The translations under genes were made by a program, and so were the position numbers. Of a stretch of 64,000 nt of DNA, positions 1-64,000 are shown one piece after another. The notes beneath the pieces are model-generated. The model searched no databases. It had not been told where the DNA came from and saw nothing but the letters and a program-made list of their open reading frames with translations. Numbering within the stretch: the stretch's first letter is position 1; every line of letters begins with the position of its first letter. This DNA comes from Deltaproteobacteria bacterium (GTDB taxonomy: Bacteria; Desulfobacterota; Desulfarculia; JACQYL01), in contig JACQYL010000026.1 of the NCBI GenBank assembly GCA_016208165.1, positions 7,228 to 71,227 of the forward strand, read 5' to 3'.

Positions 1-1
1 T

Positions 2-292
2 CTGGCCATGGTGGCTCTTTCCGTGGTCATGATCATCCGGGTGGTGGGGCTTATTCTCGTGATCGCCCTGTTGACCATTCCGCCGTATCTTGCGGAGAGA
101 TTCTGCATGTCCCTGAAAACGATGATGGCGTTATCGATGGTACTCAGCGCATTGTTTACGGTTGCAGGCTTGTGGTTATCGTACGCGTTCAATCTGACGT
201 CCGGAGCGATGATTATCCTGGTGGCGGCCTCGGTTTTCGTGGTGATCGTCGGCGGCGGGAATGTGCTTTCTAGATTGAAGCGCTCGGTCTGA
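2..292 (+). CDS. Zinc/manganese-type ABC transporter permease, C-terminal fragment
   Basis: The reading frame is open from the window edge, so only the last 96 or so residues are present. They contain three hydrophobic stretches typical of the final membrane helices of ABC-3 family permeases (ZnuB/MntB type), with the family-like segment ending LLTIPPYLAE. Such proteins form the inner-membrane channel for Zn2+ or Mn2+ import. The Fur-family gene 150 bases downstream supports a metal role, and zinc is the best guess. The substrate cannot be fixed from this fragment. Confidence 0.8.
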   Translation: MAMVALSVVMIIRVVGLILVIALLTIPPYLAERFCMSLKTMMALSMVLSALFTVAGLWLSYAFNLTSGAMIILVAASVFVVIVGGGNVLSRLKRSV

Positions 293-441
293 GGCGAGGG
301 CGCAATTCTCGTGACGCCCGCCGTATTGCTTGGAGTCCGACAGATTCCCGTTTCAGGGAAAGTGCGGACGAACCCGTTGTCGGCAGCGGCCAACCGCCGG
401 CGTATAGAACGAACATACGGACGGTCCTAAAGGATAGGTAG

Positions 442-903
442 ATGTGCGATCGTTGCGATTATGGAGGCTTATTGGAGAGGTCGGGGCTGGCGGTCACGCC
501 GAATCGCTTTCAGGTGCTGAACATCATAGGAAACAGCGAGCAGCCCCTTACGGCTCGAGAAATCTTCGAAATGCTCGAACAGCCTCACCTCATGAACCGG
601 GTCACACTGTACAGAATATTGGACACATTCGTGGAACACAAACTCGTTGCACGGATGTCCGCCGGGGACCGGTCGTTCCGGTTTGGGCCGGCGGAAAACG
701 GCAACCATCCTTCCCACCCGCATTTTTACTGCACCAGTTGCGGCAATATGGTCTGTCTCGACCCTGATAGTTTGCACAATCTGGAGTCGGACCTGCTATC
801 CTTTCGGGAGACGTTTCCGGCTGTGGTGGAGAACGTTGAGGTGCGGCTGGACGGCATTTGCGGGTCCTGTTTGATGCGAGCGGAAAAGGATGCGAAGCCA
901 TGA
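442..903 (+). CDS. zur: Fur-family metal-responsive repressor, probably Zur
   Basis: A 153-residue Fur-family protein. Residues 1-85 form the winged helix (NRVTLYRILDTF recognition region) and the rest is the dimerisation domain. A structural zinc site is visible as CTSC at 97-100 with the second pair CGSC at 140-143, and HPHFYC near 92-97 supplies the usual His-rich regulatory site. The family represses metal-uptake genes when metal-bound. It follows a metal ABC permease and precedes a small zinc-ribbon protein, so Zur is more likely than Fur, but this rests on context. The start is supported by AAAGGATAGG just upstream. No clear Zur box was seen. Confidence 0.85.
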   Translation: MCDRCDYGGLLERSGLAVTPNRFQVLNIIGNSEQPLTAREIFEMLEQPHLMNRVTLYRILDTFVEHKLVARMSAGDRSFRFGPAENGNHPSHPHFYCTSCGNMVCLDPDSLHNLESDLLSFRETFPAVVENVEVRLDGICGSCLMRAEKDAKP

Positions 904-1057
904 GGTCCGGGGCGCGCTGAGCTGGAGGCCGATTCTCCGATGGTCGGGAACCGCGGCTGGACTTGACGCTCGTTTATGCCGCAGGCCGGAGTGAAGGAGG
1001 GCTCGGAACGAGGGGGAGGAACCTGTCCGGAAGACGAGCGAGGACACGAACAAAGCC

Positions 1058-1351
1058 ATGACCGAAGAGAAAGAGTCTACTTTGCGGCGACGCATTCAGG
1101 AAGTGCTTCTGACGGAAAGTTGTACGGTCCGGGACCTGTCTCAGCTCTTGCGGGCTTCGGAGAAAGAAATCCTGTCCCACCTTCCCAACGTGGCCCGAAG
1201 TGCGAGCCATTCGCATAAATTCGAAATCATTCCCGCCGAGTGCCTGGAGTGTGGGTTCACGTTCAAAAGGCGTTCGAGATTCACGGTTCCGGGGAAATGC
1301 CCTTTGTGTCGAAGTCGCAGAATCTCGCCTCCCCGGTTTCGAATTCTCTAA
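1058..1351 (+). CDS. Small HTH protein with C-terminal zinc ribbon (COG3357-like)
   Basis: A 97-residue protein. Residues 5-45 look like a winged-helix or helix-turn-helix segment (TVRDLSQLLRASEKEI), and residues 62-84 form a four-cysteine zinc ribbon (CLEC and CPLC). This arrangement matches predicted transcriptional regulators that combine an HTH with a zinc ribbon. It lies 154 bases after the Zur-like gene on the same strand and may share its transcript. The target is unknown. The ATG has only a weak Shine-Dalgarno sequence. Confidence 0.7.
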   Translation: MTEEKESTLRRRIQEVLLTESCTVRDLSQLLRASEKEILSHLPNVARSASHSHKFEIIPAECLECGFTFKRRSRFTVPGKCPLCRSRRISPPRFRIL

Positions 1352-1396
1352 GAACGACCCGGCAGCCCAAATCCATGGGTTGCGCCGATGGTTTGG

Positions 1397-1708
1397 TCAG
1401 GATTCGGTTTTCTTGATGGAATCCAGATATTCCTCCCACTCGATGGGAAGCAAATATTTCTTTTTGGTATTGCAGGACTTGCAGGCGGGCACCAGATTGC
1501 TTTTTATGCTTTTCCCTCCTCGAACAAGAGGCACCACATGCTCCATCGTCAGTTCCGCCGGAGGAACTCTCTCGCCGCAAAAGTAACAGACTCCCCGGGC
1601 GCGTTTATTCTTCCACCACTGGCTCCTACGCAGCTCCCGTGCTTTGCTGCGTTCTCTCCTCAGGTCCGCTTCCGTAACTTCGGATACAAAAAAAGACTTT
1701 AGTTTCAT
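1397..1708 (-). CDS. HNH endonuclease family protein
   Basis: A 103-residue protein with a compact HNH fold. CYFC at 41-44 and CKSC at 76-79 make the zinc-binding pairs, EH at 56-57 and N71 supply the catalytic signature, and the N-terminal 35 residues are basic. Stand-alone HNH proteins of this size are common and mostly uncharacterised, so no substrate can be assigned. The ATG is preceded by GGGAAG at good spacing. The gene converges on the zinc-ribbon gene, with 45 bases between the stops. That gap holds an imperfect 8-bp hairpin around 1361-1384 without a T-run, which might help end both transcripts. Confidence 0.8.
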   Translation of the reverse strand: MKLKSFFVSEVTEADLRRERSKARELRRSQWWKNKRARGVCYFCGERVPPAELTMEHVVPLVRGGKSIKSNLVPACKSCNTKKKYLLPIEWEEYLDSIKKTES

Positions 1709-1749
1709 GGCGAACTTCCCGATGCTTAATTCGTAAACGACAGTTGGAG

Positions 1750-1755
1750 ATTATA
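1750..1755 (-). promoter_or_regulatory. -10 element of the HNH gene promoter
   Basis: A perfect TATAAT on the minus strand lies about 42 bases upstream of the HNH start codon. No good -35 hexamer is seen at 16-18 bases upstream, so the match is one-sided. Confidence 0.35.
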
Positions 1756-1894
1756 TACCAATGATTCCTGAAGGAAAGGGCTTGTTGAGTGAATTAATGC
1801 AAACCAGGAAAAACAACGGCTCGATCCGAGCCTGAGAGAGACCAGATGCAGACCGGGGCGGGATTAGGCCTGTCGAGACCGTTGACGGAGGGGA

Positions 1895-1924
1895 TTGACT
1901 CAGGTTCTCTTTTTCAGTTAGTAT
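1895..1924 (+). promoter_or_regulatory. Candidate sigma-70 promoter of the pilus-motor operon
   Basis: TTGACT at 1895-1900 and TAGTAT at 1919-1924 are separated by 18 bases. They lie about 130 bases upstream of the first gene of the motor operon, in the 345-base gap 1709-2053, where nothing else was recognised. The leader between promoter and start is unexplained. Confidence 0.4.
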
Positions 1925-2053
1925 TGCAGTGACTTGGCACTTTTCGTGCATTCGAGGAAACCGGTTCCTCCTGAACCGTAGGCGTCATTAATTGATTTAG
2001 GTTCTTCCCGACCGATCCGGGGCAGAGTCAAAATCGAGGAAAGGAACGGATCC

Positions 2054-2683
2054 GTGTTCTCGCCAGGTGTTATCGTTCCGGTCATCGTACTCGGGGTGAG
2101 CCTTTGCGTGCTGGCTCTTTCATTCGTTATGCACAAGAGGCGGAACCGGGAAGCCTTGGTGCAGTTGCAGAAGAAAGACGCCGAGCTTCGGAAGCTCACC
2201 AAGGATATTCAGGAGGTTGAAGAAAGCAAGACCCGGATGAGAGTCTCCTTTGAAAAATACCATAAGGATTACGTTGAAAATCTAAAGAAAGAAATTGAGG
2301 CAAGGGAAAACAAGATAACCGTTCTTCAGAGCGAGCTGGAAACGCTCAAGGACAAAGCCAAGGCAAAAGACATCGCTCACAACATACGTGTTTTGCAGTC
2401 TGAAAGGGACGCGCTGCAAACCGAATTGCAGAACGGCGAGGTTGGCGAGTCGAATCCACAAATGACGGTCAGCCTGGATCAACTCTATTCCCTCAAGAAT
2501 CAAATTACACGGCTCAAAGTGGACAACTCGCGCCTTCGTTCGTTGGCTGAGGAATATAAGATCCGTTACGAAGACATGCTTCAGTTCGGTCACAAGATCA
2601 AATTGGAGAATCGGAACCTTCAAGACCAAATACAGAAGCTGATGGAAAAAATGGCTGGCCCGATACGGGTGAAACGGAAGTAA
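2054..2683 (+). CDS. Membrane-anchored coiled-coil protein of the pilus-motor operon
   Basis: A 209-residue protein with a GTG start. One hydrophobic helix (about residues 4-26) is followed by roughly 170 residues of charged heptad-like sequence, rich in K, E, L and Q, that should form a long cytoplasmic coiled coil, ending in a basic tail. I do not recognise a named family. It lies 36 bases upstream of the first PilT-type gene and appears to head the operon. A scaffold or localisation factor for the ATPases is a reasonable guess from context only. Confidence 0.75.
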   Translation: MFSPGVIVPVIVLGVSLCVLALSFVMHKRRNREALVQLQKKDAELRKLTKDIQEVEESKTRMRVSFEKYHKDYVENLKKEIEARENKITVLQSELETLKDKAKAKDIAHNIRVLQSERDALQTELQNGEVGESNPQMTVSLDQLYSLKNQITRLKVDNSRLRSLAEEYKIRYEDMLQFGHKIKLENRNLQDQIQKLMEKMAGPIRVKRK

Positions 2684-2719
2684 ACGGCCGATTCATCGGA
2701 AACTCGGAGACTAGACGAG

Positions 2720-3802
2720 ATGGCTCGGATTGACGGCTTTTTTAAACTGATGCATGACCAGGGGGCTTCCGACCTGCATCTGGCTTCCGGATCGCAGCCC
2801 GTATTGAGAATTCGGGGTGAGATGGAACGCGTCCGGTATAAGGTCTTCGACAACGAAGAATTGAAGGTTATGCTCTACGAAATCGCTCCGGAGCTCAAAG
2901 TCAAGGAATTCGAAGAAACGGGGGACATTGACTTTGCTTACGCCATTCCGGGGCTGGCCCGGTACCGGGCGAACTATTTTCAACAGCGAAACGGCTTAGG
3001 AGCCGTTTTTCGGGAGATTCCCAGCCGGATCATGACCATAAAGGAGCTGGGTCTCCCTCTCATCCTCGAGAAATTGGCCATGCTGCCCAGGGGGCTCGTT
3101 CTCGTCACAGGACCCACGGGCAGTGGAAAATCCACCACTCTGGCCGCCGTCATTGATTATGCCAATCGTAATCGGAAAGATCATATCATAACCATCGAAG
3201 ATCCCATCGAGTTTGTTCATGCACATAAACAGTGCATTATCAATCAACGCGAGGTCGAGACGCATACGAGGAATTTTTCGGCGGCCCTCCGGGGAGCGTT
3301 GCGTGAAGACCCGGACGTTATTCTGGTGGGAGAAATGCGGGATCTTGAAACCATATCGTTGGCATTGGAGGCAGCCGAGACAGGACACCTGGTGTTCGCC
3401 ACCTTGCACACGAACAGCGCCGCCAAAACCGTGGACCGCGTCATCAATGTGTTTCCGGACCATCAGCAGCCTCAGGTCAGAGCCACGCTGGCGGATTCAA
3501 TACGCGGAGTGGTCTGCCAAACGCTGTTCAAGCGGCTCGATGTGAAGGGGCGCGTGGCGGCTCTCGAGATCATGATCGCCACTCCCGCCGTCCGCAATCT
3601 GGTTCGGGAGAACAAGACGTTTCAAATCCCTTCTTCCATTCAGACCGGGAGGAAGTACGGCATGGTCAGTCTGGACGACGCGATCATGGAACTGGTGCAG
3701 AAGGGATGGGTAAGCCCCAAGGACGCGTACAACAAGTGTGTGGAGAAATCCAAATTTCGCCATCTGTTTAACGGTGAGGCGGAAGATTTTACAGAGGTGT
3801 AA
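2720..3802 (+). CDS. pilT: PilT-family twitching/retraction ATPase
   Basis: A 360-residue hexameric secretion-type ATPase of normal PilT length. Visible motifs are Walker A GPTGSGKS (131-138), the Asp box IITIEDPIEF (156-164), Walker B VILVGEMRD (200-208) and the His box with TLHTN (228-232). Near residue 289 is AVRNLVRE, a close match to the AIRNLIRE signature that PilT needs for retraction. PilT depolymerises type IV pili at the inner-membrane base. The next gene starts 3 bases after its stop, so the two are translationally close. Confidence 0.93.
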   Translation: MARIDGFFKLMHDQGASDLHLASGSQPVLRIRGEMERVRYKVFDNEELKVMLYEIAPELKVKEFEETGDIDFAYAIPGLARYRANYFQQRNGLGAVFREIPSRIMTIKELGLPLILEKLAMLPRGLVLVTGPTGSGKSTTLAAVIDYANRNRKDHIITIEDPIEFVHAHKQCIINQREVETHTRNFSAALRGALREDPDVILVGEMRDLETISLALEAAETGHLVFATLHTNSAAKTVDRVINVFPDHQQPQVRATLADSIRGVVCQTLFKRLDVKGRVAALEIMIATPAVRNLVRENKTFQIPSSIQTGRKYGMVSLDDAIMELVQKGWVSPKDAYNKCVEKSKFRHLFNGEAEDFTEV

Positions 3803-3805
3803 GTC

Positions 3806-4969
3806 GTGCAACGGGCTGAACTGGATTATATGCTAACGCAGATGATCGAGTCCTACAAAGGCGTGTCGGACGTATTTTTTGTAGTGGACCGACCGCCTCA
3901 AGTGGAAGCTTTCGGCGAACTGAGACCGGTCAAGCTCAACCCCTTCATTGCAAAGCTTTATCCCTTTCACACCGAATGCATTGCATTGAACCTGTTGCAG
4001 AACAGCGCCAGGCTTATGCATTCGCTTTTTCAATACGGCTCCTGTGACCTCTCGTACGCAGTTCCGCGCAAGGCTCGATTCAGAGTGAACATCTTTTCTC
4101 AACGCGGTCAGTACTCCATCGTCATGCGCAAACTGGAAAACCGCGTGCCCACCATCGAGGAACTCGAGTTGCCGGAGGTGTTCCAGACTATTGCGGAGGA
4201 ACGCACGGGCATCGTCTTGTTCACCGGCGCTACGGGCACCGGAAAATCCACCTCTTTGGCGGCGCTTATCGACCATATAAACGAGCGTAAGCCTATTCAT
4301 ATCATAACGCTCGAGGATCCGATCGAATACGACCACCGTCACAAGAAGGCGACGATCGACCAGAGGGAACTCGGCCTGGATTTCGATACGTACGCCAGCG
4401 GTCTTCGTGCGGCGTTGCGTCAGGCCCCAAAAGTGATTCTCGTCGGGGAAATACGAGACAAAGAAACGGCGTTGTCCGCGCTCCGGGCGGCGGAAACCGG
4501 GCACCTTGTCTTAAGTACCGTCCACACCATCGATGCCGGACAGACGGTCAATCGTATCATCGGTATGTTTCAGCCGGAAGAAGAACGCGAGATCCGCATG
4601 CGTTTGTCCGATTCCATGCGATGGGTCGTAAGTCAGAGACTGTTGCCAAAAATCGGCGCCGGACGTCACGCCGTTTTCGAAATCATGCAAAACAACCTGC
4701 GAGTACAGGAGCTGGTTATGAACGGCGAAACGACGGATAGGACGTTCTATCAAATCATTACGGACGGCGAGGGACTGGGGATGCAGACATTCGAGACGGA
4801 CTTGCTCCGAGCATTCCGCCAGAAACTCATAACGGAACAGACGGCGCTGTCGTATTCGGTTCATCGAGCCGTGATGCGTCAGAAAATCGACCAGGTAAAG
4901 AGCAGCCGTGGCGAAAAAACCACGGACATAGAAGACCTCAGTCTGGACCGGGAGTATGGCAAATACTAG
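3806..4969 (+). CDS. Second PilT/PilU-type ATPase
   Basis: A 387-residue paralogue of the preceding protein with a GTG start. It keeps Walker A GATGTGKST (141-149), the Asp box IITLEDPIEY (166-174), Walker B VILVGEIRD (210-218) and a His-box region ending STVHT. It therefore looks catalytically competent. The retraction signature is weak (NLRVQELVMN in place of AIRNLIRE) and the C-terminus is extended, both features of PilU-like accessory retraction ATPases. It overlaps the downstream receiver gene by 14 bases, which suggests coupling. Confidence 0.88.
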   Translation: MQRAELDYMLTQMIESYKGVSDVFFVVDRPPQVEAFGELRPVKLNPFIAKLYPFHTECIALNLLQNSARLMHSLFQYGSCDLSYAVPRKARFRVNIFSQRGQYSIVMRKLENRVPTIEELELPEVFQTIAEERTGIVLFTGATGTGKSTSLAALIDHINERKPIHIITLEDPIEYDHRHKKATIDQRELGLDFDTYASGLRAALRQAPKVILVGEIRDKETALSALRAAETGHLVLSTVHTIDAGQTVNRIIGMFQPEEEREIRMRLSDSMRWVVSQRLLPKIGAGRHAVFEIMQNNLRVQELVMNGETTDRTFYQIITDGEGLGMQTFETDLLRAFRQKLITEQTALSYSVHRAVMRQKIDQVKSSRGEKTTDIEDLSLDREYGKY

Positions 4970-5378
4970 TGAGATCAAAAAATCCCTGATCGTGGTGACG
5001 GATGAATCCAAGGCCAGAAAGATTGTCCAACAGGTTCGCATCGCCGGCTACGAGCCGGCCGTGTTGCTGACCGTGGATGAAGCGCTTAAGCTCATGGCCT
5101 TTATCAACTACGATCTGGTGGTCATGGATGAAGATGTCGCAGACAAGGACAAACGTGTTCTGGCCTATGTGCTGACCATCCCTATGCAATTGCGGCGGAA
5201 AACGCTTTTTGTGCTTATCGGAACCAAGTACGCCACCAATGATCGTCTGAATGCATTCGTGATGGGACTGGACGCGCTGATTAACTATGCAGACATCGAG
5301 CGATTGGCCGGCAATCTTCAGATGATCGAAAAAGAGCATCGTCAGTTTTACCGTTTATTTTACAATATTATAGGATAA
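4956..5378 (+). CDS. Degenerate stand-alone response-regulator receiver domain
   Basis: A 140-residue protein spanning one CheY-like fold. An aspartate in the phospho-acceptor position is kept (D58 in YDLVVMD). The usual acidic pair after strand 1 is reduced to one residue (VVTDES), and the conserved lysine after strand 5 is absent (ALINYAD). It may bind partners constitutively instead of signalling by phosphorylation. Its place between PilT-type and PilB-type ATPases suggests a regulator of pilus motor choice, by inference. The start overlaps the upstream gene by 14 bases and the next gene follows within 10 bases. Confidence 0.7.
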   Translation: MANTSEIKKSLIVVTDESKARKIVQQVRIAGYEPAVLLTVDEALKLMAFINYDLVVMDEDVADKDKRVLAYVLTIPMQLRRKTLFVLIGTKYATNDRLNAFVMGLDALINYADIERLAGNLQMIEKEHRQFYRLFYNIIG

Positions 5379-5388
5379 GCATAGTTTG

Positions 5389-6972
5389 ATGAAAACGCAG
5401 GCCTCGGAAATGTCTAAAGACTTCTGCTCGTTTCCTCGCGTGGACCTTTCCCAGATTGATCCGGATACGAGTCTCATGGGGTTGATCCCCTACACGTTGG
5501 CGAAGCGATATCAAGTGCTTCCCCTGTTCAGGCGGGATCGCGAGCTGACGCTGGCCATGAAAGACCCCTCCAAACTCAGCACCTTGAACGATCTCGAGTT
5601 CCTGACAGGTCTTCAGATCATCCCGGTGCTGGCGGATGAGGAAGAGTTAGGCATCGCCATCGAAAAAAACTATTCGTCCGTGGAAGAACATGCCTTCGAT
5701 AACATGGTCGAAGACATGGACTTGATGGGCGACGGCCTCGAACCCGAAACGCTCGACACCTCCGAGCACGAGCTGGACGTCGGCAAGCTACGCGAGTCCG
5801 CCGAGGGAACCCCTGTCGTAAAACTGGTCAATATCCTCCTTTCCGAGGCGATTCGGCGCGGCGCCAGTGACATTCATCTGGAACCGTACGAGAAATCGTT
5901 TCGTATCCGAATGCGAATCGACGGCGTTCTCCAACAGATCATGACCCCACCCAAGTCGATGCAAGCTCCTGTGACGAGCCGTCTGAAAATCATGAGCAGT
6001 CTGAACATAGCCGAGCGAAGGCTTCCTCAGGACGGCCGCATGAAAGTGAAGTTTCAGGGACGGGAAATCGATTTCCGCGTATCCACCCTGCCGGGCCTCT
6101 ACGGAGAAAAAGTCGTTCTCCGTCTATTGGACAAGTCCAGTCTCTCTTTGGACATGGAGACCCTGGGGTTCAACCAGCAGGAGATGGACGATTTCGGCCG
6201 AGCCATTTCCATGCCTTGGGGAATGTTGCTGGTCACCGGTCCCACCGGAAGCGGAAAATCCACTACTTTGTACGCGGCCCTGAATCATATCAGCCACGAA
6301 GGCATCAACATCATGACGGTGGAGGATCCGGTCGAGTACAATATTGACGGGGTCAATCAGTTCCAGACCTACGAAAAAATCGGGCTTAATTTCGCCCGAG
6401 TGCTCCGTTCTTTCTTGCGACAGGACCCGGACGTGATCATGGTCGGTGAAATGCGGGACCGGGAGACCGCTGAAATCGGTGTCAAAGCGGCCCTTACCGG
6501 CCATCTGGTCCTCACCACGCTCCATACCAATGACTCTCCATCGACCATCACCCGACTGATCGATATGGAAATCGAACCTTATCTGATTGCGTCGTCCGTG
6601 AATTTAGTAATGAGCCAGCGCCTTGTAAGAAAGGTCTGTCAGGAATGCAAACAGCCGACGGAGTACAATCAGGCTTATCTGAAGAATATGGGATTCAGAG
6701 AGGAAGAATTGAGCGGGATCACCCTGTATCGCGGCGCAGGATGTCCCAAGTGCAACGACTCCGGATACAAAGGAAGAATGGCCCTGTTCGAGATCATGCC
6801 CGTTCGCGGTGGTTTGATCGAACTGATATCTAAAGGCGCCTCCACCGACGAAATCAGGGACGTGGCGAGGAGGCAGGGCCTCAGAACATTACGGGAAAGC
6901 GGCATCGCCCGGATAAAGGAAGGTCTCACGAGCGTGGACGAGGTCGTTAGGGTCACCGCCGAAGTGCAGTAA
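5389..6972 (+). CDS. PilB/GspE-type assembly ATPase
   Basis: A 527-residue extension ATPase. An N-terminal MshEN/GspE-N region (about 15-100) precedes the N2 domain (GASDIHLEPYE near 160-169). The motor follows, with Walker A GPTGSGKS (near 285-292), Asp box TVEDPVEY, Walker B IMVGEMRD and His box TLHTN. A tetracysteine zinc site is formed by CQEC and CPKC (near 418-456). The company of two PilT-like ATPases favours a PilB role in type IV pilus extension over T2SS. The start is set at the ATG; a TTG directly before it is possible. It is intact, unlike the gspE of this window. Confidence 0.9.
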   Translation: MKTQASEMSKDFCSFPRVDLSQIDPDTSLMGLIPYTLAKRYQVLPLFRRDRELTLAMKDPSKLSTLNDLEFLTGLQIIPVLADEEELGIAIEKNYSSVEEHAFDNMVEDMDLMGDGLEPETLDTSEHELDVGKLRESAEGTPVVKLVNILLSEAIRRGASDIHLEPYEKSFRIRMRIDGVLQQIMTPPKSMQAPVTSRLKIMSSLNIAERRLPQDGRMKVKFQGREIDFRVSTLPGLYGEKVVLRLLDKSSLSLDMETLGFNQQEMDDFGRAISMPWGMLLVTGPTGSGKSTTLYAALNHISHEGINIMTVEDPVEYNIDGVNQFQTYEKIGLNFARVLRSFLRQDPDVIMVGEMRDRETAEIGVKAALTGHLVLTTLHTNDSPSTITRLIDMEIEPYLIASSVNLVMSQRLVRKVCQECKQPTEYNQAYLKNMGFREEELSGITLYRGAGCPKCNDSGYKGRMALFEIMPVRGGLIELISKGASTDEIRDVARRQGLRTLRESGIARIKEGLTSVDEVVRVTAEVQ

Positions 6973-7106
6973 GATTCGAGGGAAGGCCGTCAACGCGACT
7001 GCGTTTGCCGAGCAATCACCAAAGACATCGAACGGATAAAGAGAGGCCCCGACGGGACGCAAGCGTGCGAAACGCCTCTCTGACTCCGGCGAATGAGAGA
7101 AGCGGC

Positions 7107-8267
7107 GTGCAGGGTCGGGTCATCATGCATATAGACATGGATGCGTTTTACGCAGCCGTGGAGCAAGCGGACCGGCCGGAGCTCAAAGGACGGCCCGTCA
7201 TCGTCGGTGGCAGTCACAGAGGGGTCGTCTGCGCTGCTTCATACGAGGCGCGAGCGTACGGCGTCCGTTCGGCAATGCCCGTGTTTCTGGCGCGGAAGAA
7301 CTGCCCGAACGGAATCTTTCTTCCCGTGCGTATGGATCGATACCGGGAGGTTTCGCTTCGCGTGATGGCGGCCGTCGGAACCATTTCACCTCTAGTGGAA
7401 CAGGTTTCCATCGATGAAGCTTACGTCGACATGACGGGAATGGATCGGGTGTGGAAAACACCGCTGGATGCGGCCCGTGAAACCAAACGACGGGTGAAGC
7501 AAGCAGCCGGCGTCACCTGTTCCGTGGGGATCGCCCCGCTGAAATTTCTGGCCAAGATAGCCTCGGACTTGAACAAGCCCGACGGACTGACCGTACTATC
7601 TGAAGCGGAAACCGAGGCCTTCATCTTATCCCTTGCTATCGAAAAGATGCCCGGCGTAGGCAAGAAAGGCCTGGAACGAATGAGGAACATGGGAGTTTCC
7701 CGGGCCGGAGACTTGCTGAAAATACCGGAGAAAAACCTGGTTGCCGCATTTGGCCGATACGGGGAAGATCTATTGCGCATGGCGGCGGGCGTGGACACGT
7801 CCGAAGTAGTCCCCTCTCACCGCGCAAAATCCGTCAGTGCTGAAAACACGTTCGCCTATGATTTGGCGGACCGTGATGTGCTCAAGAAATGGTTGCTTGG
7901 GCAATCCGACCGCGTGGCCCAGCGGCTCAGGAGAATAGGCCTCAAAGGTCGCACGGTGACCCTGAAGCTGAAGCGCTCGAATTTCACGATGCAAACGAGA
8001 CGACAATCGCTGAGCTGCTATACGGACGAGACGAACGTGATCTATGACGCGGCGGTTTCATTGCTGGACCAGAAACCGTTGGGCGGAAACATCCGTCTCA
8101 CGGGTGTCGGTGTGACCAATTTTCTTTCAGAACAAGATCCTCCTTTCTGGGAGAAGTTCGAAGAACGAGAAGAACGCGGACACGATCTGGAAGAAGCCGT
8201 GGATGATTTGAGACATCGTTATGGGAACGGGATCATCCGAAGGGCCAGCACACTGGATCTTACGTGA
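7107..8267 (+). CDS. dinB: DNA polymerase IV (Y-family translesion polymerase)
   Basis: The frame encodes a full Y-family polymerase. The first metal-binding motif HIDMDAFYA lies at the start, followed by the YEARAYGVRSAMP fingers motif. The catalytic SIDEAYVDMT, a helix-hairpin-helix segment (MPGVGKKGLERMRNMG) and a little-finger domain come next. It performs error-prone bypass of DNA lesions. GTG 7107 follows GAGAGAAG at good spacing and is preferred; ATG 7125 also works. An upstream TTG at 7005 would add 34 non-conserved residues. The C-terminus ends near the little finger without an obvious beta-clamp motif. Confidence 0.93.
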   Translation: MQGRVIMHIDMDAFYAAVEQADRPELKGRPVIVGGSHRGVVCAASYEARAYGVRSAMPVFLARKNCPNGIFLPVRMDRYREVSLRVMAAVGTISPLVEQVSIDEAYVDMTGMDRVWKTPLDAARETKRRVKQAAGVTCSVGIAPLKFLAKIASDLNKPDGLTVLSEAETEAFILSLAIEKMPGVGKKGLERMRNMGVSRAGDLLKIPEKNLVAAFGRYGEDLLRMAAGVDTSEVVPSHRAKSVSAENTFAYDLADRDVLKKWLLGQSDRVAQRLRRIGLKGRTVTLKLKRSNFTMQTRRQSLSCYTDETNVIYDAAVSLLDQKPLGGNIRLTGVGVTNFLSEQDPPFWEKFEEREERGHDLEEAVDDLRHRYGNGIIRRASTLDLT

Positions 8268-8517
8268 ATGCCGGCGGATCTCCGCGAGGACTCGAGTGCC
8301 GGCGGAGGATGGGGAGCTCATCGGATCTGCTGAAAAAGCAACGCGATACGAGGATCGACATCCGGGGCGACGACACTCCGGCCTTGATCGTCGGGAACGT
8401 TCAAGCCTGTAGGCCATGCGGTCGCTTTAAGGGGCGATTAATAAACCTTCGCCGAGTCTGCGTTTTTTCCGAGAGAAGGGGTAATCGAGCGCGGGGTCGG
8501 AAACATGAGGAGGACAC

Positions 8518-9033
8518 ATGTCTAAACAAATGGGTGTCGCTGAACAGATTGCGGACACCAAAACCGGCAGGGAAGGGAAGTATCTTACCTTTACACTGTC
8601 CAGTGAAGAGTATGGACTGGAGATCCTGAAGATCAAAGAAATCATCGGAATGATGGACATCACTTACGTGCCCAAGACACCGGCGTTTGTCAAAGGGGTG
8701 ATCAATCTCAGGGGTAAAGTAATTCCGGTCATCGATCTCCGTCTGAAATTTGGAATGAAAGCGAAAGAGTACGATGCGCGTACCTGTATTATCGTGGTTG
8801 AGGTGGCGGACATGAAGGGCCGTTCGCTTCAAGTAGGCATCGTAGTGGATTCGGTCTCCGAGGTGGTCAATCTCAAAGGAGAACAGATCGAGCCGCCGCC
8901 GTCCTTCGGTTCCGCGCTGGACACGGAATACATCCTGGGTATGGCGAAGGTCGACAAAAGCGTGATCATTTTGTTGGACATCGACAGAGTGCTGGCTGCT
9001 TCTGAAACCGAAACGCTCATGAGGATGGCGTGA
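8518..9033 (+). CDS. cheW: Chemotaxis coupling protein CheW
   Basis: A 171-residue single CheW domain with typical landmarks: YLTFTLSSEEYGLEILKIKEI at the first beta barrel, the GVINLRGKVIPVIDLR segment, and GMAKVDKSVIILLDID near the end. CheW links methyl-accepting receptors to the CheA kinase. AGGAGG four bases before the ATG is a strong ribosome binding site. No cheA, receptor or other che gene is adjacent, so it is an orphan here. It could serve a receptor array elsewhere or a pilus-linked chemosensory path, since a pilus operon lies 1.5 kb upstream. The 250 bases before it (8268-8517) hold no recognisable gene. Confidence 0.93.
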   Translation: MSKQMGVAEQIADTKTGREGKYLTFTLSSEEYGLEILKIKEIIGMMDITYVPKTPAFVKGVINLRGKVIPVIDLRLKFGMKAKEYDARTCIIVVEVADMKGRSLQVGIVVDSVSEVVNLKGEQIEPPPSFGSALDTEYILGMAKVDKSVIILLDIDRVLAASETETLMRMA

Positions 9034-9434
9034 TCGGATCTCCCGATCGGATTCGAGAAGAACCGTTATCAGGATCGGATGGCTCCGTACGGGCCGATGC
9101 ACCGGGCCTCAAGGACGAAGGAGCTTGAACTCGAGGGAGTGCTTCCTCCCGAACCGGCGGTATTCAACGGGAAGAACGGAAGAATCCGGCGCTCACGCAT
9201 GAGCCTTTTGGGCCCGAGAACAGCCATGTACCCCTGATCGGAGTCCGGCGCGCCACCGCAATAAGAGTTGAATCGGTGGCGCGCCGAGTGCGGTAATCAT
9301 TGTCAAAGCAGCAGAGGAGGGCGTTTGAGCTGCTCGTGAAGAACCGACGGGAGGATCTGCTCTCCAACCCATCGGCTCGGTTTGCATCTGTTGGAACTTT
9401 GTGCGAGCGAGGAAAGGCCTCGCGCAGGGAATGC
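9034..9434. other. Non-coding gap between cheW and the Spy-like gene
   Basis: This 401-base stretch between convergent genes has no reading frame with family similarity or codon use like its neighbours. The only structure seen is the 12-bp inverted repeat listed separately at 9247-9285. Confidence 0.5.
9247..9285. repeat. Perfect 12-bp inverted repeat (hairpin)
   Basis: GGCGCGCCACCG at 9247-9258 is exactly complementary to CGGTGGCGCGCC at 9274-9285, with a 15-base A/T-rich loop. It lies between the convergent cheW and Spy-like genes. No T-run follows on either strand, so a classical terminator is not proven. A Rho-independent stop of mixed type or a protein site is possible. Confidence 0.55.
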
Positions 9435-9995
9435 TTATCTCCAGCAATATCCGGGTCCGCCTCCCTGACCCATGCCGTAGCCGCCCATGCCGTAACCGCC
9501 CATGCCGTAGCCGCCCATGCCGTAACCGCCCATGCCGTAACCGCCTCTCATCATGGGACCGTATCCGCGCCGGCCGCGTCCGGGAGCGTTGTCGGCTTCC
9601 AGCTTATCCAAGTCCGGTGCAATCTTCTTGGCTTCCAGGGCGTAGTCCAAGTTTTTTTCCTGGAGCTGGTCCCTCAACTGAGCCATCTCTTTCTGCAGAC
9701 TCATGACTTGGTTGCGGTCCGGATTGTCACCGCTCATGAGTTCATCCAGTTTGTCTCGCTTGGTCCAGAGTTCTCTTCGGAGCTTCCGGGTTTCGTCGAA
9801 GTGTTGCTTGTCCAGCGCATCCAGCTTGGCTTCCTGCTCTTCGGTGAGGGATTGCCGGTCGGAATTCGCCCAACAGGCGCCGGGTCCGTAAGCTCCACCG
9901 CCACCCCGATTGAAGCCGGGCCCCCAAGAGAAGGCCATGATGCTGGTGGCGCCTACCACTGCCACAACCAAGCCGATCATCATAAGTTTTTTCAT
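9435..9995 (-). CDS. Periplasmic Spy/metal-resistance-like protein with Gly-Tyr-Gly-Met repeats
   Basis: A 186-residue protein. Residues 1-22 form a signal peptide (MKKLMMIGLVVAVVGA start). A Gly-rich stretch follows, then a helical domain with an LTxEQ motif and many charged residues (about 50-130), as in Spy/CpxP and heavy-metal-resistance (CnrX/ZraP-like) families. The C-terminus has five tandem GGYGM units followed by GQGGGPGYCWR. Met- and Tyr-rich repeats could bind soft metals, but that is inference. AAGGAGG upstream fixes the start at 9995. A candidate sigma-54 promoter lies just upstream. Confidence 0.8.
   Translation of the reverse strand: MKKLMMIGLVVAVVGATSIMAFSWGPGFNRGGGGAYGPGACWANSDRQSLTEEQEAKLDALDKQHFDETRKLRRELWTKRDKLDELMSGDNPDRNQVMSLQKEMAQLRDQLQEKNLDYALEAKKIAPDLDKLEADNAPGRGRRGYGPMMRGGYGMGGYGMGGYGMGGYGMGGYGMGQGGGPGYCWR
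9471..9545. repeat. Five 15-bp tandem repeats inside the Spy-like gene
   Basis: The unit catgccgtaRccgcc begins at 9471, 9486, 9501, 9516 and 9531, differing only by A or G at one position. On the coding (minus) strand each unit adds one GGYGM pentapeptide. In-frame 15-mers can expand or shrink without breaking the gene. Confidence 0.9.
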
Positions 9996-10055
9996 GTTGT
10001 CCTCCTTGTTTGTATGGTTTTTTTCCGTTTTCAATTGTGTTTGGCATTACAGATA

Positions 10056-10072
10056 TTCAAGGTTTGTGCCAA
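10056..10072 (-). promoter_or_regulatory. Candidate sigma-54 (-24/-12) promoter of the Spy-like gene
   Basis: On the minus strand TTGGCACAAACCTTGAA matches the -24 element TTGGCAC well. The -12 element has TTGA where TTGC is usual, at correct spacing. It lies about 60 bases upstream of the start codon. The imperfect -12 keeps confidence moderate. Confidence 0.4.
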
Positions 10073-10178
10073 GCGAGGCAAACGGAGGCAAGTATTGAGT
10101 AATTATCTGATTTTAGTGCTAAAAAAGGTTTACCTCAGAATATTCAGCGTTTGAAAATGCAGGAATCGATATCCCGGA

Positions 10179-10195
10179 TGCATAAATTTTATGCA
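10179..10195. promoter_or_regulatory. 17-bp palindrome, possible operator
   Basis: TGCATAAA, one central T, then TTTATGCA makes a perfect dyad in the middle of the divergent intergenic region. The shape and A/T-rich core fit a dimeric repressor site. No regulator can be named. Confidence 0.35.
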
Positions 10196-10447
10196 GTGGG
10201 AGGGCTGGATCGAATCTTTTTTTCGCATATGGGGGCAAGCCATGCTTTTCCGGATGAAGAGAGCCTGCGGTCGGCCCGAATGAAGGAAGGACATGGCTCG
10301 TTGTCCCCTGCTGACTGAGGCTGGACCGCATTCGGCATGCGCCGTGACCCAGCGCCTTTTCCGCCTGCTGTTGTATTCGTTGGAGGTTCGTGGTAATGGA
10401 CAGGCATGGTTCGGATCGGTCAGAAACAGACTGCTGGAGGTGAAGGT

Positions 10448-10831
10448 ATGGACTTGAAGGAATATTTCGATTCGGCAGAAGGCACCGGCGTCCTGGCCAC
10501 CGCGGATGCGGAGGGAAAAGTGGACGTCGCCGTCTTCGCCAGACCTCATGTAATGGAGGATGGGACCCTGGCTTTCATCATGCGTGATCGTTTATCCCAC
10601 AGCAATGTGATGGCCAATCCCAGTGCGGCGTTTCTTTTTGTGGAAGAGGGACCCGGTTATCGGGGTAAGCGGTTTTACCTGACGAAAACGGGAGAGGAAC
10701 AGGATACGGCGTTCATCGAGTCTTTGCGCAGAAGATCTTACCTCTCGGACAGGGAAACCGATTCGGGTCCCGTCTTTCTGGTGCGCTTCAAGGTGGATAA
10801 AATTCTGCCTGCCGTGGGGACCGAATCCTGA
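10448..10831 (+). CDS. Pyridoxamine 5'-phosphate oxidase-fold protein
   Basis: A 127-residue split-barrel flavin-type protein with GVLATADAEGKVDVAVFARP at the first strands and a conserved HVMEDGTLAFIMRDRLSHSN segment. Family members bind FMN, F420 or haem and reduce small molecules, or act as general stress proteins. The substrate here is unknown. GGAGGTGAAGGT directly upstream sets the ATG at 10448 over an earlier ATG at 10406. The gene stands alone, with a leftward operon following. Confidence 0.75.
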   Translation: MDLKEYFDSAEGTGVLATADAEGKVDVAVFARPHVMEDGTLAFIMRDRLSHSNVMANPSAAFLFVEEGPGYRGKRFYLTKTGEEQDTAFIESLRRRSYLSDRETDSGPVFLVRFKVDKILPAVGTES

Positions 10832-10978
10832 TCGATCGATGCTTCCGCCGGAATTTCGCACTTGCTGAACCGGTGGGGTTGTAAGCCGCACCAACAGCGG
10901 TCCGGATCGTCGAAAACAAGCGAGCCGGTCCTGGTCCGGGGGGAGCCGTAACGGACCAGTCTCCAAAGGCTCATCCGA

Positions 10979-11308
10979 TCAATGCAAAGTAGGACCGTCG
11001 GGGTCCTTTCCGATCGACCCGGATTCCGGGGTTCGTAAACGGCCTTTCCGAGAAAGAGAGTCGCCGTACCCCTTGGCGCTACGGGGTCCGGTCCGAACAC
11101 GGAGAGCCCGCCTTCGGGTGAACCAGGTCAGCAGGGCCGCCGCTCCTATCTGCAGGTACCCGTAAGAAGCGTCGTCGATGAGTTCGGGAGTAAGAAACAC
11201 GGTCACCGCGATCAGGGCCGCGAGATATACGAAGAAATAGCCGGCCGTGCGCCTGCCGTCCCAGTTTGTAAGCTGAACGTGCATACGAAGCGGTGTAGTG
11301 CGTCGCAT
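10979..11308 (-). CDS. Small membrane protein following the radical-SAM pair
   Basis: A 109-residue protein from the ATG at 11308. Two hydrophobic segments (about 25-45 and 50-68) are followed by a basic, probably disordered tail of about 40 residues. No family is recognised. The start lies four bases after the radical-SAM stop and is preceded by AGGCGGTAAAG, so it is probably translated from the same message. A start at 11344 would overlap that gene. Confidence 0.5.
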   Translation of the reverse strand: MRRTTPLRMHVQLTNWDGRRTAGYFFVYLAALIAVTVFLTPELIDDASYGYLQIGAAALLTWFTRRRALRVRTGPRSAKGYGDSLSRKGRLRTPESGSIGKDPDGPTLH

Positions 11309-11312
11309 GGCT

Positions 11313-12680
11313 TTACCGCCTGTCCAAAGGTTTAAGACAATCAAAAAACCACTGTTTGAACGGCAGGAACGGGTCCGGGAAGTCGTCCATCTCTTCCCTG
11401 GTATATAACCGCATCCCTTGCCTGCAGTCCGCCACGTGATATAGGGCCTTCAGGTCTCTTCCTCCCGTATCGTCCCGCGCCCCGGTGCGCACGATCACAT
11501 CGGCCAGCTTTTTGCCGCAATCCTGCACGAGACAGCGCTTGTCGCCCCGCCGATAGAAGTCGAATACACCCTCGAAAAACGGCGACGTTCCGACGATGTG
11601 GAGAAGGGAATCCTCGTTGATGTTGCCCGCGCTGAAGTGCATCTGAGCGCACGGTTCCACCATGCCCGAGGGTGTCACGTTGAGGGATACGCCCGAGGAA
11701 GCCAGGCATCCCACCACAGCATAATCGTTGAACATGTCCGCGGCCAGGACCGGGTATTCCCGGCGAATTTCGTTAATACGGCGCCACAGTCCGTACCTCT
11801 GATCCCCATCCAGCATGAGGTCCACGTTGGCGAAATCCCCATAGGGTTGGAACCAGAAGTACCACATGTACAGGACGCCGTTCCGGATCATCTCCTTCAC
11901 GAACGTATCCGAACAGACCACGTCGATATTCTTGGGTGTGACCGTGACGCCCACCCCAAAAGGGACACCCTCGCGCCGAAGCCGCGCCATGGCTTGAAGG
12001 GCGTTGCGATAGGCGCCTTGACCGCGTCGCCAGTCGGTCTCCTGTTGCAGTCCTTCCAGGCTGATCATGACCTGGACGTTCCCCGCATGCTTGAGATGGC
12101 GGGCCTTTTCATCCGTGATCAGGCTGCCGTTGGTGTAGACCTGGAAATACCGGTCCGGATGCTCGTAAAAGATATCGATGATATGCGGATAAATAAACGG
12201 CTCCCCTCCGAGCAGCGTATAGTAGGTGCACCCGTATTTCTTGCCTTCCGCCAGCAGCCGTTTGATGCATTCAAAATCCAGTTCCTCGTTCTTGGTCCAG
12301 CCTTCCGCATAGCACCCTTTGCAGCGATAGTTGCAGCGGGTGGTGAGACTGAGCTGCAATAGGGCCGGATAATGGATCTTCTTCCGGTGCATCCGGACCC
12401 TCAACCGGCGTCCTTCAATAAGCCAGATACGAAGCACGTTCCACACGAACGTGCCGAAGGGGTTCGGGTGAACCTGCTTGATGAAACGCCGCAGAAAAAT
12501 GAGGAGAGGGATGTCGTGATCTTCAGCGAGAGCGTCGGTCCAGAGCTTCAGGCCTTGACCGTAGCCGCCGGGAAGGAATTCCGACAAGGCGCGACCCCAG
12601 CGCTTCTGCACGCGGGAGGGCAGGTTCAGGTAGAACAGATGAGAGTAATACAATACATAATTACGGACGAGTGTCCACAT
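11313..12680 (-). CDS. Radical-SAM protein with SPASM-like C-terminal cysteines
   Basis: A 455-residue protein. A 100-residue helical, aromatic-rich N-terminus precedes the radical-SAM domain. The CxxxCxxC cluster-binding motif is CNYRCKGC (116-123), followed by LLGGEPFIYP (the GGE motif for SAM amine). Near residue 340-400 additional cysteines occur (VVGCLAS, PCAQMH, CLVQDCGKK), as in SPASM/twitch auxiliary-cluster regions. It resembles the broad group that includes HpnH-like and peptide-modifying enzymes. The substrate cannot be assigned. It follows another radical-SAM gene by 154 bases in the same direction. Confidence 0.85.
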   Translation of the reverse strand: MWTLVRNYVLYYSHLFYLNLPSRVQKRWGRALSEFLPGGYGQGLKLWTDALAEDHDIPLLIFLRRFIKQVHPNPFGTFVWNVLRIWLIEGRRLRVRMHRKKIHYPALLQLSLTTRCNYRCKGCYAEGWTKNEELDFECIKRLLAEGKKYGCTYYTLLGGEPFIYPHIIDIFYEHPDRYFQVYTNGSLITDEKARHLKHAGNVQVMISLEGLQQETDWRRGQGAYRNALQAMARLRREGVPFGVGVTVTPKNIDVVCSDTFVKEMIRNGVLYMWYFWFQPYGDFANVDLMLDGDQRYGLWRRINEIRREYPVLAADMFNDYAVVGCLASSGVSLNVTPSGMVEPCAQMHFSAGNINEDSLLHIVGTSPFFEGVFDFYRRGDKRCLVQDCGKKLADVIVRTGARDDTGGRDLKALYHVADCRQGMRLYTREEMDDFPDPFLPFKQWFFDCLKPLDRR

Positions 12681-12834
12681 GGTTTGAGATTCCTTGTTCT
12701 ATCGGGCGCTCACGGATCCGGCGCGGCCTCCGGTCCGGCCGGGCCGGATCCGCGATCTCTCACGATTTCTTTCGATTACGCCGTGAAAGAATTGCACAAT
12801 TGGGCCTGTTGGCCCGCTTTGTGGGAAAAAGGTG

Positions 12835-14112
12835 TTATTGAAGCCAATGGCCCAGGGTCAACTTGTTCATGCCCAGATGATCTCTGGGTACATTGGACTT
12901 GATCCACTCCAGGGTCCGCTTTTTGGACAGCATGCGAACCAAGGTCTCCTCGCCGATGTTCCCCAAACGGAACTGCTGCTGGTTCGCGATCAGATGAATG
13001 TCTCCGGTGGGGTCGATTTCCATGCAATGCTGCTTGAAGTCATAAAAATTGCCCAGGTTTGTGCTGTTGAATCCCCTCATGTAGTCCAGGCACACGGAGC
13101 GGGCCCCCTGTAACGTGCTTTGAAATTCACAGATCTGTTTTCCCACGGCCTTTTCCTGTCGGTCATTCAGAGAGTAGCGGTCGTCGAAGCCGATGTAGGG
13201 GGAGTAGCAGTAGAAAGTGGCGCCCCGGTCGTACACTTGCCGTTTGATGAACTTCATATCCATGACCTCGTCGAAATTGGCTCCACTGACCGGAACAATG
13301 ACCCCAAACGGCTTCTTGTGCTTCTTGAGCAGGCGGATGGCCCTTTCGGCAATGTCGTAAGCGCCCGGCCGCCGCATGTGGGCCATGGTATCCGGACCTC
13401 CTTCAATGGTGACAAACAACAACAGATTGTGCACCTTTGAGATCTCTTCGATATGGTCGGGCACGAACTGTCCATTGGTTCCGCTGACAAAAAACAGATG
13501 TTTGTGTTTTTTCACCATGTCCAGGAAGTAGGGCCACATGAGCGGTTCGCCCACATAAGAACCGATGAGGGGGTACCCGAAGCGGGCGATCTCGGTCAGG
13601 TACTTGTCCGCGAGTTTGAAGGGTAAGATCGTTTCCACGTTCTTCTTGAAGTAGGACTTCTGCGGGCAGATTTTGCATCGGTAACTGCAACTGATCTGGA
13701 TCGTCCATCCCACGTGAAGAAAGTAGTCCAGGCGAAGGAGTTGAGAGATCTCCACTCGCTTACGGAGCCCCACGACCTGCCACAGGAAAGCGTTCCAGGA
13801 TTCCCTGGGAAACCTGGGGACGCTGGTGAGGGCGTTCAAAGCCAGGTTGATGAGTCCCCGGTATTTATAATATCTCAGCTCGTCCGGCGAGAACAACGAT
13901 TGTAGCACCCGCCACACAAAATACGAGGTGCCTAGTTTCAGATCTTCCCGGAAGGGTCGTTCGACAATAGCAGTAAGCTTTCGTTCCATCTTTTCATCGA
14001 TCTCGTCGGATGGCGGAGAGATCGGATGAGTCGAAAGGTCCGGGATCGAAGAGCCGAGGGCTTCATGGGACTCCCGATCCGGTGAGCGTTTGCTCGCGAT
14101 TGAAGTTGGCAT
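12835..14112 (-). CDS. Radical-SAM protein, first gene of the tandem pair
   Basis: A 425-residue protein. The first 50 residues look disordered, and residues 55-130 are helical and resemble the N-terminus of the downstream partner. The cluster motif is CSYRCKIC (142-149). A YVGEPLMWP segment replaces the usual GGEP. Further cysteines (VCLDYMRGFN, HCMEID) may bind a second cluster. The shared N-terminal layout suggests that both enzymes act on related, perhaps membrane-associated, substrates. ATG 14112 has AAAGGAA 11 bases upstream; ATG 13989 is an alternative that removes the disordered tail. Confidence 0.82.
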   Translation of the reverse strand: MPTSIASKRSPDRESHEALGSSIPDLSTHPISPPSDEIDEKMERKLTAIVERPFREDLKLGTSYFVWRVLQSLFSPDELRYYKYRGLINLALNALTSVPRFPRESWNAFLWQVVGLRKRVEISQLLRLDYFLHVGWTIQISCSYRCKICPQKSYFKKNVETILPFKLADKYLTEIARFGYPLIGSYVGEPLMWPYFLDMVKKHKHLFFVSGTNGQFVPDHIEEISKVHNLLLFVTIEGGPDTMAHMRRPGAYDIAERAIRLLKKHKKPFGVIVPVSGANFDEVMDMKFIKRQVYDRGATFYCYSPYIGFDDRYSLNDRQEKAVGKQICEFQSTLQGARSVCLDYMRGFNSTNLGNFYDFKQHCMEIDPTGDIHLIANQQQFRLGNIGEETLVRMLSKKRTLEWIKSNVPRDHLGMNKLTLGHWLQ

Positions 14113-14457
14113 CTATAGTAGTTCCTTTACGTGTAAATGAGAGTCGCACGAGAGCTCGGGTATGTCGCGGGACCGGTTCCGGGAGCGCCGGAACGGTTGG
14201 GCTCCGGCGCCCTATGGTCTCTTTCTTATCGAAGCCGACGTCGTACCCGCTGTCCGCGGCCTGACAGCGAACGGCCCCGGGCGACCGACACGGTCAGGTG
14301 CGGCGCCCAGTGTACGAAATCGCGGTGGTCTTAGCCAGGCAAAAGGCAAGCCGGAGAATCGGAAACGCTTTCGGCGGCATTCCTCAGCTTGATCCCAAAA
14401 CGATGCATTTGAAAAGCCGGTACGGCTCTGATACATTTCAGTTGCCATACACCTTTG
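14113..14457. other. Divergent intergenic region, radical-SAM pair versus ABC/AttH operon
   Basis: These 345 bases between divergent operons hold the promoter at 14409-14437. No convincing reading frame or RNA was seen in the rest. Confidence 0.45.
14409..14437 (+). promoter_or_regulatory. Sigma-70 promoter of the ABC/AttH operon with an internal dyad
   Basis: TTGAAA (14409-14414) and TACATT (14432-14437) are spaced 17 bases apart. The spacer contains the dyad AGCCG-GTA-CGGCT (14415-14427). The predicted start of transcription is only about 15 bases before the ATPase ATG. A regulator binding between -35 and -10 is plausible from the layout. Confidence 0.5.
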
Positions 14458-15150
14458 ATGGGAGCGTCCCGAGCCGTGAGTTCCTCGTTTCTTTTACTTG
14501 AAAATGTAACCAAAATCTATAGAAGCGGTCAAGTGGAACAGCGTGCTGTTCAAGAAGTGACCCTGGAACTGGACCGCGGTCAATTCCTGGGAATCATGGG
14601 GCCCAGCGGCTGCGGAAAATCCACGCTTCTCAACCTGATCGGAGGACTGGATGACCCCACCAGCGGCCGGATCCTGCTCGACGGTCGGGATTTTTCGAGT
14701 ATGAGCGATGAGGAAATCACATTACTGCGAAGGGACCGCATCGGCATGGTATTCCAGTTCTTCAATCTGTTGCCGCACCTCACCGCTCTCGAGAACGCCG
14801 CGTTGCCGTTGTACATGGTGGGCGCGCCGATCGGAGAGGCCGACGAGAAAGCTCGAGAGCTGCTCGATTTCGTCGGCCTGGCCCCATGGGAACGACACCT
14901 GCCCAGTCAGCTGTCCGGCGGGCAGCAACAGCGCGTCGCCATAGCGCGCAGCCTGGTGAGGGGTCCCGAACTCCTGCTGGCGGACGAACCGACGGGCAAT
15001 CTGGATTCGGAAAACAGTCGGGAGGTCATGCGTCTTTTCGAGCGTGTCTGTTCCGAGAGCCGTCTAACGATTATTTTGGTGACCCACCAGGAGCAGGTGG
15101 TTTCCTCGGCGGACCGGGTGGTCCGAATGCGAGACGGCATGGTGCTGTGA
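14458..15150 (+). CDS. ABC transporter ATPase, LolD/MacB type
   Basis: A 230-residue nucleotide-binding subunit with Walker A GPSGCGKST, Q-loop VFQFFNLLP, signature LSGGQQQR, Walker B LLLADEP and the H-loop VTHQ. The sequence is typical of the LolD/FtsE/MacB branch, which pairs with FtsX-like permeases that move lipoproteins or other substrates at the membrane surface without import. The start is set at ATG 14458, although no good Shine-Dalgarno precedes it; a TTG lies just before. The permease gene follows 14 bases after the stop. Confidence 0.9.
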   Translation: MGASRAVSSSFLLLENVTKIYRSGQVEQRAVQEVTLELDRGQFLGIMGPSGCGKSTLLNLIGGLDDPTSGRILLDGRDFSSMSDEEITLLRRDRIGMVFQFFNLLPHLTALENAALPLYMVGAPIGEADEKARELLDFVGLAPWERHLPSQLSGGQQQRVAIARSLVRGPELLLADEPTGNLDSENSREVMRLFERVCSESRLTIILVTHQEQVVSSADRVVRMRDGMVL

Positions 15151-15164
15151 GGAATACAGTCGCA

Positions 15165-17599
15165 ATGAAGGGGACCCGCTTCAATGCCTTCAAGAACCTG
15201 CTACGGTTCGTAATTCTTGGCGACTTCTCCGCAAACAAGCTGAAATACATCCTAACCATAACGGGCATCGCTCTCGGCATAGGGATCTTTGTCGCTGTAG
15301 AGACGGCCCACGACACCATCAAGCAGAGCTTTCGGCAGACCAGTGGCTACGTTTCCGGGACACCCGACCTGCAAGTGGCGGCCGGCCAGTTCAGTTTCGA
15401 TGAAGAGATCCTTCGACGTGTCGAGGCAAACCCCATGGTCGCCCGAATCTCTTGATGGATCCTCAAAGCCTGATTTTGAACGAGGCGTTTGCCCTGGAAA
15501 ACGGATGGAGCCTCGGCATGAACGTACGGGTTCAGTATCAGGACCGGATCGTGGATTTCGTCATCAAAGGATTGACGCCCAGCCCTTCTCGGGCCCCCGG
15601 CGCGAACTCCTTTGGCGTTGTGGACATTGCCTGGGCTCAGCTTCTCTTCGGCAAGTTGGGTCGCCTGGATCGCTTGGACGTGACGCTTCGACCAGGCGTG
15701 GACCGGCTCGAAGCCGAGCGGGAGCTTAACCGGGTGTTGCCTCCCCGGGTGACCGCTTTTTCTCCCGAGACCAGCGGAATGCTCATGATGGGTCTGGTGT
15801 CCTCGTTTCAGCTCAACATCACCGCCCTCAGTCTGATCTCCCTGCTGGTCGGCATGTTCCTGATCTACAACACCATCTTCATCTCCTCCATCCGGAAGCG
15901 AAGGCAGATCGGTATCCTTCGAGCGCTGGGGGTCACGCGTAAAGGGATCTTCTGGATTTTCACCGCCGAAAGCCTGTTCTATGGAACGGCCGGAGGTTTC
16001 GCAGGCATCTGGCTTGGTTACCTGCTGTCCTATCTTACCGTGGATTCCATGGCGACCACCGTCAACATGTTGTATGCGCAGGTGGACGCCTCCCAGGTGC
16101 GGTTGTCTCCCCGCATCATGCTCATGGGCATGATTATGGGGCTCGTGGCGGCTTTCCTTTCGTCGCTGGTTCCCGCCCTCGAGGCCGCCCGTACGAGTCA
16201 GGCGGAAACCCTCAAAATGGGGTCCTACGAAATCCGCTTCGGGGAGACTCACCGGAAGCTGTTCCTCCCGGGCATTCTGCTCTTGGGGATTTCGGTGGCG
16301 CTGGCCCTTCAAAAGCCGGTCTGGGGAATCCCGCTCTTCGGCTATCTGGCCACCATGACCATTATGTTCGGCATGGCATTGATTACGCCTTTTCTGGCGG
16401 CGCCCCTGAGCGAGCTGATACATACGACCATAACCCGTTTTTGGGGGGCTGAAGGTTTTCTGGCGCATAAAAACCTGCTGCGGAACCTGGGGCGATCCTC
16501 GGTAATCCTTTGCGCCATCATGGTGAGTTTAGGCATGACGGTAAGTTTTGTTTTTATGATTCACAGCTTCCGTACTTCGCTGGCCGGCCTCATCGACCAG
16601 GTGGTCCGGTTCCAGTACTATGTGGCGGATCGACACCGGCTGGAACGGGGCGTTCCCGTTCCTCTGCCGAAGCGATTGACCGGCGAGATTGCAGGCATCG
16701 AGGGCGTCAGTGCGGTCGAAGGATACAGTCTGGTAAATCAGCCTTATGGGGATCGCGGCATCGTTCTTATGAGCGCAAATCTGAACATATACCGTACATA
16801 CGATCAGATCCGGTTTCTGACAGGCGATCCCGCCGAAATCTATGAAAACGCGATCCGGGGCGGCATTCTGATATCAGAGGCCCTGGCCGCGCGCAACGGA
16901 TTGCGCGCAGGGGACACCATGACGCTCATCACGCCATCGGGTCCCGCGGGATTTCGTGTTGCGGGCGTGTTCTACAATTACCAGTTTGACAGGGGAATGG
17001 CGTACCTTCACCGGCCCCTGTTCGAACGGTACTACCCGCGGGACGAGTTGACCGGCATCTACGTGTACGTGGACGATCCCGGCGCAAGAGCGCGGGTGAG
17101 GGAACGCCTCGAAAAAGGACCGGCGGACCGTTACGATCTGGTCATCGTGTTGCAGCGGCAGCTCAAGGAGTACATCATGGAGGCTTTCGACCAGACCTTC
17201 GCCATTACCTACGCTCTGCAGATCATCGCCATTGTGGTCGCCGTTCTGGCCATTGTGAACACGTTTTCCGCGGCCATCTTGGAAAGACAGCGAGAAATCG
17301 GTATACTCAGATGCATGGGCTTTGTTCGATCCCAAATCCGGAAAATGGTGCTCATCGAGGCGGGAGTGATCGGAGGAATCGGTTGTCTGTTCGGGCTGGC
17401 GAACGGACTGATGCTGGCCCTGGTGCTCATCTACGTCATCAACAAGCAGTCCTTCGGATGGAGCATACAATTTCAGACGCCGCTGGCCTCTTTGGCGTGG
17501 GCCACGCTCCTCGTGTTCGTAACGACGCTGCTGGCCGGTGTATTCCCCGCCGGATGGGCGGCCCGCACGAACCTCAGAGAAGCGTTCCGGTATGAATAA
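15165..17599 (+). pseudogene. FtsX-like ABC permease, split by an out-of-frame internal gap
   Basis: Two frames together make one permease of the AttF/G or LolC type. Frame 1 (15165-15455) gives 96 residues: a cytoplasmic start, the first membrane helix (ILTITGIALGIGIFVAVE) and the beginning of the periplasmic MacB-type domain, ending VARIS. Frame 2 (from ATG 15455 to 17599) resumes at DPQSLILNEAFALENGW and continues through the remaining helices and a second FtsX domain. By comparison with the family, roughly 50-70 residues of the periplasmic domain are absent at the junction near 15450. The stop and restart overlap as TGATG, so coupled translation of two polypeptides is formally possible. 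A deletion or sequence error is more likely. Confidence 0.65.
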
Positions 17600-18722
17600 G
17601 ATGGTTCGTCGACGTTTCACGGGCATGGCGGTCACGCTTCTGGTCCTGTTGACGGTTGCCGGGGCTCCGGCCTACGCACGGGAATTCTCGGCGGTGACAC
17701 CCGGCTATGCATTCGAATTTCCGAAGGATCACTTTTCCCATGAGAACTACCGCATCGAGTGGTGGTACTTCACCGGCAACGTCAACAGCGGCGGAAGGAA
17801 GTTCGGATTCGAACTGACCTTCTTCCGGTTCGGATTCAACGAGCCGGCCGTCATGTCCAATCCTTCCGCTTGGGCTCCCAAAGACCTCTATCCGGCCCAT
17901 TTCGCCATATCGGACATCGAAAACAAAACCTTTTTCTACGCGGAGAGCATCCGTCGCGCCGCTTTGGGCAGGGCCGGGGCGGATCCGGAAACCCGGTCGG
18001 TGCACAACGGTTCCTGGGAATGGAGATGGGGGCCCGAGTGGATCCTTCGCGCGGGAGAGGGCGATCATGCCATCGATCTGAGGCTGAAACCGTTAAAGGG
18101 CGTGGTGCTCCACGGCGACGGGGGATACTCTCCCAAAGGGGAAAGCCCGGAGGAAGCGTCGTACTACTATTCCTTCACCCGGTTGGAAACCGCCGGGACT
18201 CTGCGGATCGGAGGGCGGACGTTCCAGGTGAACGGGCTCTCCTGGATGGATCACGAGTTTACGAGCCGGCTTTTGAATCCTCGGAATCAGGAAGGGTGGG
18301 ACTGGTTCAGTATTCAGCTCGATAACAACATTGAAATTATGCTATACTTATTAAGGTATAGAGATAGCTCCAAGGTTGCCTTTGGCGCAGGCACGCTGGT
18401 GCACCCGGACGGTTCATGGACCGTTTTGAAGCGAAGCGGCTTCGAGATCACGCCCGAATCCTTCTGGCGCAGCGACAAAAGCGGGGGCAGGTATCCGGTG
18501 TCGTGGAGGATCAGGATTCCGGATTACGGCATCGACCTGAAAATTAAGGCGGCATTTTCGGACCAGGAACTCATCACGACTCGGAGTACGGGCGTTACCT
18601 ATTGGGAAGGAAGTGTGACCGCCGTCGGCCGGTTTCAGGAACAGGCCGTTAAGGGGAGCGGCTACGCGGAAATGACCGGGTACGCCGGTGCGATGAAAAT
18701 GGGTTTGGGGCAGGAGCCTTGA
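17592..18722 (+). CDS. AttH-like lipocalin-family secreted protein
   Basis: A 376-residue protein with a signal peptide (hydrophobic core MAVTLLVLLTVAG, cleavage near AYA-RE). It carries the AttH/CrtC lipocalin-like double domain, with conserved RIEWWYFTGNV near the start and GLSWMDHEFTS in the middle. Homologues include carotenoid 1,2-hydratase, but the AttH branch normally sits beside an ABC ATPase and an FtsX-like permease exactly as here, and is thought to handle a lipid-like ligand at the envelope. The ATG overlaps the permease stop by eight bases, giving tight coupling; ATG 17601 is the alternative start. Confidence 0.85.
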   Translation: MNKMVRRRFTGMAVTLLVLLTVAGAPAYAREFSAVTPGYAFEFPKDHFSHENYRIEWWYFTGNVNSGGRKFGFELTFFRFGFNEPAVMSNPSAWAPKDLYPAHFAISDIENKTFFYAESIRRAALGRAGADPETRSVHNGSWEWRWGPEWILRAGEGDHAIDLRLKPLKGVVLHGDGGYSPKGESPEEASYYYSFTRLETAGTLRIGGRTFQVNGLSWMDHEFTSRLLNPRNQEGWDWFSIQLDNNIEIMLYLLRYRDSSKVAFGAGTLVHPDGSWTVLKRSGFEITPESFWRSDKSGGRYPVSWRIRIPDYGIDLKIKAAFSDQELITTRSTGVTYWEGSVTAVGRFQEQAVKGSGYAEMTGYAGAMKMGLGQEP

Positions 18723-18806
18723 GCCGGGCGGACGCCCGACGATAGAAGCACGTAACGTTTAGTGACAACCTTTTTCACATCGGCTTACGATATAAAGGAG
18801 ATTGCC

Positions 18807-20417
18807 ATGAAAAAACGGCTCGCGATTCTTTTCCTGGGCTTCGTCCTCCTGGCCGGAACCGCATGGGCTGTGCCGGACGGCATCTGGAAGAACACGACCG
18901 GCACGCCGGCGTACAGTTTCTATGTACAAACGTACGCCGGGGACGACATGCTGGTCATTGTGGCGCCGAGCACGGACGTGTTCTGGGTGTTTCAGGACGC
19001 TGACGGCGACTACACGAACGGGTTCAACGCCGGCCAGGACCTGGGCGGGGGGGCCAACAGTCTGTCGATTACCTTTACGAGCGACAACAGCGCGCTGGCC
19101 AACATGACGCTGGTCGGCCAAATGCCCTCCTCCTACACCCTGGCCCGGAACGCCCAGGCGCCGGCCTCCGGCGGTGGGGGCGGCGGCAATCCTCCGACGG
19201 GCAGCCTTGCTTCGCCGACCAACGGCCAGACCGTGTCCGGGTCCATATCCATATCGGGCACTGCTTCGGACGACGTGGGTCTGAACCGGGTGGGAATCCG
19301 CATCGGGGGGGCCGCGGAGGTCAATGCGAGTCTGAACACCGGGACCGGAGCCTTTTCCTACACGTGGTTCACGACTTCGGTGTCCAACGGCGCTTACTCG
19401 ATCATGGTCACGGCCTACGACACCGAAGGCCTGAGCACGGTGATCGGCAATATCTCGGTCACGGTAAATAATGTCTCTCCGCCTCCAAGCGGGACTCCCA
19501 CCCTGGTGTACCCGGCCAACGGAGCATCCGTAACCGCCCCGTTTGATCTCGAGTGGACGGCCGTAACGGGAGCCGTCAGCTACACGGTTCAGATCGCCGC
19601 GGACAACGCGTTCACAGTCATTTTCGATGAGGGCGTCAGTGTCGATACTTTGCACAGGGTCATTAGCGGCACGGGTCAATGGTGGTGGCGGGTGCGCGCC
19701 AACCTGTCCGGAGGCGGGTTCAGCGGCTGGTCGTCCATCTGGTCGTACAACCTCGGTGGAGGTGGCGGCGGAGGCGGTGGCGGAGGAGCCGGAACCACGG
19801 TTGCGTTGTATACTCCCGCGGACGGATCCACGGTGGGCTTCTCGGTTCCCATGACCTGGTCGCCCCTGGCAGCGGCCGTCGGCGGGTATCACGTGGAAGT
19901 GTCATATTCAGGCGGTATCCTGCTGAACAACCAGTCATGGCCGTATGATGGAATGGACCTGGATACGTCAGCTGCAATGGGATTTACCCTCTATTGGCGG
20001 GTGCGCGCCAATCTGGGCGGGGGTTCCTTCGGTCCCTGGTCCGCCACCTGGAGTTTTTATGTGGCAAACCCGGCCAGCGACCGGAACCTGAAGGAGAACT
20101 TCGGGAACGTGGCGGCCGAGGACGTGCTGGCCAAAGTGGCGGAGCTTCCCGTCAGCACATGGAACTACAAGAAGGATACCGGCAAGACCCTGCACATGGG
20201 GCCAATGGCCCAGGATTTTCACGCGGCTTTCGGCCTGGGCGACGATACGACCATCTTCCCGCTGGACGCCAACGGCGTGGCGTTCGCCGCCATTCAGGAG
20301 ATGAACCGGAAGCTCGAGGTCCAGAGCGCCCGCATCGAGGAATTGGAAAAGGCCAATGCCGAATTGCGCGACGCACTGAAACTTCTATTGACAGGGGAGA
20401 CAAAAACAGCTAGATAG
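18807..20417 (+). CDS. Secreted multidomain protein with C-terminal S74 intramolecular chaperone
   Basis: A 536-residue protein with a signal peptide cut after GTAWA. Residues 20-118 form an N-terminal module starting VPDGIWKN that is shared with the next two genes. An Ig-like domain follows (PPTGSLASPTNGQTVSGS to VTVNNV), then two fibronectin-III-like repeats each ending in a WWRVRANL or YWRVRANL motif, joined by poly-Gly linkers. The C-terminal 113 residues start SDRNLKENF, the peptidase S74 hallmark, with Ser424 and Lys429 in the self-cleavage positions and a closing coiled coil (IEELEKANAELRD). S74 domains help trimeric fibres fold and then release themselves. AAAGGAG sets the start. Confidence 0.8.
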   Translation: MKKRLAILFLGFVLLAGTAWAVPDGIWKNTTGTPAYSFYVQTYAGDDMLVIVAPSTDVFWVFQDADGDYTNGFNAGQDLGGGANSLSITFTSDNSALANMTLVGQMPSSYTLARNAQAPASGGGGGGNPPTGSLASPTNGQTVSGSISISGTASDDVGLNRVGIRIGGAAEVNASLNTGTGAFSYTWFTTSVSNGAYSIMVTAYDTEGLSTVIGNISVTVNNVSPPPSGTPTLVYPANGASVTAPFDLEWTAVTGAVSYTVQIAADNAFTVIFDEGVSVDTLHRVISGTGQWWWRVRANLSGGGFSGWSSIWSYNLGGGGGGGGGGGAGTTVALYTPADGSTVGFSVPMTWSPLAAAVGGYHVEVSYSGGILLNNQSWPYDGMDLDTSAAMGFTLYWRVRANLGGGSFGPWSATWSFYVANPASDRNLKENFGNVAAEDVLAKVAELPVSTWNYKKDTGKTLHMGPMAQDFHAAFGLGDDTTIFPLDANGVAFAAIQEMNRKLEVQSARIEELEKANAELRDALKLLLTGETKTAR

Positions 20418-20556
20418 TAAACGATATGGGAACGGATCGCGAGGACGGCCGTCGCGAGGAATCGAGGAACGAGCGGCGGATATCCCGCGAGTTCAACACG
20501 CAGGAGGGACTTTATACCGTTTTCTCTTCATCGGTGAATGTACAAAGGAGATGACC

Positions 20557-21240
20557 ATGATGAAAAGGTTGGCGATGGTCTTCGTCGGCCTGATGCTGAT
20601 CGTAGGAAACGCGTGGGCTGTTCCCGACGGCATCTGGAAGAATATCACCGGCGCGCCGGCCTACAGTTTCTATATGCAGACCTACGTGGGAAACGCCATG
20701 CTGGTTATCGTGGCGCCGAACACGGAGACGTTTTGGGTGTTCCTGGACGCGGACGACAACTACACCAACGGGTTCAGCGCAAGCCAGGACCTGAGCGGAG
20801 CACCCAACAGCCTGTCGATCACCTTTACGAGCGACGGCAGCGCCCTGGCCAACATGACGCTCACCGGTCAACTGCCTGCCACGTACAACCTGTCCCGTAA
20901 CGCGCAAGCGCCTTCGACCGGTGATAGTGGCGATGCTCCCACACTGATTTCCCCCGCGGACGGCGAGACGATTGCCGTTCCGACATCCGCATCCCCTTAT
21001 AGCATGACCTGGACGGCCGTTACAGGAGCGGAGGGCTACATTGTCCAGATCTGTACGGACAACAGCTGCACCAACGTGATTTCGGACGATAATGGAGACT
21101 GGACGAGCACGGGGACAAGCATCTCGCTCACACATGCCACCGCTGGATTTGACTTTTACTGGCGCGTTCGGGCCGACCTTGGCGGCGGATCGTACAGCCC
21201 CTGGTCCGAGATCCGGCGGTTCCACGTTTCGAGTTCATGA
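20557..21240 (+). CDS. Secreted paralogue 2: N-terminal module plus one FN3-like domain
   Basis: A 227-residue protein. The signal peptide (cleavage after NAWA) and the first 95 mature residues are very similar to the preceding protein, sharing long blocks such as NSLSITFTSD and ALANMTL. A single fibronectin-III-like domain follows, ending in FYWRVRADLGGGSYSPW. The Ig-like domain, poly-Gly linkers and S74 domain of the first paralogue are missing, so it looks like a short form. AAAGGAG lies six bases before ATG 20557; ATGs at 20551 and 20560 are in frame. Confidence 0.75.
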   Translation: MMKRLAMVFVGLMLIVGNAWAVPDGIWKNITGAPAYSFYMQTYVGNAMLVIVAPNTETFWVFLDADDNYTNGFSASQDLSGAPNSLSITFTSDGSALANMTLTGQLPATYNLSRNAQAPSTGDSGDAPTLISPADGETIAVPTSASPYSMTWTAVTGAEGYIVQICTDNSCTNVISDDNGDWTSTGTSISLTHATAGFDFYWRVRADLGGGSYSPWSEIRRFHVSSS

Positions 21241-21355
21241 CCAGCGACCGCGGCGGAGAAAAGCGGCTGATTGAAGGCAACCGATATGGGGGCTTTTGAC
21301 AAGCCCTGCGCATCGCGAAGAGAATTCAAAATCGGCAATTGAAGAAAACAAGCCT

Positions 21356-22414
21356 ATGAAAAGAGCGAGTCTTCTCCTCGTCATTCTGATGTTCCTCGCC
21401 GGTGGGTCGGTTCTGGCCGATCCCGGCGGATTGTGGAAAAGCGAGAACGGGCCCACTCCGTATAGCTGGTACATTCAGACCTATGCGGGAGGCTCCATGC
21501 TGGTGATGCTGTCGGCGGACTTCGGCTCGTTCTGGGGATTTCTGGACACGCGATTTGAAGGCCGATTCGAGGCGGATCGTGATGTGGCCGGGAACCCGCA
21601 CACGCTGAAGATCTATTTCGAGGGCGACGATAAGGCTTACGCCGTTTTGACGTTTGAAGGGGAAAAGCCGGCCATATTTACTCTGGTCCGAAACGCGGCG
21701 GCGCCGGCTTTGGAAGATGACTCGGGCGGCGACAACCCGGATGGCGAAGACCCCGGCGATGAAGATCCGGGCGATGAAGATCCGGGCGATGAAGATCCGG
21801 GAGACGACGGCACGAACGGAAATCCGGCCACGGGCTCCATCCTTGCCCCTCCCGATGGTTCCACGGTGATCGGCCTGACCACGGTGAGCGGAAGAACTTC
21901 CCACGACGTCGTTCTCCAGCGGGTGACGCTCCGGATCGGTGACGGGCCGGAAGTGGATACGATGTTCAATGTGCTGACGGGTTCGTTCTTGTATATGTGG
22001 GAATCGACCACCTCACCGAAGGGACCCGTAACCATCACGGCCACATGCTACGATACGGCAGGGCTGAAGAAGGTCATCGATACCATTACGGTTACGGTAA
22101 ACAATACCGTCGGACCCATGGCCAATCAGGTCCAACCCATTTCTCCTTCCAACGGCGCGTCCGGCCTGAGCCTGCCCATCCAAATGACGTGGAATCCCGT
22201 GGACGACGTTGTGGGGTATCGCATCCAGGTCGCCAATAATTCAGCCTTCGTATCTCCCCTCCTGGTGGACCAGGACGTGTCGGGCACGTCTTTATCCTTT
22301 AACCGGTCATCGAGTTCAACGCTCTACTGGCGGGTGCGCGGCAACTACTCGTCCACGCATTTCGCCCCCTGGTCCTACACCTGGTCGTTCAGTATCGCCG
22401 GCGGCGGGCAGTAA
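21356..22414 (+). CDS. Secreted paralogue 3: N-terminal module, acidic linker, Ig-like and FN3-like domains
   Basis: A 352-residue protein with a signal peptide (MKRASLLLVILMFLAGG, cleavage near VLA). The N-terminal module is diverged but aligned with the other two (GLWKSENG, YSWYIQTYAGGSMLV, FWGFLD, LVRNAAAP). An acidic linker of EDPGD repeats leads to an Ig-like domain like that of paralogue 1 (PATGSILAPPDGST to VTVNNT) and one FN3-like domain with LYWRVRGNY. It has no S74 domain. The start ATG has a weak GAAGAAAA upstream. The linker may bind calcium, but this is a guess from its composition. Confidence 0.75.
   Translation: MKRASLLLVILMFLAGGSVLADPGGLWKSENGPTPYSWYIQTYAGGSMLVMLSADFGSFWGFLDTRFEGRFEADRDVAGNPHTLKIYFEGDDKAYAVLTFEGEKPAIFTLVRNAAAPALEDDSGGDNPDGEDPGDEDPGDEDPGDEDPGDDGTNGNPATGSILAPPDGSTVIGLTTVSGRTSHDVVLQRVTLRIGDGPEVDTMFNVLTGSFLYMWESTTSPKGPVTITATCYDTAGLKKVIDTITVTVNNTVGPMANQVQPISPSNGASGLSLPIQMTWNPVDDVVGYRIQVANNSAFVSPLLVDQDVSGTSLSFNRSSSSTLYWRVRGNYSSTHFAPWSYTWSFSIAGGGQ
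21746..21805. repeat. Four 15-bp tandem repeats encoding EDPGD
   Basis: Units of gaagatccgggcgat run from 21746 to 21805, with small changes in the first and last copy. They encode the acidic linker of secreted paralogue 3 and can vary in number without shifting frame. Confidence 0.9.
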
Positions 22415-22465
22415 GGATCGGACTTCCTGTAAGATCCGTCCCTCATTTTCAGCAAATCAAATAAT

Positions 22466-22486
22466 AGGGTGCGCGCCGCGCACCCT
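22466..22486 (-). terminator. Hairpin downstream of tRNA-Ser
   Basis: AGGGTGCGC and GCGCACCCT pair perfectly over 9 bp with a 3-base loop. On the minus strand the hairpin is followed by the T-rich TATTATTTGATTTG, and it begins about 60 bases past the tRNA 3' end, as expected for a terminator. On the plus strand it could also stop readthrough from the secreted-protein operon. A REP-like origin of the palindrome is an alternative. Confidence 0.5.
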
Positions 22487-22547
22487 GATATTCCTCTGCG
22501 CGCAGGCTCGGATGGGAATTGACGACGCCGGACCGGGAATAAGAAAC

Positions 22548-22643
22548 TGGCGGAGAGGGTGGGATTCGAACCCACGTGCCTCGCTATTCACGAGACAAGA
22601 CGATTTCGAGTCGCCCCCGTTACGGCCACTTCGGTACCTCTCC
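22548..22643 (-). tRNA. tRNA-Ser (anticodon CGA)
   Basis: The minus strand folds into a class II tRNA. The acceptor stem pairs GGAGAGG with CCTCTCC, followed by discriminator G and an encoded CCA. The D-arm is CCG/CGG, the anticodon stem is GGCGA/TCGTC with loop CTCGAAA (anticodon CGA, reads UCG), a long variable arm follows, and the T-stem is GTGGG/CCCAC with loop TTCGAAT. The long variable arm and anticodon both identify serine. A TATACT hexamer about 25 bases upstream (22668-22673) may be its -10 box. It lies just after tadA. Confidence 0.97.
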
Positions 22644-22691
22644 GCGAAGGTGTAGCGAAAAGAAAGGAGTATACCTGTTGTCCGCGACCTC

Positions 22692-23156
22692 TCAGGTGCG
22701 AGGTGATCTTTTATCATGGAAAAAAGAGGTCAACAGGTCCGCGCATTCGGCTTCCAGAATGCCTTCGATCACCTCCACTTCGTGGTTCAGACGGCGATCG
22801 TACAGCAGCCGGTGCATGGACTCGACCGCGCCGAATCGGTGATCGCGGGCTCCGAAAACCAGGCGCTTGACCCTTGCGCAGAGCAAAGCGCCGACACACA
22901 TGATGCATGGTTCCATGGTGACATAAATCGTGGAATCAAGCAACCGGTAATTGCGGCGGGAGAGGGCCGCCCGCCGAAGAGCCCGGATTTCGGCGTGCGC
23001 CGTCGGGTCGTGGCCGGCTAAAGGTTCGTTGTGACCGGTTCCAAGAATGGAACCGGTCTCCGATACGACGACCGATCCAACGGGTACTTCTCCTTTTGCA
23101 GCCGCCTTTCGGGCCTGCTCCAAGGCCAGGTTCATGTAATGCGAATGGCCGGGCAC
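22692..23156 (-). CDS. tadA: tRNA-specific adenosine deaminase
   Basis: The deaminase signature is complete: TAHAEIRAL supplies the zinc histidine and the catalytic glutamate, and EPCIMC supplies the zinc cysteines. Long matches to TadA include EVPVGSVVV, NHEVEVIEGIL and CADLLTSFF. TadA converts A34 to inosine in tRNA-Arg(ACG). GTG 23156 gives 154 residues and an N-terminus (HSHYMNLAL) that aligns with other TadA proteins; ATG 23135 is the alternative. The gene starts 14 bases after the gspD stop, so it may be the last coding gene of the secretion operon. Confidence 0.93.
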   Translation of the reverse strand: MPGHSHYMNLALEQARKAAAKGEVPVGSVVVSETGSILGTGHNEPLAGHDPTAHAEIRALRRAALSRRNYRLLDSTIYVTMEPCIMCVGALLCARVKRLVFGARDHRFGAVESMHRLLYDRRLNHEVEVIEGILEAECADLLTSFFHDKRSPRT

Positions 23157-23170
23157 GGATAGTATGGCTT

Positions 23171-25423
23171 CTATTCCAGCCCTTCTCTTTCCAGGGTTCG
23201 GTCTATGGACAGGCGCAGCGACTGCACTTTTTGCCGGAATTCGGCGGTAACCAGATCCGCCTCCTCGATATGTTCGATGACCCTGGGCGTCAGCAGCAGC
23301 ATGAGCTCTGTCTTGTTGGCCGAATCCTCGTAGTAGCCGAAAAGCCACCCGATCAGCGGAAGCCTGCTCAGGCCGGGCACGCCGGAACGGTTTCTCGACT
23401 TCGTCTGGCTGATCAGACCACCGATGAGCACCGATTGACCGTCCTGCACCGTCAGGGTGGTGGTTGCCACCCGTTTAAAAAACACCGGGGAATTGATTCC
23501 TTCCACAACAGTGGTGGTGTCCACGTTGCTCACTTCCTGGTTGACCTCCAATTTCACCAGTCCCTGGTCGTTGATGTATGGGGTCACCGTAAGGATAATA
23601 CCCGTATCCCGATATTCGATGCTCTGGTCGCGTGTCGTGGTTCCGCCGGTTGCCGTGGTGGTGGCCGCCGTGGTGGTGGTCGAACTCGTTACGATGGGCA
23701 CCTCCCGGCTCACGTCGATTTTGGCTTCCTGATTGTTGGAAGCGATGATATGCGGCGAGGAGAGCACGTTGACCTTGTTTTCGGAAGCAAAGGCGCGTAA
23801 GGCGCTCACAAACGAATTCACATAGTTGACCGTGTAAACCAGTCCTGTTGTGATTGGGGGGCTGGAACCGGTCAGTCCGCTGGTCCAACCGATCTGGGAT
23901 CCCGGACCCTGGGCGCCGAGTTTGGTCCATTCGAAGCCCATGGCCGTGGAGTCATCTAGAGTAATTTCAGCGATCAGGACTTCGATGAGCACCTGGCGCG
24001 GATACACGTCCAACTCGCGGATGGTTTTCAGAATGGCGCGGTAGTCCCTGGGAGTGCCACGAACGAGGATCGAATTGTTGATCTCGTCAAATACGAATTT
24101 GACCTCGCCCGCCACCACGGCCGCCACCTCGCCTGCCGAGCCGGATTGCTTGGCCGGCGCCGGTGTCCGTGCAGGCTGCTGTCCTTTGACTTTGGGGGTT
24201 GTCCCCTTCGTAGTCGTTTTTTCCTTCTTGGATTCCTGTTTCCCCTCTCCGTATACGGCTTCCAAAACGTTGACAATGTCCTCTGCTTTGGAGTTTTGGA
24301 CGCGGTACACGAACACTCGCTCTTCATTTTCGCTGGCTTCGCTGTCCAGCGCCCGGATGAGCAGTTCCACCTTGTCGAAGAGCTCGGGCATGGAGCTAAC
24401 CACCAGAACGGAATTGATTCTTGGAATAGGGGTGAAACTGAACACCAAATGTTTGCCGATCCGTTCCGAGAGTTTGATGGATTCGAGGGCCGATTTGAGA
24501 TCGTCTCCCACATCCTCGACGCTGGCGTTGTCGAGAGTGAACAGCCGAAAGTGGACGTCCTCGAACGTATTCACGTCCAGCGCTTCGATGATGCTACGGA
24601 CGCGCAGGACGCTGTCCGGATCGTCCGCTACGATGAGCATGTTCAACAACGGATATTCATATACGGCTCCTCCCTCACTCACGAAGGGTTTTACCATCTT
24701 GGACAGTTCGGTTGCGCTGACATACTTGCAGGGCACGATTTCGACCACGTTTTTGTCGGGTCCCAGACCTTTGATGGTCCTCAGTTCGGGAGAGACGATC
24801 TCGCCCCTCCGGATGGCTTCGCCGAGGGGGATAATCTCATAGAAGCCGTTGCCGCCTATCGCGGCCACGCCGTTCAGTTCCAGCACCTTGTGAAAAATCG
24901 CTTCCAATTGTTTGCGATTGAGCCGGTGCTTTGTGTGTATGGTGACTTTCCCCCGCACTCTCGGATCCACGGTGTAGGTAAACTCGAGGACTTCTGCGAA
25001 CACTTGAAGAACTTCATATAAATCGGCGCCTTCAAAGTTCAGCACCACATCCGGTACATTGTCGGATTCGGTCGGCCGTTTGTTCGGGGAAGGTTCTTGA
25101 GGCTTTTGGGCCGGAACCTGAGGTTGGGCGGGCTTCTCGGGCGACGCGGCGGCGATGAGTTTGGAGAGCGCCTCTTTTTGAGTCTTGACGGACGAGGCAG
25201 CGGACTCGTCCGTTTCAAGTTCGAGTTCCCGCACGGACGGCTTCGTAACGTCTTTGGGGGATTCCGACTTCGTTGGACTCACATCCTTGAACGTTCTCTG
25301 AGTCACTCGAACGCGATCCGAACCAGGTTCGGGCGCCGATGGCTCTGCCTTCTCTCTGCCTCGAGGCGATGAGCATGCAGCAATGAGGCACACCGCCAAT
25401 AGAATGATGCCCAGCCTTTTCAT
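23171..25423 (-). CDS. gspD: Type II secretion outer-membrane secretin GspD
   Basis: A 750-residue secretin. A lipoprotein signal with lipobox IAAC (Cys17) suggests self-piloting to the outer membrane. A low-complexity region rich in P, E, S and K (about 20-110) precedes the N0 domain (VLNFEGADLYEVLQVFAEV), followed by N1-N3 repeats with a disordered insert rich in T, K and P, and the C-terminal secretin domain (VPGLSRLPLIGWLFGYYED). It forms the gated channel for folded exoproteins. TTGAGG seven bases before ATG 25423 supports this start over ATG 25441. Confidence 0.93.
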   Translation of the reverse strand: MKRLGIILLAVCLIAACSSPRGREKAEPSAPEPGSDRVRVTQRTFKDVSPTKSESPKDVTKPSVRELELETDESAASSVKTQKEALSKLIAAASPEKPAQPQVPAQKPQEPSPNKRPTESDNVPDVVLNFEGADLYEVLQVFAEVLEFTYTVDPRVRGKVTIHTKHRLNRKQLEAIFHKVLELNGVAAIGGNGFYEIIPLGEAIRRGEIVSPELRTIKGLGPDKNVVEIVPCKYVSATELSKMVKPFVSEGGAVYEYPLLNMLIVADDPDSVLRVRSIIEALDVNTFEDVHFRLFTLDNASVEDVGDDLKSALESIKLSERIGKHLVFSFTPIPRINSVLVVSSMPELFDKVELLIRALDSEASENEERVFVYRVQNSKAEDIVNVLEAVYGEGKQESKKEKTTTKGTTPKVKGQQPARTPAPAKQSGSAGEVAAVVAGEVKFVFDEINNSILVRGTPRDYRAILKTIRELDVYPRQVLIEVLIAEITLDDSTAMGFEWTKLGAQGPGSQIGWTSGLTGSSPPITTGLVYTVNYVNSFVSALRAFASENKVNVLSSPHIIASNNQEAKIDVSREVPIVTSSTTTTAATTTATGGTTTRDQSIEYRDTGIILTVTPYINDQGLVKLEVNQEVSNVDTTTVVEGINSPVFFKRVATTTLTVQDGQSVLIGGLISQTKSRNRSGVPGLSRLPLIGWLFGYYEDSANKTELMLLLTPRVIEHIEEADLVTAEFRQKVQSLRLSIDRTLEREGLE

Positions 25424-25509
25424 ACAGTACCTCAATTTCAAACAGTGAAATCCCTTCTAATGGCTCTCATGCAAAGACATATTCATCCCGGCTTCGAACA
25501 TCCCGGGTT

Positions 25510-26088
25510 TCACCTTGGACGTGAGGGCCCGCCGGGGGCCGCGTTGGAAGGTTCGGCTTGATTCAGGCGGACCTCGACTTTTTCTTCATCCGTATTCACT
25601 ATAACAAATCGATCATCTACTTTCTCGATCTTAAAGTCACGCACTTCCTGGCCTTCATGCACCATTTTAGTGACTTGCTTTATCCGATTGGATTCCTGTT
25701 CCTTGTCATTGAACGTTATGAGGGCCAATTTCTTATCACCTACCACCGCCACTCCCAGCAACTTAAAATTCCTGTCGAACGTAGGTTTCTCTTTGGTTGC
25801 AGCGCCATCTTCCGTCTCCGCCGGTGTTTCGGGTTCCTTCCTGTCCTGACGAAAGAGGTTCAGATCAATGACTTGTTGATAGAAATCAAACATGCGCTCC
25901 GGATTTGAAGCGAGCAAACCCTCGGTCGGCGGGGATGAATTCTTTCCCGGCCGGACATCAACCGTCTTTGCCTCCGGGCCTTCTATGTCCGGTTCGAATC
26001 CTCGCCATTGATTGGACAACAGCAGACCGAGCACCCCGATCCCGACGAGCAAGACAGCGTTCAAGACGCCGATGTAGGAGCGCAACAT
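25510..26088 (-). CDS. gspC: GspC-like inner-membrane linker protein
   Basis: A 192-residue protein with one N-terminal membrane helix (about 8-27), a variable linker and a homology-region domain (FKLLGVAVVGDKKLALITF to VEVRLNQ) that normally contacts the N0 domain of the secretin. No PDZ or coiled-coil C-terminus is present, so this is a short GspC. It lies directly before gspD and four bases after gspM, at the distal end of the gene set. PilP-like proteins share this fold, so GspC versus PilP rests partly on context. Confidence 0.75.
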   Translation of the reverse strand: MLRSYIGVLNAVLLVGIGVLGLLLSNQWRGFEPDIEGPEAKTVDVRPGKNSSPPTEGLLASNPERMFDFYQQVIDLNLFRQDRKEPETPAETEDGAATKEKPTFDRNFKLLGVAVVGDKKLALITFNDKEQESNRIKQVTKMVHEGQEVRDFKIEKVDDRFVIVNTDEEKVEVRLNQAEPSNAAPGGPSRPR

Positions 26089-26091
26089 ACT

Positions 26092-26646
26092 TTAGACCGC
26101 CTTCATCAGCCCGGAAACCGTCATATCGACACGAATGTAGGATCCCCCGCGTCCCGCGGAGGATGCCTCAAACTCGTCGACCAGAAACAGGTAGTCGTTA
26201 TTGAACAGGTCGTACAGAAGGTGGGCCAAGGAGGTCAGGGAAGCGTTCAGTTCAATCTTCACTTTGACTTCCGTGTATTTGCCTATGGTCCCTTCCTTCA
26301 ACATACGCGTTTTTCGGATGGAAACTTCTTGCTGCTTGCATATGTCGCTTAGAATGTTCTGCATCTCCGCTCCTACCAGCGACGGACGGTCCCCGGTAAA
26401 CATTCGTTTCTCGAGAGCTTCCAAACGTCCTTGCTGCTCCCGGAACGTACGATCCAACTCGGTGACGTCCGCCAACCTCCGGTGCGCCCTATCCAGGTCC
26501 GATTGAAGGAGCTCGATCCGGTTCAGTTTAGCACGGTAATCAGCGTAGAGCGGTTCCCATCCCATAAGGTACGCAGCGGTCAAACCAAGGACCGCAGCTC
26601 CGATCCAAATAAACGTACGTACACGATCACTCAACTGAGAGAACAT
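26092..26646 (-). CDS. gspM: GspM-like inner-membrane platform protein
   Basis: A 184-residue protein with a short cytoplasmic tail, one membrane helix (about 12-29), a coiled-coil stretch (35-80) and a ferredoxin-like periplasmic domain (ILSDICKQQEVSIRKTRML onward). This is the GspM/PilO architecture. It partners GspL in the inner-membrane platform. Its ATG follows the gspL stop within two bases. Confidence 0.8.
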   Translation of the reverse strand: MFSQLSDRVRTFIWIGAAVLGLTAAYLMGWEPLYADYRAKLNRIELLQSDLDRAHRRLADVTELDRTFREQQGRLEALEKRMFTGDRPSLVGAEMQNILSDICKQQEVSIRKTRMLKEGTIGKYTEVKVKIELNASLTSLAHLLYDLFNNDYLFLVDEFEASSAGRGGSYIRVDMTVSGLMKAV

Positions 26647-26647
26647 G

Positions 26648-28012
26648 TCAGTTCTCCACTTTCATGGTGATGTTGAAATTCTCGAGACCGCCGCGTTTGA
26701 CCACTGGTGAAATGAATTCAACATCCTTGAAGTGCGGCGAATTCTCCAGAAGCGGAATCAGCTCCGAAGCGCTGGTCGAGTTTCCCCGGATGTTGATGGT
26801 GTCGTTCTTCAGATCGAAGGTTTGAAGCCAGGAATGCTCGGGGATCAGAGGCGTGAGCTGCAGCAGAACCTCGAGGGTGTTCCTTTGATGCACTCGTGTG
26901 AGCGCTTCCATGTCCTTCTGGACGCGCTCCAATTTGGCGCGTTTTTCGTCAACAGTCTTGATTTGCGGAGAAAGGGATTCGTACTTGGCCTCTAAGACGG
27001 TCAGCGTCTTCTTGATCTGAAGGTAGGGAGACGCCAATGTGGCGACGCCCAATAAGACGGCGATCAGGCAGAGGACCATGAGAAGATATACGGGTCCCAT
27101 TTTGCGTTTCTTGCGTTTTTCCGGAGCCAACAGGTTGAGACCGAAATCCGTCCATTCCATGCCCCGAAGAGCGGCGCCCGCGGCGTGAAAAGCTTCTGGA
27201 GAGTAAGGAAGAAGACTCGCCTCCTTGAAGGTCTCCGCAAGATCCACGCGTTGAAACGGTTCCGGCAGATCCGGGCCGGCCCCCTCCGGATCCTCGATGC
27301 AGGGCGTTTCCACCGGCCCGGTGACAGCCCCGTTCACCAAGGTTCTACCCCGCTCGGCAAAGAACTGATCGGAGGTTTCCTGATCGTTCTTGGGGATTCT
27401 CCTCCAATCCAGTTCGTTCTTGCCGAACCAGGCTTCGAACTCCCAAACGCGTGTTCCCGGAATCAGCAGCACCGATGGGAAACGGATACGCCGTTTCCGG
27501 TGAAGCCGCCGAACCATCGGGAGACGGGCGGAAAGCGGCGGCTCCAGTCCGACGGGCGCCAAACCGGCTTTGTCGATCAGGTTCCAGTAGAAATCATAGC
27601 GGGCGCGCTTCAGCGCGGCCAGGAGAACATTGAATTCGTGCCGGTCCTTTTTGGGAGCTGTGAGCACCAGGTAGTCAAGCAGTACGTCCTCTCGCTTGAA
27701 AGGAAAATAGTTCTCGAATTCGAATTCCAGTAATTCATCCAGGTTTTCGCGAGCGGCTTCCGGCAGCTTAACCTTTTTCAGGACCACTTCTTCATTGGGA
27801 ATCACAGCCCAAACTTCTTTCAGTCTGATCCGGTTCATCACCAGATATTCAGCGATTCTGGGCGCAACCGCTTCTCGGGCGTGGTCGCCGGAGTCCCCCG
27901 CGGGATAGGGAAAGGACATCAACTGCTCGGTTCGTTTTCCGCCTGCGCCCTTGCGCATGTGGACCAGCGTGGCTGCATGAGCGTCGAAATAGAGTCCAAG
28001 TGATTCAACCAA
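26648..28012 (-). CDS. gspL: GspL-like platform protein (PilM/PilN-type fusion)
   Basis: A 454-residue protein. Residues 1-290 are an actin-like cytoplasmic domain (GLYFDAHAATLVHMRKG; FEFENYFPFKREDVLLDYL), which docks the GspE ATPase. A membrane helix near 310-332 leads to a coiled coil and a periplasmic ferredoxin-like domain (SWLQTFDLKNDTINIRGNSTSASELI) of the PilN type. The start is TTG, with GGGTGTC upstream; no nearer ATG is available. It recruits the ATPase to the pseudopilus platform. Confidence 0.82.
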   Translation of the reverse strand: MVESLGLYFDAHAATLVHMRKGAGGKRTEQLMSFPYPAGDSGDHAREAVAPRIAEYLVMNRIRLKEVWAVIPNEEVVLKKVKLPEAARENLDELLEFEFENYFPFKREDVLLDYLVLTAPKKDRHEFNVLLAALKRARYDFYWNLIDKAGLAPVGLEPPLSARLPMVRRLHRKRRIRFPSVLLIPGTRVWEFEAWFGKNELDWRRIPKNDQETSDQFFAERGRTLVNGAVTGPVETPCIEDPEGAGPDLPEPFQRVDLAETFKEASLLPYSPEAFHAAGAALRGMEWTDFGLNLLAPEKRKKRKMGPVYLLMVLCLIAVLLGVATLASPYLQIKKTLTVLEAKYESLSPQIKTVDEKRAKLERVQKDMEALTRVHQRNTLEVLLQLTPLIPEHSWLQTFDLKNDTINIRGNSTSASELIPLLENSPHFKDVEFISPVVKRGGLENFNITMKVEN

Positions 28013-28071
28013 AAGACACCCTTTATGTACCGTCAGTGACTTGTAGAAAAAGAGTTCATGAAGATGTTGGT

Positions 28072-29121
28072 TTAGTATGCGGCGTCAAGCCAGCGGAGAA
28101 TCTCGTAAGGCTTTTGTCGGTTGCCGGCGTTGTATTGCACCAACGCTTGAATCTCCGTCGTGGCCCCGGTGGTCAACGCTCCCCTGCAGCGGAGAGAAAA
28201 GATCTTGGGCTCTTGCTCGAACGTTACATAGCCTTCGATGGCATTATACACATCATCGCCCAAGGTAATACGGTAGTCGTTCTGGGTTAGAAATTCAGAG
28301 CCTCTGCTGTTTCTAAGTTCGACGACGCGTTCTATCAATCCGGGTCCGAAAAAAGGAACCGCGCGCAGCACCTCCGTGGGTGCAAAATTCAGATTGATGC
28401 GGCCGCTCGTGTTATTTACGGTCAGACAATCGATCAAGCGCAGTGGACGCCGCCCCTTTTGCCCTTCTTTTTCCGTTTCAGATCCGCTTTCTTCATTACT
28501 GCCCGAAGAAATGGGGGCGTACAGGATCGCTTCCGTGACACCACGAACCAGAAGCAACTCTTCGACCGTCTCGAAATTCGCGTTCTTTGCTTTGTAAGAA
28601 GGATTCAACGACTCATAATAATCGTCTTCCGCTCCGTTCATACGATGCAGGTTGTCCGAGTCTTTCCAATCCTGAATGGAGTCCAGGATCACATTCCGGT
28701 CTTTCTCATCCAGTTCGGTCGAATCGAGAAGACCGCGCAACAACACAATGGATGAAGTGTTCAGATCGATCTTCCCCTCTTCCGTAAATATGCGCACGGC
28801 TATGGAGTCGTTGTCCAGTTTAATCGAATTTTCCTCTCCGTCAAAGCCCCAAAGATCCTTGGTCTCTTCCTGCTGTTCGCTCAGACTCTTGTTTGATTGA
28901 TCTTTTACGTATGTCTGCCTCCGTTCGATCTCGGCAATCGCCACGTCGAAACCGGATCGTGCGAGAAAGTACGTCTTCGCGTCGTCCAGGTAGTTACGGG
29001 CGATGCGGGACTCGAGTCGCATACTCGAAGCGAATTCGAAGGCGATTACCGTGAGGAAGACGACTACCCACAAAACCAATATAAGGGCGAACCCTTTCTC
29101 ACGGTTCACGGGGATTGCCAT
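28072..29121 (-). CDS. gspK: Minor pseudopilin GspK
   Basis: A 349-residue protein with a prepilin-type N-terminus, EKGFALILVLWVVVFLTV. It lacks the Glu at position 5 of the mature protein, which is normal for GspK. The large soluble domain (SFSIN-like helical insert) includes RINLNFAPTEVLRAVPFFG near the C-terminus. GspK caps the pseudopilus tip with GspI and GspJ. It overlaps the end of gspJ by 23 bases. Confidence 0.9.
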   Translation of the reverse strand: MAIPVNREKGFALILVLWVVVFLTVIAFEFASSMRLESRIARNYLDDAKTYFLARSGFDVAIAEIERRQTYVKDQSNKSLSEQQEETKDLWGFDGEENSIKLDNDSIAVRIFTEEGKIDLNTSSIVLLRGLLDSTELDEKDRNVILDSIQDWKDSDNLHRMNGAEDDYYESLNPSYKAKNANFETVEELLLVRGVTEAILYAPISSGSNEESGSETEKEGQKGRRPLRLIDCLTVNNTSGRINLNFAPTEVLRAVPFFGPGLIERVVELRNSRGSEFLTQNDYRITLGDDVYNAIEGYVTFEQEPKIFSLRCRGALTTGATTEIQALVQYNAGNRQKPYEILRWLDAAY

Positions 29122-29860
29122 GCCCTGAGTCCTGCTTGCTAGAAGAGGGACGTCTCCCGGAGAAGGAACCTTTTTGAATTCCGGGTCGGCCGCCGGTTGA
29201 TGAGACCATGGTCTGGGCCTGCACGCTCATTTGCATGACAGCGGTGACATCTTCATCCGGGTCCGCGTCTCCGACGACAAGAGCGATCCGTGCAGGAAGG
29301 GAAGTTTCATTCTGATCCCACGCATCCATCCATTTGCCCGCCTCCGGATCATCGCTCCCCTTGCTCTGCTTGTAATATCGAAAGGAGAGTTCTTCGTTGG
29401 ACCGCGCCAAGGTTTCGTAGTTCTCATCGTCGATCTTCTCGTCGAGCTGATCCTTGTCCAGAAGCTGCTCTTCGTAGACGTCGATCACGTACCCTCCTTC
29501 GTCCAGTTCGAGTATCTTATAGCTCGCCCTTACCAGGCCTCTTGTCCCGCCCCAGCGAAGCGAGTAGGCGCTCACAAAATCCAGGGAATCGGCTTCGCCT
29601 TCCAAATAGACCGTCCCTTTCTTGGACTTGTACGGGAACGCGCTGCGGACTTGTTTGGCAATCTGATCCCATCCGTAAATCCGGTCCTGGGTGTCCTCGA
29701 CGATGCGGTCCGCCCGTTCAAAGCACCGGGTTCCCAGATGGAAGGCGCCGGAAATAGCCGAAACCATGATGCCCAGAATGGTCAGGCTCACTAACAACTC
29801 CATCAGGGTGAAGCCTGCGTCCGATGGACACGAATCAGATGTGGAATGCCATGGATTCAA
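29099..29860 (-). CDS. gspJ: Minor pseudopilin GspJ
   Basis: A prepilin signal AG-FTLMELLVSLTILGIMV marks the mature N-terminus with Glu5. The soluble domain follows (RIYGWDQIAKQVRSAFPY). The start is best placed at TTG 29860, ten bases after the gspI stop, giving a 16-residue leader and 253 residues in all. Longer starts would run back through gspI. The C-terminal tail is basic and disordered. It forms the tip complex with GspI and GspK. Confidence 0.85.
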   Translation of the reverse strand: MNPWHSTSDSCPSDAGFTLMELLVSLTILGIMVSAISGAFHLGTRCFERADRIVEDTQDRIYGWDQIAKQVRSAFPYKSKKGTVYLEGEADSLDFVSAYSLRWGGTRGLVRASYKILELDEGGYVIDVYEEQLLDKDQLDEKIDDENYETLARSNEELSFRYYKQSKGSDDPEAGKWMDAWDQNETSLPARIALVVGDADPDEDVTAVMQMSVQAQTMVSSTGGRPGIQKGSFSGRRPSSSKQDSGHGNPREP

Positions 29861-29870
29861 AGAGCGTTCT

Positions 29871-30302
29871 CTATTGTTGTTCAGTGACGGTTGTCTGTGG
29901 TTTCGGGACCGTCTTGAGCGCTTTAAGGTGGACGCTACGTGTGCGGATGCCGCTTTGCCACTCCACGCTGAGGTCACAGGAGTATATGATAAACGGAAAC
30001 GTCTCTTCTGCGTCCTCAACATCCAGGTCCAGATAGGGAGTGATGGTCACCCGCCAGCTATACACATCGTCCAAAGCGCCCCCTTGGGGCCAGTCCTCAT
30101 TCTCGAAGGTTTCGTCCTGCCCCAGAAGGCCGTCCATCAGCCGGCGACCCAGGAGCGCGGCCTGGGCGGTTTCTTTGGCAACGGCGGCCGTATTCAAGGA
30201 ACTCGAGAGCAGTTCGATCACCGTGGTCAGTACGAGGCCCATAAGGGTAAGGGCGACCAATATTTCAAGGAGCGTAAAGCCTCGCTGGTTACTTCTTCTC
30301 AT
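29871..30302 (-). CDS. gspI: Minor pseudopilin GspI
   Basis: A 143-residue protein with a short basic leader (MRRSNQRG) cut before FTLLEILVALTLMGLV, Glu5 present. The soluble part (AALLGRRLMDGLL onward) fits GspI, which nucleates the pseudopilus tip. ATG 30302 is preferred over a TTG at 30314. It overlaps gspH by 14 bases. Confidence 0.87.
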   Translation of the reverse strand: MRRSNQRGFTLLEILVALTLMGLVLTTVIELLSSSLNTAAVAKETAQAALLGRRLMDGLLGQDETFENEDWPQGGALDDVYSWRVTITPYLDLDVEDAEETFPFIIYSCDLSVEWQSGIRTRSVHLKALKTVPKPQTTVTEQQ

Positions 30303-30912
30303 CCAAATCCACAAGCCAAACTTTGCCGTTCAAGGGACTGACGCGGAGCAGGTGTTCGTTTCGACGGGCATCTTCGAAACGTATTTCGCCCCCGCTGGAC
30401 GTTCCACGTGCATAGAACGTGAACGTATACTCGTCATCTTTGCCTTCGCCGTACGTCTCTACACTTACCTCCTCGATCTTGAGCGACTTGGGAAACTGAA
30501 TTTCGATCGGGCTGAAAGCCCTCACCGCGGAACCGGCCCCCGCTTCGTCACCGTCCGGCGGCGGTTCCGGTGCAATCGCAACCCCGTTCTCGGACTCTTC
30601 AGCACTGCTCAGCGTCAGTTTTCCGTTCTCGATGTCCACGGTTACATCCATGTTTTCCCGACGGAATACGGCTTCCGCCCGGGCCCTTCTCATCATCGCG
30701 GCGGCGGATCGCAGTCCCTTCCTGTCGAAGAGGAAGTCAAGACTGTCCGAGAATCTTGGGACGACGATGGCCCCCGCCAGAGCCAGGATGATAAGAACCG
30801 TAATTAATTCTATGAGAGTGAAGCCGGCAGACCAGGCGTTACTGGTCCTTGCTTTTCCAGCTGACGATGTCCGTGCTGTTGCCGTCTCCGCCCTCCTGGC
30901 CGTCTTCACCAT
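30289..30912 (-). CDS. gspH: Minor pseudopilin GspH
   Basis: The mature N-terminus is FTLIELITVLIILALAGAIV with Glu5. The soluble domain has a GspH-type strand pattern and ends KVWLVDLDEKK. ATG 30912 gives a 30-residue basic leader and 207 residues, and it overlaps gspG by 74 bases, which is long for this family. No other ATG, GTG or TTG lies close to the cleavage site, so the start is uncertain. GspH sits beneath the tip complex. Confidence 0.8.
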   Translation of the reverse strand: MVKTARRAETATARTSSAGKARTSNAWSAGFTLIELITVLIILALAGAIVVPRFSDSLDFLFDRKGLRSAAAMMRRARAEAVFRRENMDVTVDIENGKLTLSSAEESENGVAIAPEPPPDGDEAGAGSAVRAFSPIEIQFPKSLKIEEVSVETYGEGKDDEYTFTFYARGTSSGGEIRFEDARRNEHLLRVSPLNGKVWLVDLDEKK

Positions 30913-31270
30913 AGGATGTGATGTCATAGTCACCGTGCTCGCCGGGGCTTTTGTATACGTAGTCATTGCCCCAGGGGTCCCTCGGGATTTCTTTCTTTAG
31001 ATATGGGCCGGCCCAGTTTGAGAGATCCTCGGGCTTTTCCATGAGGGCCTGAAGCCCCTGGTCCGTGGTTGGGTACTTGCCGTTGTCCAATCGATAGGTG
31101 TCCAAAGCCCCTGAAAAGATTTCGATCTGGGTCTGGGCGGCCTGTTGGCGCGCGGTATCCACACGTCCGAAGAGTCGAGGGCCGACCAGGGCAGCCAAGA
31201 GGCCCAGTATAATCAAGACCACCAGAAGCTCGATCAGCGTGAAGCCTCCGCAATGTTTTCTTACTCTCAT
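30839..31270 (-). CDS. gspG: Major pseudopilin GspG
   Basis: A 143-residue protein. The nine-residue leader MRVRKHCGG is cut before FTLIELLVVLIILGLLAALV. The GspG signature follows (KYPTTDQGLQALMEKP, then PYLKKEIPRDPWGNDYVY). It polymerises into the pseudopilus that pushes substrates through the secretin. TAAGGAGG upstream is the strongest ribosome binding site of the operon, in line with high demand for this subunit. Confidence 0.95.
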   Translation of the reverse strand: MRVRKHCGGFTLIELLVVLIILGLLAALVGPRLFGRVDTARQQAAQTQIEIFSGALDTYRLDNGKYPTTDQGLQALMEKPEDLSNWAGPYLKKEIPRDPWGNDYVYKSPGEHGDYDITSYGEDGQEGGDGNSTDIVSWKSKDQ

Positions 31271-31297
31271 GAAGCGATCCTCCTTAGTATGATGTTG

Positions 31298-32512
31298 TCA
31301 GAGCGGCAGTTGATTGATGCTGAATATGGCCGACAGCATGCTCACCACGATGAATCCGATCATCAGGGCGACAACCAATATCATAACCGGTTCCATCAAT
31401 GCGATGATTCTTTTTACGGCAGTTTGGAATTCGCGATCATAATTGTCGGCTACTTGAAGCAGCATCTGATCCAAGGTTCCCGTCTCTTCCCCTACCTGGA
31501 TCAAGTGAAGCGCCAAGGGAGGGAACAACTTGCTCTTCATCAGCGGCGCTGCAATGCCTTTACCGCCTCGCACCTGACTGGTGACTTTGTCCAAAGCGCT
31601 CGATATGACCCTGTTCTGCAATACGTCTCTGACGATCTTCAATGCCTGTAAAAACGGCACGCCGCTGTTCATGAGCGTCCCCAGCGTACGTGCAAATCGA
31701 GCGGTTTCAATCTTTTGGGCCAGGCCGCCTATGATGGGTGCGCCAAGCTTTAGACGATCCAATAAGAACCTGCCGTTTTCCGTTCGGAAGTAATACCGAA
31801 CGCTCAAAAAACAGCCTAGGAGCAGCAGCAGGATCGCCCACCAGTAAAATCGGATGATCTTGCTTGTCGTAAGGAGAATCGTGGTGCTTAATGGCAGCGA
31901 TTGTCCCACCGATTCGAAAATACTCTCGAATTTCGGAATAACAAAAGCCATCAGGATCACCATGGACAACGTGCCGACCGTTACCAGCAGTGAAGGATAA
32001 ACGAGCGCGGAGATGAGGTTCTCTTTCAACTCCTGCAGCCTGGCCATGTATTCTTCCAGCCGTTTGAGCACGACGTCGAGGACGCCTCCCACTTCGCCCG
32101 TTCGGACCATCGACGTATACAGCTTTGGAAAGGCCTTCGGATATTCCTCCATCGCGTCGGCCAGGCTGTCTCCACCTTCCACCTTGTGTAGTATTTCGCC
32201 AATGACGTCGGAAAGTTTCTTCTTTTCTGATATTTCCGCCAGAATCGCCAGCGATCGGTCCAGGGGAAGCCCGGCTCGGATGAGCGTGTAAAATTCCTGA
32301 GTAAAAATAACCAGATCCTTCTGGGTAATCCTGTTCCCGAAACCGGGAAGCTTGATTTCCATTTGGATCGAAAGGCCTTTTCCCGAGACGTGCAGCGGAA
32401 TGTTTCCGGTGGCCTGAATCATCCGAACGGCATCCGTTCGGGAAGGCGCCTCCAATGATCCCTCGGAAATCTTGCCGTCTCTGGTGGCGGATTTGTATTT
32501 GAAGGTGGGCAT
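31298..32512 (-). CDS. gspF: Inner-membrane platform protein GspF
   Basis: A 404-residue protein with two T2SF domains and three membrane helices (about 170-190, 220-240 and 372-395). Conserved blocks include FTQEFYTLIRAGLPLDRSL and GTLMNSGVPFLQALKI. GspF is the core platform protein that GspE acts on. It begins four bases after the gspE stop. Confidence 0.95.
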   Translation of the reverse strand: MPTFKYKSATRDGKISEGSLEAPSRTDAVRMIQATGNIPLHVSGKGLSIQMEIKLPGFGNRITQKDLVIFTQEFYTLIRAGLPLDRSLAILAEISEKKKLSDVIGEILHKVEGGDSLADAMEEYPKAFPKLYTSMVRTGEVGGVLDVVLKRLEEYMARLQELKENLISALVYPSLLVTVGTLSMVILMAFVIPKFESIFESVGQSLPLSTTILLTTSKIIRFYWWAILLLLLGCFLSVRYYFRTENGRFLLDRLKLGAPIIGGLAQKIETARFARTLGTLMNSGVPFLQALKIVRDVLQNRVISSALDKVTSQVRGGKGIAAPLMKSKLFPPLALHLIQVGEETGTLDQMLLQVADNYDREFQTAVKRIIALMEPVMILVVALMIGFIVVSMLSAIFSINQLPL

Positions 32513-32516
32513 CGGA

Positions 32517-33943
32517 TTATTCTTCCAGGGTCACACGCAGCAGCTCGGAAAAGGATGTAACTCCTTGAAGAACCCGTAAGGCTCCGTCGGATCGCAGTGT
32601 TCTCATGCCTTCCTTCATGGCGGCTTGTTTGATCGTGGACGAGTCCGAGTGACCGAGGATGAGTTTTCGGACGTTTTCAGTTACGCGAAGGAATTCGTAT
32701 ATCCCGGTTCTACCGCGATAACCGGTGTGGGCGCATTTCTCGCAGCCCGTCGGTTCGTAGACCCAGGTGTCGCCGTGATCGCCATTCACTCCCAAGTCAC
32801 CGAGCATGGCTCGATCGGCTCGAACTTTCTTTTTGCAGGCAGGGCACAGAACCCGCAACAGGCGTTGAGCGATAATGGCCAAAAGGCAGGATGAGAGAAG
32901 GTAGTCCTCTACGCCCATTTCCAGGAGGCGGGATACGGCGCCGGCTGCGTCGTTGGTGTGCAGCGTGCTGAAGACCAAATGACCGGTCAAGGCGGACTGA
33001 ATGGCAATCTCGGCCGTTTCCGCGTCGCGTATCTCTCCAATGAGGATGACGTCGGGGTCCTGCCGGACGATATGATCTTCTTATCGGATGAATTGATCTG
33101 CTCGAGGGCGCCATATAGAGAAGTGGTCTTCCCGCTTCCGGTGGGTCCGGTGACCAGAATCATGCCGTACGGTTTTCGGATTAACGCGGAAAAGACGCCT
33201 TGTATGTCCTCGGGAAGGCCCAACCGCTTCAAATCCAATCGTACGGTGCCTCTGTCCAAAATACGCATGACCACGCTTTCCCCGAACAGCGTGGGAATGG
33301 TGGAAACCCGGAAATCGATTTCGTTGCCCTGTATCAGCATCTTGATCCGCCCGTCCTGTGGTAATCTTCGCTCGGCGATATCCAGTTTGGACATGATCTT
33401 GACGCGAGACAATACGGCGGATTGAAGCCTTCGAGGGGGAGACTCCATGTCCTGGAGTACTCCGTCGATCCGATAACGAACCTTGAAACGGTTTTCGAAC
33501 GGTTCCAAATGAATGTCGCTGGCTCCCAGTTCGATGGCCTTTGAAATGATGAGGTTAACCAGCCTTATGACAGGCGCTTCCGACGCCATGTCTCTAAGGA
33601 CTTCCACACTGTCCTGACCTAAGACGTCCGGGTCCTCCTCTCCGATTTCTCCGACGATACGTTCCATGGTCGAAGCGCCCTGTCCATAGAGCCGTTCTAT
33701 GGCATCCATGATGTCGTCTTCGTTTCCTGGACGGGGGCATATGCGCAGGCCGGTAGCCATCTGCACGGCTTCGATGGTGTCGATGTCGTCCGGACGCGCC
33801 ATGGCGAGGGTGAGTTCGTTGTCCTCTCTTTCGACAGGAACCACGAGGTTAAATCGCATAAACTGAGGAGTGAGACCTTCTATTATGACGGGAGCCGACG
33901 GGAATTCCTTCTCAGATACTTCCCCGAGAGATTTGGTTTCCAT
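32517..33943 (-). pseudogene. gspE: T2SS ATPase gspE with internal out-of-frame deletion
   Basis: The upstream frame (33943 to about 33071) carries the N2 domain (GASDIHLEPFE), LPQDGRIKM and Walker A GPTGSGKTT, then reads through SSDKKII into unrelated residues and stops at 32987. The second frame resumes at [16 protein letters not shown] (Walker B) and runs through the His box TLHTN and the zinc site CPAC/CEKC to 32517. Comparison with the intact ATPase at 5389 shows about 32 residues plus one base missing near 33070, including the catalytic Asp box TVEDPVEY. As written, the gene cannot give a working ATPase. It is either a true pseudogene or a sequence error. The start ATG touches the upstream stop (TAGATG). 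Confidence 0.85.
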
Positions 33944-35368
33944 CTACATGCCTTTTCCCGAAAGCATGACGGGAATCGTTTTAAGAAGAATTTTGAAGTC
34001 CAGCTCGAGGCGCCAGTTGTCAATGTACTCCAAATCCATGTGCATCCACTTCTTGAAATCCACTTTATTGCGAAGTCCGCTCACCTGCCACAGACAGGTG
34101 AGGCCCGGCTTCATGCTCAGACGCCTCATCTGCCATCGTTCGTACAAAGCTACTTCCTGGGGCATCGGAGGACGCGGCCCTACCAGGCTCATGTCGCCTT
34201 TCAACACGTTAAGAAGCTGAGGCAGTTCGTCTACGCTGGTCCTGCGAAGCCACTTTCCGATTCCTGTGATGCGTGGGTCGTTTTTGATCTTGAACACGGG
34301 GCCGTCCATTTCGTTTAACGGCATCAGCGAGTCTCTGAGCTGTTCCGCGTTGGCTATCATGGTTCGAAACTTGTAGATGATGAACTTTCTTCCGTTCAGT
34401 CCGCAGCGGGTTTGACGGATAATAGCGGGTCCCTCCGACGTCAGTCTGATGAGAAACGCGACGGAGGCCATGAAAGGCGAAAGAAGCAGGAGCAGGAGGA
34501 AAGAAAGGCACCGATCCATCACCGCCTTCAGGAAAAGAGGAAGGCCGTCTTTGGGTATCGTGGAAAAGGAGATCAACGGGATGTCGTTAAGTTCCGATAG
34601 CTCGGCTCTGGCAATGACGTTGGGAAAGAAGTTCAACGCCACACGGGCCTTGACCCCTACGTCTTCGAGGAAGAGAAAGACATTCTCCAATTCGGCCAGT
34701 TTCTTTCGGGTCACCAGAAACAGGACCTCATCCACCACCTCTTCCATCACGAAACGCTCGAGGTCGTTTATGCTGCCCAATATGGGATACCGGGCCCGAA
34801 TCTCGGGGATAACGTCATTTTCTCCCGGAGTCATGAATCCCAAAATGCGAATTCCCCACCAACGGGTCTGCTCGATCATTTTGGCGAATTCCAGAGCGCG
34901 TTTGTCGTCGCCGACCAGAACCATGTTTCTGAAGTTGTATCCTCTTTTCCGCACCCAACGGCTGACCATGCGGATGATTACGCGCATGATCACCAGAAAT
35001 ACGAAGTCGACCATCAGAAAGCAGAGAATGAAAACTCGGCTCAAGATGACGTCGTATTTCAGCAGAAATATGACAAAGCCCAATACCAGGCCGCCTAAGA
35101 CGACCACCTTGGCAAGTATCCACGCTTCCTTCAGGATGCCGGTGGTCCGGTACGATCTGTATGTTTTAAAATACTTGAGCAAAATAGCCCAAGTGGGGAT
35201 GAGGAACACCAATAGCTTGAGGTAGTGACTTATGTGGAACAGTTCTTGAAAATAAGGCGCCGGGAACCGGTTACGGACCCAATAGGTGAGTAGAAACGCG
35301 CCCACCGTGACCGCAAGATCCATAGAATACAGCACAAACTCGATCGCTTTAGCCCGTTGCCTCAACAT
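33944..35368 (-). CDS. Polyprenyl-phosphate sugar-1-phosphate transferase
   Basis: A 474-residue protein. Four N-terminal membrane helices precede a nucleotide-binding-like domain (VLVGDDKRALEFAKMI), a fifth helix near 275-295, and the C-terminal bacterial sugar transferase domain (YKFRTM; DELPQLLNVLKGDMSLVGPRPP; LRPGL-like MKPGLTCLWQVSG). It transfers a sugar-1-phosphate from UDP-sugar to undecaprenyl phosphate, the first step of exopolysaccharide or O-antigen assembly. It overlaps the glycosyltransferase gene by 20 bases and abuts gspE. The sugar is unknown. Confidence 0.92.
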   Translation of the reverse strand: MLRQRAKAIEFVLYSMDLAVTVGAFLLTYWVRNRFPAPYFQELFHISHYLKLLVFLIPTWAILLKYFKTYRSYRTTGILKEAWILAKVVVLGGLVLGFVIFLLKYDVILSRVFILCFLMVDFVFLVIMRVIIRMVSRWVRKRGYNFRNMVLVGDDKRALEFAKMIEQTRWWGIRILGFMTPGENDVIPEIRARYPILGSINDLERFVMEEVVDEVLFLVTRKKLAELENVFLFLEDVGVKARVALNFFPNVIARAELSELNDIPLISFSTIPKDGLPLFLKAVMDRCLSFLLLLLLSPFMASVAFLIRLTSEGPAIIRQTRCGLNGRKFIIYKFRTMIANAEQLRDSLMPLNEMDGPVFKIKNDPRITGIGKWLRRTSVDELPQLLNVLKGDMSLVGPRPPMPQEVALYERWQMRRLSMKPGLTCLWQVSGLRNKVDFKKWMHMDLEYIDNWRLELDFKILLKTIPVMLSGKGM

Positions 35369-36179
35369 GGAACCGCTCCGTACTCGGATTTATCGGATAG
35401 GCCTTACATCCGCTTTGTTTAAGAGAGAATTTGAGATAGCTGATGAAATGTTCCCAGTTCGCCCGGCTGAAAGGCTTTGAAGCGCTGCGGCGAATGTGAT
35501 CGTGAATCATGACGGCCTCCGGATGATACACCACCCTCCAGCCGCGACGCCGAAGACCCATGCACAAGTCTACGTCTTCGAAATAGAGAAAATAGCGACG
35601 ATCGAAGAGCCTGTTGCCCGGATACAGGGCCTCCCTGCGGACCAAAAAGGCGGCGCCAAGCGCCCAGTCAACGTTCCTGACGCTCCTGTGATCGAAATCC
35701 GTCATGAGGTGCCGATCCACATGCACCTTGCCCATAAGCCGGTGTAAGGGCGTGCGTCTCAGGATGACCGTGGGCAGATCATAGAACCGCCTGCAAGAGA
35801 GCTGCAGCGAGCCGTCTTGATTCAGGAGTTTGGGGAATACCGCTCCCACGTCCGGATGGTCTTCCAAAAATCGGTACAAAATGCCGACGGAATGGGGAGA
35901 CACCGTGACGTCGGGATTCAGGTTGAGTATGTATTTCCCCCGGCTTATACGGAAGGCCCGATTGGCCGCTGAAGCGAGGCCTTCATTGTTTCCGCTGGAA
36001 ACCAACGTGATGGGCTTGGGACCGTTTTCACATATGCGGGCAAGCTCCTCATCGCGTCCGGAGCCGTTGTCTACAACAATACATTCCGCCGTCGCAGGTA
36101 TGAACGCTCGAGACAACGCGTCGAGGCACCTGACGAGACGGTCCGGAGTTCGATAGTGTACGATTATGACGCTGAGCAT
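35349..36179 (-). CDS. Family 2 glycosyltransferase (rhamnosyltransferase-like)
   Basis: A 276-residue GT-A fold enzyme: SVIIVHYRTPDRLVRCLDAL at the start, VVDNGS, the NLNPDV motif in the DXD position, and the acceptor-side YFLYFEDVDLCMGLRRRGW. It probably adds a sugar to the lipid-linked product of the next enzyme. It has its own promoter at 36220-36248. The ATG lacks a clear Shine-Dalgarno sequence. Confidence 0.88.
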   Translation of the reverse strand: MLSVIIVHYRTPDRLVRCLDALSRAFIPATAECIVVDNGSGRDEELARICENGPKPITLVSSGNNEGLASAANRAFRISRGKYILNLNPDVTVSPHSVGILYRFLEDHPDVGAVFPKLLNQDGSLQLSCRRFYDLPTVILRRTPLHRLMGKVHVDRHLMTDFDHRSVRNVDWALGAAFLVRREALYPGNRLFDRRYFLYFEDVDLCMGLRRRGWRVVYHPEAVMIHDHIRRSASKPFSRANWEHFISYLKFSLKQSGCKAYPINPSTERFHVEATG

Positions 36180-36219
36180 CTATTTAGCTTCGTACCGAAA
36201 GGTGTTTTCCAGACGATCT

Positions 36220-36248
36220 ACTTTATTCAAAAGACAGGTTAAAGTCAA
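36220..36248 (-). promoter_or_regulatory. Sigma-70 promoter upstream of the glycosyltransferase/T2SS genes
   Basis: On the minus strand TTGACT (36243-36248) and TAAAGT (36220-36225) are 17 bases apart, with a short leader to the ATG at 36179. It lies in the 151-base gap 36180-36330, the largest break in the leftward run between ftsZ and gspD. It probably drives the two surface-glycan genes and the T2SS set. Confidence 0.55.
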
Positions 36249-36330
36249 TCTTCCGCGGAGGCGGCAAGGCCTCGAACAACCTCCGGCCAAGAGGAATCAA
36301 GTGCTGAAATCGATTCAATCACTCGGATTT

Positions 36331-38091
36331 TCAGACGCCGGGCACAGCCGCGTTCCCGCACAGCCCGCAACGATTGCAGGTCTCCGGGATACAGTCGGGA
36401 GAAGTCTTTCCGCTCATGGCGCGGCTATGCTCCGAAACGAGGTACGCTTTCTTAACGCCAGTGTGGATGAAATCCCAGGGAAGCGTCTCCGTGTACTCTC
36501 TCCGACGATAGACGAAGAAATCCGGATTGAAGGGGACATTCTTGAACGTTTCCCACCACCGTCCTTCATTTGAGTGAACGGCGGCGAGCACTTGGCCCGC
36601 CCGTCGGTCGCCCAATGAAAAAAAGGCTTGTATATACGACCACTTGGGAACTTCCGCGGAGAAGGAAACGCTCTTGGTGCTCCGCATCTGCCCTTGAATC
36701 AAGCGAAGTTTCTTCTTAAGAGCGTCCACGCGATCCATGGCCTCCCATTGGAACGGCGTTTGCGCCTTTGGCACAAAGCAATTGACGCTCGCGCCGATTC
36801 TAGGGAATCCCCGGTCCTTTTTGCGAAATTTCTTCAGCGCGTGAACGATTCGTTTAAGAAGAGCATGGATGGCATGAACGTCATCGAGTGTCTCTGTGGG
36901 AAGCCCTACCATGAAGTAGAGCTTTATGGAACTCAGATCCGCCTCCGTTAGTCTGGCCACTGCGGCAATGATCTCATCCTCCGACAGTTTCTTGTTCAGA
37001 ACGTTCCTCAACCGCTGAGAACCTGCTTCCGGGGCGATGGCTACACTTTTCTGGCCGCAAGCTCTCAACAACGTCAGAAGTTCATCGCTCGCGGCGTCCC
37101 CCCGGAGAGAAGACGTGGTCGCCTCGGCTCCGATGTGTTGGATATGCTTCAGAATGAGCGTCGTTTCGGGCAGATCGCCCAAGGCGGGGCAAATCAGGCC
37201 GAACCGGGAAACCGACTCGGAGAGATCGGTCAGCATGGAAGAGAGGCGGTCCTCGCTGTGGGATCGTGGAGGCCTGTACAAGTGACCCGCCGCACAGAAG
37301 CGACATCCTCGACCGCAGCCTTTTCCGATTTCCAGCAGCGCCGTGTTGCTGAATTCCGTATCAGGCGTGGTAATGGCGGTCTTAGGAATGGGCGCCGAGA
37401 CAAGGTTCGTTCTGGCAAGCGTTACACGCTCCGGCGCCGCTTCGCGCGATTCCCTGCCTTCGATCGTCCCGTCTTCCCGGTAGTGTTCAGTGTAATAGGA
37501 GGGTACGTACCATCCGGTCAGACGGCAAGCTTGTTTCAAAATGGGTTCACGATCATGGGGTACGGATCGCGCCTGTCGCAGGAGTTCGATAAGCTCGGGA
37601 ACCAGGCGCTCGCCGTCACCCAACCCCAGAAGATCGAAAAAAGCGGCCAGGGGCTCGGGATTCAGGGAAATTGCGATGCCCCCGGCCACTAGGAGGGGAC
37701 CCGGTCCGTTCCTTTGGGAGGAGAGTAAAGGCACACGGGCCAGATCGAGAAGCCGTAATACATTGAGATAGTCGTTCTCGAACGATATCGAGAACGCCAA
37801 CACGTCGTACCGCGAAACTTCGGTTTGGGACTCCATGGTCAGTAACGAGGCGCCCGACCGCTCATATAACCCCGTTTCGTCATCATCCGGCAGAAACGCG
37901 CGTTCGCAAACAAAGTCGTCCTGGTCATTTAGCCAGCCGTACACCGATTGAAAACCCAGGTTCGACATCCCGATATGATAGCGATTGGGATACATCAGGG
38001 CTACACGGATTCTTCCTCCGGGGTCCTTGAAAACCGTTCCTTGTTCTCCGGCAAGGCGCTTTCGGTAATATTCACGAAGCTTCCACGACAT
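36331..38091 (-). CDS. B12-binding-type radical-SAM protein (TIGR03960-like)
   Basis: A 586-residue protein. Residues 25-190 resemble a cobalamin-binding-like domain (ALMYPNRYHIGMSNLGFQSVY). The radical-SAM motif CGRGCRFC lies in EIGKGCGRGCRFCAAGHLYRPPR. A C-terminal segment has CIPETCNRCGLC, a possible extra cluster site. Such proteins are widespread in anaerobes and have no agreed function. The gene starts nine bases after the ftsZ stop and is likely co-transcribed with the division genes. Confidence 0.85.
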   Translation of the reverse strand: MSWKLREYYRKRLAGEQGTVFKDPGGRIRVALMYPNRYHIGMSNLGFQSVYGWLNDQDDFVCERAFLPDDDETGLYERSGASLLTMESQTEVSRYDVLAFSISFENDYLNVLRLLDLARVPLLSSQRNGPGPLLVAGGIAISLNPEPLAAFFDLLGLGDGERLVPELIELLRQARSVPHDREPILKQACRLTGWYVPSYYTEHYREDGTIEGRESREAAPERVTLARTNLVSAPIPKTAITTPDTEFSNTALLEIGKGCGRGCRFCAAGHLYRPPRSHSEDRLSSMLTDLSESVSRFGLICPALGDLPETTLILKHIQHIGAEATTSSLRGDAASDELLTLLRACGQKSVAIAPEAGSQRLRNVLNKKLSEDEIIAAVARLTEADLSSIKLYFMVGLPTETLDDVHAIHALLKRIVHALKKFRKKDRGFPRIGASVNCFVPKAQTPFQWEAMDRVDALKKKLRLIQGQMRSTKSVSFSAEVPKWSYIQAFFSLGDRRAGQVLAAVHSNEGRWWETFKNVPFNPDFFVYRRREYTETLPWDFIHTGVKKAYLVSEHSRAMSGKTSPDCIPETCNRCGLCGNAAVPGV

Positions 38092-38100
38092 CGAGAGGCC

Positions 38101-39264
38101 CTAATCGGCCTGCTTTCTCAAGAAAGTAGGCTCGTCATAATAGCCCTCGTCGAACTGAAAATCGTTCTCCGACTCGAGGTGGTGCGAGTCTTGACCTACC
38201 GCCGTTTTTAGCCGTTTGCGCATCCTGACGTGGGTCGGTACCTCCAGCTCTTTGGATTCCGCCGTCTCTTTCCTGCTCACGGGCTTCAGTTTGGTTTCCG
38301 GTTTGTCTTTGATTCCCGTAGCAATGACCGTAATTCGGATCTCGTCCTCGAGATTCTCGTCAAACACCGCGCCCCAGATGATGTTCGCGTCTTCGTGGGC
38401 CGCCTGCTGTATGAAAGAGGAAGCCTCTTGCACTTCCTGCATCAACAAGTCGCTGGAAGATGTCATATTTACGAGCAGACCGCGCGCGCCTTCAACGGAA
38501 ACGTCATCCAAAAGCGGACTCGACACGGCTGCCTGGGCCGCGTCCATCGCCCGGTTTTCTCCTTTGCCCACTCCGGTTCCCATAAGAGCGATTCCCATTT
38601 CGCCCATGATGGTTCTCACGTCGGCAAAGTCGAGGTTGATGAGTCCGGGGACCATGATAAGATCGCTAATGCCTTTGACCGCATAGTACAGCACGTCATC
38701 GGCTTTCTTCAACATTTCCTTGAAGGTAGCGCCCTTTGGGGCCAGCGCGATGAGCCGATCGTTGGGAATGGTGATAAGCGTGTCCACCACCTCTTTCAAG
38801 TTGTCAATCCCTTCCTGTGATTGCATCAAGCGTTTCTTACCCTCAAAGGAAAACGGTTTGGTAACTACGGCAACCGTCAATGCGCCGAGTTCTTTGGCGA
38901 TCTCCGCTATCACGGGTGCTCCGCCGGTGCCGGTTCCTCCGCCCAGGCCTGCTGTAATGAAAACCATGTCTGAATCTTTCAGCGCCTCGCGGAGTTTGTG
39001 GCTGTCTTCCAAAGCAGCTTCACGGCCTCGCTGCGGTTCCGCGCCGGCTCCGAGTCCTTTGGTCAGGTTGCATCCCAACTGGATTCGCCCGTCCGCCAAC
39101 GATGTTTCCAGCGCTTGCATGTCGGTGTTCGCCGCCAGAAATTCGACGCCCATCAGCCGGGACTCGATCATGTTGTTGATGGCGTTCCCCCCACCACCTC
39201 CAATGCCGATGACTTTGATCCTGGCACCGCTTGCGGGATTGTTCGGTTCAAACTTTACGGTCAT
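38101..39264 (-). CDS. ftsZ: Cell division GTPase FtsZ
   Basis: A 387-residue tubulin homologue with the GTP-binding signature [13 protein letters not shown] and the [15 protein letters not shown] start. It forms the division ring. The C-terminal tail carries a DEPTFLRKQ-type peptide that binds FtsA. GGGGAGGAG directly upstream fixes ATG 39264 over an upstream in-frame ATG at 39324. Confidence 0.98.
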
Positions 39265-39302
39265 GGTTTCTCCTCCCCTTTTTTTGTGACGGCTGCTAGG
39301 GT

Positions 39303-40523
39303 TTAAATAATGTCCTGAATCCATTTCTTCATCCGGCCTAACACGCGGTTGAAGATATTTTTGTCTCGAATCCTGAATTTTTTGCCCGGCTTGGCGCGTT
39401 TTCCATACAGCACCAGACCAACGCCCGTGGCGTACATAGGACTGTTGACAATGTCGACCAGTCCGCCGATGGAGTGCGGATAGCCGCGGCGAACCGGCAG
39501 ATTGAAAACCTGTTCGGCTACCTCCGGAATCCCGGGCAGTAGGGAAGAACCTCCCGTGAGTACGATCCCGGATACGGGAAGATCCTCGTATCCGGATCGG
39601 ATCATTTCCCTTTGAATAAGTGTGAATACTTCCTCGACGCGAGGCTCCAGGATATCTCCAAGAATTCTTCTCGATATCTTCCTGGTCCTGCCGCTGCCCG
39701 CGCTGGGCACTTCAATAACGTCATCCTTGCTGATCATGGACGTGAGCGCACATCCGTACCGTTTCTTGATGATTTCCGCTTCTATTTCCGGCGTGCGCAA
39801 CCCTACTGCGATGTCGTGAGTCAGGTTGTTTCCGCCTAAAGCCAGCACGGAAGTGTGTCTGACGCTGTTTCCGGAGAATATGGCCAGATCCGTTGTCCCG
39901 CCTCCGAAATCGACCAAGGCGACGCCCAGATCCCGTTCCTCGGGCGTGAGCACCGCTTCGGAGGATGCGATGGGCTCGAGCACGATGTCGCAGACGTCCA
40001 ATCCCGCACGGTTGGCGCATTTTATGATATTGTGGGCCGATGTGGCGGCAGCGGTGACCATATGCACCCGAGCCTCGAGACGCACGCCCGAAATACCGAT
40101 GGGATCTCGTATGCCGCCTTCATCATCCACGATAAACTCCTGCGGGATGATATGGATGACCTCACGATCCATTGGAATGGCCACGGCCCGGGCTGTGTCG
40201 ATCACCCGATCCACGTCGGACTGGGTTACCTCTTTGTTCTTTATTGCGATCACGCCGATGCTGTTGAACCCTTTAATGTGGCCTCCGGCGATACCGGCAT
40301 ACACTTCGGTGACTTCACATCCGGCCATCAGTTCCGCTTCTTCCACAGCCTTTCGAATGGACTCGACGGTGTCTTCAATATTGACCACCACCCCTTTGCG
40401 CAAACCGACGGAAGGGTGCGACCCCAAGCCGACGATGTTTATCGTTTTTTCCGTGACTTCCCCCACGACCGCGCAGATCTTGGTGGTCCCTATGTCCAGC
40501 CCGACGATCAGTTCATTTTTCAT
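39303..40523 (-). CDS. ftsA: Cell division protein FtsA
   Basis: A 406-residue actin-like protein: [16 protein letters not shown] at phosphate 1, [13 protein letters not shown] at phosphate 2 and [14 protein letters not shown] at the adenosine site, with a C-terminal amphipathic helix ([10 protein letters not shown]) for membrane attachment. It tethers FtsZ to the membrane. It overlaps ftsQ by four bases. Confidence 0.97.
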
Positions 40524-41359
40524 GCTTGCTCCATACTCTCTTTCAACTTGCGGTATTCCACGATCGCCTGATCCTCGTAGTCGAGGTCGATCGATTGAAT
40601 GAGCCGCCAGTGATCTTTCCCATTCAGATCTTCCATCACCTCGGCAAGTCGGCTGAACTTATTCGAATACGAATCTAGGCCAAGCCGGATGTGAACATGG
40701 TCACGAGTGATGAGCACCAGGGCCCCATCTTTCTCCACATGGATCTCGGAGACCGCTGTGGGGATCACGGGAGAGGTTTTATTCTCCAGCAACTGCAGAA
40801 CGGCCAGAATCCGTTCCAGAGTATGGATACGGCCTGAGCGGTCGGGCTCGAAATCGTCACTGGAAGCTCCGGTCACGATCGGATAATTCATCGAGTCGCC
40901 GACTTCGATGGTTTTGAACGGCACGCCGTTTCCATCCATGTAATAAAGGGAGTCCAGGTTAGCCAGGGCGACCGGCCGCCGTTCCCAGACTCGAACCCAC
41001 AACTCGTCCGGAAGTTCACGGCGCACCATGGCCTTTTCGATCCAGGGCTCCGACTGAATCCGTTCGGCCGCCTTTTTCAGGTCCATCCCCAAAACACTCG
41101 TTCGGCTGTCAACTCCCATGAGTGCGATGATTCGTTTGTCATTGACCCGCTCGCAGCCTACCAGCGTTACACCCGAGAGTCTGAAATAGGGTAATTCGAG
41201 CGCGTATTCATAGAACCACAACAGGCCCATGCTGGCTGAAACGCCTATGAACGCAACGCCCAGTAGGCGGACCAGGAACACCAGTATCCTTGGCGCCATG
41301 AGCCCTCGATGGACCTTGGTTACGTAACGGTTTCTTTTGTCTCTAGGAAATCTTTTCAT
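40520..41359 (-). CDS. ftsQ: Cell division protein FtsQ/DivIB
   Basis: A 279-residue bitopic protein from ATG 41359. A basic cytoplasmic N-terminus and one membrane helix (about 28-50) precede the POTRA domain (YFRLSGVTLVGCERVNDKRI) and the FtsQ beta domain (LPDELWVRVWERRPVAL). It links early and late divisome proteins. ATG 41401 would overlap murB more extensively and is less likely. Confidence 0.93.
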   Translation of the reverse strand: MKRFPRDKRNRYVTKVHRGLMAPRILVFLVRLLGVAFIGVSASMGLLWFYEYALELPYFRLSGVTLVGCERVNDKRIIALMGVDSRTSVLGMDLKKAAERIQSEPWIEKAMVRRELPDELWVRVWERRPVALANLDSLYYMDGNGVPFKTIEVGDSMNYPIVTGASSDDFEPDRSGRIHTLERILAVLQLLENKTSPVIPTAVSEIHVEKDGALVLITRDHVHIRLGLDSYSNKFSRLAEVMEDLNGKDHWRLIQSIDLDYEDQAIVEYRKLKESMEQA

Positions 41360-42317
41360 AGGATAAAGCCGTTTCCGACGCAGCCTTTCCATTGGCGCCA
41401 AACGACCCCAAAAAGACGATCTCAGGGATCAAACGGACACCAAGTTGATCATGAACGTCCCGTCGGATTCTTTGAATCAAGCGAAAGATATCGGTCGCCG
41501 TGGCGCTCCCCTCATTCAAGATGAAATTGGCGTGTTTCTCGCTCACCACCGCCGCACCTTCACGAGTTCCTTTCAGCCCCGCCTGTTCAATGAGCCGACC
41601 TGCCGCGAATCCGGGAGGATTTCGGAATACACTTCCGGCGGAGCGCTTGCCGATGGGCTGAGTCTGTAGGCGCTTTTTCATGAGTCCGCGGATTTCCCTT
41701 CTGATGCAATCCGGGTCCCGTGCCTCCACTTTCAAGGCCGCGCGGACGACAACGGCGCCTTCAGGAAGATCCAGGTTTCGATACGAGAAGCTCAATTCGT
41801 TTCCGTAAAAACGGAGGCAGCCCTCGTCCCTGGTCACCCACTCAATCCACAGGACCACGTCTTTCATCTCGCCCGCGGCCGTACCCGCGTTCATCCTGAC
41901 CGATCCGCCGATGGAGCCCGGAATGCCCGCAGCGAATTCGAACCCGCCGAAACCGTGCTGAAGCAGAAAGCGTTGCACCATGGAAAGATGCGCTCCTGCA
42001 CCGGCAACACATACAACGGTCCCCGAGGGTTCCCGCTCGAAATGTGCGCTGGTAAATCCGTCCTTCAGAAGGATTACCACCCCGTCGAAACCGGAATCCG
42101 AAACCAGCAGGTTGGTGCCTTCTCCTAAGGGAAACGCTGCCATGCCGGTGTCGGCCAGAAAACCCAACAACGCTCTGACCTCGTGTACGTCGGCCGGCCG
42201 CGCCACGGCCCACGCCCGGCCTCCAACCCGAAGACTGGTGTACCTGCCGAGCGGCACTTCGAAGTCCACCCGGTCCTTCAAAAGCCTCTTGAGCGATGTT
42301 TTATGCCCGGACTGCAT
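41343..42317 (-). CDS. murB: UDP-N-acetylenolpyruvoylglucosamine reductase
   Basis: A 324-residue FAD enzyme: YTSLRVGGRAWAVARP at the start, PLGEGTNLLVSD, AGIPGSIGGSVRMNAGTAAGEM and the catalytic GSVFRNP serine region, with a C-terminal glutamate in NEGSATATD. It reduces enolpyruvyl-UDP-GlcNAc to UDP-MurNAc with NADPH. ATG 42317 is preferred to TTG 42335. The gene overlaps murC by 17 bases. Confidence 0.95.
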   Translation of the reverse strand: MQSGHKTSLKRLLKDRVDFEVPLGRYTSLRVGGRAWAVARPADVHEVRALLGFLADTGMAAFPLGEGTNLLVSDSGFDGVVILLKDGFTSAHFEREPSGTVVCVAGAGAHLSMVQRFLLQHGFGGFEFAAGIPGSIGGSVRMNAGTAAGEMKDVVLWIEWVTRDEGCLRFYGNELSFSYRNLDLPEGAVVVRAALKVEARDPDCIRREIRGLMKKRLQTQPIGKRSAGSVFRNPPGFAAGRLIEQAGLKGTREGAAVVSEKHANFILNEGSATATDIFRLIQRIRRDVHDQLGVRLIPEIVFLGSFGANGKAASETALSYEKIS

Positions 42318-43695
42318 TTTCCATTTTCTGTTCAAGGAACTTCAATCCAACCTCGTAGACATTGCCCGCTCCCATGGTGAGCAGCAGATCGCCCGGACGG
42401 CAGAAAGACACCAGATGCTCGACGATTTCGGCATCGTTTTCGAGAAAAAGCACGTCCCGATGGCCGTGATCGCGGATTCCTTCGAACATTCTATGTCCGT
42501 TCACGTCCTTGATGGGCTTTTCGCCTGCCGGATAAATCTCCGTGATGACCAGATGATCCGCCTGGTAGAAAGACTTGACGAATTCATCGTGCAGGTGAAA
42601 GCTCCGGCTGTATCGGTGCGGCTGGAAAACCGCCACGATCCGCCTCTCTTTCCAGGAACTCTGAACCGCCTCGAGCGTGGCCTTGATCTCCGTGGGATGG
42701 TGCGCGTAGTCGTCAACAACCATCACCTCGTCCACGGACCCCAGGATTTCAAGGCGGCGCTGGACCTGGCCTAGACGCTGGAGGCTTTCCGCGGCGGACT
42801 CGAAGGAGACGTCCAGCTCCATGCCCACACAGATCGCGGCAAGAGCGTTGAACATGTTGTGTATGCCCGGAAGGTTCAGAGTGATCGGTCCCATGTCCCG
42901 GTCTCCGGCCATCACACGAAAGGAGGTGGTGGGCCCCCGCTGCTTAACGTCAAAGGCCCTGACGTCCGCCTGAGCCGAAAGCCCATACGTGACCATTCTT
43001 CTGTGCACGTGAGGAATAAGATCCTGGAGCCCGGGGTTGTCCAGACAGAGCACGCTGAGCCCATAAAAAGGTACTTTGTCGATAAACTCCAGGAACGCCT
43101 GTTTAATCTCGTCCAGACTGCCGTAGTAATCCAGGTGTTCGGCGTCCAGATTGGTGACCACTACCACGGCGGGAGACAGTCGCAGAAAGGAGCCGTCGCT
43201 CTCGTCCGCCTCGGCGACCATGATGTCACTCTGACCCAGGCGGGCGCTGCTGCCGAAAGTCGAGAGGCGGCCGCCTATCACCACGGTGGGGTCCAACCCT
43301 GCGTTGGTCAGCACTTGGGCTACCAGACTTGTAGTCGTTGTTTTGCCGTGGGCGCCGGCTACGGCGATGCCGTATTTCGTACGCATCAGTTCGGAAAGCA
43401 TTTCAGCGCGTTTGATCACCGGGATTTTCAGTCGACGGGCCTCCTGGACTTCCACATTGTCCTCTTTCACGGCGGATGAGATCACCACTACTTCCGCATC
43501 ACGCACGTGGTCCGCCTGATGGCCGATATGGATCTCCGCTCCGAGGCCGGTAAGGCGACGAACGATCTGGGAGTCCTTCATGTCCGAGCCGCGAACTCGA
43601 AATCCCTGGTTCAGAAGCACTTCCGCAATGCCGCTCATGCCCGAGCCGCCAATGCCCACAAAGTGCAGATTCCTTATTTTAGTGCGTCTCATCAT
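42301..43695 (-). CDS. murC: UDP-N-acetylmuramate-L-alanine ligase
   Basis: A 464-residue Mur ligase: HFVGIGGSGMSGIAEVL at the UDP-binding N-terminus, ATP loop GAHGKTTTTSL, and YAHHPTEI in the C-terminal domain. It adds L-Ala to UDP-MurNAc. Adjacent ATGs at 43695 and 43692 overlap the murG end. Confidence 0.97.
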   Translation of the reverse strand: MMRRTKIRNLHFVGIGGSGMSGIAEVLLNQGFRVRGSDMKDSQIVRRLTGLGAEIHIGHQADHVRDAEVVVISSAVKEDNVEVQEARRLKIPVIKRAEMLSELMRTKYGIAVAGAHGKTTTTSLVAQVLTNAGLDPTVVIGGRLSTFGSSARLGQSDIMVAEADESDGSFLRLSPAVVVVTNLDAEHLDYYGSLDEIKQAFLEFIDKVPFYGLSVLCLDNPGLQDLIPHVHRRMVTYGLSAQADVRAFDVKQRGPTTSFRVMAGDRDMGPITLNLPGIHNMFNALAAICVGMELDVSFESAAESLQRLGQVQRRLEILGSVDEVMVVDDYAHHPTEIKATLEAVQSSWKERRIVAVFQPHRYSRSFHLHDEFVKSFYQADHLVITEIYPAGEKPIKDVNGHRMFEGIRDHGHRDVLFLENDAEIVEHLVSFCRPGDLLLTMGAGNVYEVGLKFLEQKMENAVRA

Positions 43696-44767
43696 CGGGC
43701 AGATACTCCAAGCAAGCCGCAACCGCATCTTCGACCGCGTTGGGGCGGCTCAGTCCCCGGGCGTTTACAGCCATCTCCAACAAGCGAGATCGGTCGCCTA
43801 TCAGTTCATCCAACACCTTTGCCAAACTCTCGGCGCTGAGTTCGCTTTCCAACAGTACACGCGCAGCTCCCCGTTTTTCCCAGACCCGTGCGTTTTCTTC
43901 CTGGTGGTTGTGAGAAGCAAAGGGATAGGGGATAAGAATCGCTCCGCGTCCCACCTGCGCGATCTCGGCCAGGCTGGTGGCTCCCGCGCGCCCCAGCACG
44001 AGATCCGCCGAGGAGACAGCTTCAGCCATGTCCCGGATGAAAGCTTCGACCCGGGCTTCGCAACCGATGTTCTCGTAGGCCCCGCGCACCAAATCCAAGT
44101 CCTCTTGACCGGCTTGATGTGTAACGCGCACGGCCCGATGATCCATGATCATCATCCTAATCGCTTCAGGCGCCACGGTATTGATGGCGTGCGCGCCTTG
44201 GCTTCCGCCCGTAATCAACACGTGGGTCATAGAAGGGTCCCTTCTGTCCGGACAGTGCAGGAACGGCTTTCTGACAGGGTTGCCCGTCACTTTGGCGAGT
44301 CCCTCGGGAAAGTAGTCCAGTGATTCGTCGTATGAAACGAGCACCGCTCGCGCAAACCGCGCCAACCACCGGTTGGTCAGTCCGGGTCTGGCATTCTGTT
44401 CCTGCAGGATCAATGGAATTCCCATCAGATATGCTGCGAGGCCCACCGGTCCGGAGGAATAGCCGCCCAGGCCGATCACCAGAGAAGGGCGAAGCCTTCG
44501 AAGCAGAAAAACGCTTTCAAAGATGCCCTGAACCACTTTGAAAAAGGCCCCCGCTTTTCTGAAACCGCGTTTATTGGTAAGACCCGTTGTCGAGATGGTC
44601 TCTAATGGGTATCCTGTCTCTTTCAACACTCGTTGCTCGAGTTGCCGGCCGGTCCCGATAAACGTGATCGGTATCTCTGCTGTTCGCATCCGGAAATCTT
44701 CAGCCATGGCCAGGCCGGGAAACAAATGCCCGCCCGTTCCCCCACCGGCGAATACGAGCCCCGCCAT
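43679..44767 (-). CDS. murG: UDP-N-acetylglucosamine transferase MurG
   Basis: A 362-residue GT28 enzyme: FAGGGTGGHLFPGLAMA at the N-terminus, GGYSSGPVGLAAYLMGIPL, and the donor-site segments TGGSQGAHAIN and GRAGATSLAEIA. It converts lipid I to lipid II on the inner face of the membrane. It starts one base after the ftsW stop. Confidence 0.97.
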   Translation of the reverse strand: MAGLVFAGGGTGGHLFPGLAMAEDFRMRTAEIPITFIGTGRQLEQRVLKETGYPLETISTTGLTNKRGFRKAGAFFKVVQGIFESVFLLRRLRPSLVIGLGGYSSGPVGLAAYLMGIPLILQEQNARPGLTNRWLARFARAVLVSYDESLDYFPEGLAKVTGNPVRKPFLHCPDRRDPSMTHVLITGGSQGAHAINTVAPEAIRMMIMDHRAVRVTHQAGQEDLDLVRGAYENIGCEARVEAFIRDMAEAVSSADLVLGRAGATSLAEIAQVGRGAILIPYPFASHNHQEENARVWEKRGAARVLLESELSAESLAKVLDELIGDRSRLLEMAVNARGLSRPNAVEDAVAACLEYLPDDETH

Positions 44768-44768
44768 G

Positions 44769-45875
44769 TCAGCTTGCCCGCCCTTTGGATCGGATGCTGA
44801 GCAGGACTCCTACTACGCACAGATTCATCATAAGAGCCGAACCGCCATAGCTCATAAACGGGAGCGCCATGCCTTTCGTGGGAACCAAACCCATTACAAC
44901 CCAGATGTTCATGATCACCTGGAACGAAATCAGAAGGGTAAGACCGAAAGCAAGGAGCGATCCGAAGGGATCCAAGGCCTTTCTGGATATCTGTATGCCT
45001 CTCCAGAACAAAACGACGTAGAGCGCCACTGCCGCGGAGACGCCGACCAGGCCGAGTTCCTCCCCCAGGACGGAAAAAATGAAGTCCGTGTGAGGTTCGG
45101 GCAGATAGAAGAGCTTCTGCTTGCCGTCTCCGATCCCGACTCCGAAAATACCCCCGGAACCTAAGGCCAAGAACGAATGAATGATCTGAAATCCGTGGTC
45201 CAGTGGGTCCGCCCAAGGATTCAGGTAAACGAACACTCTCTTCAGACGGTAGGGCTCCATCACGATGGCCAGGGCCAGCAGACCCAAGGCTGCCGTGCCC
45301 GTAGCGAACAAGTGGAGCGTCCTGGCGCCTCCTATGAAGAGCATGGCAAAGGTAAGCAGCCCCAAAACGACAACGGTGCCGAGGTCCTTTTGCAGCAGAG
45401 CTACCAGTACGAAAAGGCCCAGAAAGATGAGGTGGGGGAGGAATCCGATCGAGAACTCCCGTACCTTTTCGCCTTTCTTTGTTAACGAGTAAGCCAGATA
45501 CACCGTGAACGCTATCTTTGCCAACTCGGAAGGCTGGAACGAGAAGCCTCCTAACCGAAGCCATCTTCGGGCTCCGCCGACCTCATAACCAATGCCGGGG
45601 AACAAGACCATTACCATCAGCGCCAGGGCCGAGATCAGCGCGGGATAAACGAGTTTTCTATGGTATTCATAGGGAATTTGGGAAAGTAGTAAGAGTCCGA
45701 GTATACCGATGCCGGCGGAGAACGTCTGCCGTTTCAGGAAATGATAGGAATCGCCATACCGTTGAAGGGCCAGGGCCGAACTCGCGCTCAACACCATAAC
45801 CACTCCGAGGCCCACCAGCGCGAAGACGGTGAGGACCAGAGAGGGATCTAGAGGCTTGAAAGGTTTGATTTTCAT
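44769..45875 (-). CDS. ftsW: Peptidoglycan glycosyltransferase FtsW
   Basis: A 368-residue SEDS protein with about ten membrane helices and the family signatures GARRWLRLGGFSFQPSELAK and SYGGSALMMNLCVVGVLLSI. It polymerises septal glycan with FtsI. It directly follows mraY with a 17-base gap; murD, usually between them, is absent. Confidence 0.96.
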   Translation of the reverse strand: MKIKPFKPLDPSLVLTVFALVGLGVVMVLSASSALALQRYGDSYHFLKRQTFSAGIGILGLLLLSQIPYEYHRKLVYPALISALALMVMVLFPGIGYEVGGARRWLRLGGFSFQPSELAKIAFTVYLAYSLTKKGEKVREFSIGFLPHLIFLGLFVLVALLQKDLGTVVVLGLLTFAMLFIGGARTLHLFATGTAALGLLALAIVMEPYRLKRVFVYLNPWADPLDHGFQIIHSFLALGSGGIFGVGIGDGKQKLFYLPEPHTDFIFSVLGEELGLVGVSAAVALYVVLFWRGIQISRKALDPFGSLLAFGLTLLISFQVIMNIWVVMGLVPTKGMALPFMSYGGSALMMNLCVVGVLLSIRSKGRAS

Positions 45876-45892
45876 GGTTCTTTGAAACTCGG

Positions 45893-46972
45893 CTATCTGA
45901 GTTTAAGGGTGCTGATGCCGACGAGTCCCAAAATGAACGCTATGATCCAAAATCGAACGATAACTTTCGGTTCGGGCCAACCCTTCAGTTCGAAGTGATG
46001 GTGAAGGGGAGCCATCCGGAAGATGCGCCGACCGTGAGTGAGCTTGAAGAAACCAACCTGAAAGATTACGGAAAGGGCTTCCATCACGAAGATTCCTCCC
46101 ACGATCACGAGAAGAATCTCCTGTTTTATAAGGACGGCGACGGTGCCAAGCGCACCTCCCAACGCGAGCGATCCCGTATCGCCCATAAAGAGCTGCGCGG
46201 GGTACGTGTTATACCAGAGAAACCCGATTCCGGCTCCGACCATGGCTCCGCAAAACACCGTCAGCTCGCCTGCCGCGGGTATGTGTGTAATCTGAAGATA
46301 CTTGGCTATAACGGCGTGTCCCACCAGGTAGCAGAATACGAGGTAGGTCGCGAAAGCCACAATGATGGGTCCGATCGCCAGTCCGTCCAATCCGTCGGTC
46401 AGATTCACCGCGTTCGAGGAACCGGTGATAATGAATATGGTGAGCAACGCGTAGCCCAGGCCGAGATTCGGATTGATCTCTTTGAAGAAGGGAATGGTAA
46501 GCCTGGAGTCGAAGCCTCCGTGAAAGTATAGGAATAGAGCCACGGCAAGGCTCGCCAGGCACTGCGCGATGAGCTTGGATTTTCCTCGCAGCCCTCTGTT
46601 GTGCCGTCGGGTCAACTTCCGGTAGTCATCCGCGAAACCGATGGCGGCGCAAATCAAAGTGATGAAAAGGACGACCCAGACGTAGGGGTTGCTGAGCCTG
46701 GCCCACAGCAGCGTAGATACCAGAACCGAAAACAGGATGAGAACCCCTCCCATGGTGGGAGTGCCTTCTTTTGGCTTGTGGCTGGTGGGGCCTTCCTCAC
46801 GTATAAACTGACCGATCCGAAGCCGGGTCATTTTGTCTATGAACCAGGGCCCCATGAAGAAGACGATCAGCAGGGCGGTCACAATGGCGTAGATGGTCCG
46901 GAAGGTGATATACCTGAACACATTAAACACAGGGTGGAGCGTATGTAACGGGAACAGCAACTCGTACAGCAT
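45893..46972 (-). CDS. mraY: Phospho-MurNAc-pentapeptide transferase
   Basis: A 359-residue membrane enzyme with ten helices: GTPTMGGVLIL, FADDYRKL with the catalytic aspartates, NAVNLTDGLDGLAIGP, and MAPLHHHFELKGWPE near the end. It makes lipid I from UDP-MurNAc-pentapeptide and undecaprenyl phosphate. Confidence 0.98.
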   Translation of the reverse strand: MLYELLFPLHTLHPVFNVFRYITFRTIYAIVTALLIVFFMGPWFIDKMTRLRIGQFIREEGPTSHKPKEGTPTMGGVLILFSVLVSTLLWARLSNPYVWVVLFITLICAAIGFADDYRKLTRRHNRGLRGKSKLIAQCLASLAVALFLYFHGGFDSRLTIPFFKEINPNLGLGYALLTIFIITGSSNAVNLTDGLDGLAIGPIIVAFATYLVFCYLVGHAVIAKYLQITHIPAAGELTVFCGAMVGAGIGFLWYNTYPAQLFMGDTGSLALGGALGTVAVLIKQEILLVIVGGIFVMEALSVIFQVGFFKLTHGRRIFRMAPLHHHFELKGWPEPKVIVRFWIIAFILGLVGISTLKLR

Positions 46973-46975
46973 GAA

Positions 46976-48376
46976 TCAATATCCTTCCGCCAAAGTATTC
47001 ACTACACGCTCCATGCGAGCCGTTCGGCTTCCCTTGACCAAAACGACGTCGTCCTCTTGCAGTAGTTTTTTCAGTTCATCGATGAGCGATTCAAGGGATT
47101 CGAACACATGCACCCGGGTCGAACTCATCTGATGGCTGACAGCTCCTTCCTTGGCCGACTCGGCGTACGGACCGACAAAAAAGGCCTCGTACACACCAAG
47201 GTCCGCCACTTGCGCTCCCAGTTCCCGGTGCGCCGCTTCCGCATGTGGCCCAAGTTCGGCCATGTGGCCGAGAACCGCTATGGCTCGGCCCTTTCCCCTG
47301 ACTCGGGCCAGCATCTTGAGGGCGGCCGACATGCTGGCCGGATTGGCGTTATACGTGTCGTCCAGGATTCGGATGCCGCCTTCACCGGTCAGTATCCGGC
47401 TTCGGCCTCGGACGGGCCGAAAGGACTCGAGGCCCACGCGGATCGCTTCACTGTCCGCTCCGGCCGCATAAGCGGCGGCGGTCGCGGCCAGGGCATTCTG
47501 TTCTATGTGTTCACCGGCGGCGTTCAACCGGACTCGAATCTCGTCACGGCCCACCCGCAAAAGGAGTTCCGAGAGTCCGGAAGAAGTGGGGTGCGATCGT
47601 ATGAGTCGAACATCCGCATCCGATGTACGGCTGAATGAGATCAGCCTGCCTCGAAAGCGCGCGGCCTTACTGGCCACTCGCGGATCATCCAGGTTCACGG
47701 CAAAAGCACCCGAGTCGGACATCTGCTCGATCATTTCCCCTTTGGCTCTGGCCACGCCGTCAAGATCCCCAAACCCTTCGAGATGCGCTGAATCCACGTT
47801 GGTGATCATTCCTACCGTCGGTCGAGCGATTTCCATCAGACGGCGAATCTCTCCGAAATTGTTGGCGCCCATCTCCAATACGGCGAACCTGTGCTCCGTT
47901 CCCAAGCGAAAGAGGGTGAGGGGAAGTCCCACCAGGTTGTTGAAGTTTCCCTCGTTTTTCAAAACGCATCCACGTTGTTCAAGGATACCGGCCACCATCT
48001 CTTTCGTCGTGGTTTTGCCGTTGCTTCCGGTGATCGCCACAACGGGACCCTGAAAGCCGCGTCGGACGTCGGCAGCGAGGTTTCCAAGAGCGTGCAGCGT
48101 GTCGCAAACCAGAATCACCAGAAACCGTTTCGAGAGAGCCTGCAACTCGGACTCAGACATGCGTCCGATCTGTACCAGGGCTCCGATGGCTCCACGCCGT
48201 TCGGATTCGACCACGAAACGATGTCCGTCGAACGCGTCTCCAACCAACGGCACAAACAGCTCTCCGGGTTTGAGAGTTCGCGTGTCCGTGGAAAGGAGCT
48301 GCACGCGGGGACTGTCCCCCAGTGACCGGATGTGCCCGTTCACCAATCGCGCGACTTGCTGTGGAGTCCAGTTCAT
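46976..48376 (-). CDS. murF: UDP-MurNAc-tripeptide-D-Ala-D-Ala ligase
   Basis: A 466-residue Mur ligase: SLGDSPRVQLLSTDTRTLKPGELFVPL, ATP loop GSNGKTTTKEM, and the C-terminal DDTYNANPASM motif specific to MurF. It adds D-Ala-D-Ala to the tripeptide precursor. The stop lies three bases from the mraY start, and the start overlaps murE by four bases. Confidence 0.97.
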   Translation of the reverse strand: MNWTPQQVARLVNGHIRSLGDSPRVQLLSTDTRTLKPGELFVPLVGDAFDGHRFVVESERRGAIGALVQIGRMSESELQALSKRFLVILVCDTLHALGNLAADVRRGFQGPVVAITGSNGKTTTKEMVAGILEQRGCVLKNEGNFNNLVGLPLTLFRLGTEHRFAVLEMGANNFGEIRRLMEIARPTVGMITNVDSAHLEGFGDLDGVARAKGEMIEQMSDSGAFAVNLDDPRVASKAARFRGRLISFSRTSDADVRLIRSHPTSSGLSELLLRVGRDEIRVRLNAAGEHIEQNALAATAAAYAAGADSEAIRVGLESFRPVRGRSRILTGEGGIRILDDTYNANPASMSAALKMLARVRGKGRAIAVLGHMAELGPHAEAAHRELGAQVADLGVYEAFFVGPYAESAKEGAVSHQMSSTRVHVFESLESLIDELKKLLQEDDVVLVKGSRTARMERVVNTLAEGY

Positions 48377-49911
48377 GTAATTCGTGGTTTCAGGTTGAAC
48401 GCGTTCACCACTTCCTCCACGTCGTCGAAGTGGAAACGTTCGTTCCCTATGATTTGATAGTTTTCGTGACCTTTTCCGGCAATCAGCACCACGTCACCGG
48501 CAGCCGCGAGGGATATCGCCGATCGAATGGCGGTACGCCGATCTTCTTCAATGAAATAGCAGAGCGTCTTCGGTCGGGAACCCGCTTCTTTCACGGTGCA
48601 TAACACCGGCCCCGCCTCGTTCACTCCCGATTCGATATCCTCGATGATCGACCTTGGAGATTCGGATCTAGGGTTGTCCGAGGTCACGACGAGTATGTCG
48701 CTCTTTTCGCCGGCTATACGCCCCATAAGGGGGCGCTTGCCTCGGTCTCGATCTCCCCCGCATCCGAAGACCGTGATGATCCGGCCGGTCGAAAAAGTCG
48801 CCACCGTGTTCAAGACCTTTTCAAGGGCGTCCGGTGTATGCGCGTAATCTATGACGGCCACTTCGTTATGCATTCCCCGGAGCAGCTGCATGCGGCCGGG
48901 GACACTCCGCATTGACGCCACGCCTTCTTGCACCTTCTCTATCGGAATCCCCAGATGGAGGGCTGTAGCGGAAGCAGCCAGCACGTTGTAGGCATTGAGC
49001 GTTCCGATTAACGGAGACACCAGGACGGCCTGACCTCCCTCCCAACGGATGAGGATTTCCAAGCCGTTGAGGCCTGAAGTCAAAATCCTCCCGGAAACGT
49101 CGCTTTCCGGAGTCATGCCGTACGTCGTCACGTCTGAACCGTACTTGAGTCTTAGTTCCCTGCCATATGGATCATCGCCGTTGCTCAGCCTCAACATGGG
49201 ACGCGGGCCATGCGTTCCGCCCGTCAACAAATCAAACAGACGTGACTTGGCTTCGAAATAGTCGGCCATGTCTCTGTGATAGTCCAAGTGATCCCTCGAG
49301 AGGTTGGTGAACAATGCAGCCCGAAAAGTACATCCCGTCACGCGGCTCTGGATCAACGCGTGGGATGACACTTCCATGATGACATGAGTCATGCCTTCGT
49401 CCACCATCGCCTTCAATAATTGCTGCAAATCCACGGACTCGGGCGTCGTAGTGGCCGCAGGAAACTCTCGACTTCCATATCGATACTGGATCGTTCCAAT
49501 GACACCGACCCGCTTTCCCCAAGCGTTGAATATAGACTCCAGAAGGTAAGCCGTGGTCGTTTTGCCGTTGGTCCCGGTAATGCCCACGAGATCCATTCTT
49601 TCGGACGGATGGGAGTAAAAACGATCCGCCGTCAGAGCAAGTGTTTTTCTAGCATCCCGGACCAGAAGCGCAGGTCCCGAAAACTCGGGCCATCCTCCTT
49701 CCGGTTCGCCGTCGAACAAAAGGGCCACCGCTCCATTCCGAACGGCTTGGGGCAGATGACGGAGGCCGTGGTCTCTCACTCCCCGAAACGCCGCAAAAAG
49801 GGCTCCCGGCGTCACCGCGCGGGAGTCGTAGGCCAGACTGTTTATCGTGGGGTTCCCCGGGCCTCGCCGCTCTATGACACAACCGGGTGGAATGAGTTCC
49901 TCGAGATTCAA
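48373..49911 (-). CDS. murE: UDP-MurNAc-L-Ala-D-Glu:meso-DAP ligase
   Basis: A 512-residue Mur ligase: LAYDSRAVTPGALFAAFRG, ATP loop GTNGKTTTAYLLE, and DNPRSE, the motif that selects meso-diaminopimelate over lysine. This gives direct evidence for DAP-type peptidoglycan. The start is placed at TTG 49911, with GGGGAAGGAGC at ideal spacing and an N-terminus (NLEELIPPG) like other MurE proteins. ATG 49965 would add 18 residues inside ftsI. Confidence 0.96.
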   Translation of the reverse strand: MNLEELIPPGCVIERRGPGNPTINSLAYDSRAVTPGALFAAFRGVRDHGLRHLPQAVRNGAVALLFDGEPEGGWPEFSGPALLVRDARKTLALTADRFYSHPSERMDLVGITGTNGKTTTAYLLESIFNAWGKRVGVIGTIQYRYGSREFPAATTTPESVDLQQLLKAMVDEGMTHVIMEVSSHALIQSRVTGCTFRAALFTNLSRDHLDYHRDMADYFEAKSRLFDLLTGGTHGPRPMLRLSNGDDPYGRELRLKYGSDVTTYGMTPESDVSGRILTSGLNGLEILIRWEGGQAVLVSPLIGTLNAYNVLAASATALHLGIPIEKVQEGVASMRSVPGRMQLLRGMHNEVAVIDYAHTPDALEKVLNTVATFSTGRIITVFGCGGDRDRGKRPLMGRIAGEKSDILVVTSDNPRSESPRSIIEDIESGVNEAGPVLCTVKEAGSRPKTLCYFIEEDRRTAIRSAISLAAAGDVVLIAGKGHENYQIIGNERFHFDDVEEVVNAFNLKPRIT

Positions 49912-51899
49912 AAAGCCTGCTCCTTCCCCAAGGTCAACCGGGAAACTTGCATGCCTTCCAGACAAGTTCCTGGAGGAGGATCTTGGTTCACCACGATCCC
50001 GCTGCCGATCAGTTTCACGTTCAGTTTCCGGTTTCCCAACGTGTTCAGTGCGCTCCTCGCGTCCAAACCGATCAAGTTCGGCATGACGCCCGGGTCTTCA
50101 GCCTCTTCTCCTATGGGACATACATCATTATCCGGCGGCTCCTCGTCCGGCTTGGCTGCTGAATCGATGTCTTTCTGAGCGAGGTATACTTCGTCGGGTT
50201 TAATACCCATGTAAGGGATCACCTGTTCGGCGATGGTCTTGAATACCGGGGCTGCGACCAAGCCGCCATACACGGCTTTTTGGGGCTCGTCAACCATTAC
50301 GAGCAGGACCGCGGACGGTTTGTCGGCCGGGAAAAAGCCCATGAAAGAAGAGACATAGGTATTTCTTGAATACGTGCCCGTTCTCGAATCCACTTTTTGA
50401 GCGGTTCCCGTTTTTCCGGCTACCGAGTATCCATCCAGGGCCGCGTGACTTCCGGTTCCCCCACGTTCCACCACTGTTTTCAGCATCCTCGTAAGAAGGC
50501 GGGTCGATTTCTTGGAAACCACACGTTCGGATGGCTTGCTTTCAAATCTCCGTATGACGTTACCTTGTGCGTCTTCGATGCGTTTGACCATCCTCGGGTG
50601 TACGAGTAGACCGCCGTTTGCAATGGTGCTCAAGGCGGAGATCTGCTGGATGGGCGAAATACTCAAGCCCTGCCCGAAGCAAATGGTCGCAAAGTCGATT
50701 TCCGCCCAGCCGGATGCCCCTCGCAGCAATCCTCTCGTCTCGCCCGGAAGATCGATGCCCGTGAGATCTCCGAACCGGAACCGGCGCAAGCCGTCGTACA
50801 GCATGGCTTTTTCCATGCGCATGCCGATTTTCAGCGCCCCGATGTTACTCGATACTTGGATAATGCGGGGGAGGGTGAGCCAACCGTATCGATGCGTGTC
50901 GTGCACCACATGCCTGCCCACCCTGTAGTTCCCGTTTTCGCAGTATATGGGCTCCTCCAGGCCGATCCGATTATTCTCGAGCGCCAGTAGGGCGGTAAAT
51001 ACCTTCATAGTGGATCCGGGTTCGAAGCAGTCCACGACCGCCCGGTTCCTTCGTCTGGCAGGCGGGTACTTCCAGAACACATTGGGATCGTAAGCGGGCT
51101 GCACGGACATCGCCAGGACATCCCCCGTCCACGGGTCCATCATGACCGCCAAACCGGATGCTGCGTTCTGTTCGATGACGGCCTTTTTCAGCGCGTTCTC
51201 GAGGCGGTATTGGATGGTTTTGTCCAAGGTAAGCACCAGCCGGCGCCCTTCATGTTCGAAACCTTCCGGGGAGCCGTGCCTGTATACCGTTCTTCCGAGC
51301 CGATCCCTGTAAACCTGAAACTGCCCCTTTTCACCGCTCAACGTTTCATCGTATTGGAGTTCGAGGCCTTCCAGACCATTGCCGTCCAAACCCACAAAAC
51401 CTAGTACGTGAGCCGCCAGATCCCGATTCGGATAAATTCGTTTGCTTTCGGGAACAAATCCGAGCGCCCGGCAATTCAGCTCCATGATCTCTGCTTTTTG
51501 ATGGGGCGGCAGTTTGCGTTTTATCCACACGAATCCCTTACCGGATGAAAGCTTTTCAAGCGTGTCCAGATAGTCCAGGTTGAGCAGGGAGGCCAACTTC
51601 GCGGCAATGGGTTTCGGTTCTTCGATGATCCTGGGTTCCGCGAAAAGAGAGTAGACTTCCACACTGGACGCCAGTATCCGTTCTCGCCGGTCAATGATGT
51701 CGCCTCTTCGTGGAAGAAGCGTTACGTTACGGGAATATTCGGTCATGGCGAGACCCGTCAGACGTTCCCGCTCCGTCACCTGAAGCCGGTAAGCTCGGAC
51801 CACGATGGCAACGAAACAGGCCAGCATGATTGCTACGACGATGTTTCGCCGCAACATCAGCCCTTTCCTCTGTCTGTTCTTACGGTGCGCGGCAGTCAT
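49908..51899 (-). CDS. ftsI: Division-specific class B penicillin-binding protein with a PASTA domain
   Basis: A 663-residue protein. One membrane helix (about 16-36) precedes the dimerisation region and the transpeptidase domain, with catalytic EPGSTMK (Ser and Lys), the SSN triad and KTGTAQK. The C-terminal 60 residues (VMPNLIGLDARSALNTL onward) form one PASTA domain, as in SpoVD/PBP2x-type proteins. It cross-links septal peptidoglycan with FtsW. It overlaps ftsL by four bases. Confidence 0.96.
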   Translation of the reverse strand: MTAAHRKNRQRKGLMLRRNIVVAIMLACFVAIVVRAYRLQVTERERLTGLAMTEYSRNVTLLPRRGDIIDRRERILASSVEVYSLFAEPRIIEEPKPIAAKLASLLNLDYLDTLEKLSSGKGFVWIKRKLPPHQKAEIMELNCRALGFVPESKRIYPNRDLAAHVLGFVGLDGNGLEGLELQYDETLSGEKGQFQVYRDRLGRTVYRHGSPEGFEHEGRRLVLTLDKTIQYRLENALKKAVIEQNAASGLAVMMDPWTGDVLAMSVQPAYDPNVFWKYPPARRRNRAVVDCFEPGSTMKVFTALLALENNRIGLEEPIYCENGNYRVGRHVVHDTHRYGWLTLPRIIQVSSNIGALKIGMRMEKAMLYDGLRRFRFGDLTGIDLPGETRGLLRGASGWAEIDFATICFGQGLSISPIQQISALSTIANGGLLVHPRMVKRIEDAQGNVIRRFESKPSERVVSKKSTRLLTRMLKTVVERGGTGSHAALDGYSVAGKTGTAQKVDSRTGTYSRNTYVSSFMGFFPADKPSAVLLVMVDEPQKAVYGGLVAAPVFKTIAEQVIPYMGIKPDEVYLAQKDIDSAAKPDEEPPDNDVCPIGEEAEDPGVMPNLIGLDARSALNTLGNRKLNVKLIGSGIVVNQDPPPGTCLEGMQVSRLTLGKEQAF

Positions 51900-52237
51900 G
51901 GCAACTCGATGATCTGTTCCGGTGTGGGGGTACTTAGTTGCAGTTCGTTCATGGCTATTCGTTCGATCCGACTCAACGATTTCAGGCTGGCGGTCTCGAC
52001 TTCGAGACGCAGACTGGTCTCTCGTTCCATCCGGATGCTTTTCTCAAGCTTCGAAATTTCATACGTCAACAAGCGACACTGTTGGGACAGCCAAACATTG
52101 GCAAAGGCGGCGCTCAACAGGGTTACAAGGACCAGAAGAATCATGAAAAAAGGACGAAGCCGGTCTTCCATCCAGCGGCTTCCGGAACGCCTGGGAGCAG
52201 TCGTCTTCAGACCCTTCGATTCCTTCCGTAGAGCCAT
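51896..52237 (-). CDS. ftsL: Cell division protein FtsL
   Basis: A 113-residue bitopic protein: a basic N-terminus, one membrane helix (about 31-50), then a leucine-zipper-like periplasmic coiled coil (LSQQCRLLTYEISKLEKSI). Sequence similarity within FtsL is low, so position between rsmH and ftsI is the main evidence. It forms the FtsQLB complex. Confidence 0.85.
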   Translation of the reverse strand: MALRKESKGLKTTAPRRSGSRWMEDRLRPFFMILLVLVTLLSAAFANVWLSQQCRLLTYEISKLEKSIRMERETSLRLEVETASLKSLSRIERIAMNELQLSTPTPEQIIELP

Positions 52238-52240
52238 GCG

Positions 52241-53179
52241 TTACAGCCTCTCCGCCACCCGGAGCCGGGCGCTTCTGCTTCGCGGATTGGACGCCACCTC
52301 TTCGGCCGACGGAAACAACGGCTTTCGGGTGAGTATCCTGAAAAGCTTCTTCCCTCTGCAGACGCACTGAGGAATGGATTTTGGGCAGATGCAATCACGA
52401 CTCCAGTCCTGCATGCTCTGTTTGACCATTCGATCTTCCAGGGAATGATATGAAATCACCGCCAGTCTGCCTCCCGGCGCAAGCCACCTTTCCGCATTGT
52501 CCAGGAAGCGGCGCAGATGTTCGAGCTCCTGATTCACAGCGATACGCAGCGCCTGAAATACGCGGGTCGCCGGGTGAATCCTCCATCTCAAAGCGGAAGA
52601 GGGCACGGCGCCCAACACCAGGTTTGACAATTCACCCGTGGTACGGATCTCCGCTTCAGCTCTCTTCTCAATGATGGCGGAAGCGATGCGTTTGGCGAAC
52701 CGCTCTTCGCCGTAATGGCTTAGGATCCGGACCAATTCTTCCTTGGAAGCTCGATTCAGAACATCTTTTGCCGTATCCCCTTGGGTTTGGTCATATCGCA
52801 TATCTAACGGCGAGTCCTGTTGAAAACTCCACCCGCGAGCCGGATCCTCCACCTGGAAGGAGGAGAATCCGAGATCCAGCAGGATGGCGTCCGCCTGATC
52901 GATATCAGCCAAGAAGAAGACCTCGTCCAGCCGGTCATACGATTCATTAAATAGTTGAAAGCGTCCCCTAAAGGGTGCGAGGCGTCTTTGTGTGTACCGC
53001 AACACGGAGGGATCCGCATCGAGCCCGATGAGTTTTCCGCTGGGAGACGAAGCCTCCAACATGGCTACCGCATGTCCTCCTTCGCCCACGGTACCGTCAA
53101 CGTACAAGGCATCCGGCTTGAGCTGAAGAAGCTCCAGAACTTCCTTCAGGAGAACGGGCTCATGGACGATTCTGTTCAA
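52241..53179 (-). CDS. rsmH: 16S rRNA m4C1402 methyltransferase
   Basis: A 312-residue SAM methyltransferase: HEPVLLKEVLELL, VDGTVGEGGHAVAML at the SAM site, ILLDLGFSSFQVE and SYHSLEDRMVK. It methylates the ribosomal P site. It sits three bases after mraZ. Confidence 0.97.
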   Translation of the reverse strand: MNRIVHEPVLLKEVLELLQLKPDALYVDGTVGEGGHAVAMLEASSPSGKLIGLDADPSVLRYTQRRLAPFRGRFQLFNESYDRLDEVFFLADIDQADAILLDLGFSSFQVEDPARGWSFQQDSPLDMRYDQTQGDTAKDVLNRASKEELVRILSHYGEERFAKRIASAIIEKRAEAEIRTTGELSNLVLGAVPSSALRWRIHPATRVFQALRIAVNQELEHLRRFLDNAERWLAPGGRLAVISYHSLEDRMVKQSMQDWSRDCICPKSIPQCVCRGKKLFRILTRKPLFPSAEEVASNPRSRSARLRVAERL

Positions 53180-53182
53180 GGG

Positions 53183-53623
53183 TCAGAGTCCGAGCAGTCC
53201 CGCGCCTTCCAGTAAGAAGGACTGGTCGGCGCGTCCGCTTTCCATCTTGGCGTCGAATTTCTTGCGGTCCCAGATTTCGAAATTCTTAAGCATTCCCGCA
53301 ACCACCACGTCTTTATCCAATTCCCCGTATTCTCGAAGGCTGCTGGGGATGAGAATGCGCCCCTGCCTGTCGGGAGCGCATTCCATGGCAGGGGCAATAA
53401 ACAGTCGTATGAAGTCCCGGCTTCTTTGATCGAAGGTGGCGAGGGATGCGGCTTTTTCAACGACGATTTTCCAGAACTCGAGGGAGAATGCCATGAGGCA
53501 GGAGATTCCGTGGGTCACCATGATGTTGCCGTTTCCCCCGGAATTGAGGACTTCCCGGATTCGGGTGGGAATGGCGATCCGGCCTTTTTGATCCATGGTT
53601 TGGTAACTGATTCCCTGGAACAT
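53183..53623 (-). CDS. mraZ: Transcriptional regulator MraZ
   Basis: A 146-residue protein with two SpoVT/AbrB-like halves, each with a DxxGR motif (DQKGRIAIP near 11 and DRQGRILIP near 88). MraZ rings bind repeated boxes upstream of the dcw operon and repress it. ATG 53623 is chosen because it sits at the conserved MFQG-type start; a more distal start at 53662 would run through the boxes. Confidence 0.96.
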   Translation of the reverse strand: MFQGISYQTMDQKGRIAIPTRIREVLNSGGNGNIMVTHGISCLMAFSLEFWKIVVEKAASLATFDQRSRDFIRLFIAPAMECAPDRQGRILIPSSLREYGELDKDVVVAGMLKNFEIWDRKKFDAKMESGRADQSFLLEGAGLLGL

Positions 53624-53672
53624 CTCCCCACCCTCGCGACCACGGTAGACACTTATCCCCACATTTCCCCAC
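53622..53672 (-). promoter_or_regulatory. MraZ boxes
   Basis: On the minus strand GTGGGGAAAT (53663-53672) and GTGGGGATAA (53653-53662) are directly adjacent at 10-bp spacing. A third copy, GTGGGGAGAT (53622-53631), overlaps the mraZ ribosome binding site and start codon. They match the TGGGN repeats bound by MraZ. Binding should block both initiation and the ribosome site. Confidence 0.75.
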
Positions 53673-53677
53673 CTCCA

Positions 53678-53706
53678 AGAATAGGAGCACCGGCCTTTGG
53701 TGTCAA
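53678..53706 (-). promoter_or_regulatory. Sigma-70 promoter of the dcw operon
   Basis: A consensus TTGACA (53701-53706) and TATTCT (53678-53683) are spaced exactly 17 bases apart on the minus strand. The start point falls at the edge of the MraZ boxes. This is the best promoter in the window. Confidence 0.8.
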
Positions 53707-53724
53707 GAAAAAAACAATAGAGTA

Positions 53725-54723
53725 CTAACGATTATTCTTTTGATAGAGTCTTACAAAACGATTGTGTTCCGATAGTGTTTCGGAGAATCGGTGGAAGCCT
53801 TCATTGGTAGACACAAAATAGAAATAACTCGTATTGGGGGGATAAAGAGCCGCCCGAATAGACGATTCGCCGGGATTGGCGATGGGACCCGCCGGGAGGC
53901 CGACGCGGGTGTAAGTATTGTAGGGTGTATCCGTATCCAGGTGTTTTCTGGTGAGATTCCCGTCGAAGTCCGGAACGCCGTAAATGACCGTTGGGTCGCT
54001 CTGCAATTTCATCTGTTTCTGAAGCCGGTTTTGGAACACCGACGCCACCAGACCGCGCTCGGACTCCAGCGAGGTTTCTTTCTCGATGATGGAGGCCATC
54101 GTCATCGCTTCCCGGGCGGACACTCCGGTTTCCTTCAGGCGTGTTCCGAAAGGAGCGAAGACCTGTTTCCATCGATGCACCATTCGGAGCAGGACTTCCG
54201 AACTGCTCGAGTGAGGTCGAAAAAGATAGGTGTCCGGGAACAGGTAGCCCTCGAGGGTGGGGCCGGGTACATTGAATCGAGCCGGCGCATGATCCGCCAG
54301 CGCCGTTTCAAGGAAGGCTTGTTTCCCAACGATACTTGCCTGGTCCAACGTACACGCCATATCCCGAACCGTGGCCCCTTCGGGAAACACTACACGGGCG
54401 AGATACACTTCTCCCTTGACAAACTTATCCAACAGGACGCGAGGGGTCGAACGCGGATGCAATAGGTAATAACCCGCCTGGAGTCTCCTCGCTTTTCCCG
54501 TAATCAGTGCATAGGTCTTCAATTTCCAGGGAGATGCGATCAGCCCCAGCTCGTTCAACTGGTGAGCCAGCCGATCGAAGGAGGTCCCCTTTTTCAGGTC
54601 AAAAAACACCGCCTCGGATCGCAATTCGACAGGCGTATCAAGGTACTTCTCAATATGGAGCATCAGCAGGATCAGGGACAGACCCACAGCGGCCAACAGG
54701 ATTCCGAGATGTCGTATTCTCAT
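53725..54723 (-). CDS. mltG: Endolytic transglycosylase MltG
   Basis: A 332-residue YceG-family protein: an N-terminal membrane helix (7-23), a LysM-like region, then the catalytic domain with TMASIIEKET (catalytic Glu), QSDPTVIYG and YNTYTRVGLPAGPIANPG. It cuts nascent glycan and so terminates strand growth. It ends only about 20 bases upstream of the dcw promoter, in the same direction. Confidence 0.95.
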   Translation of the reverse strand: MRIRHLGILLAAVGLSLILLMLHIEKYLDTPVELRSEAVFFDLKKGTSFDRLAHQLNELGLIASPWKLKTYALITGKARRLQAGYYLLHPRSTPRVLLDKFVKGEVYLARVVFPEGATVRDMACTLDQASIVGKQAFLETALADHAPARFNVPGPTLEGYLFPDTYLFRPHSSSSEVLLRMVHRWKQVFAPFGTRLKETGVSAREAMTMASIIEKETSLESERGLVASVFQNRLQKQMKLQSDPTVIYGVPDFDGNLTRKHLDTDTPYNTYTRVGLPAGPIANPGESSIRAALYPPNTSYFYFVSTNEGFHRFSETLSEHNRFVRLYQKNNR

Positions 54724-54792
54724 CGTAGCTCTTTGAACAGGCGAAGAATCGCACAGTCCCGGCCGGCGAACGGGCGGGAAAGGTTCCCGGTT

Positions 54793-55692
54793 TTAAAACA
54801 AAAGCCCGTGTAAGATCAATCCGGCCACCATGGCGAGACCCAATACCAACAGGGTCTGAAGGGTCAGCGCCTGGATATGCACGATGCCCCGGCGGTCTTC
54901 ATCCATGGCGAATACCAGCTGCACGGCTCTGAGGGAGAGGGGGAATGCGAGCAGGCCCAGCAAGAGACCGGGCGAATACACTCCGGCCAATGCGAGCGCC
55001 ATCAAAGAGGGGTAGGGTAACTGCATGAGGGCCGCGTACACGGTTCGGCTGCGCTGAAGGCCAAGGACAACCACCAGGTTTCGTTTGCCGGTGTCTTGAT
55101 CCGCCTCCAAATCGGGAAATTCGTTGATCCAAATGACGGCCGTTATGAGAAAGGCGTTGGGCAGACCGATCCAAAAGGCCGGCCAGTACAGTCTGCCCGC
55201 CATGACGTAATACATTCCTAGTGTGATCAAGGGCCCGAACGCGAAAAAAATGGTGATTTCACCCAGCGATCGGCTCATCAGCTCGAGGGGTCTTATGGAA
55301 TAGAGACATCCCGCCAGTAAGCCGAGGACACCCACCCACAGCACGCCCGGAGCGCGCCAGGCGGCCAGTAGGATGCCGATCAGGAGAGCGATGCCGAAAA
55401 ATGCGAGCGCCATGCTCAGAACAGTGGGGCGAGAGACCCCGCCTTCTTGGATGACGCGACTACCCCCGCTGAAAGGCGTGACCCTCAAATTCACCCGGTC
55501 GGTTCCGGGAGCGTCGGACCAGTCGTTGATCAGATTTGAGGCGACGTGCAGGCACGCTACGCCGAACGCGGCCAGCAAAAAGGAAACCAATTCAAATTCG
55601 TTTCTAAGCCAGGCGTAGGCGCCTGCGACGGCGGCCGGGACCATGGAGCCCGCCAGAAACGGAAGTCGCATAGCTTTGAAATAACTATTCAT
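54793..55692 (-). CDS. UbiA-family prenyltransferase (MenA-like)
   Basis: A 299-residue integral membrane protein with eight or nine helices and the two Asp-rich motifs for prenyl-diphosphate binding: NLINDWSDAPGTD (first) and NEFPDLEADQDTGK (second). The sequence is nearest the MenA/1,4-dihydroxy-2-naphthoate branch, but no menaquinone genes are nearby, so the aromatic acceptor is not assigned. GAGGG lies upstream of ATG 55692. Confidence 0.85.
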   Translation of the reverse strand: MNSYFKAMRLPFLAGSMVPAAVAGAYAWLRNEFELVSFLLAAFGVACLHVASNLINDWSDAPGTDRVNLRVTPFSGGSRVIQEGGVSRPTVLSMALAFFGIALLIGILLAAWRAPGVLWVGVLGLLAGCLYSIRPLELMSRSLGEITIFFAFGPLITLGMYYVMAGRLYWPAFWIGLPNAFLITAVIWINEFPDLEADQDTGKRNLVVVLGLQRSRTVYAALMQLPYPSLMALALAGVYSPGLLLGLLAFPLSLRAVQLVFAMDEDRRGIVHIQALTLQTLLVLGLAMVAGLILHGLLF

Positions 55693-55721
55693 CACCCATA
55701 AACCCTCTGGAGGAAAAAACG

Positions 55722-55749
55722 ATTATACCGAAACCACCTGGAAAAACAA
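55722..55749 (-). promoter_or_regulatory. Sigma-70 promoter of the prenyltransferase gene
   Basis: TTGTTT (55744-55749) and a perfect TATAAT (55722-55727) are 16 bases apart on the minus strand, with a 25-base leader to the ATG. It is the upstream end of the long leftward run. Confidence 0.6.
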
Positions 55750-56171
55750 TAAATCCTTATGCCCGCCCTCCGGGAGGAAAATGGGAAAAATCTCCCTCAT
55801 CCCTTCTTTTCCACCGGCGGGGCGCAGGGGGGTGAGCGGAAGTATACGTACAATCGCCGCCGATCAGTAACTTTTCAATGTGAGTATGGTGCAGACCGAA
55901 TTCCGGCTATCGTTGTCCGGGGTTGCCGTCAAGGGCATCGAATCCAAGAGCTTCCGTTCCCTAATACATCTGTGGGCGCCCATGGATTCAGCGATCCACG
56001 GAACCCTTTCCTGCGAGGATGCATCACGGACATCCAGGCGCCGACACGCTGCCGAACGCCTGGACGAGTCGGCCAAACTATGATAATTTTGAAACAAGTA
56101 TTGCCCACCATAATCCGATGAGGGACGAGGGGTCCGGGGCGCGGGTTCTTCAAACATGAAAGGGTGCCGAC
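55750..56171. other. Intergenic region between the prenyltransferase and TrxR-like genes
   Basis: These 422 bases between divergent genes contain no frame that looks coding and no clear promoter for the rightward gene. A weak TTTTGA/CATAAT pair near 56090-56115 may serve. Confidence 0.4.
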
Positions 56172-57095
56172 ATGGAAGCCGAGAAGTTTGACATCGTCAT
56201 CGTTGGTTCGGGTCCCGCGGGACTTACCGCCGCTATCTATGCCCAACGACTGGGGATGAACAGCGTCGTACTGGGAGATACTCCCGGAGGGAACCTTTAC
56301 ATGATCCAGAATCTCTGGAACTATCCGGGATTTCCCGGCGGCGTTCCCGGCGCGCAACTGGGCGCCCAGATGTTCGCCCAGGCGCAGATGGAGGGAGCTA
56401 CCCTTCCCATGATTCGACTTGCATCACTTTCAGCGGAAGGGGGAGTGTTTTTCTCGGAGACGGCGACGGGAGAGCGATATGAGTCCAGAACGGCTGTCCT
56501 GGCCATGGGTGTGGTGCCCAAGTCTCTGCACGTCCGAGGCGAAGAAAAACTGGGTATCCATTACTGTGCTTTATGCGACGGTCCCCTTTTCAGAGGCAAG
56601 GATGCAAACGTGGTAGTGGTGGGCGGCGGCAATATGGCTGCTCACGAGACTTTGATCTTGTCTCATTTTGCCGATCACATTCAGATGGTTCATCGCCGCG
56701 GCGAATTGCGGGCCGAGGCGGCTCTTCAGAAAGAGCTGCGGAATCGGGGCAACGTGGAGATGATCATGGACGCCCAGGTTCAGGAGGTTCTGGGTGATGA
56801 CACGGCTTCGGGGGTCCGTATCGCCACCCGAGAATGCGGGGAGCAAGTGCTTCGCGCCGACGGGATCTTTGTTTGCGTAGGTTGGGAACCGGACCTTCGG
56901 GTCATCCGGGTTCCGTTCGATACCACGTCGGAAGGCTACGTCAAGACGGACGCAAGTCTCATGTCGTCCCATCCCGGTCTGTTTGCCGCCGGGGACGTGA
57001 GGGATACGGCGATTCGACAGGTCGTTACCGCTTGTGCGGATGGAGCCCTCGCCGCCACCAGCGCGTACGAATATCTCAGCAAGCTCGATCGATAG
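56172..57095 (+). CDS. Thioredoxin reductase-like flavoprotein
   Basis: A 307-residue two-dinucleotide-domain flavoprotein. The FAD site is GSGPAGLTAAIYA, the redox-active disulfide CALC lies in HYCALCDGP, the NAD(P)H site is GGGNMAAHE followed by HRRGELRAE, and AAGDVRD closes the FAD domain. The HRRxxxR pattern suggests NADPH. The active site is CALC instead of the usual CATC, and GGGNMAAHE differs from the common GGGDSAxEE, so it may be a TrxR paralogue with another partner. No thioredoxin gene is adjacent. Confidence 0.85.
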   Translation: MEAEKFDIVIVGSGPAGLTAAIYAQRLGMNSVVLGDTPGGNLYMIQNLWNYPGFPGGVPGAQLGAQMFAQAQMEGATLPMIRLASLSAEGGVFFSETATGERYESRTAVLAMGVVPKSLHVRGEEKLGIHYCALCDGPLFRGKDANVVVVGGGNMAAHETLILSHFADHIQMVHRRGELRAEAALQKELRNRGNVEMIMDAQVQEVLGDDTASGVRIATRECGEQVLRADGIFVCVGWEPDLRVIRVPFDTTSEGYVKTDASLMSSHPGLFAAGDVRDTAIRQVVTACADGALAATSAYEYLSKLDR

Positions 57096-57116
57096 GCTGG
57101 AAGGATCGGAAGAGGC

Positions 57117-57689
57117 TTGAGCATTCCTTTGGATCAGATCGGATTCGATATCGACGGCGTCGTAGCGGATACCATGTCCTTGTTTCTGCATTTGGCGCAA
57201 ACGCGCTTCAATTTCCCCCACTGGAAATACGAGGACATTACGGATTACGATCTGACGGTATCGCTGGGTGTGGAAGCCGATGTGCTCCGGCCCATTACTC
57301 TGCTGGTCCTCGATGAGCCGCATCGGCTCGGATTGGAGCCTTTGGTCGGGGCCGTGGAAACGCTGACCCGTTTCTCCAGGCTGGCTCCCCTGATGTTCGT
57401 TACCGCGCGTCGGGATTGCGGCCCCATCTATTCCTGGATCCTGCAGACCCTGCGGATGGTGGATCCATTCACCGTGCATCTTGAAACCACGGGATCGCCG
57501 GAAAAGAAGCCCCTGGTTCTGCGTGAACTGGGTCTCCGGTTCTTCGTGGAAGACCGGCTCGAGACCTGTTTCCTGCTGGCGGATTCCGGCATTACGCCCA
57601 TTGTATTCGACCAGCCTTGGAACAGAAAGGCGCATCCGTTCCAACGGGTCCGGAACTGGGAGGAGCTGAACGAACTGCTGGAGGTGTGA
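57117..57689 (+). CDS. HAD-superfamily phosphatase (5'-nucleotidase-like)
   Basis: A 190-residue HAD protein: motif I FDIDGVVADT, motif II FVTAR, motif III region KKPLVLRELGLRFFVEDR with the acidic residues. It resembles the NT5C/YorS-like family. The substrate is unknown. It starts at TTG 57117, 21 bases after the TrxR-like gene, with AAGGA about ten bases upstream, and may be co-transcribed. Confidence 0.75.
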   Translation: MSIPLDQIGFDIDGVVADTMSLFLHLAQTRFNFPHWKYEDITDYDLTVSLGVEADVLRPITLLVLDEPHRLGLEPLVGAVETLTRFSRLAPLMFVTARRDCGPIYSWILQTLRMVDPFTVHLETTGSPEKKPLVLRELGLRFFVEDRLETCFLLADSGITPIVFDQPWNRKAHPFQRVRNWEELNELLEV

Positions 57690-57764
57690 TAGGATCGTTC
57701 GGCGGGTGGGCATATCCACGGGATTTCTTTGATTACCGATGCCGTCACGACGAACATCGCCGCA

Positions 57765-57784
57765 GGGCGAAAGCTGTTTCGCCC
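57765..57784. repeat. REP-like hairpin upstream of the RAYT gene
   Basis: GGGCGAAA and TTTCGCCC pair perfectly over 8 bp with loop GCTG. The right arm continues into CCTA, so it carries CGCCCCTA, also found in the palindrome inside the transposase gene. This suggests a common REP-like origin. Confidence 0.5.
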
Positions 57785-57882
57785 CTAAGTAACCGAAGCA
57801 GCGGCCCGGTATTTCGGTACGAGGGTAGGACCGTAATTTCTCTTCTGGGGCAAATGATCCGGTGCAGGGGAGAAGCAGCGCC

Positions 57883-58440
57883 GTGAACACGAAACGCCGT
57901 TCCCTGCGTTTGCCCGGATACGACTATTCGCAGGCCGGGGCGTATTGCGTAACCGTGTGCGGGCATGAACGGGCCCTATTGTTCGGGGATGTGCTGAACA
58001 AACAGATGGTCTTGAACGATTCAGGTCGGATGGTTGCCGAATGTTGGAATGATATCCCAATACAATTCTCCCATGTCGAATTGGATGAATTCGTCGTCAT
58101 GCCGAACCATATACATGGCATTGTGCTCATCAGGGGACGCGGTAGGGGCGTATTGCAATACGCCCCTACGGGACCTCGGTCACTGTCGCAAACCATTGGC
58201 GCAATCCTGCGAGGATTCAAATCCGTCGCCACCAGTCGCGTCAACGAATCAGGCAACACCCCCGGCGCGAAACTATGGCAACGCGACTATTATGAACACA
58301 TCATCCGAAATGACGAGGAATTGAACCGGGTCCGGGAAAGCATCAACGACAATCCGGCCGAAGGGGAATTCGATCGGGAAAACCCAACTGGTTTGCCCAC
58401 GCCATCGCAGGAAAGGCGGCGCCGCCAGGACCTGTTTTGA
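57883..58440 (+). CDS. REP-associated tyrosine transposase (RAYT, Y1 family)
   Basis: A 185-residue single-copy Y1 transposase relative. The metal-binding HxH motif is MPNHIHGIV and the catalytic tyrosine is in DYYEHIIRND, with the helical LSQTIGAILRGFKS and the basic N-terminus RRSLRLPGYDYSQAGAY. RAYTs process REP hairpins and are domesticated transposases. GTG 57883 follows GGGGAGAAG at suitable spacing; GTG 57862 is an alternative. Between the HxH block and the helical part the protein has an insert (RGRGRGVLQYAPTG) encoded by a perfect palindrome. Confidence 0.88.
   Translation: MNTKRRSLRLPGYDYSQAGAYCVTVCGHERALLFGDVLNKQMVLNDSGRMVAECWNDIPIQFSHVELDEFVVMPNHIHGIVLIRGRGRGVLQYAPTGPRSLSQTIGAILRGFKSVATSRVNESGNTPGAKLWQRDYYEHIIRNDEELNRVRESINDNPAEGEFDRENPTGLPTPSQERRRRQDLF
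58142..58169. repeat. Perfect 28-bp palindrome inside the RAYT gene
   Basis: The left half GTAGGGGCGTATTG (58142-58155) is followed without a spacer by its exact complement CAATACGCCCCTAC. Each end reads GTAG outward, the tetranucleotide typically recognised by RAYT proteins at the foot of REP hairpins. The element is in frame and adds about nine residues to the transposase. Confidence 0.85.
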
Positions 58441-58568
58441 ATCCGCCTTCAGGACTCCGACACCGTGGCATCAATACCTCCCGCAGGTGCGTCTCCGGCG
58501 TGGCCGTCCCGACCGTGGCAAGCGACCAAAACGTGGCAACCACTAAGGGCAACCACGGGAGGTTACCT

Positions 58569-58874
58569 TTAGCGCCCACTTTCCGTACATACCAACCTCA
58601 CCCTCGTAACCCCCCAGTTGCCTTGTTCCCGGTCCAGGTGGAAACTCGAGACCAGGGGATCCTGCTTCAGCAGGGCGTGCACCGTTTCCCGAAGCACTCC
58701 TTTGCCTTTTCCGTGAATGACCGTGACGTCCAGGATCCCCTCCTCGAAGCACGCGCGGAGGTATTCCGGCAGAAGATCGGAGACCTCTTTTGGGCTGAAG
58801 GTATGCAAGTCCAGGATCCCGTCGATGGGAATGCGCACCGGTTCCGGAAAAAGGTCTTCCCATTCTTCATTCAT
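58569..58874 (-). CDS. Small Smr-domain protein
   Basis: A 101-residue stand-alone Smr domain with LDLHTF (the conserved DLH motif) and VIHGKGKGVLRETV (the HGxGxG motif). Smr domains are nucleic-acid binding and some nick DNA or cleave RNA. Here there is no MutS part. GGAGG just upstream supports the ATG. It runs against both neighbours. Confidence 0.85.
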   Translation of the reverse strand: MNEEWEDLFPEPVRIPIDGILDLHTFSPKEVSDLLPEYLRACFEEGILDVTVIHGKGKGVLRETVHALLKQDPLVSSFHLDREQGNWGVTRVRLVCTESGR

Positions 58875-59016
58875 TGCATCCTCCGGTGCGCTTTCATTGA
58901 ATCCACGCGCACTTTATGGCATAGTTAGACCACCCGACGGGGGGATCGTCAAACGGTTGAATGGACCGTCGCAGGTCCGGGCGGCAGGGAATTGTTTTTT
59001 TGAAGAAAGGCGGGTT

Positions 59017-60378
59017 ATGGCCTTCAGGTCAATAGATGCCATGAAACAGGATGCGGACCGTATTGTCAGAGCCGCCATTCGAGCCGTGGACCCCGGCGCG
59101 GCCATCAGAAGGACCTGCAGGCGCGACGATAACCTGCTTTACATCGGGGACCGCGCGTACGATCTCTCGGGTTTGGAGCATGTATATATTATCGGTGCGG
59201 GAAAGGCCGGCGCACCGATGACTGCCGCATTGGAGGAACTTCTCGGGGAACGGGTAACAGGCGGCGTGGTGTGCGTCAAGTACGGCCACTCGGAGTCCAC
59301 CCGATTCACACGGATCATGGAAAGCGGCCACCCCGTGCCGGATGAAAACGGTGTGATGGCGGCGCGAAAAATTCTTGAAACGGCTCGACTGGCGGGTGAG
59401 CGGGATCTGGTGCTCTGCGTGCTTTCAGGTGGAGGCTCGGCGCTCACTCCCCTGCCGGTATCCGGAATCACCCTCGAGGAGAAGCAGGAGGCCACCCGGG
59501 TCCTGCTGGCTTCGGGAGCCACGATTCATGAAATAAACACGATTCGCAAGCACATCTCGGATTTCAAAGGCGGGAATCTGGCCAGAGCGGCTTATCCTGC
59601 CCATCTGGTCTCGTTGATTTTATCGGACGTGGTGGGGGACGATCCTGACGTGATCGCCTCGGGACCGACGTCGCCGGACTCGAGCACGTACGAGGAGTGT
59701 CAACGCATCTTCGAACGTCGGGAAATCGCCGACTCGATTCCCGAATCTATAAGAACCCGTATACTTCTGGGTGCTCGAGGACGGATACCTGAGACGCCCA
59801 AACCCGGAGATCCCGTGTTCCTCCATACTCAGAACCTGATCGTGGGAAGCAACCGGGATGCCGTGTTGGCCGCCGCATCCGAGGCGAACCGCCTGGGATA
59901 CAAGTCTCTGATTCTCTCGACGCGGATCGAAGGAGAGGCGAAGGAGGTAGCCCGGGTCCTGGCCGCGGTGGCCAAGGAGATCGTCGAGTCCGGCCATCCC
60001 ATCGCTCCGCCGGCTTGCATCCTCTCTGGAGGAGAAACCACGGTGACGCTCAAGGGCGACGGTCTGGGGGGGCGAAATACGGAATTCGTATTGGCTTCCG
60101 CCATGGAGCTGGCCGGATGGAACAGCGTGGTGACGGTCAGCGTGGGCACGGACGGCGCCGACGGTCCCACGGATGCGGCCGGTGCGATCTGCGACGGCGC
60201 GACCGTGCGCAAGGCCAAGGAAAAAGGTCTGGACCCGGAAAGCCATTTATCGAACAATGACTCGTATCGTTTTTTCGAGCAGACGGGCGGGTTGATCCGA
60301 ACCGGCCCTACAAAGACCAACGTAATGGACGTGCGTTTTTCCCTGGTGGGAAACGGGGAGGTCGGTTCTCCTCCATGA
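59017..60378 (+). CDS. Glycerate 2-kinase, MOFRL family
   Basis: A 453-residue protein with the GckA/TtuD-type fold: VYIIGAGKAGAPMTAALEELLG, VLSGGGSALTPLPV, SDVVGDDPDVIASGPTSPD, and the C-terminal MOFRL domain (SGGETTVTLKGDGLGGRN; TDGADGPTDAAGAI; TKTNVMDVRFSLV). It phosphorylates D-glycerate to 2-phosphoglycerate. GAAAGGCGGG upstream sets ATG 59017. Confidence 0.93.
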   Translation: MAFRSIDAMKQDADRIVRAAIRAVDPGAAIRRTCRRDDNLLYIGDRAYDLSGLEHVYIIGAGKAGAPMTAALEELLGERVTGGVVCVKYGHSESTRFTRIMESGHPVPDENGVMAARKILETARLAGERDLVLCVLSGGGSALTPLPVSGITLEEKQEATRVLLASGATIHEINTIRKHISDFKGGNLARAAYPAHLVSLILSDVVGDDPDVIASGPTSPDSSTYEECQRIFERREIADSIPESIRTRILLGARGRIPETPKPGDPVFLHTQNLIVGSNRDAVLAAASEANRLGYKSLILSTRIEGEAKEVARVLAAVAKEIVESGHPIAPPACILSGGETTVTLKGDGLGGRNTEFVLASAMELAGWNSVVTVSVGTDGADGPTDAAGAICDGATVRKAKEKGLDPESHLSNNDSYRFFEQTGGLIRTGPTKTNVMDVRFSLVGNGEVGSPP

Positions 60379-60410
60379 ATGAACCTTGAAGCAATGAAAT
60401 CGGTGATCTT

Positions 60411-61895
60411 TTGGATAAAATCAGTTCAGACGAACCAATTCGAGTACTCATACTGTCATCCGAAGTAGCCCCATACGCGCAATTTGGCTGCCTCGGAGAC
60501 GATGTTGGCTGTCTATATAAAGCCCTTCGAAAGCTCGGAGTCGAGGTCCGTGTCGTTCTTCCCTTTTACAGGATGGTGAGGGAATCCGAATGTCCTGTCA
60601 CACCGGTTCTCAAAAAGATGGAAGTGCCGGTGGGTGACAGGATTCTGGAGACCGATGTCTGGGAAACGTCCGAGGATGACGGGTCGAAAGTGTACTTCTT
60701 CGATCGGGAGGACCTGTTCGACCGCCCCAATCTTTACGGCAACACCCGTCATGGGGACTACTATGACAACCTGCATCGATACGTGTTCTTCTGTCGAGCG
60801 GGAATTCTGCTGGCCAAGCGGTTAGGTTTCCGTCCCAACGTGGTGCACCTGCACGATTGGGAAACCGGCGCGGTCAGTGTGTATCTGAAAAGTCTGTACA
60901 AAAACGATCCGTTTTTCTCCAAAACAGTTACGGTCTTTACTTTCCATAACGTGGGTTACCAGGGCAATTTCCCTGCTGAAGAACTGGCGCATACCGGAAT
61001 TCCGATTTCGTACTACAATCCCGGGGGAGTGGAATTCTGGGGCCAGATCAGTTTGCTCAAAGCAGGCATTGTGTTTTCGGACGCCATCAGCACCGTGAGC
61101 CCGACCTACGCCCGGGAAGTGCTCGATCCCACCTATGGGATGGGGATGGAGGGCGTGGTGGCCAAACGTGCATACGAGCTTCGCGGAATTCTGAACGGGA
61201 GGGACGACGAAGCATGGAACCCGGCCGCGGACCCGTTCATCGAGGCGCCATACAGCCCGCTGGACCTGTCGGGCAAGGATGCCTGCCGGAGAGCCCTGTT
61301 TCGGGAGTTCGGACTGAATCCCGAACTCGAGGACGGTCTTCTGCTGGGCTGGTCTTCTCGCTTCATCGACCAGAAGGGGGCGGGTCTGCTTCTGAAGTCG
61401 TTGGGGCCTCTTATGGGGAAGAAGACGGCTCTGATTATCCAAGGTGAAGGAGAGGAGGCCTATGAAAGCGAGCTGCGGGCCTGGATGGGAACCTATCCGG
61501 ACCGCATTGGACTGGCGATGGGGATGGAGGAACGAGTAACCCGACGGATCTTGTCCGGTGTGGACATTCTGGTGTCACCCTCTCGATACGAACCTTCAGG
61601 CATGACGCAGATGAGGGGTATGAAATACGGCGCCATCCCGCTGGTTCGGAAAACGGGTGCTTTCGTGGATATTGTCGAGCCCTACGACCCGGCCGCCGAG
61701 AGTGGGACCGGCTTTATGTTCGATCGGTTCGAAGTCTCTGAATTCATAGCCAAAGTGGACGAGGCGTACTTCGCGATGGCCGACGGGAAACGAAGAGATG
61801 TGCTCAGGCGGAACACCATGAGCAAGGAGTTCTCGTGGCAGCGGTGTGCGGAGGAATATCTAGATTTATACACGGCCGCGATAAACAAGCGATAA
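60411..61895 (+). CDS. glgA: Glycogen/starch synthase-like GT5 glucosyltransferase
   Basis: A 494-residue GT-B enzyme. The C-terminal donor-site block SRYEPSGMTQMRGMKYGAIPLVRKTG is typical of GlgA, and HNVGYQGNFP with LHDWETGAVSVYLK marks the N-terminal domain. The usual KTGGL motif is changed: SEVAPYAQFGCLGDDVG has Gln in place of the ADP-glucose-binding Lys and Cys for the second Gly. The start is TTG 60411 with a weak ribosome site; an ATG at 60394 is out of frame. It may still make glucan, or use another donor. Confidence 0.85.
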   Translation: MDKISSDEPIRVLILSSEVAPYAQFGCLGDDVGCLYKALRKLGVEVRVVLPFYRMVRESECPVTPVLKKMEVPVGDRILETDVWETSEDDGSKVYFFDREDLFDRPNLYGNTRHGDYYDNLHRYVFFCRAGILLAKRLGFRPNVVHLHDWETGAVSVYLKSLYKNDPFFSKTVTVFTFHNVGYQGNFPAEELAHTGIPISYYNPGGVEFWGQISLLKAGIVFSDAISTVSPTYAREVLDPTYGMGMEGVVAKRAYELRGILNGRDDEAWNPAADPFIEAPYSPLDLSGKDACRRALFREFGLNPELEDGLLLGWSSRFIDQKGAGLLLKSLGPLMGKKTALIIQGEGEEAYESELRAWMGTYPDRIGLAMGMEERVTRRILSGVDILVSPSRYEPSGMTQMRGMKYGAIPLVRKTGAFVDIVEPYDPAAESGTGFMFDRFEVSEFIAKVDEAYFAMADGKRRDVLRRNTMSKEFSWQRCAEEYLDLYTAAINKR

Positions 61896-62247
61896 ACATT
61901 CAAGACCCCGGGTCTCAGGCCTTTTACGATCTCTCTTTCGCCGCCGGAAGGCCGCAGGCGGATTTTGAGCGGGCGCCATCCTGCGGCGGGGAGCGGCGAA
62001 AATTATTTTGTTGTTGAAATGGAAATAGTGTGATAAATATTTTTATTTCAATTTTTTAAAAGGGACGCACAAGCGCGCTCCGGTCTTTTCGCTAACGGCA
62101 AGATGGTGCGCCGGACTGTGTCGTTCCGACTTCACACGCTTCGCACCCTGTTGGTGCTCGTTTCCACGGGCGTTTGATTGAATACCCGTGGCTTCGGGTG
62201 ATGGGGGCTGAGAAGAAGCGGAAGGAGAACCAACAAAGGAGGACATT
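61896..62247 (+). promoter_or_regulatory. Leader region of rpsB with hairpins
   Basis: This 352-base stretch has no gene. It contains a candidate promoter at 62011-62039. Further down are hairpin GCACC/GGTGC (62143-62157) and a perfect 7-bp stem CCACGGG/CCCGTGG (62164-62170 with 62185-62191). The hairpins lie in the untranslated leader, where ribosomal protein S2 commonly regulates its own operon. Confidence 0.4.
62011..62039 (+). promoter_or_regulatory. Candidate promoter of rpsB-tsf
   Basis: TTGTTG (62011-62016) and TAAATA (62034-62039) are separated by 17 bases, in the most A/T-rich part of the gap. The match is modest, and the leader to the rpsB ATG would be about 200 bases. Confidence 0.35.
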
Positions 62248-63147
62248 ATGTCGTATTTGACCATGAAGCAACTTCTGGAGGCCGGTGTTCACTTTGGACA
62301 CCAGACGAGGCGATGGAACCCCAAGATGAAACCTTACATTTTCGGGGCGCGGAACGGAATCTACATTGTTGATCTCCAGAAGACGGTGGTCATGTTCAAG
62401 AATGCCTACGATTTTGTAGCGGATACCGTCGAAAACGGAGAGTCAGTGCTGTTCGTCGGAACCAAGAAGCAGGCTCATGACTCCATCACGGAAGAATCTG
62501 CGCGTTGTGGCATGTATTATATGGCGAGTCGATGGTTGGGCGGTACCCTGACCAACTTCCAGACGATCTCGAAAAGCATTCAACGGTTGAAAAAACTCGA
62601 AATCATGAAGCAGGACGGGAGCATCAACAAGTTTCCCAAGAAAGAAATTTTGCTCATGGAAAAAGAGGTCATCAAACTCAATCGTAACCTTGGCGGCATC
62701 AAGGATATGGGGAGATTGCCCGGCGCCGTGTTTGTCGTTGATCCAAAGAAGGAAAGCATTGCCGTCCGCGAAGCAAATAAACTGAACATACCTGTCGTAG
62801 CCATCGTGGACACCAACTGCGACCCCGACAATATTGACTACCTTATACCGGGCAATGACGATGCCATTCGAGCCATCCGCCTGATTACTTCCCGAATTGC
62901 GGACGCCTGCCTCGAGGGGATCGATCGCCGCGACGCGGCAAGGCGGGCCGAAACCTCCAGAGATCAAGAGCTTCCGGGAAAATCGACATCCGAGGCCGGG
63001 GGGGATATTTCGGATGTTCAGACGCGCCGGGAAGCGGGCGGTCCGGAAGTGGTGATCATCAAACGTGAAAAAGCTGGTGAGCACGCCGAAGCGGCCGTAG
63101 CAGCCAACGCGCCGGACGAGGACGAGGGAGTCGACGCAGAGGAATAG
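62248..63147 (+). CDS. rpsB: Ribosomal protein S2
   Basis: A 299-residue protein. Residues 1-230 are standard S2 ([60 protein letters not shown]). The last 65 or so residues form an extended, acidic, low-complexity tail ending in [10 protein letters not shown], which is longer than in most bacteria. AAAGGAGG just upstream is a strong ribosome site. Confidence 0.98.
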
Positions 63148-63229
63148 ACCTGATTTCCTTCGACTCACGCTCTGAAGACGTTGTTTATCTGAGACAGGGA
63201 TCGAGGCCGCAATCAAAGGGGGATTCGTT

Positions 63230-63832
63230 TTGAAAATATCAGCCGAAATGGTGAGGAATCTGCGGGAAAAGACCAATGCGGGCATGATGGATTGTAAGAA
63301 AGCGCTGGCCGAGAGCGATGGTGATTTCGAGAAGGCCATAGAATACTTACGTCTGAAAGGTCTGGCCACGGCCCAGAAACGGGCCGGCAGGGCCACCAGT
63401 CAGGGACTGGTGCATGCCTACATTCACGGCGGGGGAAAGCTCGGCGTGTTGGTTGAAGTGAACTGCGAGACGGATTTCGTAGCGAAGAACGACACGTTCG
63501 TAGAATTTGTCAAGGATATCGCCATGCAGATCGCTGCTGCGAATCCGATCTGCGTCTCCCCGGAAGAGTTGCCGGAAGCCATTGTGAACAAAGAACGGGA
63601 GATCTATCGCCAACAAGCCCTCGAGTCCGGCAAGCCCCAGAACGTCGTGGATAAGATTGTTGAGGGCAAGCTGAAGAAATTCAAGACGGACGTCTGTCTG
63701 CTGGAGCAGGCGTTCGTTAAAGACACGGACAAAACCGTGAAGGATTTGTTGAACGAGATGGTCGCCTCCATTGGTGAGAATATCAACATTCGCAGGTTCG
63801 TCCGATTCCAACTGGGCGAGGATTTGGACTAG
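63230..63832 (+). CDS. tsf: Elongation factor Ts (short form)
   Basis: A 200-residue EF-Ts: VRNLREKTNAGMMDCKKALAESDGD is the N-terminal UBA-like domain and VEVNCETDFVAKNDTF the core motif. It recharges EF-Tu with GTP. The short length matches the Thermus-type form with one core subdomain. The start is TTG, preceded by AAAGGGGG at good spacing. Confidence 0.97.
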   Translation: MKISAEMVRNLREKTNAGMMDCKKALAESDGDFEKAIEYLRLKGLATAQKRAGRATSQGLVHAYIHGGGKLGVLVEVNCETDFVAKNDTFVEFVKDIAMQIAAANPICVSPEELPEAIVNKEREIYRQQALESGKPQNVVDKIVEGKLKKFKTDVCLLEQAFVKDTDKTVKDLLNEMVASIGENINIRRFVRFQLGEDLD

Positions 63833-63850
63833 AGCATCTGGGGTTCTCCT

Positions 63851-64000
63851 ATGATAGAAGAGATCCTGGAAGAACTTAGGATGCGGATGGATAAATCCGT
63901 GCAGGCTCTTAAACGTGAATTCTCCCGTGTCTGCAACCTTGGGATAACACCATCATCGGCCAGATCGAAAAGGCTATACTGAAGTCGGAATTGGGTCTCA
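63851..64000 (+). pseudogene. frr: Ribosome recycling factor gene, internally deleted and cut by the window edge
   Basis: The first 27 residues (MIEEILEELRMRMDKSVQAL to FSRV) match the start of Frr, then the frame reads unrelated residues to a stop at 63982. A shifted frame continues with PWDNTIIGQIEKAILKSELGL, the Frr segment normally about 40 residues further on. The block with the conserved TGRASP is missing at about 63931. The gap is near 118 bases. The gene runs off the window. It starts 18 bases after tsf, so pyrH is not between them. Confidence 0.8.

Follow-up and report, generated by a model that had tools for sequence, protein, structure and literature searches.

Each of the 21 MAT fibres of Bdellovibrio was found to have its signal peptide followed directly by a conserved domain rich in beta structure, which is thought to bind an element of the surface (PMC10769870). 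This N-terminal domain is without a PDB homologue, and several MAT fibres end in an S74 domain with the motif SDxxxK (PMC10769870). The motif, with the Ser and Lys five residues apart, was reported for Bdellovibrio Bd3182, endoNF and MyRF (PMC10769870, PMC8326128). Three genes of the window (the whole stretch of 64,000 nucleotides that was analysed, from a Deltaproteobacteria bacterium) encode proteins that recall the MAT fibres in plan, with a post-leader domain that is predicted to be beta-rich, followed by variable middle and tip parts. The domain, called the module here, is not local to the window; it belongs to a genome-wide family carried by very different exported proteins, and the family is larger than was first noticed.

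Organization of the three window genes

The three genes were found in succession on the + strand (Table 1), as the original prediction had it, each encoding a signal peptide followed by a module of about 95 residues. The signal peptides were of the Sec type with a hydrophobic N-terminus, and no lipobox was found in the leaders of the three proteins. The predicted module motifs G-[IL]-W-K, FW-x-F and RNA-x-AP aligned in all three proteins. The Ig-like part of the proposed Ig-like/FN3-like mosaic was recovered by Pfam as Big_7 in proteins 1 and 3 (1.9e-13 and 8.7e-6, respectively), whereas the FN3-like units of proteins 1-3 were assigned from reading the sequence and gave no FN3 match in Pfam; the S74 end of protein 1 had been missed. 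The linker of protein 3, between the module and Big_7, was found to be acidic and to contain GDEDP repeats.

Table 1. Features of the three-gene locus (positions in the window)
Feature	Position	Strand	Content or basis
CrtC/AttH-type double lipocalin protein	17592-18722		after ABC ATPase and FtsX/MacB-like permease
Gene 1 (536 aa)	18807..20417	+	signal peptide, module, Big_7, two FN3-like, Gly-rich linkers, C-terminal S74 and predicted coiled coil
Module copy, gene 1 (GIWK...YVQTY...FWVF...RNAQAP)	18867..19166	+	alignment of three modules, genome search
Big_7 bacterial Ig-like domain, gene 1 residues 130-201	19194..19409	+	Pfam PF17957 1.9e-13
Peptidase_S74 intramolecular chaperone and C-terminal helix, gene 1	20076..20414	+	Pfam PF13884 4.6e-13, Ser424/Lys429
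Gene 2 (~229 aa)	20551..21240	+	signal peptide, module, one FN3-like domain; start 20551, 20557 or 20560
Module copy, gene 2	20614..20916	+	genome search, AlphaFold2 model
Gene 3 (352 aa)	21356..22414	+	signal peptide, diverged module, Asp/Gly/Pro linker, Big_7, FN3-like domain
Module copy, gene 3	21416..21709	+	alignment of three modules, genome search

The C-terminal Peptidase_S74 match of protein 1 covered residues 424-475 with 49.7 bits against a cut-off of 22, and the Ser-Lys dyad was found to be intact (S424-D-R-N-L-K429, SDRNLK, which follows SDxxxK). The auto-processing domains of endoNF and MyRF resemble it in the C-terminal site and the Pfam match above the cut-off, and their dyads (S911/K916 and S587/K592, respectively) have the same five-residue spacing, whereas no beta-helical stalk was seen directly upstream of S74 in protein 1. 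By analogy, protein 1 is probably a trimer built with its S74 chaperone, which would cut itself off before Ser424 and is predicted to free a piece of 113 residues. The reading of the family as surface or secreted fibres, as originally proposed, holds well for protein 1 because its C-terminus is an S74 chaperone, and protein 1 would be an S74 fibre of compact build from a source other than phages or Bdellovibrio. A second S74 protein of the genome (L073 5308-7254, contig C20) was found to contain its S74 part near C20:5470-5625 and no module. Between the S74 parts of the two proteins the identity was 73% at the protein level and 78% at the DNA level, which is read as an instance of domain sharing within the genome.

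The genes upstream of the three were found to encode an ABC ATPase, an FtsX/MacB-type permease and the CrtC/AttH-type lipocalin protein, whereas a tRNA-Ser gene and, on the opposite strand, T2SS genes lie downstream of gene 3. These neighbours, from which the original prediction had drawn support for surface or secreted fibres, are real but carry little weight, because about 45 other carriers of the module lie elsewhere and the only families seen repeatedly next to carriers were generic ones (regulators and ABC ATPases); a dedicated processing or partner gene was not found there, and a link between the module and these neighbours is thus unsupported.

With module 1 as the query against the rest of the genome, module 2 was matched at E 1.3e-47 and module 3 at 2.4e-20, and the three window modules formed one clade in the tree of 123 copies (SH-aLRT 95). 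Module 3 was about 40-43% identical to module 1, in agreement with its description as diverged. The claim that modules 1 and 2 are nearly identical and recently duplicated was too strong, as they are ~75% identical in protein, their genes are 78% identical in DNA over the leader and module, and only 25 of 45 four-fold sites are equal. From these values the duplication appears to be local but not very recent.

Module copies in the genome and their carriers

A family profile (A2) was built from 74 module copies and gave 84 genome matches at E <= 5.4e-4, and module 1 alone as the query gave 72 matches at E <= 10. The 84 copies were distributed over 36 contigs and 49 open frames. Two overlapping frames of L060 4283-4946 on contig C24 (171 and 120 aa) look like one gene with an apparent frameshift within its second module, and the count is therefore about 48 genes. 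No meaningful Pfam match was found for any of the 74 modules, the NCBIfam scan of the same modules gave single chance-level matches only, and the PDB sequence search gave no match, which upholds the view that the module is no named domain. The literature searches found no description of such a module either, and about 84 copies in one genome without a name in Pfam, NCBIfam or PDB (sequence) amount to a sizeable annotation blind spot.

A tandem pair of modules was found in 35 of the 48 surveyed frames. The module was present right after the leader in 26 frames, near the C-terminus in 17 (usually 15-30 residues short of the protein end) and internally in 5, and a signal peptide was found in 43 of the 48 by a simple hydrophobicity rule; a lipobox was present in one carrier only. 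Pairing and terminal position are not obligatory, since single-copy carriers and five internal pairs exist. The survey for tandem copies and their neighbours that the original prediction had proposed thus yielded many copies, mostly paired, but no recurring neighbour family.

The Pfam partners of the modules included peptidases (C11 clostripain, S8 subtilase and C1 papain), FGE-type domains in two proteins, an arylsulfotransferase, a BD-FAE esterase, a PcRGLX lyase-like domain, an RCC1 propeller, PKD arrays, a multihaem cytochrome and a weak beta-helix. Polymers or esters are the substrates of some of these partners (PcRGLX-like, BD-FAE), and the module is found at either end and in tandem as carbohydrate-binding modules (CBMs) are, so that it might take exported enzymes to a carbohydrate or other substrate outside the cell and not to the cell itself. 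The multihaem cytochrome, FGE-type, RCC1, PKD-only and S74/FN3 fibre carriers, however, share no obvious outside substrate, and no Pfam CBM family was found above the cut-off, which makes a CBM-like role rather doubtful.

The GC content of the carrier loci was 0.555 +/- 0.017 and that of the window 0.557, and contamination as the source of the carriers was rejected on this ground. Two adjacent, closely similar single-module genes were found in L047 5513-8071, the first with an FGE-sulfatase-type domain (Pfam 1.9e-40). A pair carrier with PKD repeats (L048, C4:10251-10589) was found to start with a cohesin domain above the Pfam cut-off, and two dockerin-like matches (C87:23914 and C19:27586) lie on contigs that also bear carriers.

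Predicted fold of the module

The AlphaFold2 model of the gene 2 module (17 alignment rows) had a mean pLDDT of 89.5 and a pTM of 0.82, and that of a tandem pair from L108 had a pLDDT of 89.0 and a pTM of 0.83. Each unit was found to contain eight strands and no helices in these models. The best neighbours of the single unit in the Foldseek search against PDB were lipocalin and FABP barrels, with E >= 0.012, a TM score of about 0.55 and an rmsd close to 6 A, the best lipocalin-like comparison giving E 0.012, TM 0.56 and rmsd 5.9. The pair gave poor global matches only (TM about 0.2-0.3), and nothing significant was found in the viral structure library. The HMM and structure-based searches put forward with the original prediction ended without a profile match and with weak structural matches only.

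The barrels of the lipocalin/FABP type contain an eight-strand meander as the models of the module do, whereas the module is much shorter (~95 aa) and has no sequence similarity to them. On the models, the resemblance is no more than a shared general topology, and the module can with confidence be described as a predicted small all-beta unit without a clear PDB homologue. The CrtC/AttH neighbour of the window genes is also lipocalin-like, probably by coincidence. The small all-beta fold and its match to ligand-binding barrels fit a CBM-like role, and the same weak matches, being consistent with the binding of small molecules or sugars, count against a docking role of the module.

Distribution beyond the genome

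The module was absent from all 62 other genomes of the same class that were searched, with a threshold as loose as E <= 0.1. Among 395 genomes sampled evenly across the phylum it was present in 5, including the window's own genome, and the other four belong to two class-level lineages. In the first lineage all three genomes examined of the class were positive, with 20, 30 and 37 copies. This lineage corresponds to the 'Deltaproteobacteria bacterium' MAGs nDJH13bin5, nDJH6bin12 and nDJH8bin5 (L103-L109), and a paper on magnetotactic bacteria (PMC7602337) contains bins with similar names. The second lineage was represented by one genome with 19 copies, the only one examined of its class. Most modules of these relatives were likewise in pairs and joined to exported proteins, with metallopeptidase, subtilase, SGNH-like, alpha/beta-hydrolase-like and papain-like partners by motif reading and not by Pfam.

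A contig scan with the own-genome modules found none, and a second contig scan found nDJH Deltaproteobacteria MAGs only; short strict motifs were used in both, so that absence outside the phylum is not proven. No module relatives were found in viral contigs (single-protein and alignment scans), plasmids or phages (tblastn), and a phage or plasmid origin of the module is accordingly unsupported.

A further possibility is that the module acts as a signal for secretion or sorting, which a transport machine such as the adjoining T2SS would recognize and which would be needed for export and not for retention. The presence of the module on exported proteins of many kinds and the T2SS genes directly downstream of gene 3 agree with such a signal, but a folded domain at both N- and C-termini is unlike the known C-terminal sorting tags, and the absence of the module from the 62 class relatives may also tell against it, depending on their T2SS content. 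The T9SS protein SprA had no match in this genome, a weak test as the control genomes were also without a match. A sorting signal is on balance improbable, and a tag specific to T2SS secretion was considered and ranked low.

Evolution of the module pairs

In the tree, the branching of first-position copies tended to be mirrored by that of second-position copies, although the proteins concerned have unrelated partners. The distances of first copies were correlated with those of second copies in 34 own-genome pairs (Mantel r 0.71, permutation p = 0.0002), after leaving out recent gene duplicates (r 0.65, p = 0.0002) and in 20 pairs of relatives (r 0.89, p = 0.0002), part of this signal being the plain descent of whole genes. 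Because same-position copies co-vary across unrelated proteins, the pairs seem to have been mostly inherited, or moved between unrelated proteins, as units. One pair lineage was found at the N-terminus of PKD and cytochrome proteins and also behind beta-helix-like domains (L067 and L070; fold read from sequence), and the terminus can therefore change. The pair of an arylsulfotransferase-like protein (L054 2786-4939) was grouped with pairs of the nDJH lineage and not with own-genome pairs (SH-aLRT 85-90), which hints at a possible exchange between class-level lineages in a tree of few columns.

The module might alternatively be a lineage-specific domain spread by duplication and fusion with no common role, the window genes then being ordinary secreted Ig/FN3 proteins. 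The copies are divergent (mean identity about 30%) and several carriers are gene duplicates in the tree, as would be expected of such a domain. The pairing, the terminal placement and the co-variation of units across unrelated proteins are, however, kept in two lineages, and the module has expanded in three class-level lineages, all of which suggests that a function has been maintained, so that the absence of any common role is very unlikely.

Discussion

The module is best read, at a probability of about one half, as a secretome-wide non-catalytic tag for docking or surface retention, because it is terminal, paired and joined to chemically unrelated partners that have no other obvious anchors. 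That no partner gene recurs near the carriers argues against this reading. The carriers would be exported by Sec and would then presumably cross the outer membrane, for example by way of T2SS, with the tag folding at one end of the exported protein. We infer that the tags would all bind one ligand on the surface or in the matrix of the cell itself (a polysaccharide, LPS or a scaffold protein) and would keep enzymes, cytochromes and fibres at their place of use. The three window genes would be single-module members displaying Ig/FN3 rods. A broader proposal is more tentative than the tag itself: a new docking system with a beta-barrel tag in pairs, which would have been passed on as a cassette to tens of exported proteins (about 50 here) and would have a putative common cell-surface receptor. 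The system would occur in several deep lineages of a single phylum, most of them uncultured, with some exchange among these lineages. If the module is a docking tag, the surface-retained proteome of several uncultured lineages could be read off, and the tag would be a new address working at either protein end, which raises the question of a common receptor.

Comparison with known systems

Dockerin and SLH are, like the module, repeated units present at either end of many exported proteins and giving a common address, whereas the module has no sequence match to them and is all-beta and barrel-like by prediction, without the Ca-binding or SLH helices. The dockerin model PF00404 matched 0 of the 74 modules. 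The Por secretion tail (T9SS CTD) and PEP-CTERM are likewise terminal parts common to tens of unrelated exported proteins, whereas they are C-terminal only and the module is N-terminal in 26 of 48 carriers. Their NCBIfam models gave no match among the 74 modules beyond chance level, and a C-terminal sorting signal is made less likely by the fact that the module can lie at either end of a protein.

The MAT domain measures ~130 aa and occurs singly at the N-terminus, whereas the module is ~95 aa, usually paired, attached at either end and in most cases to enzymes. The MAT family has an intertwined trimeric stalk of beta-helix/beta-prism type, whereas protein 1 was found to contain a Big_7 and FN3-like rod before S74 and gave no beta-helix match in Pfam. 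When its domains are set side by side with the MAT description, the layout of protein 1 is that of a small fibre of the MAT type, and the window genes may be taken as three single-module display proteins, one of them probably a trimeric fibre working like the Bdellovibrio MAT fibres. By this analogy, the MAT family is the closest precedent for the docking idea.
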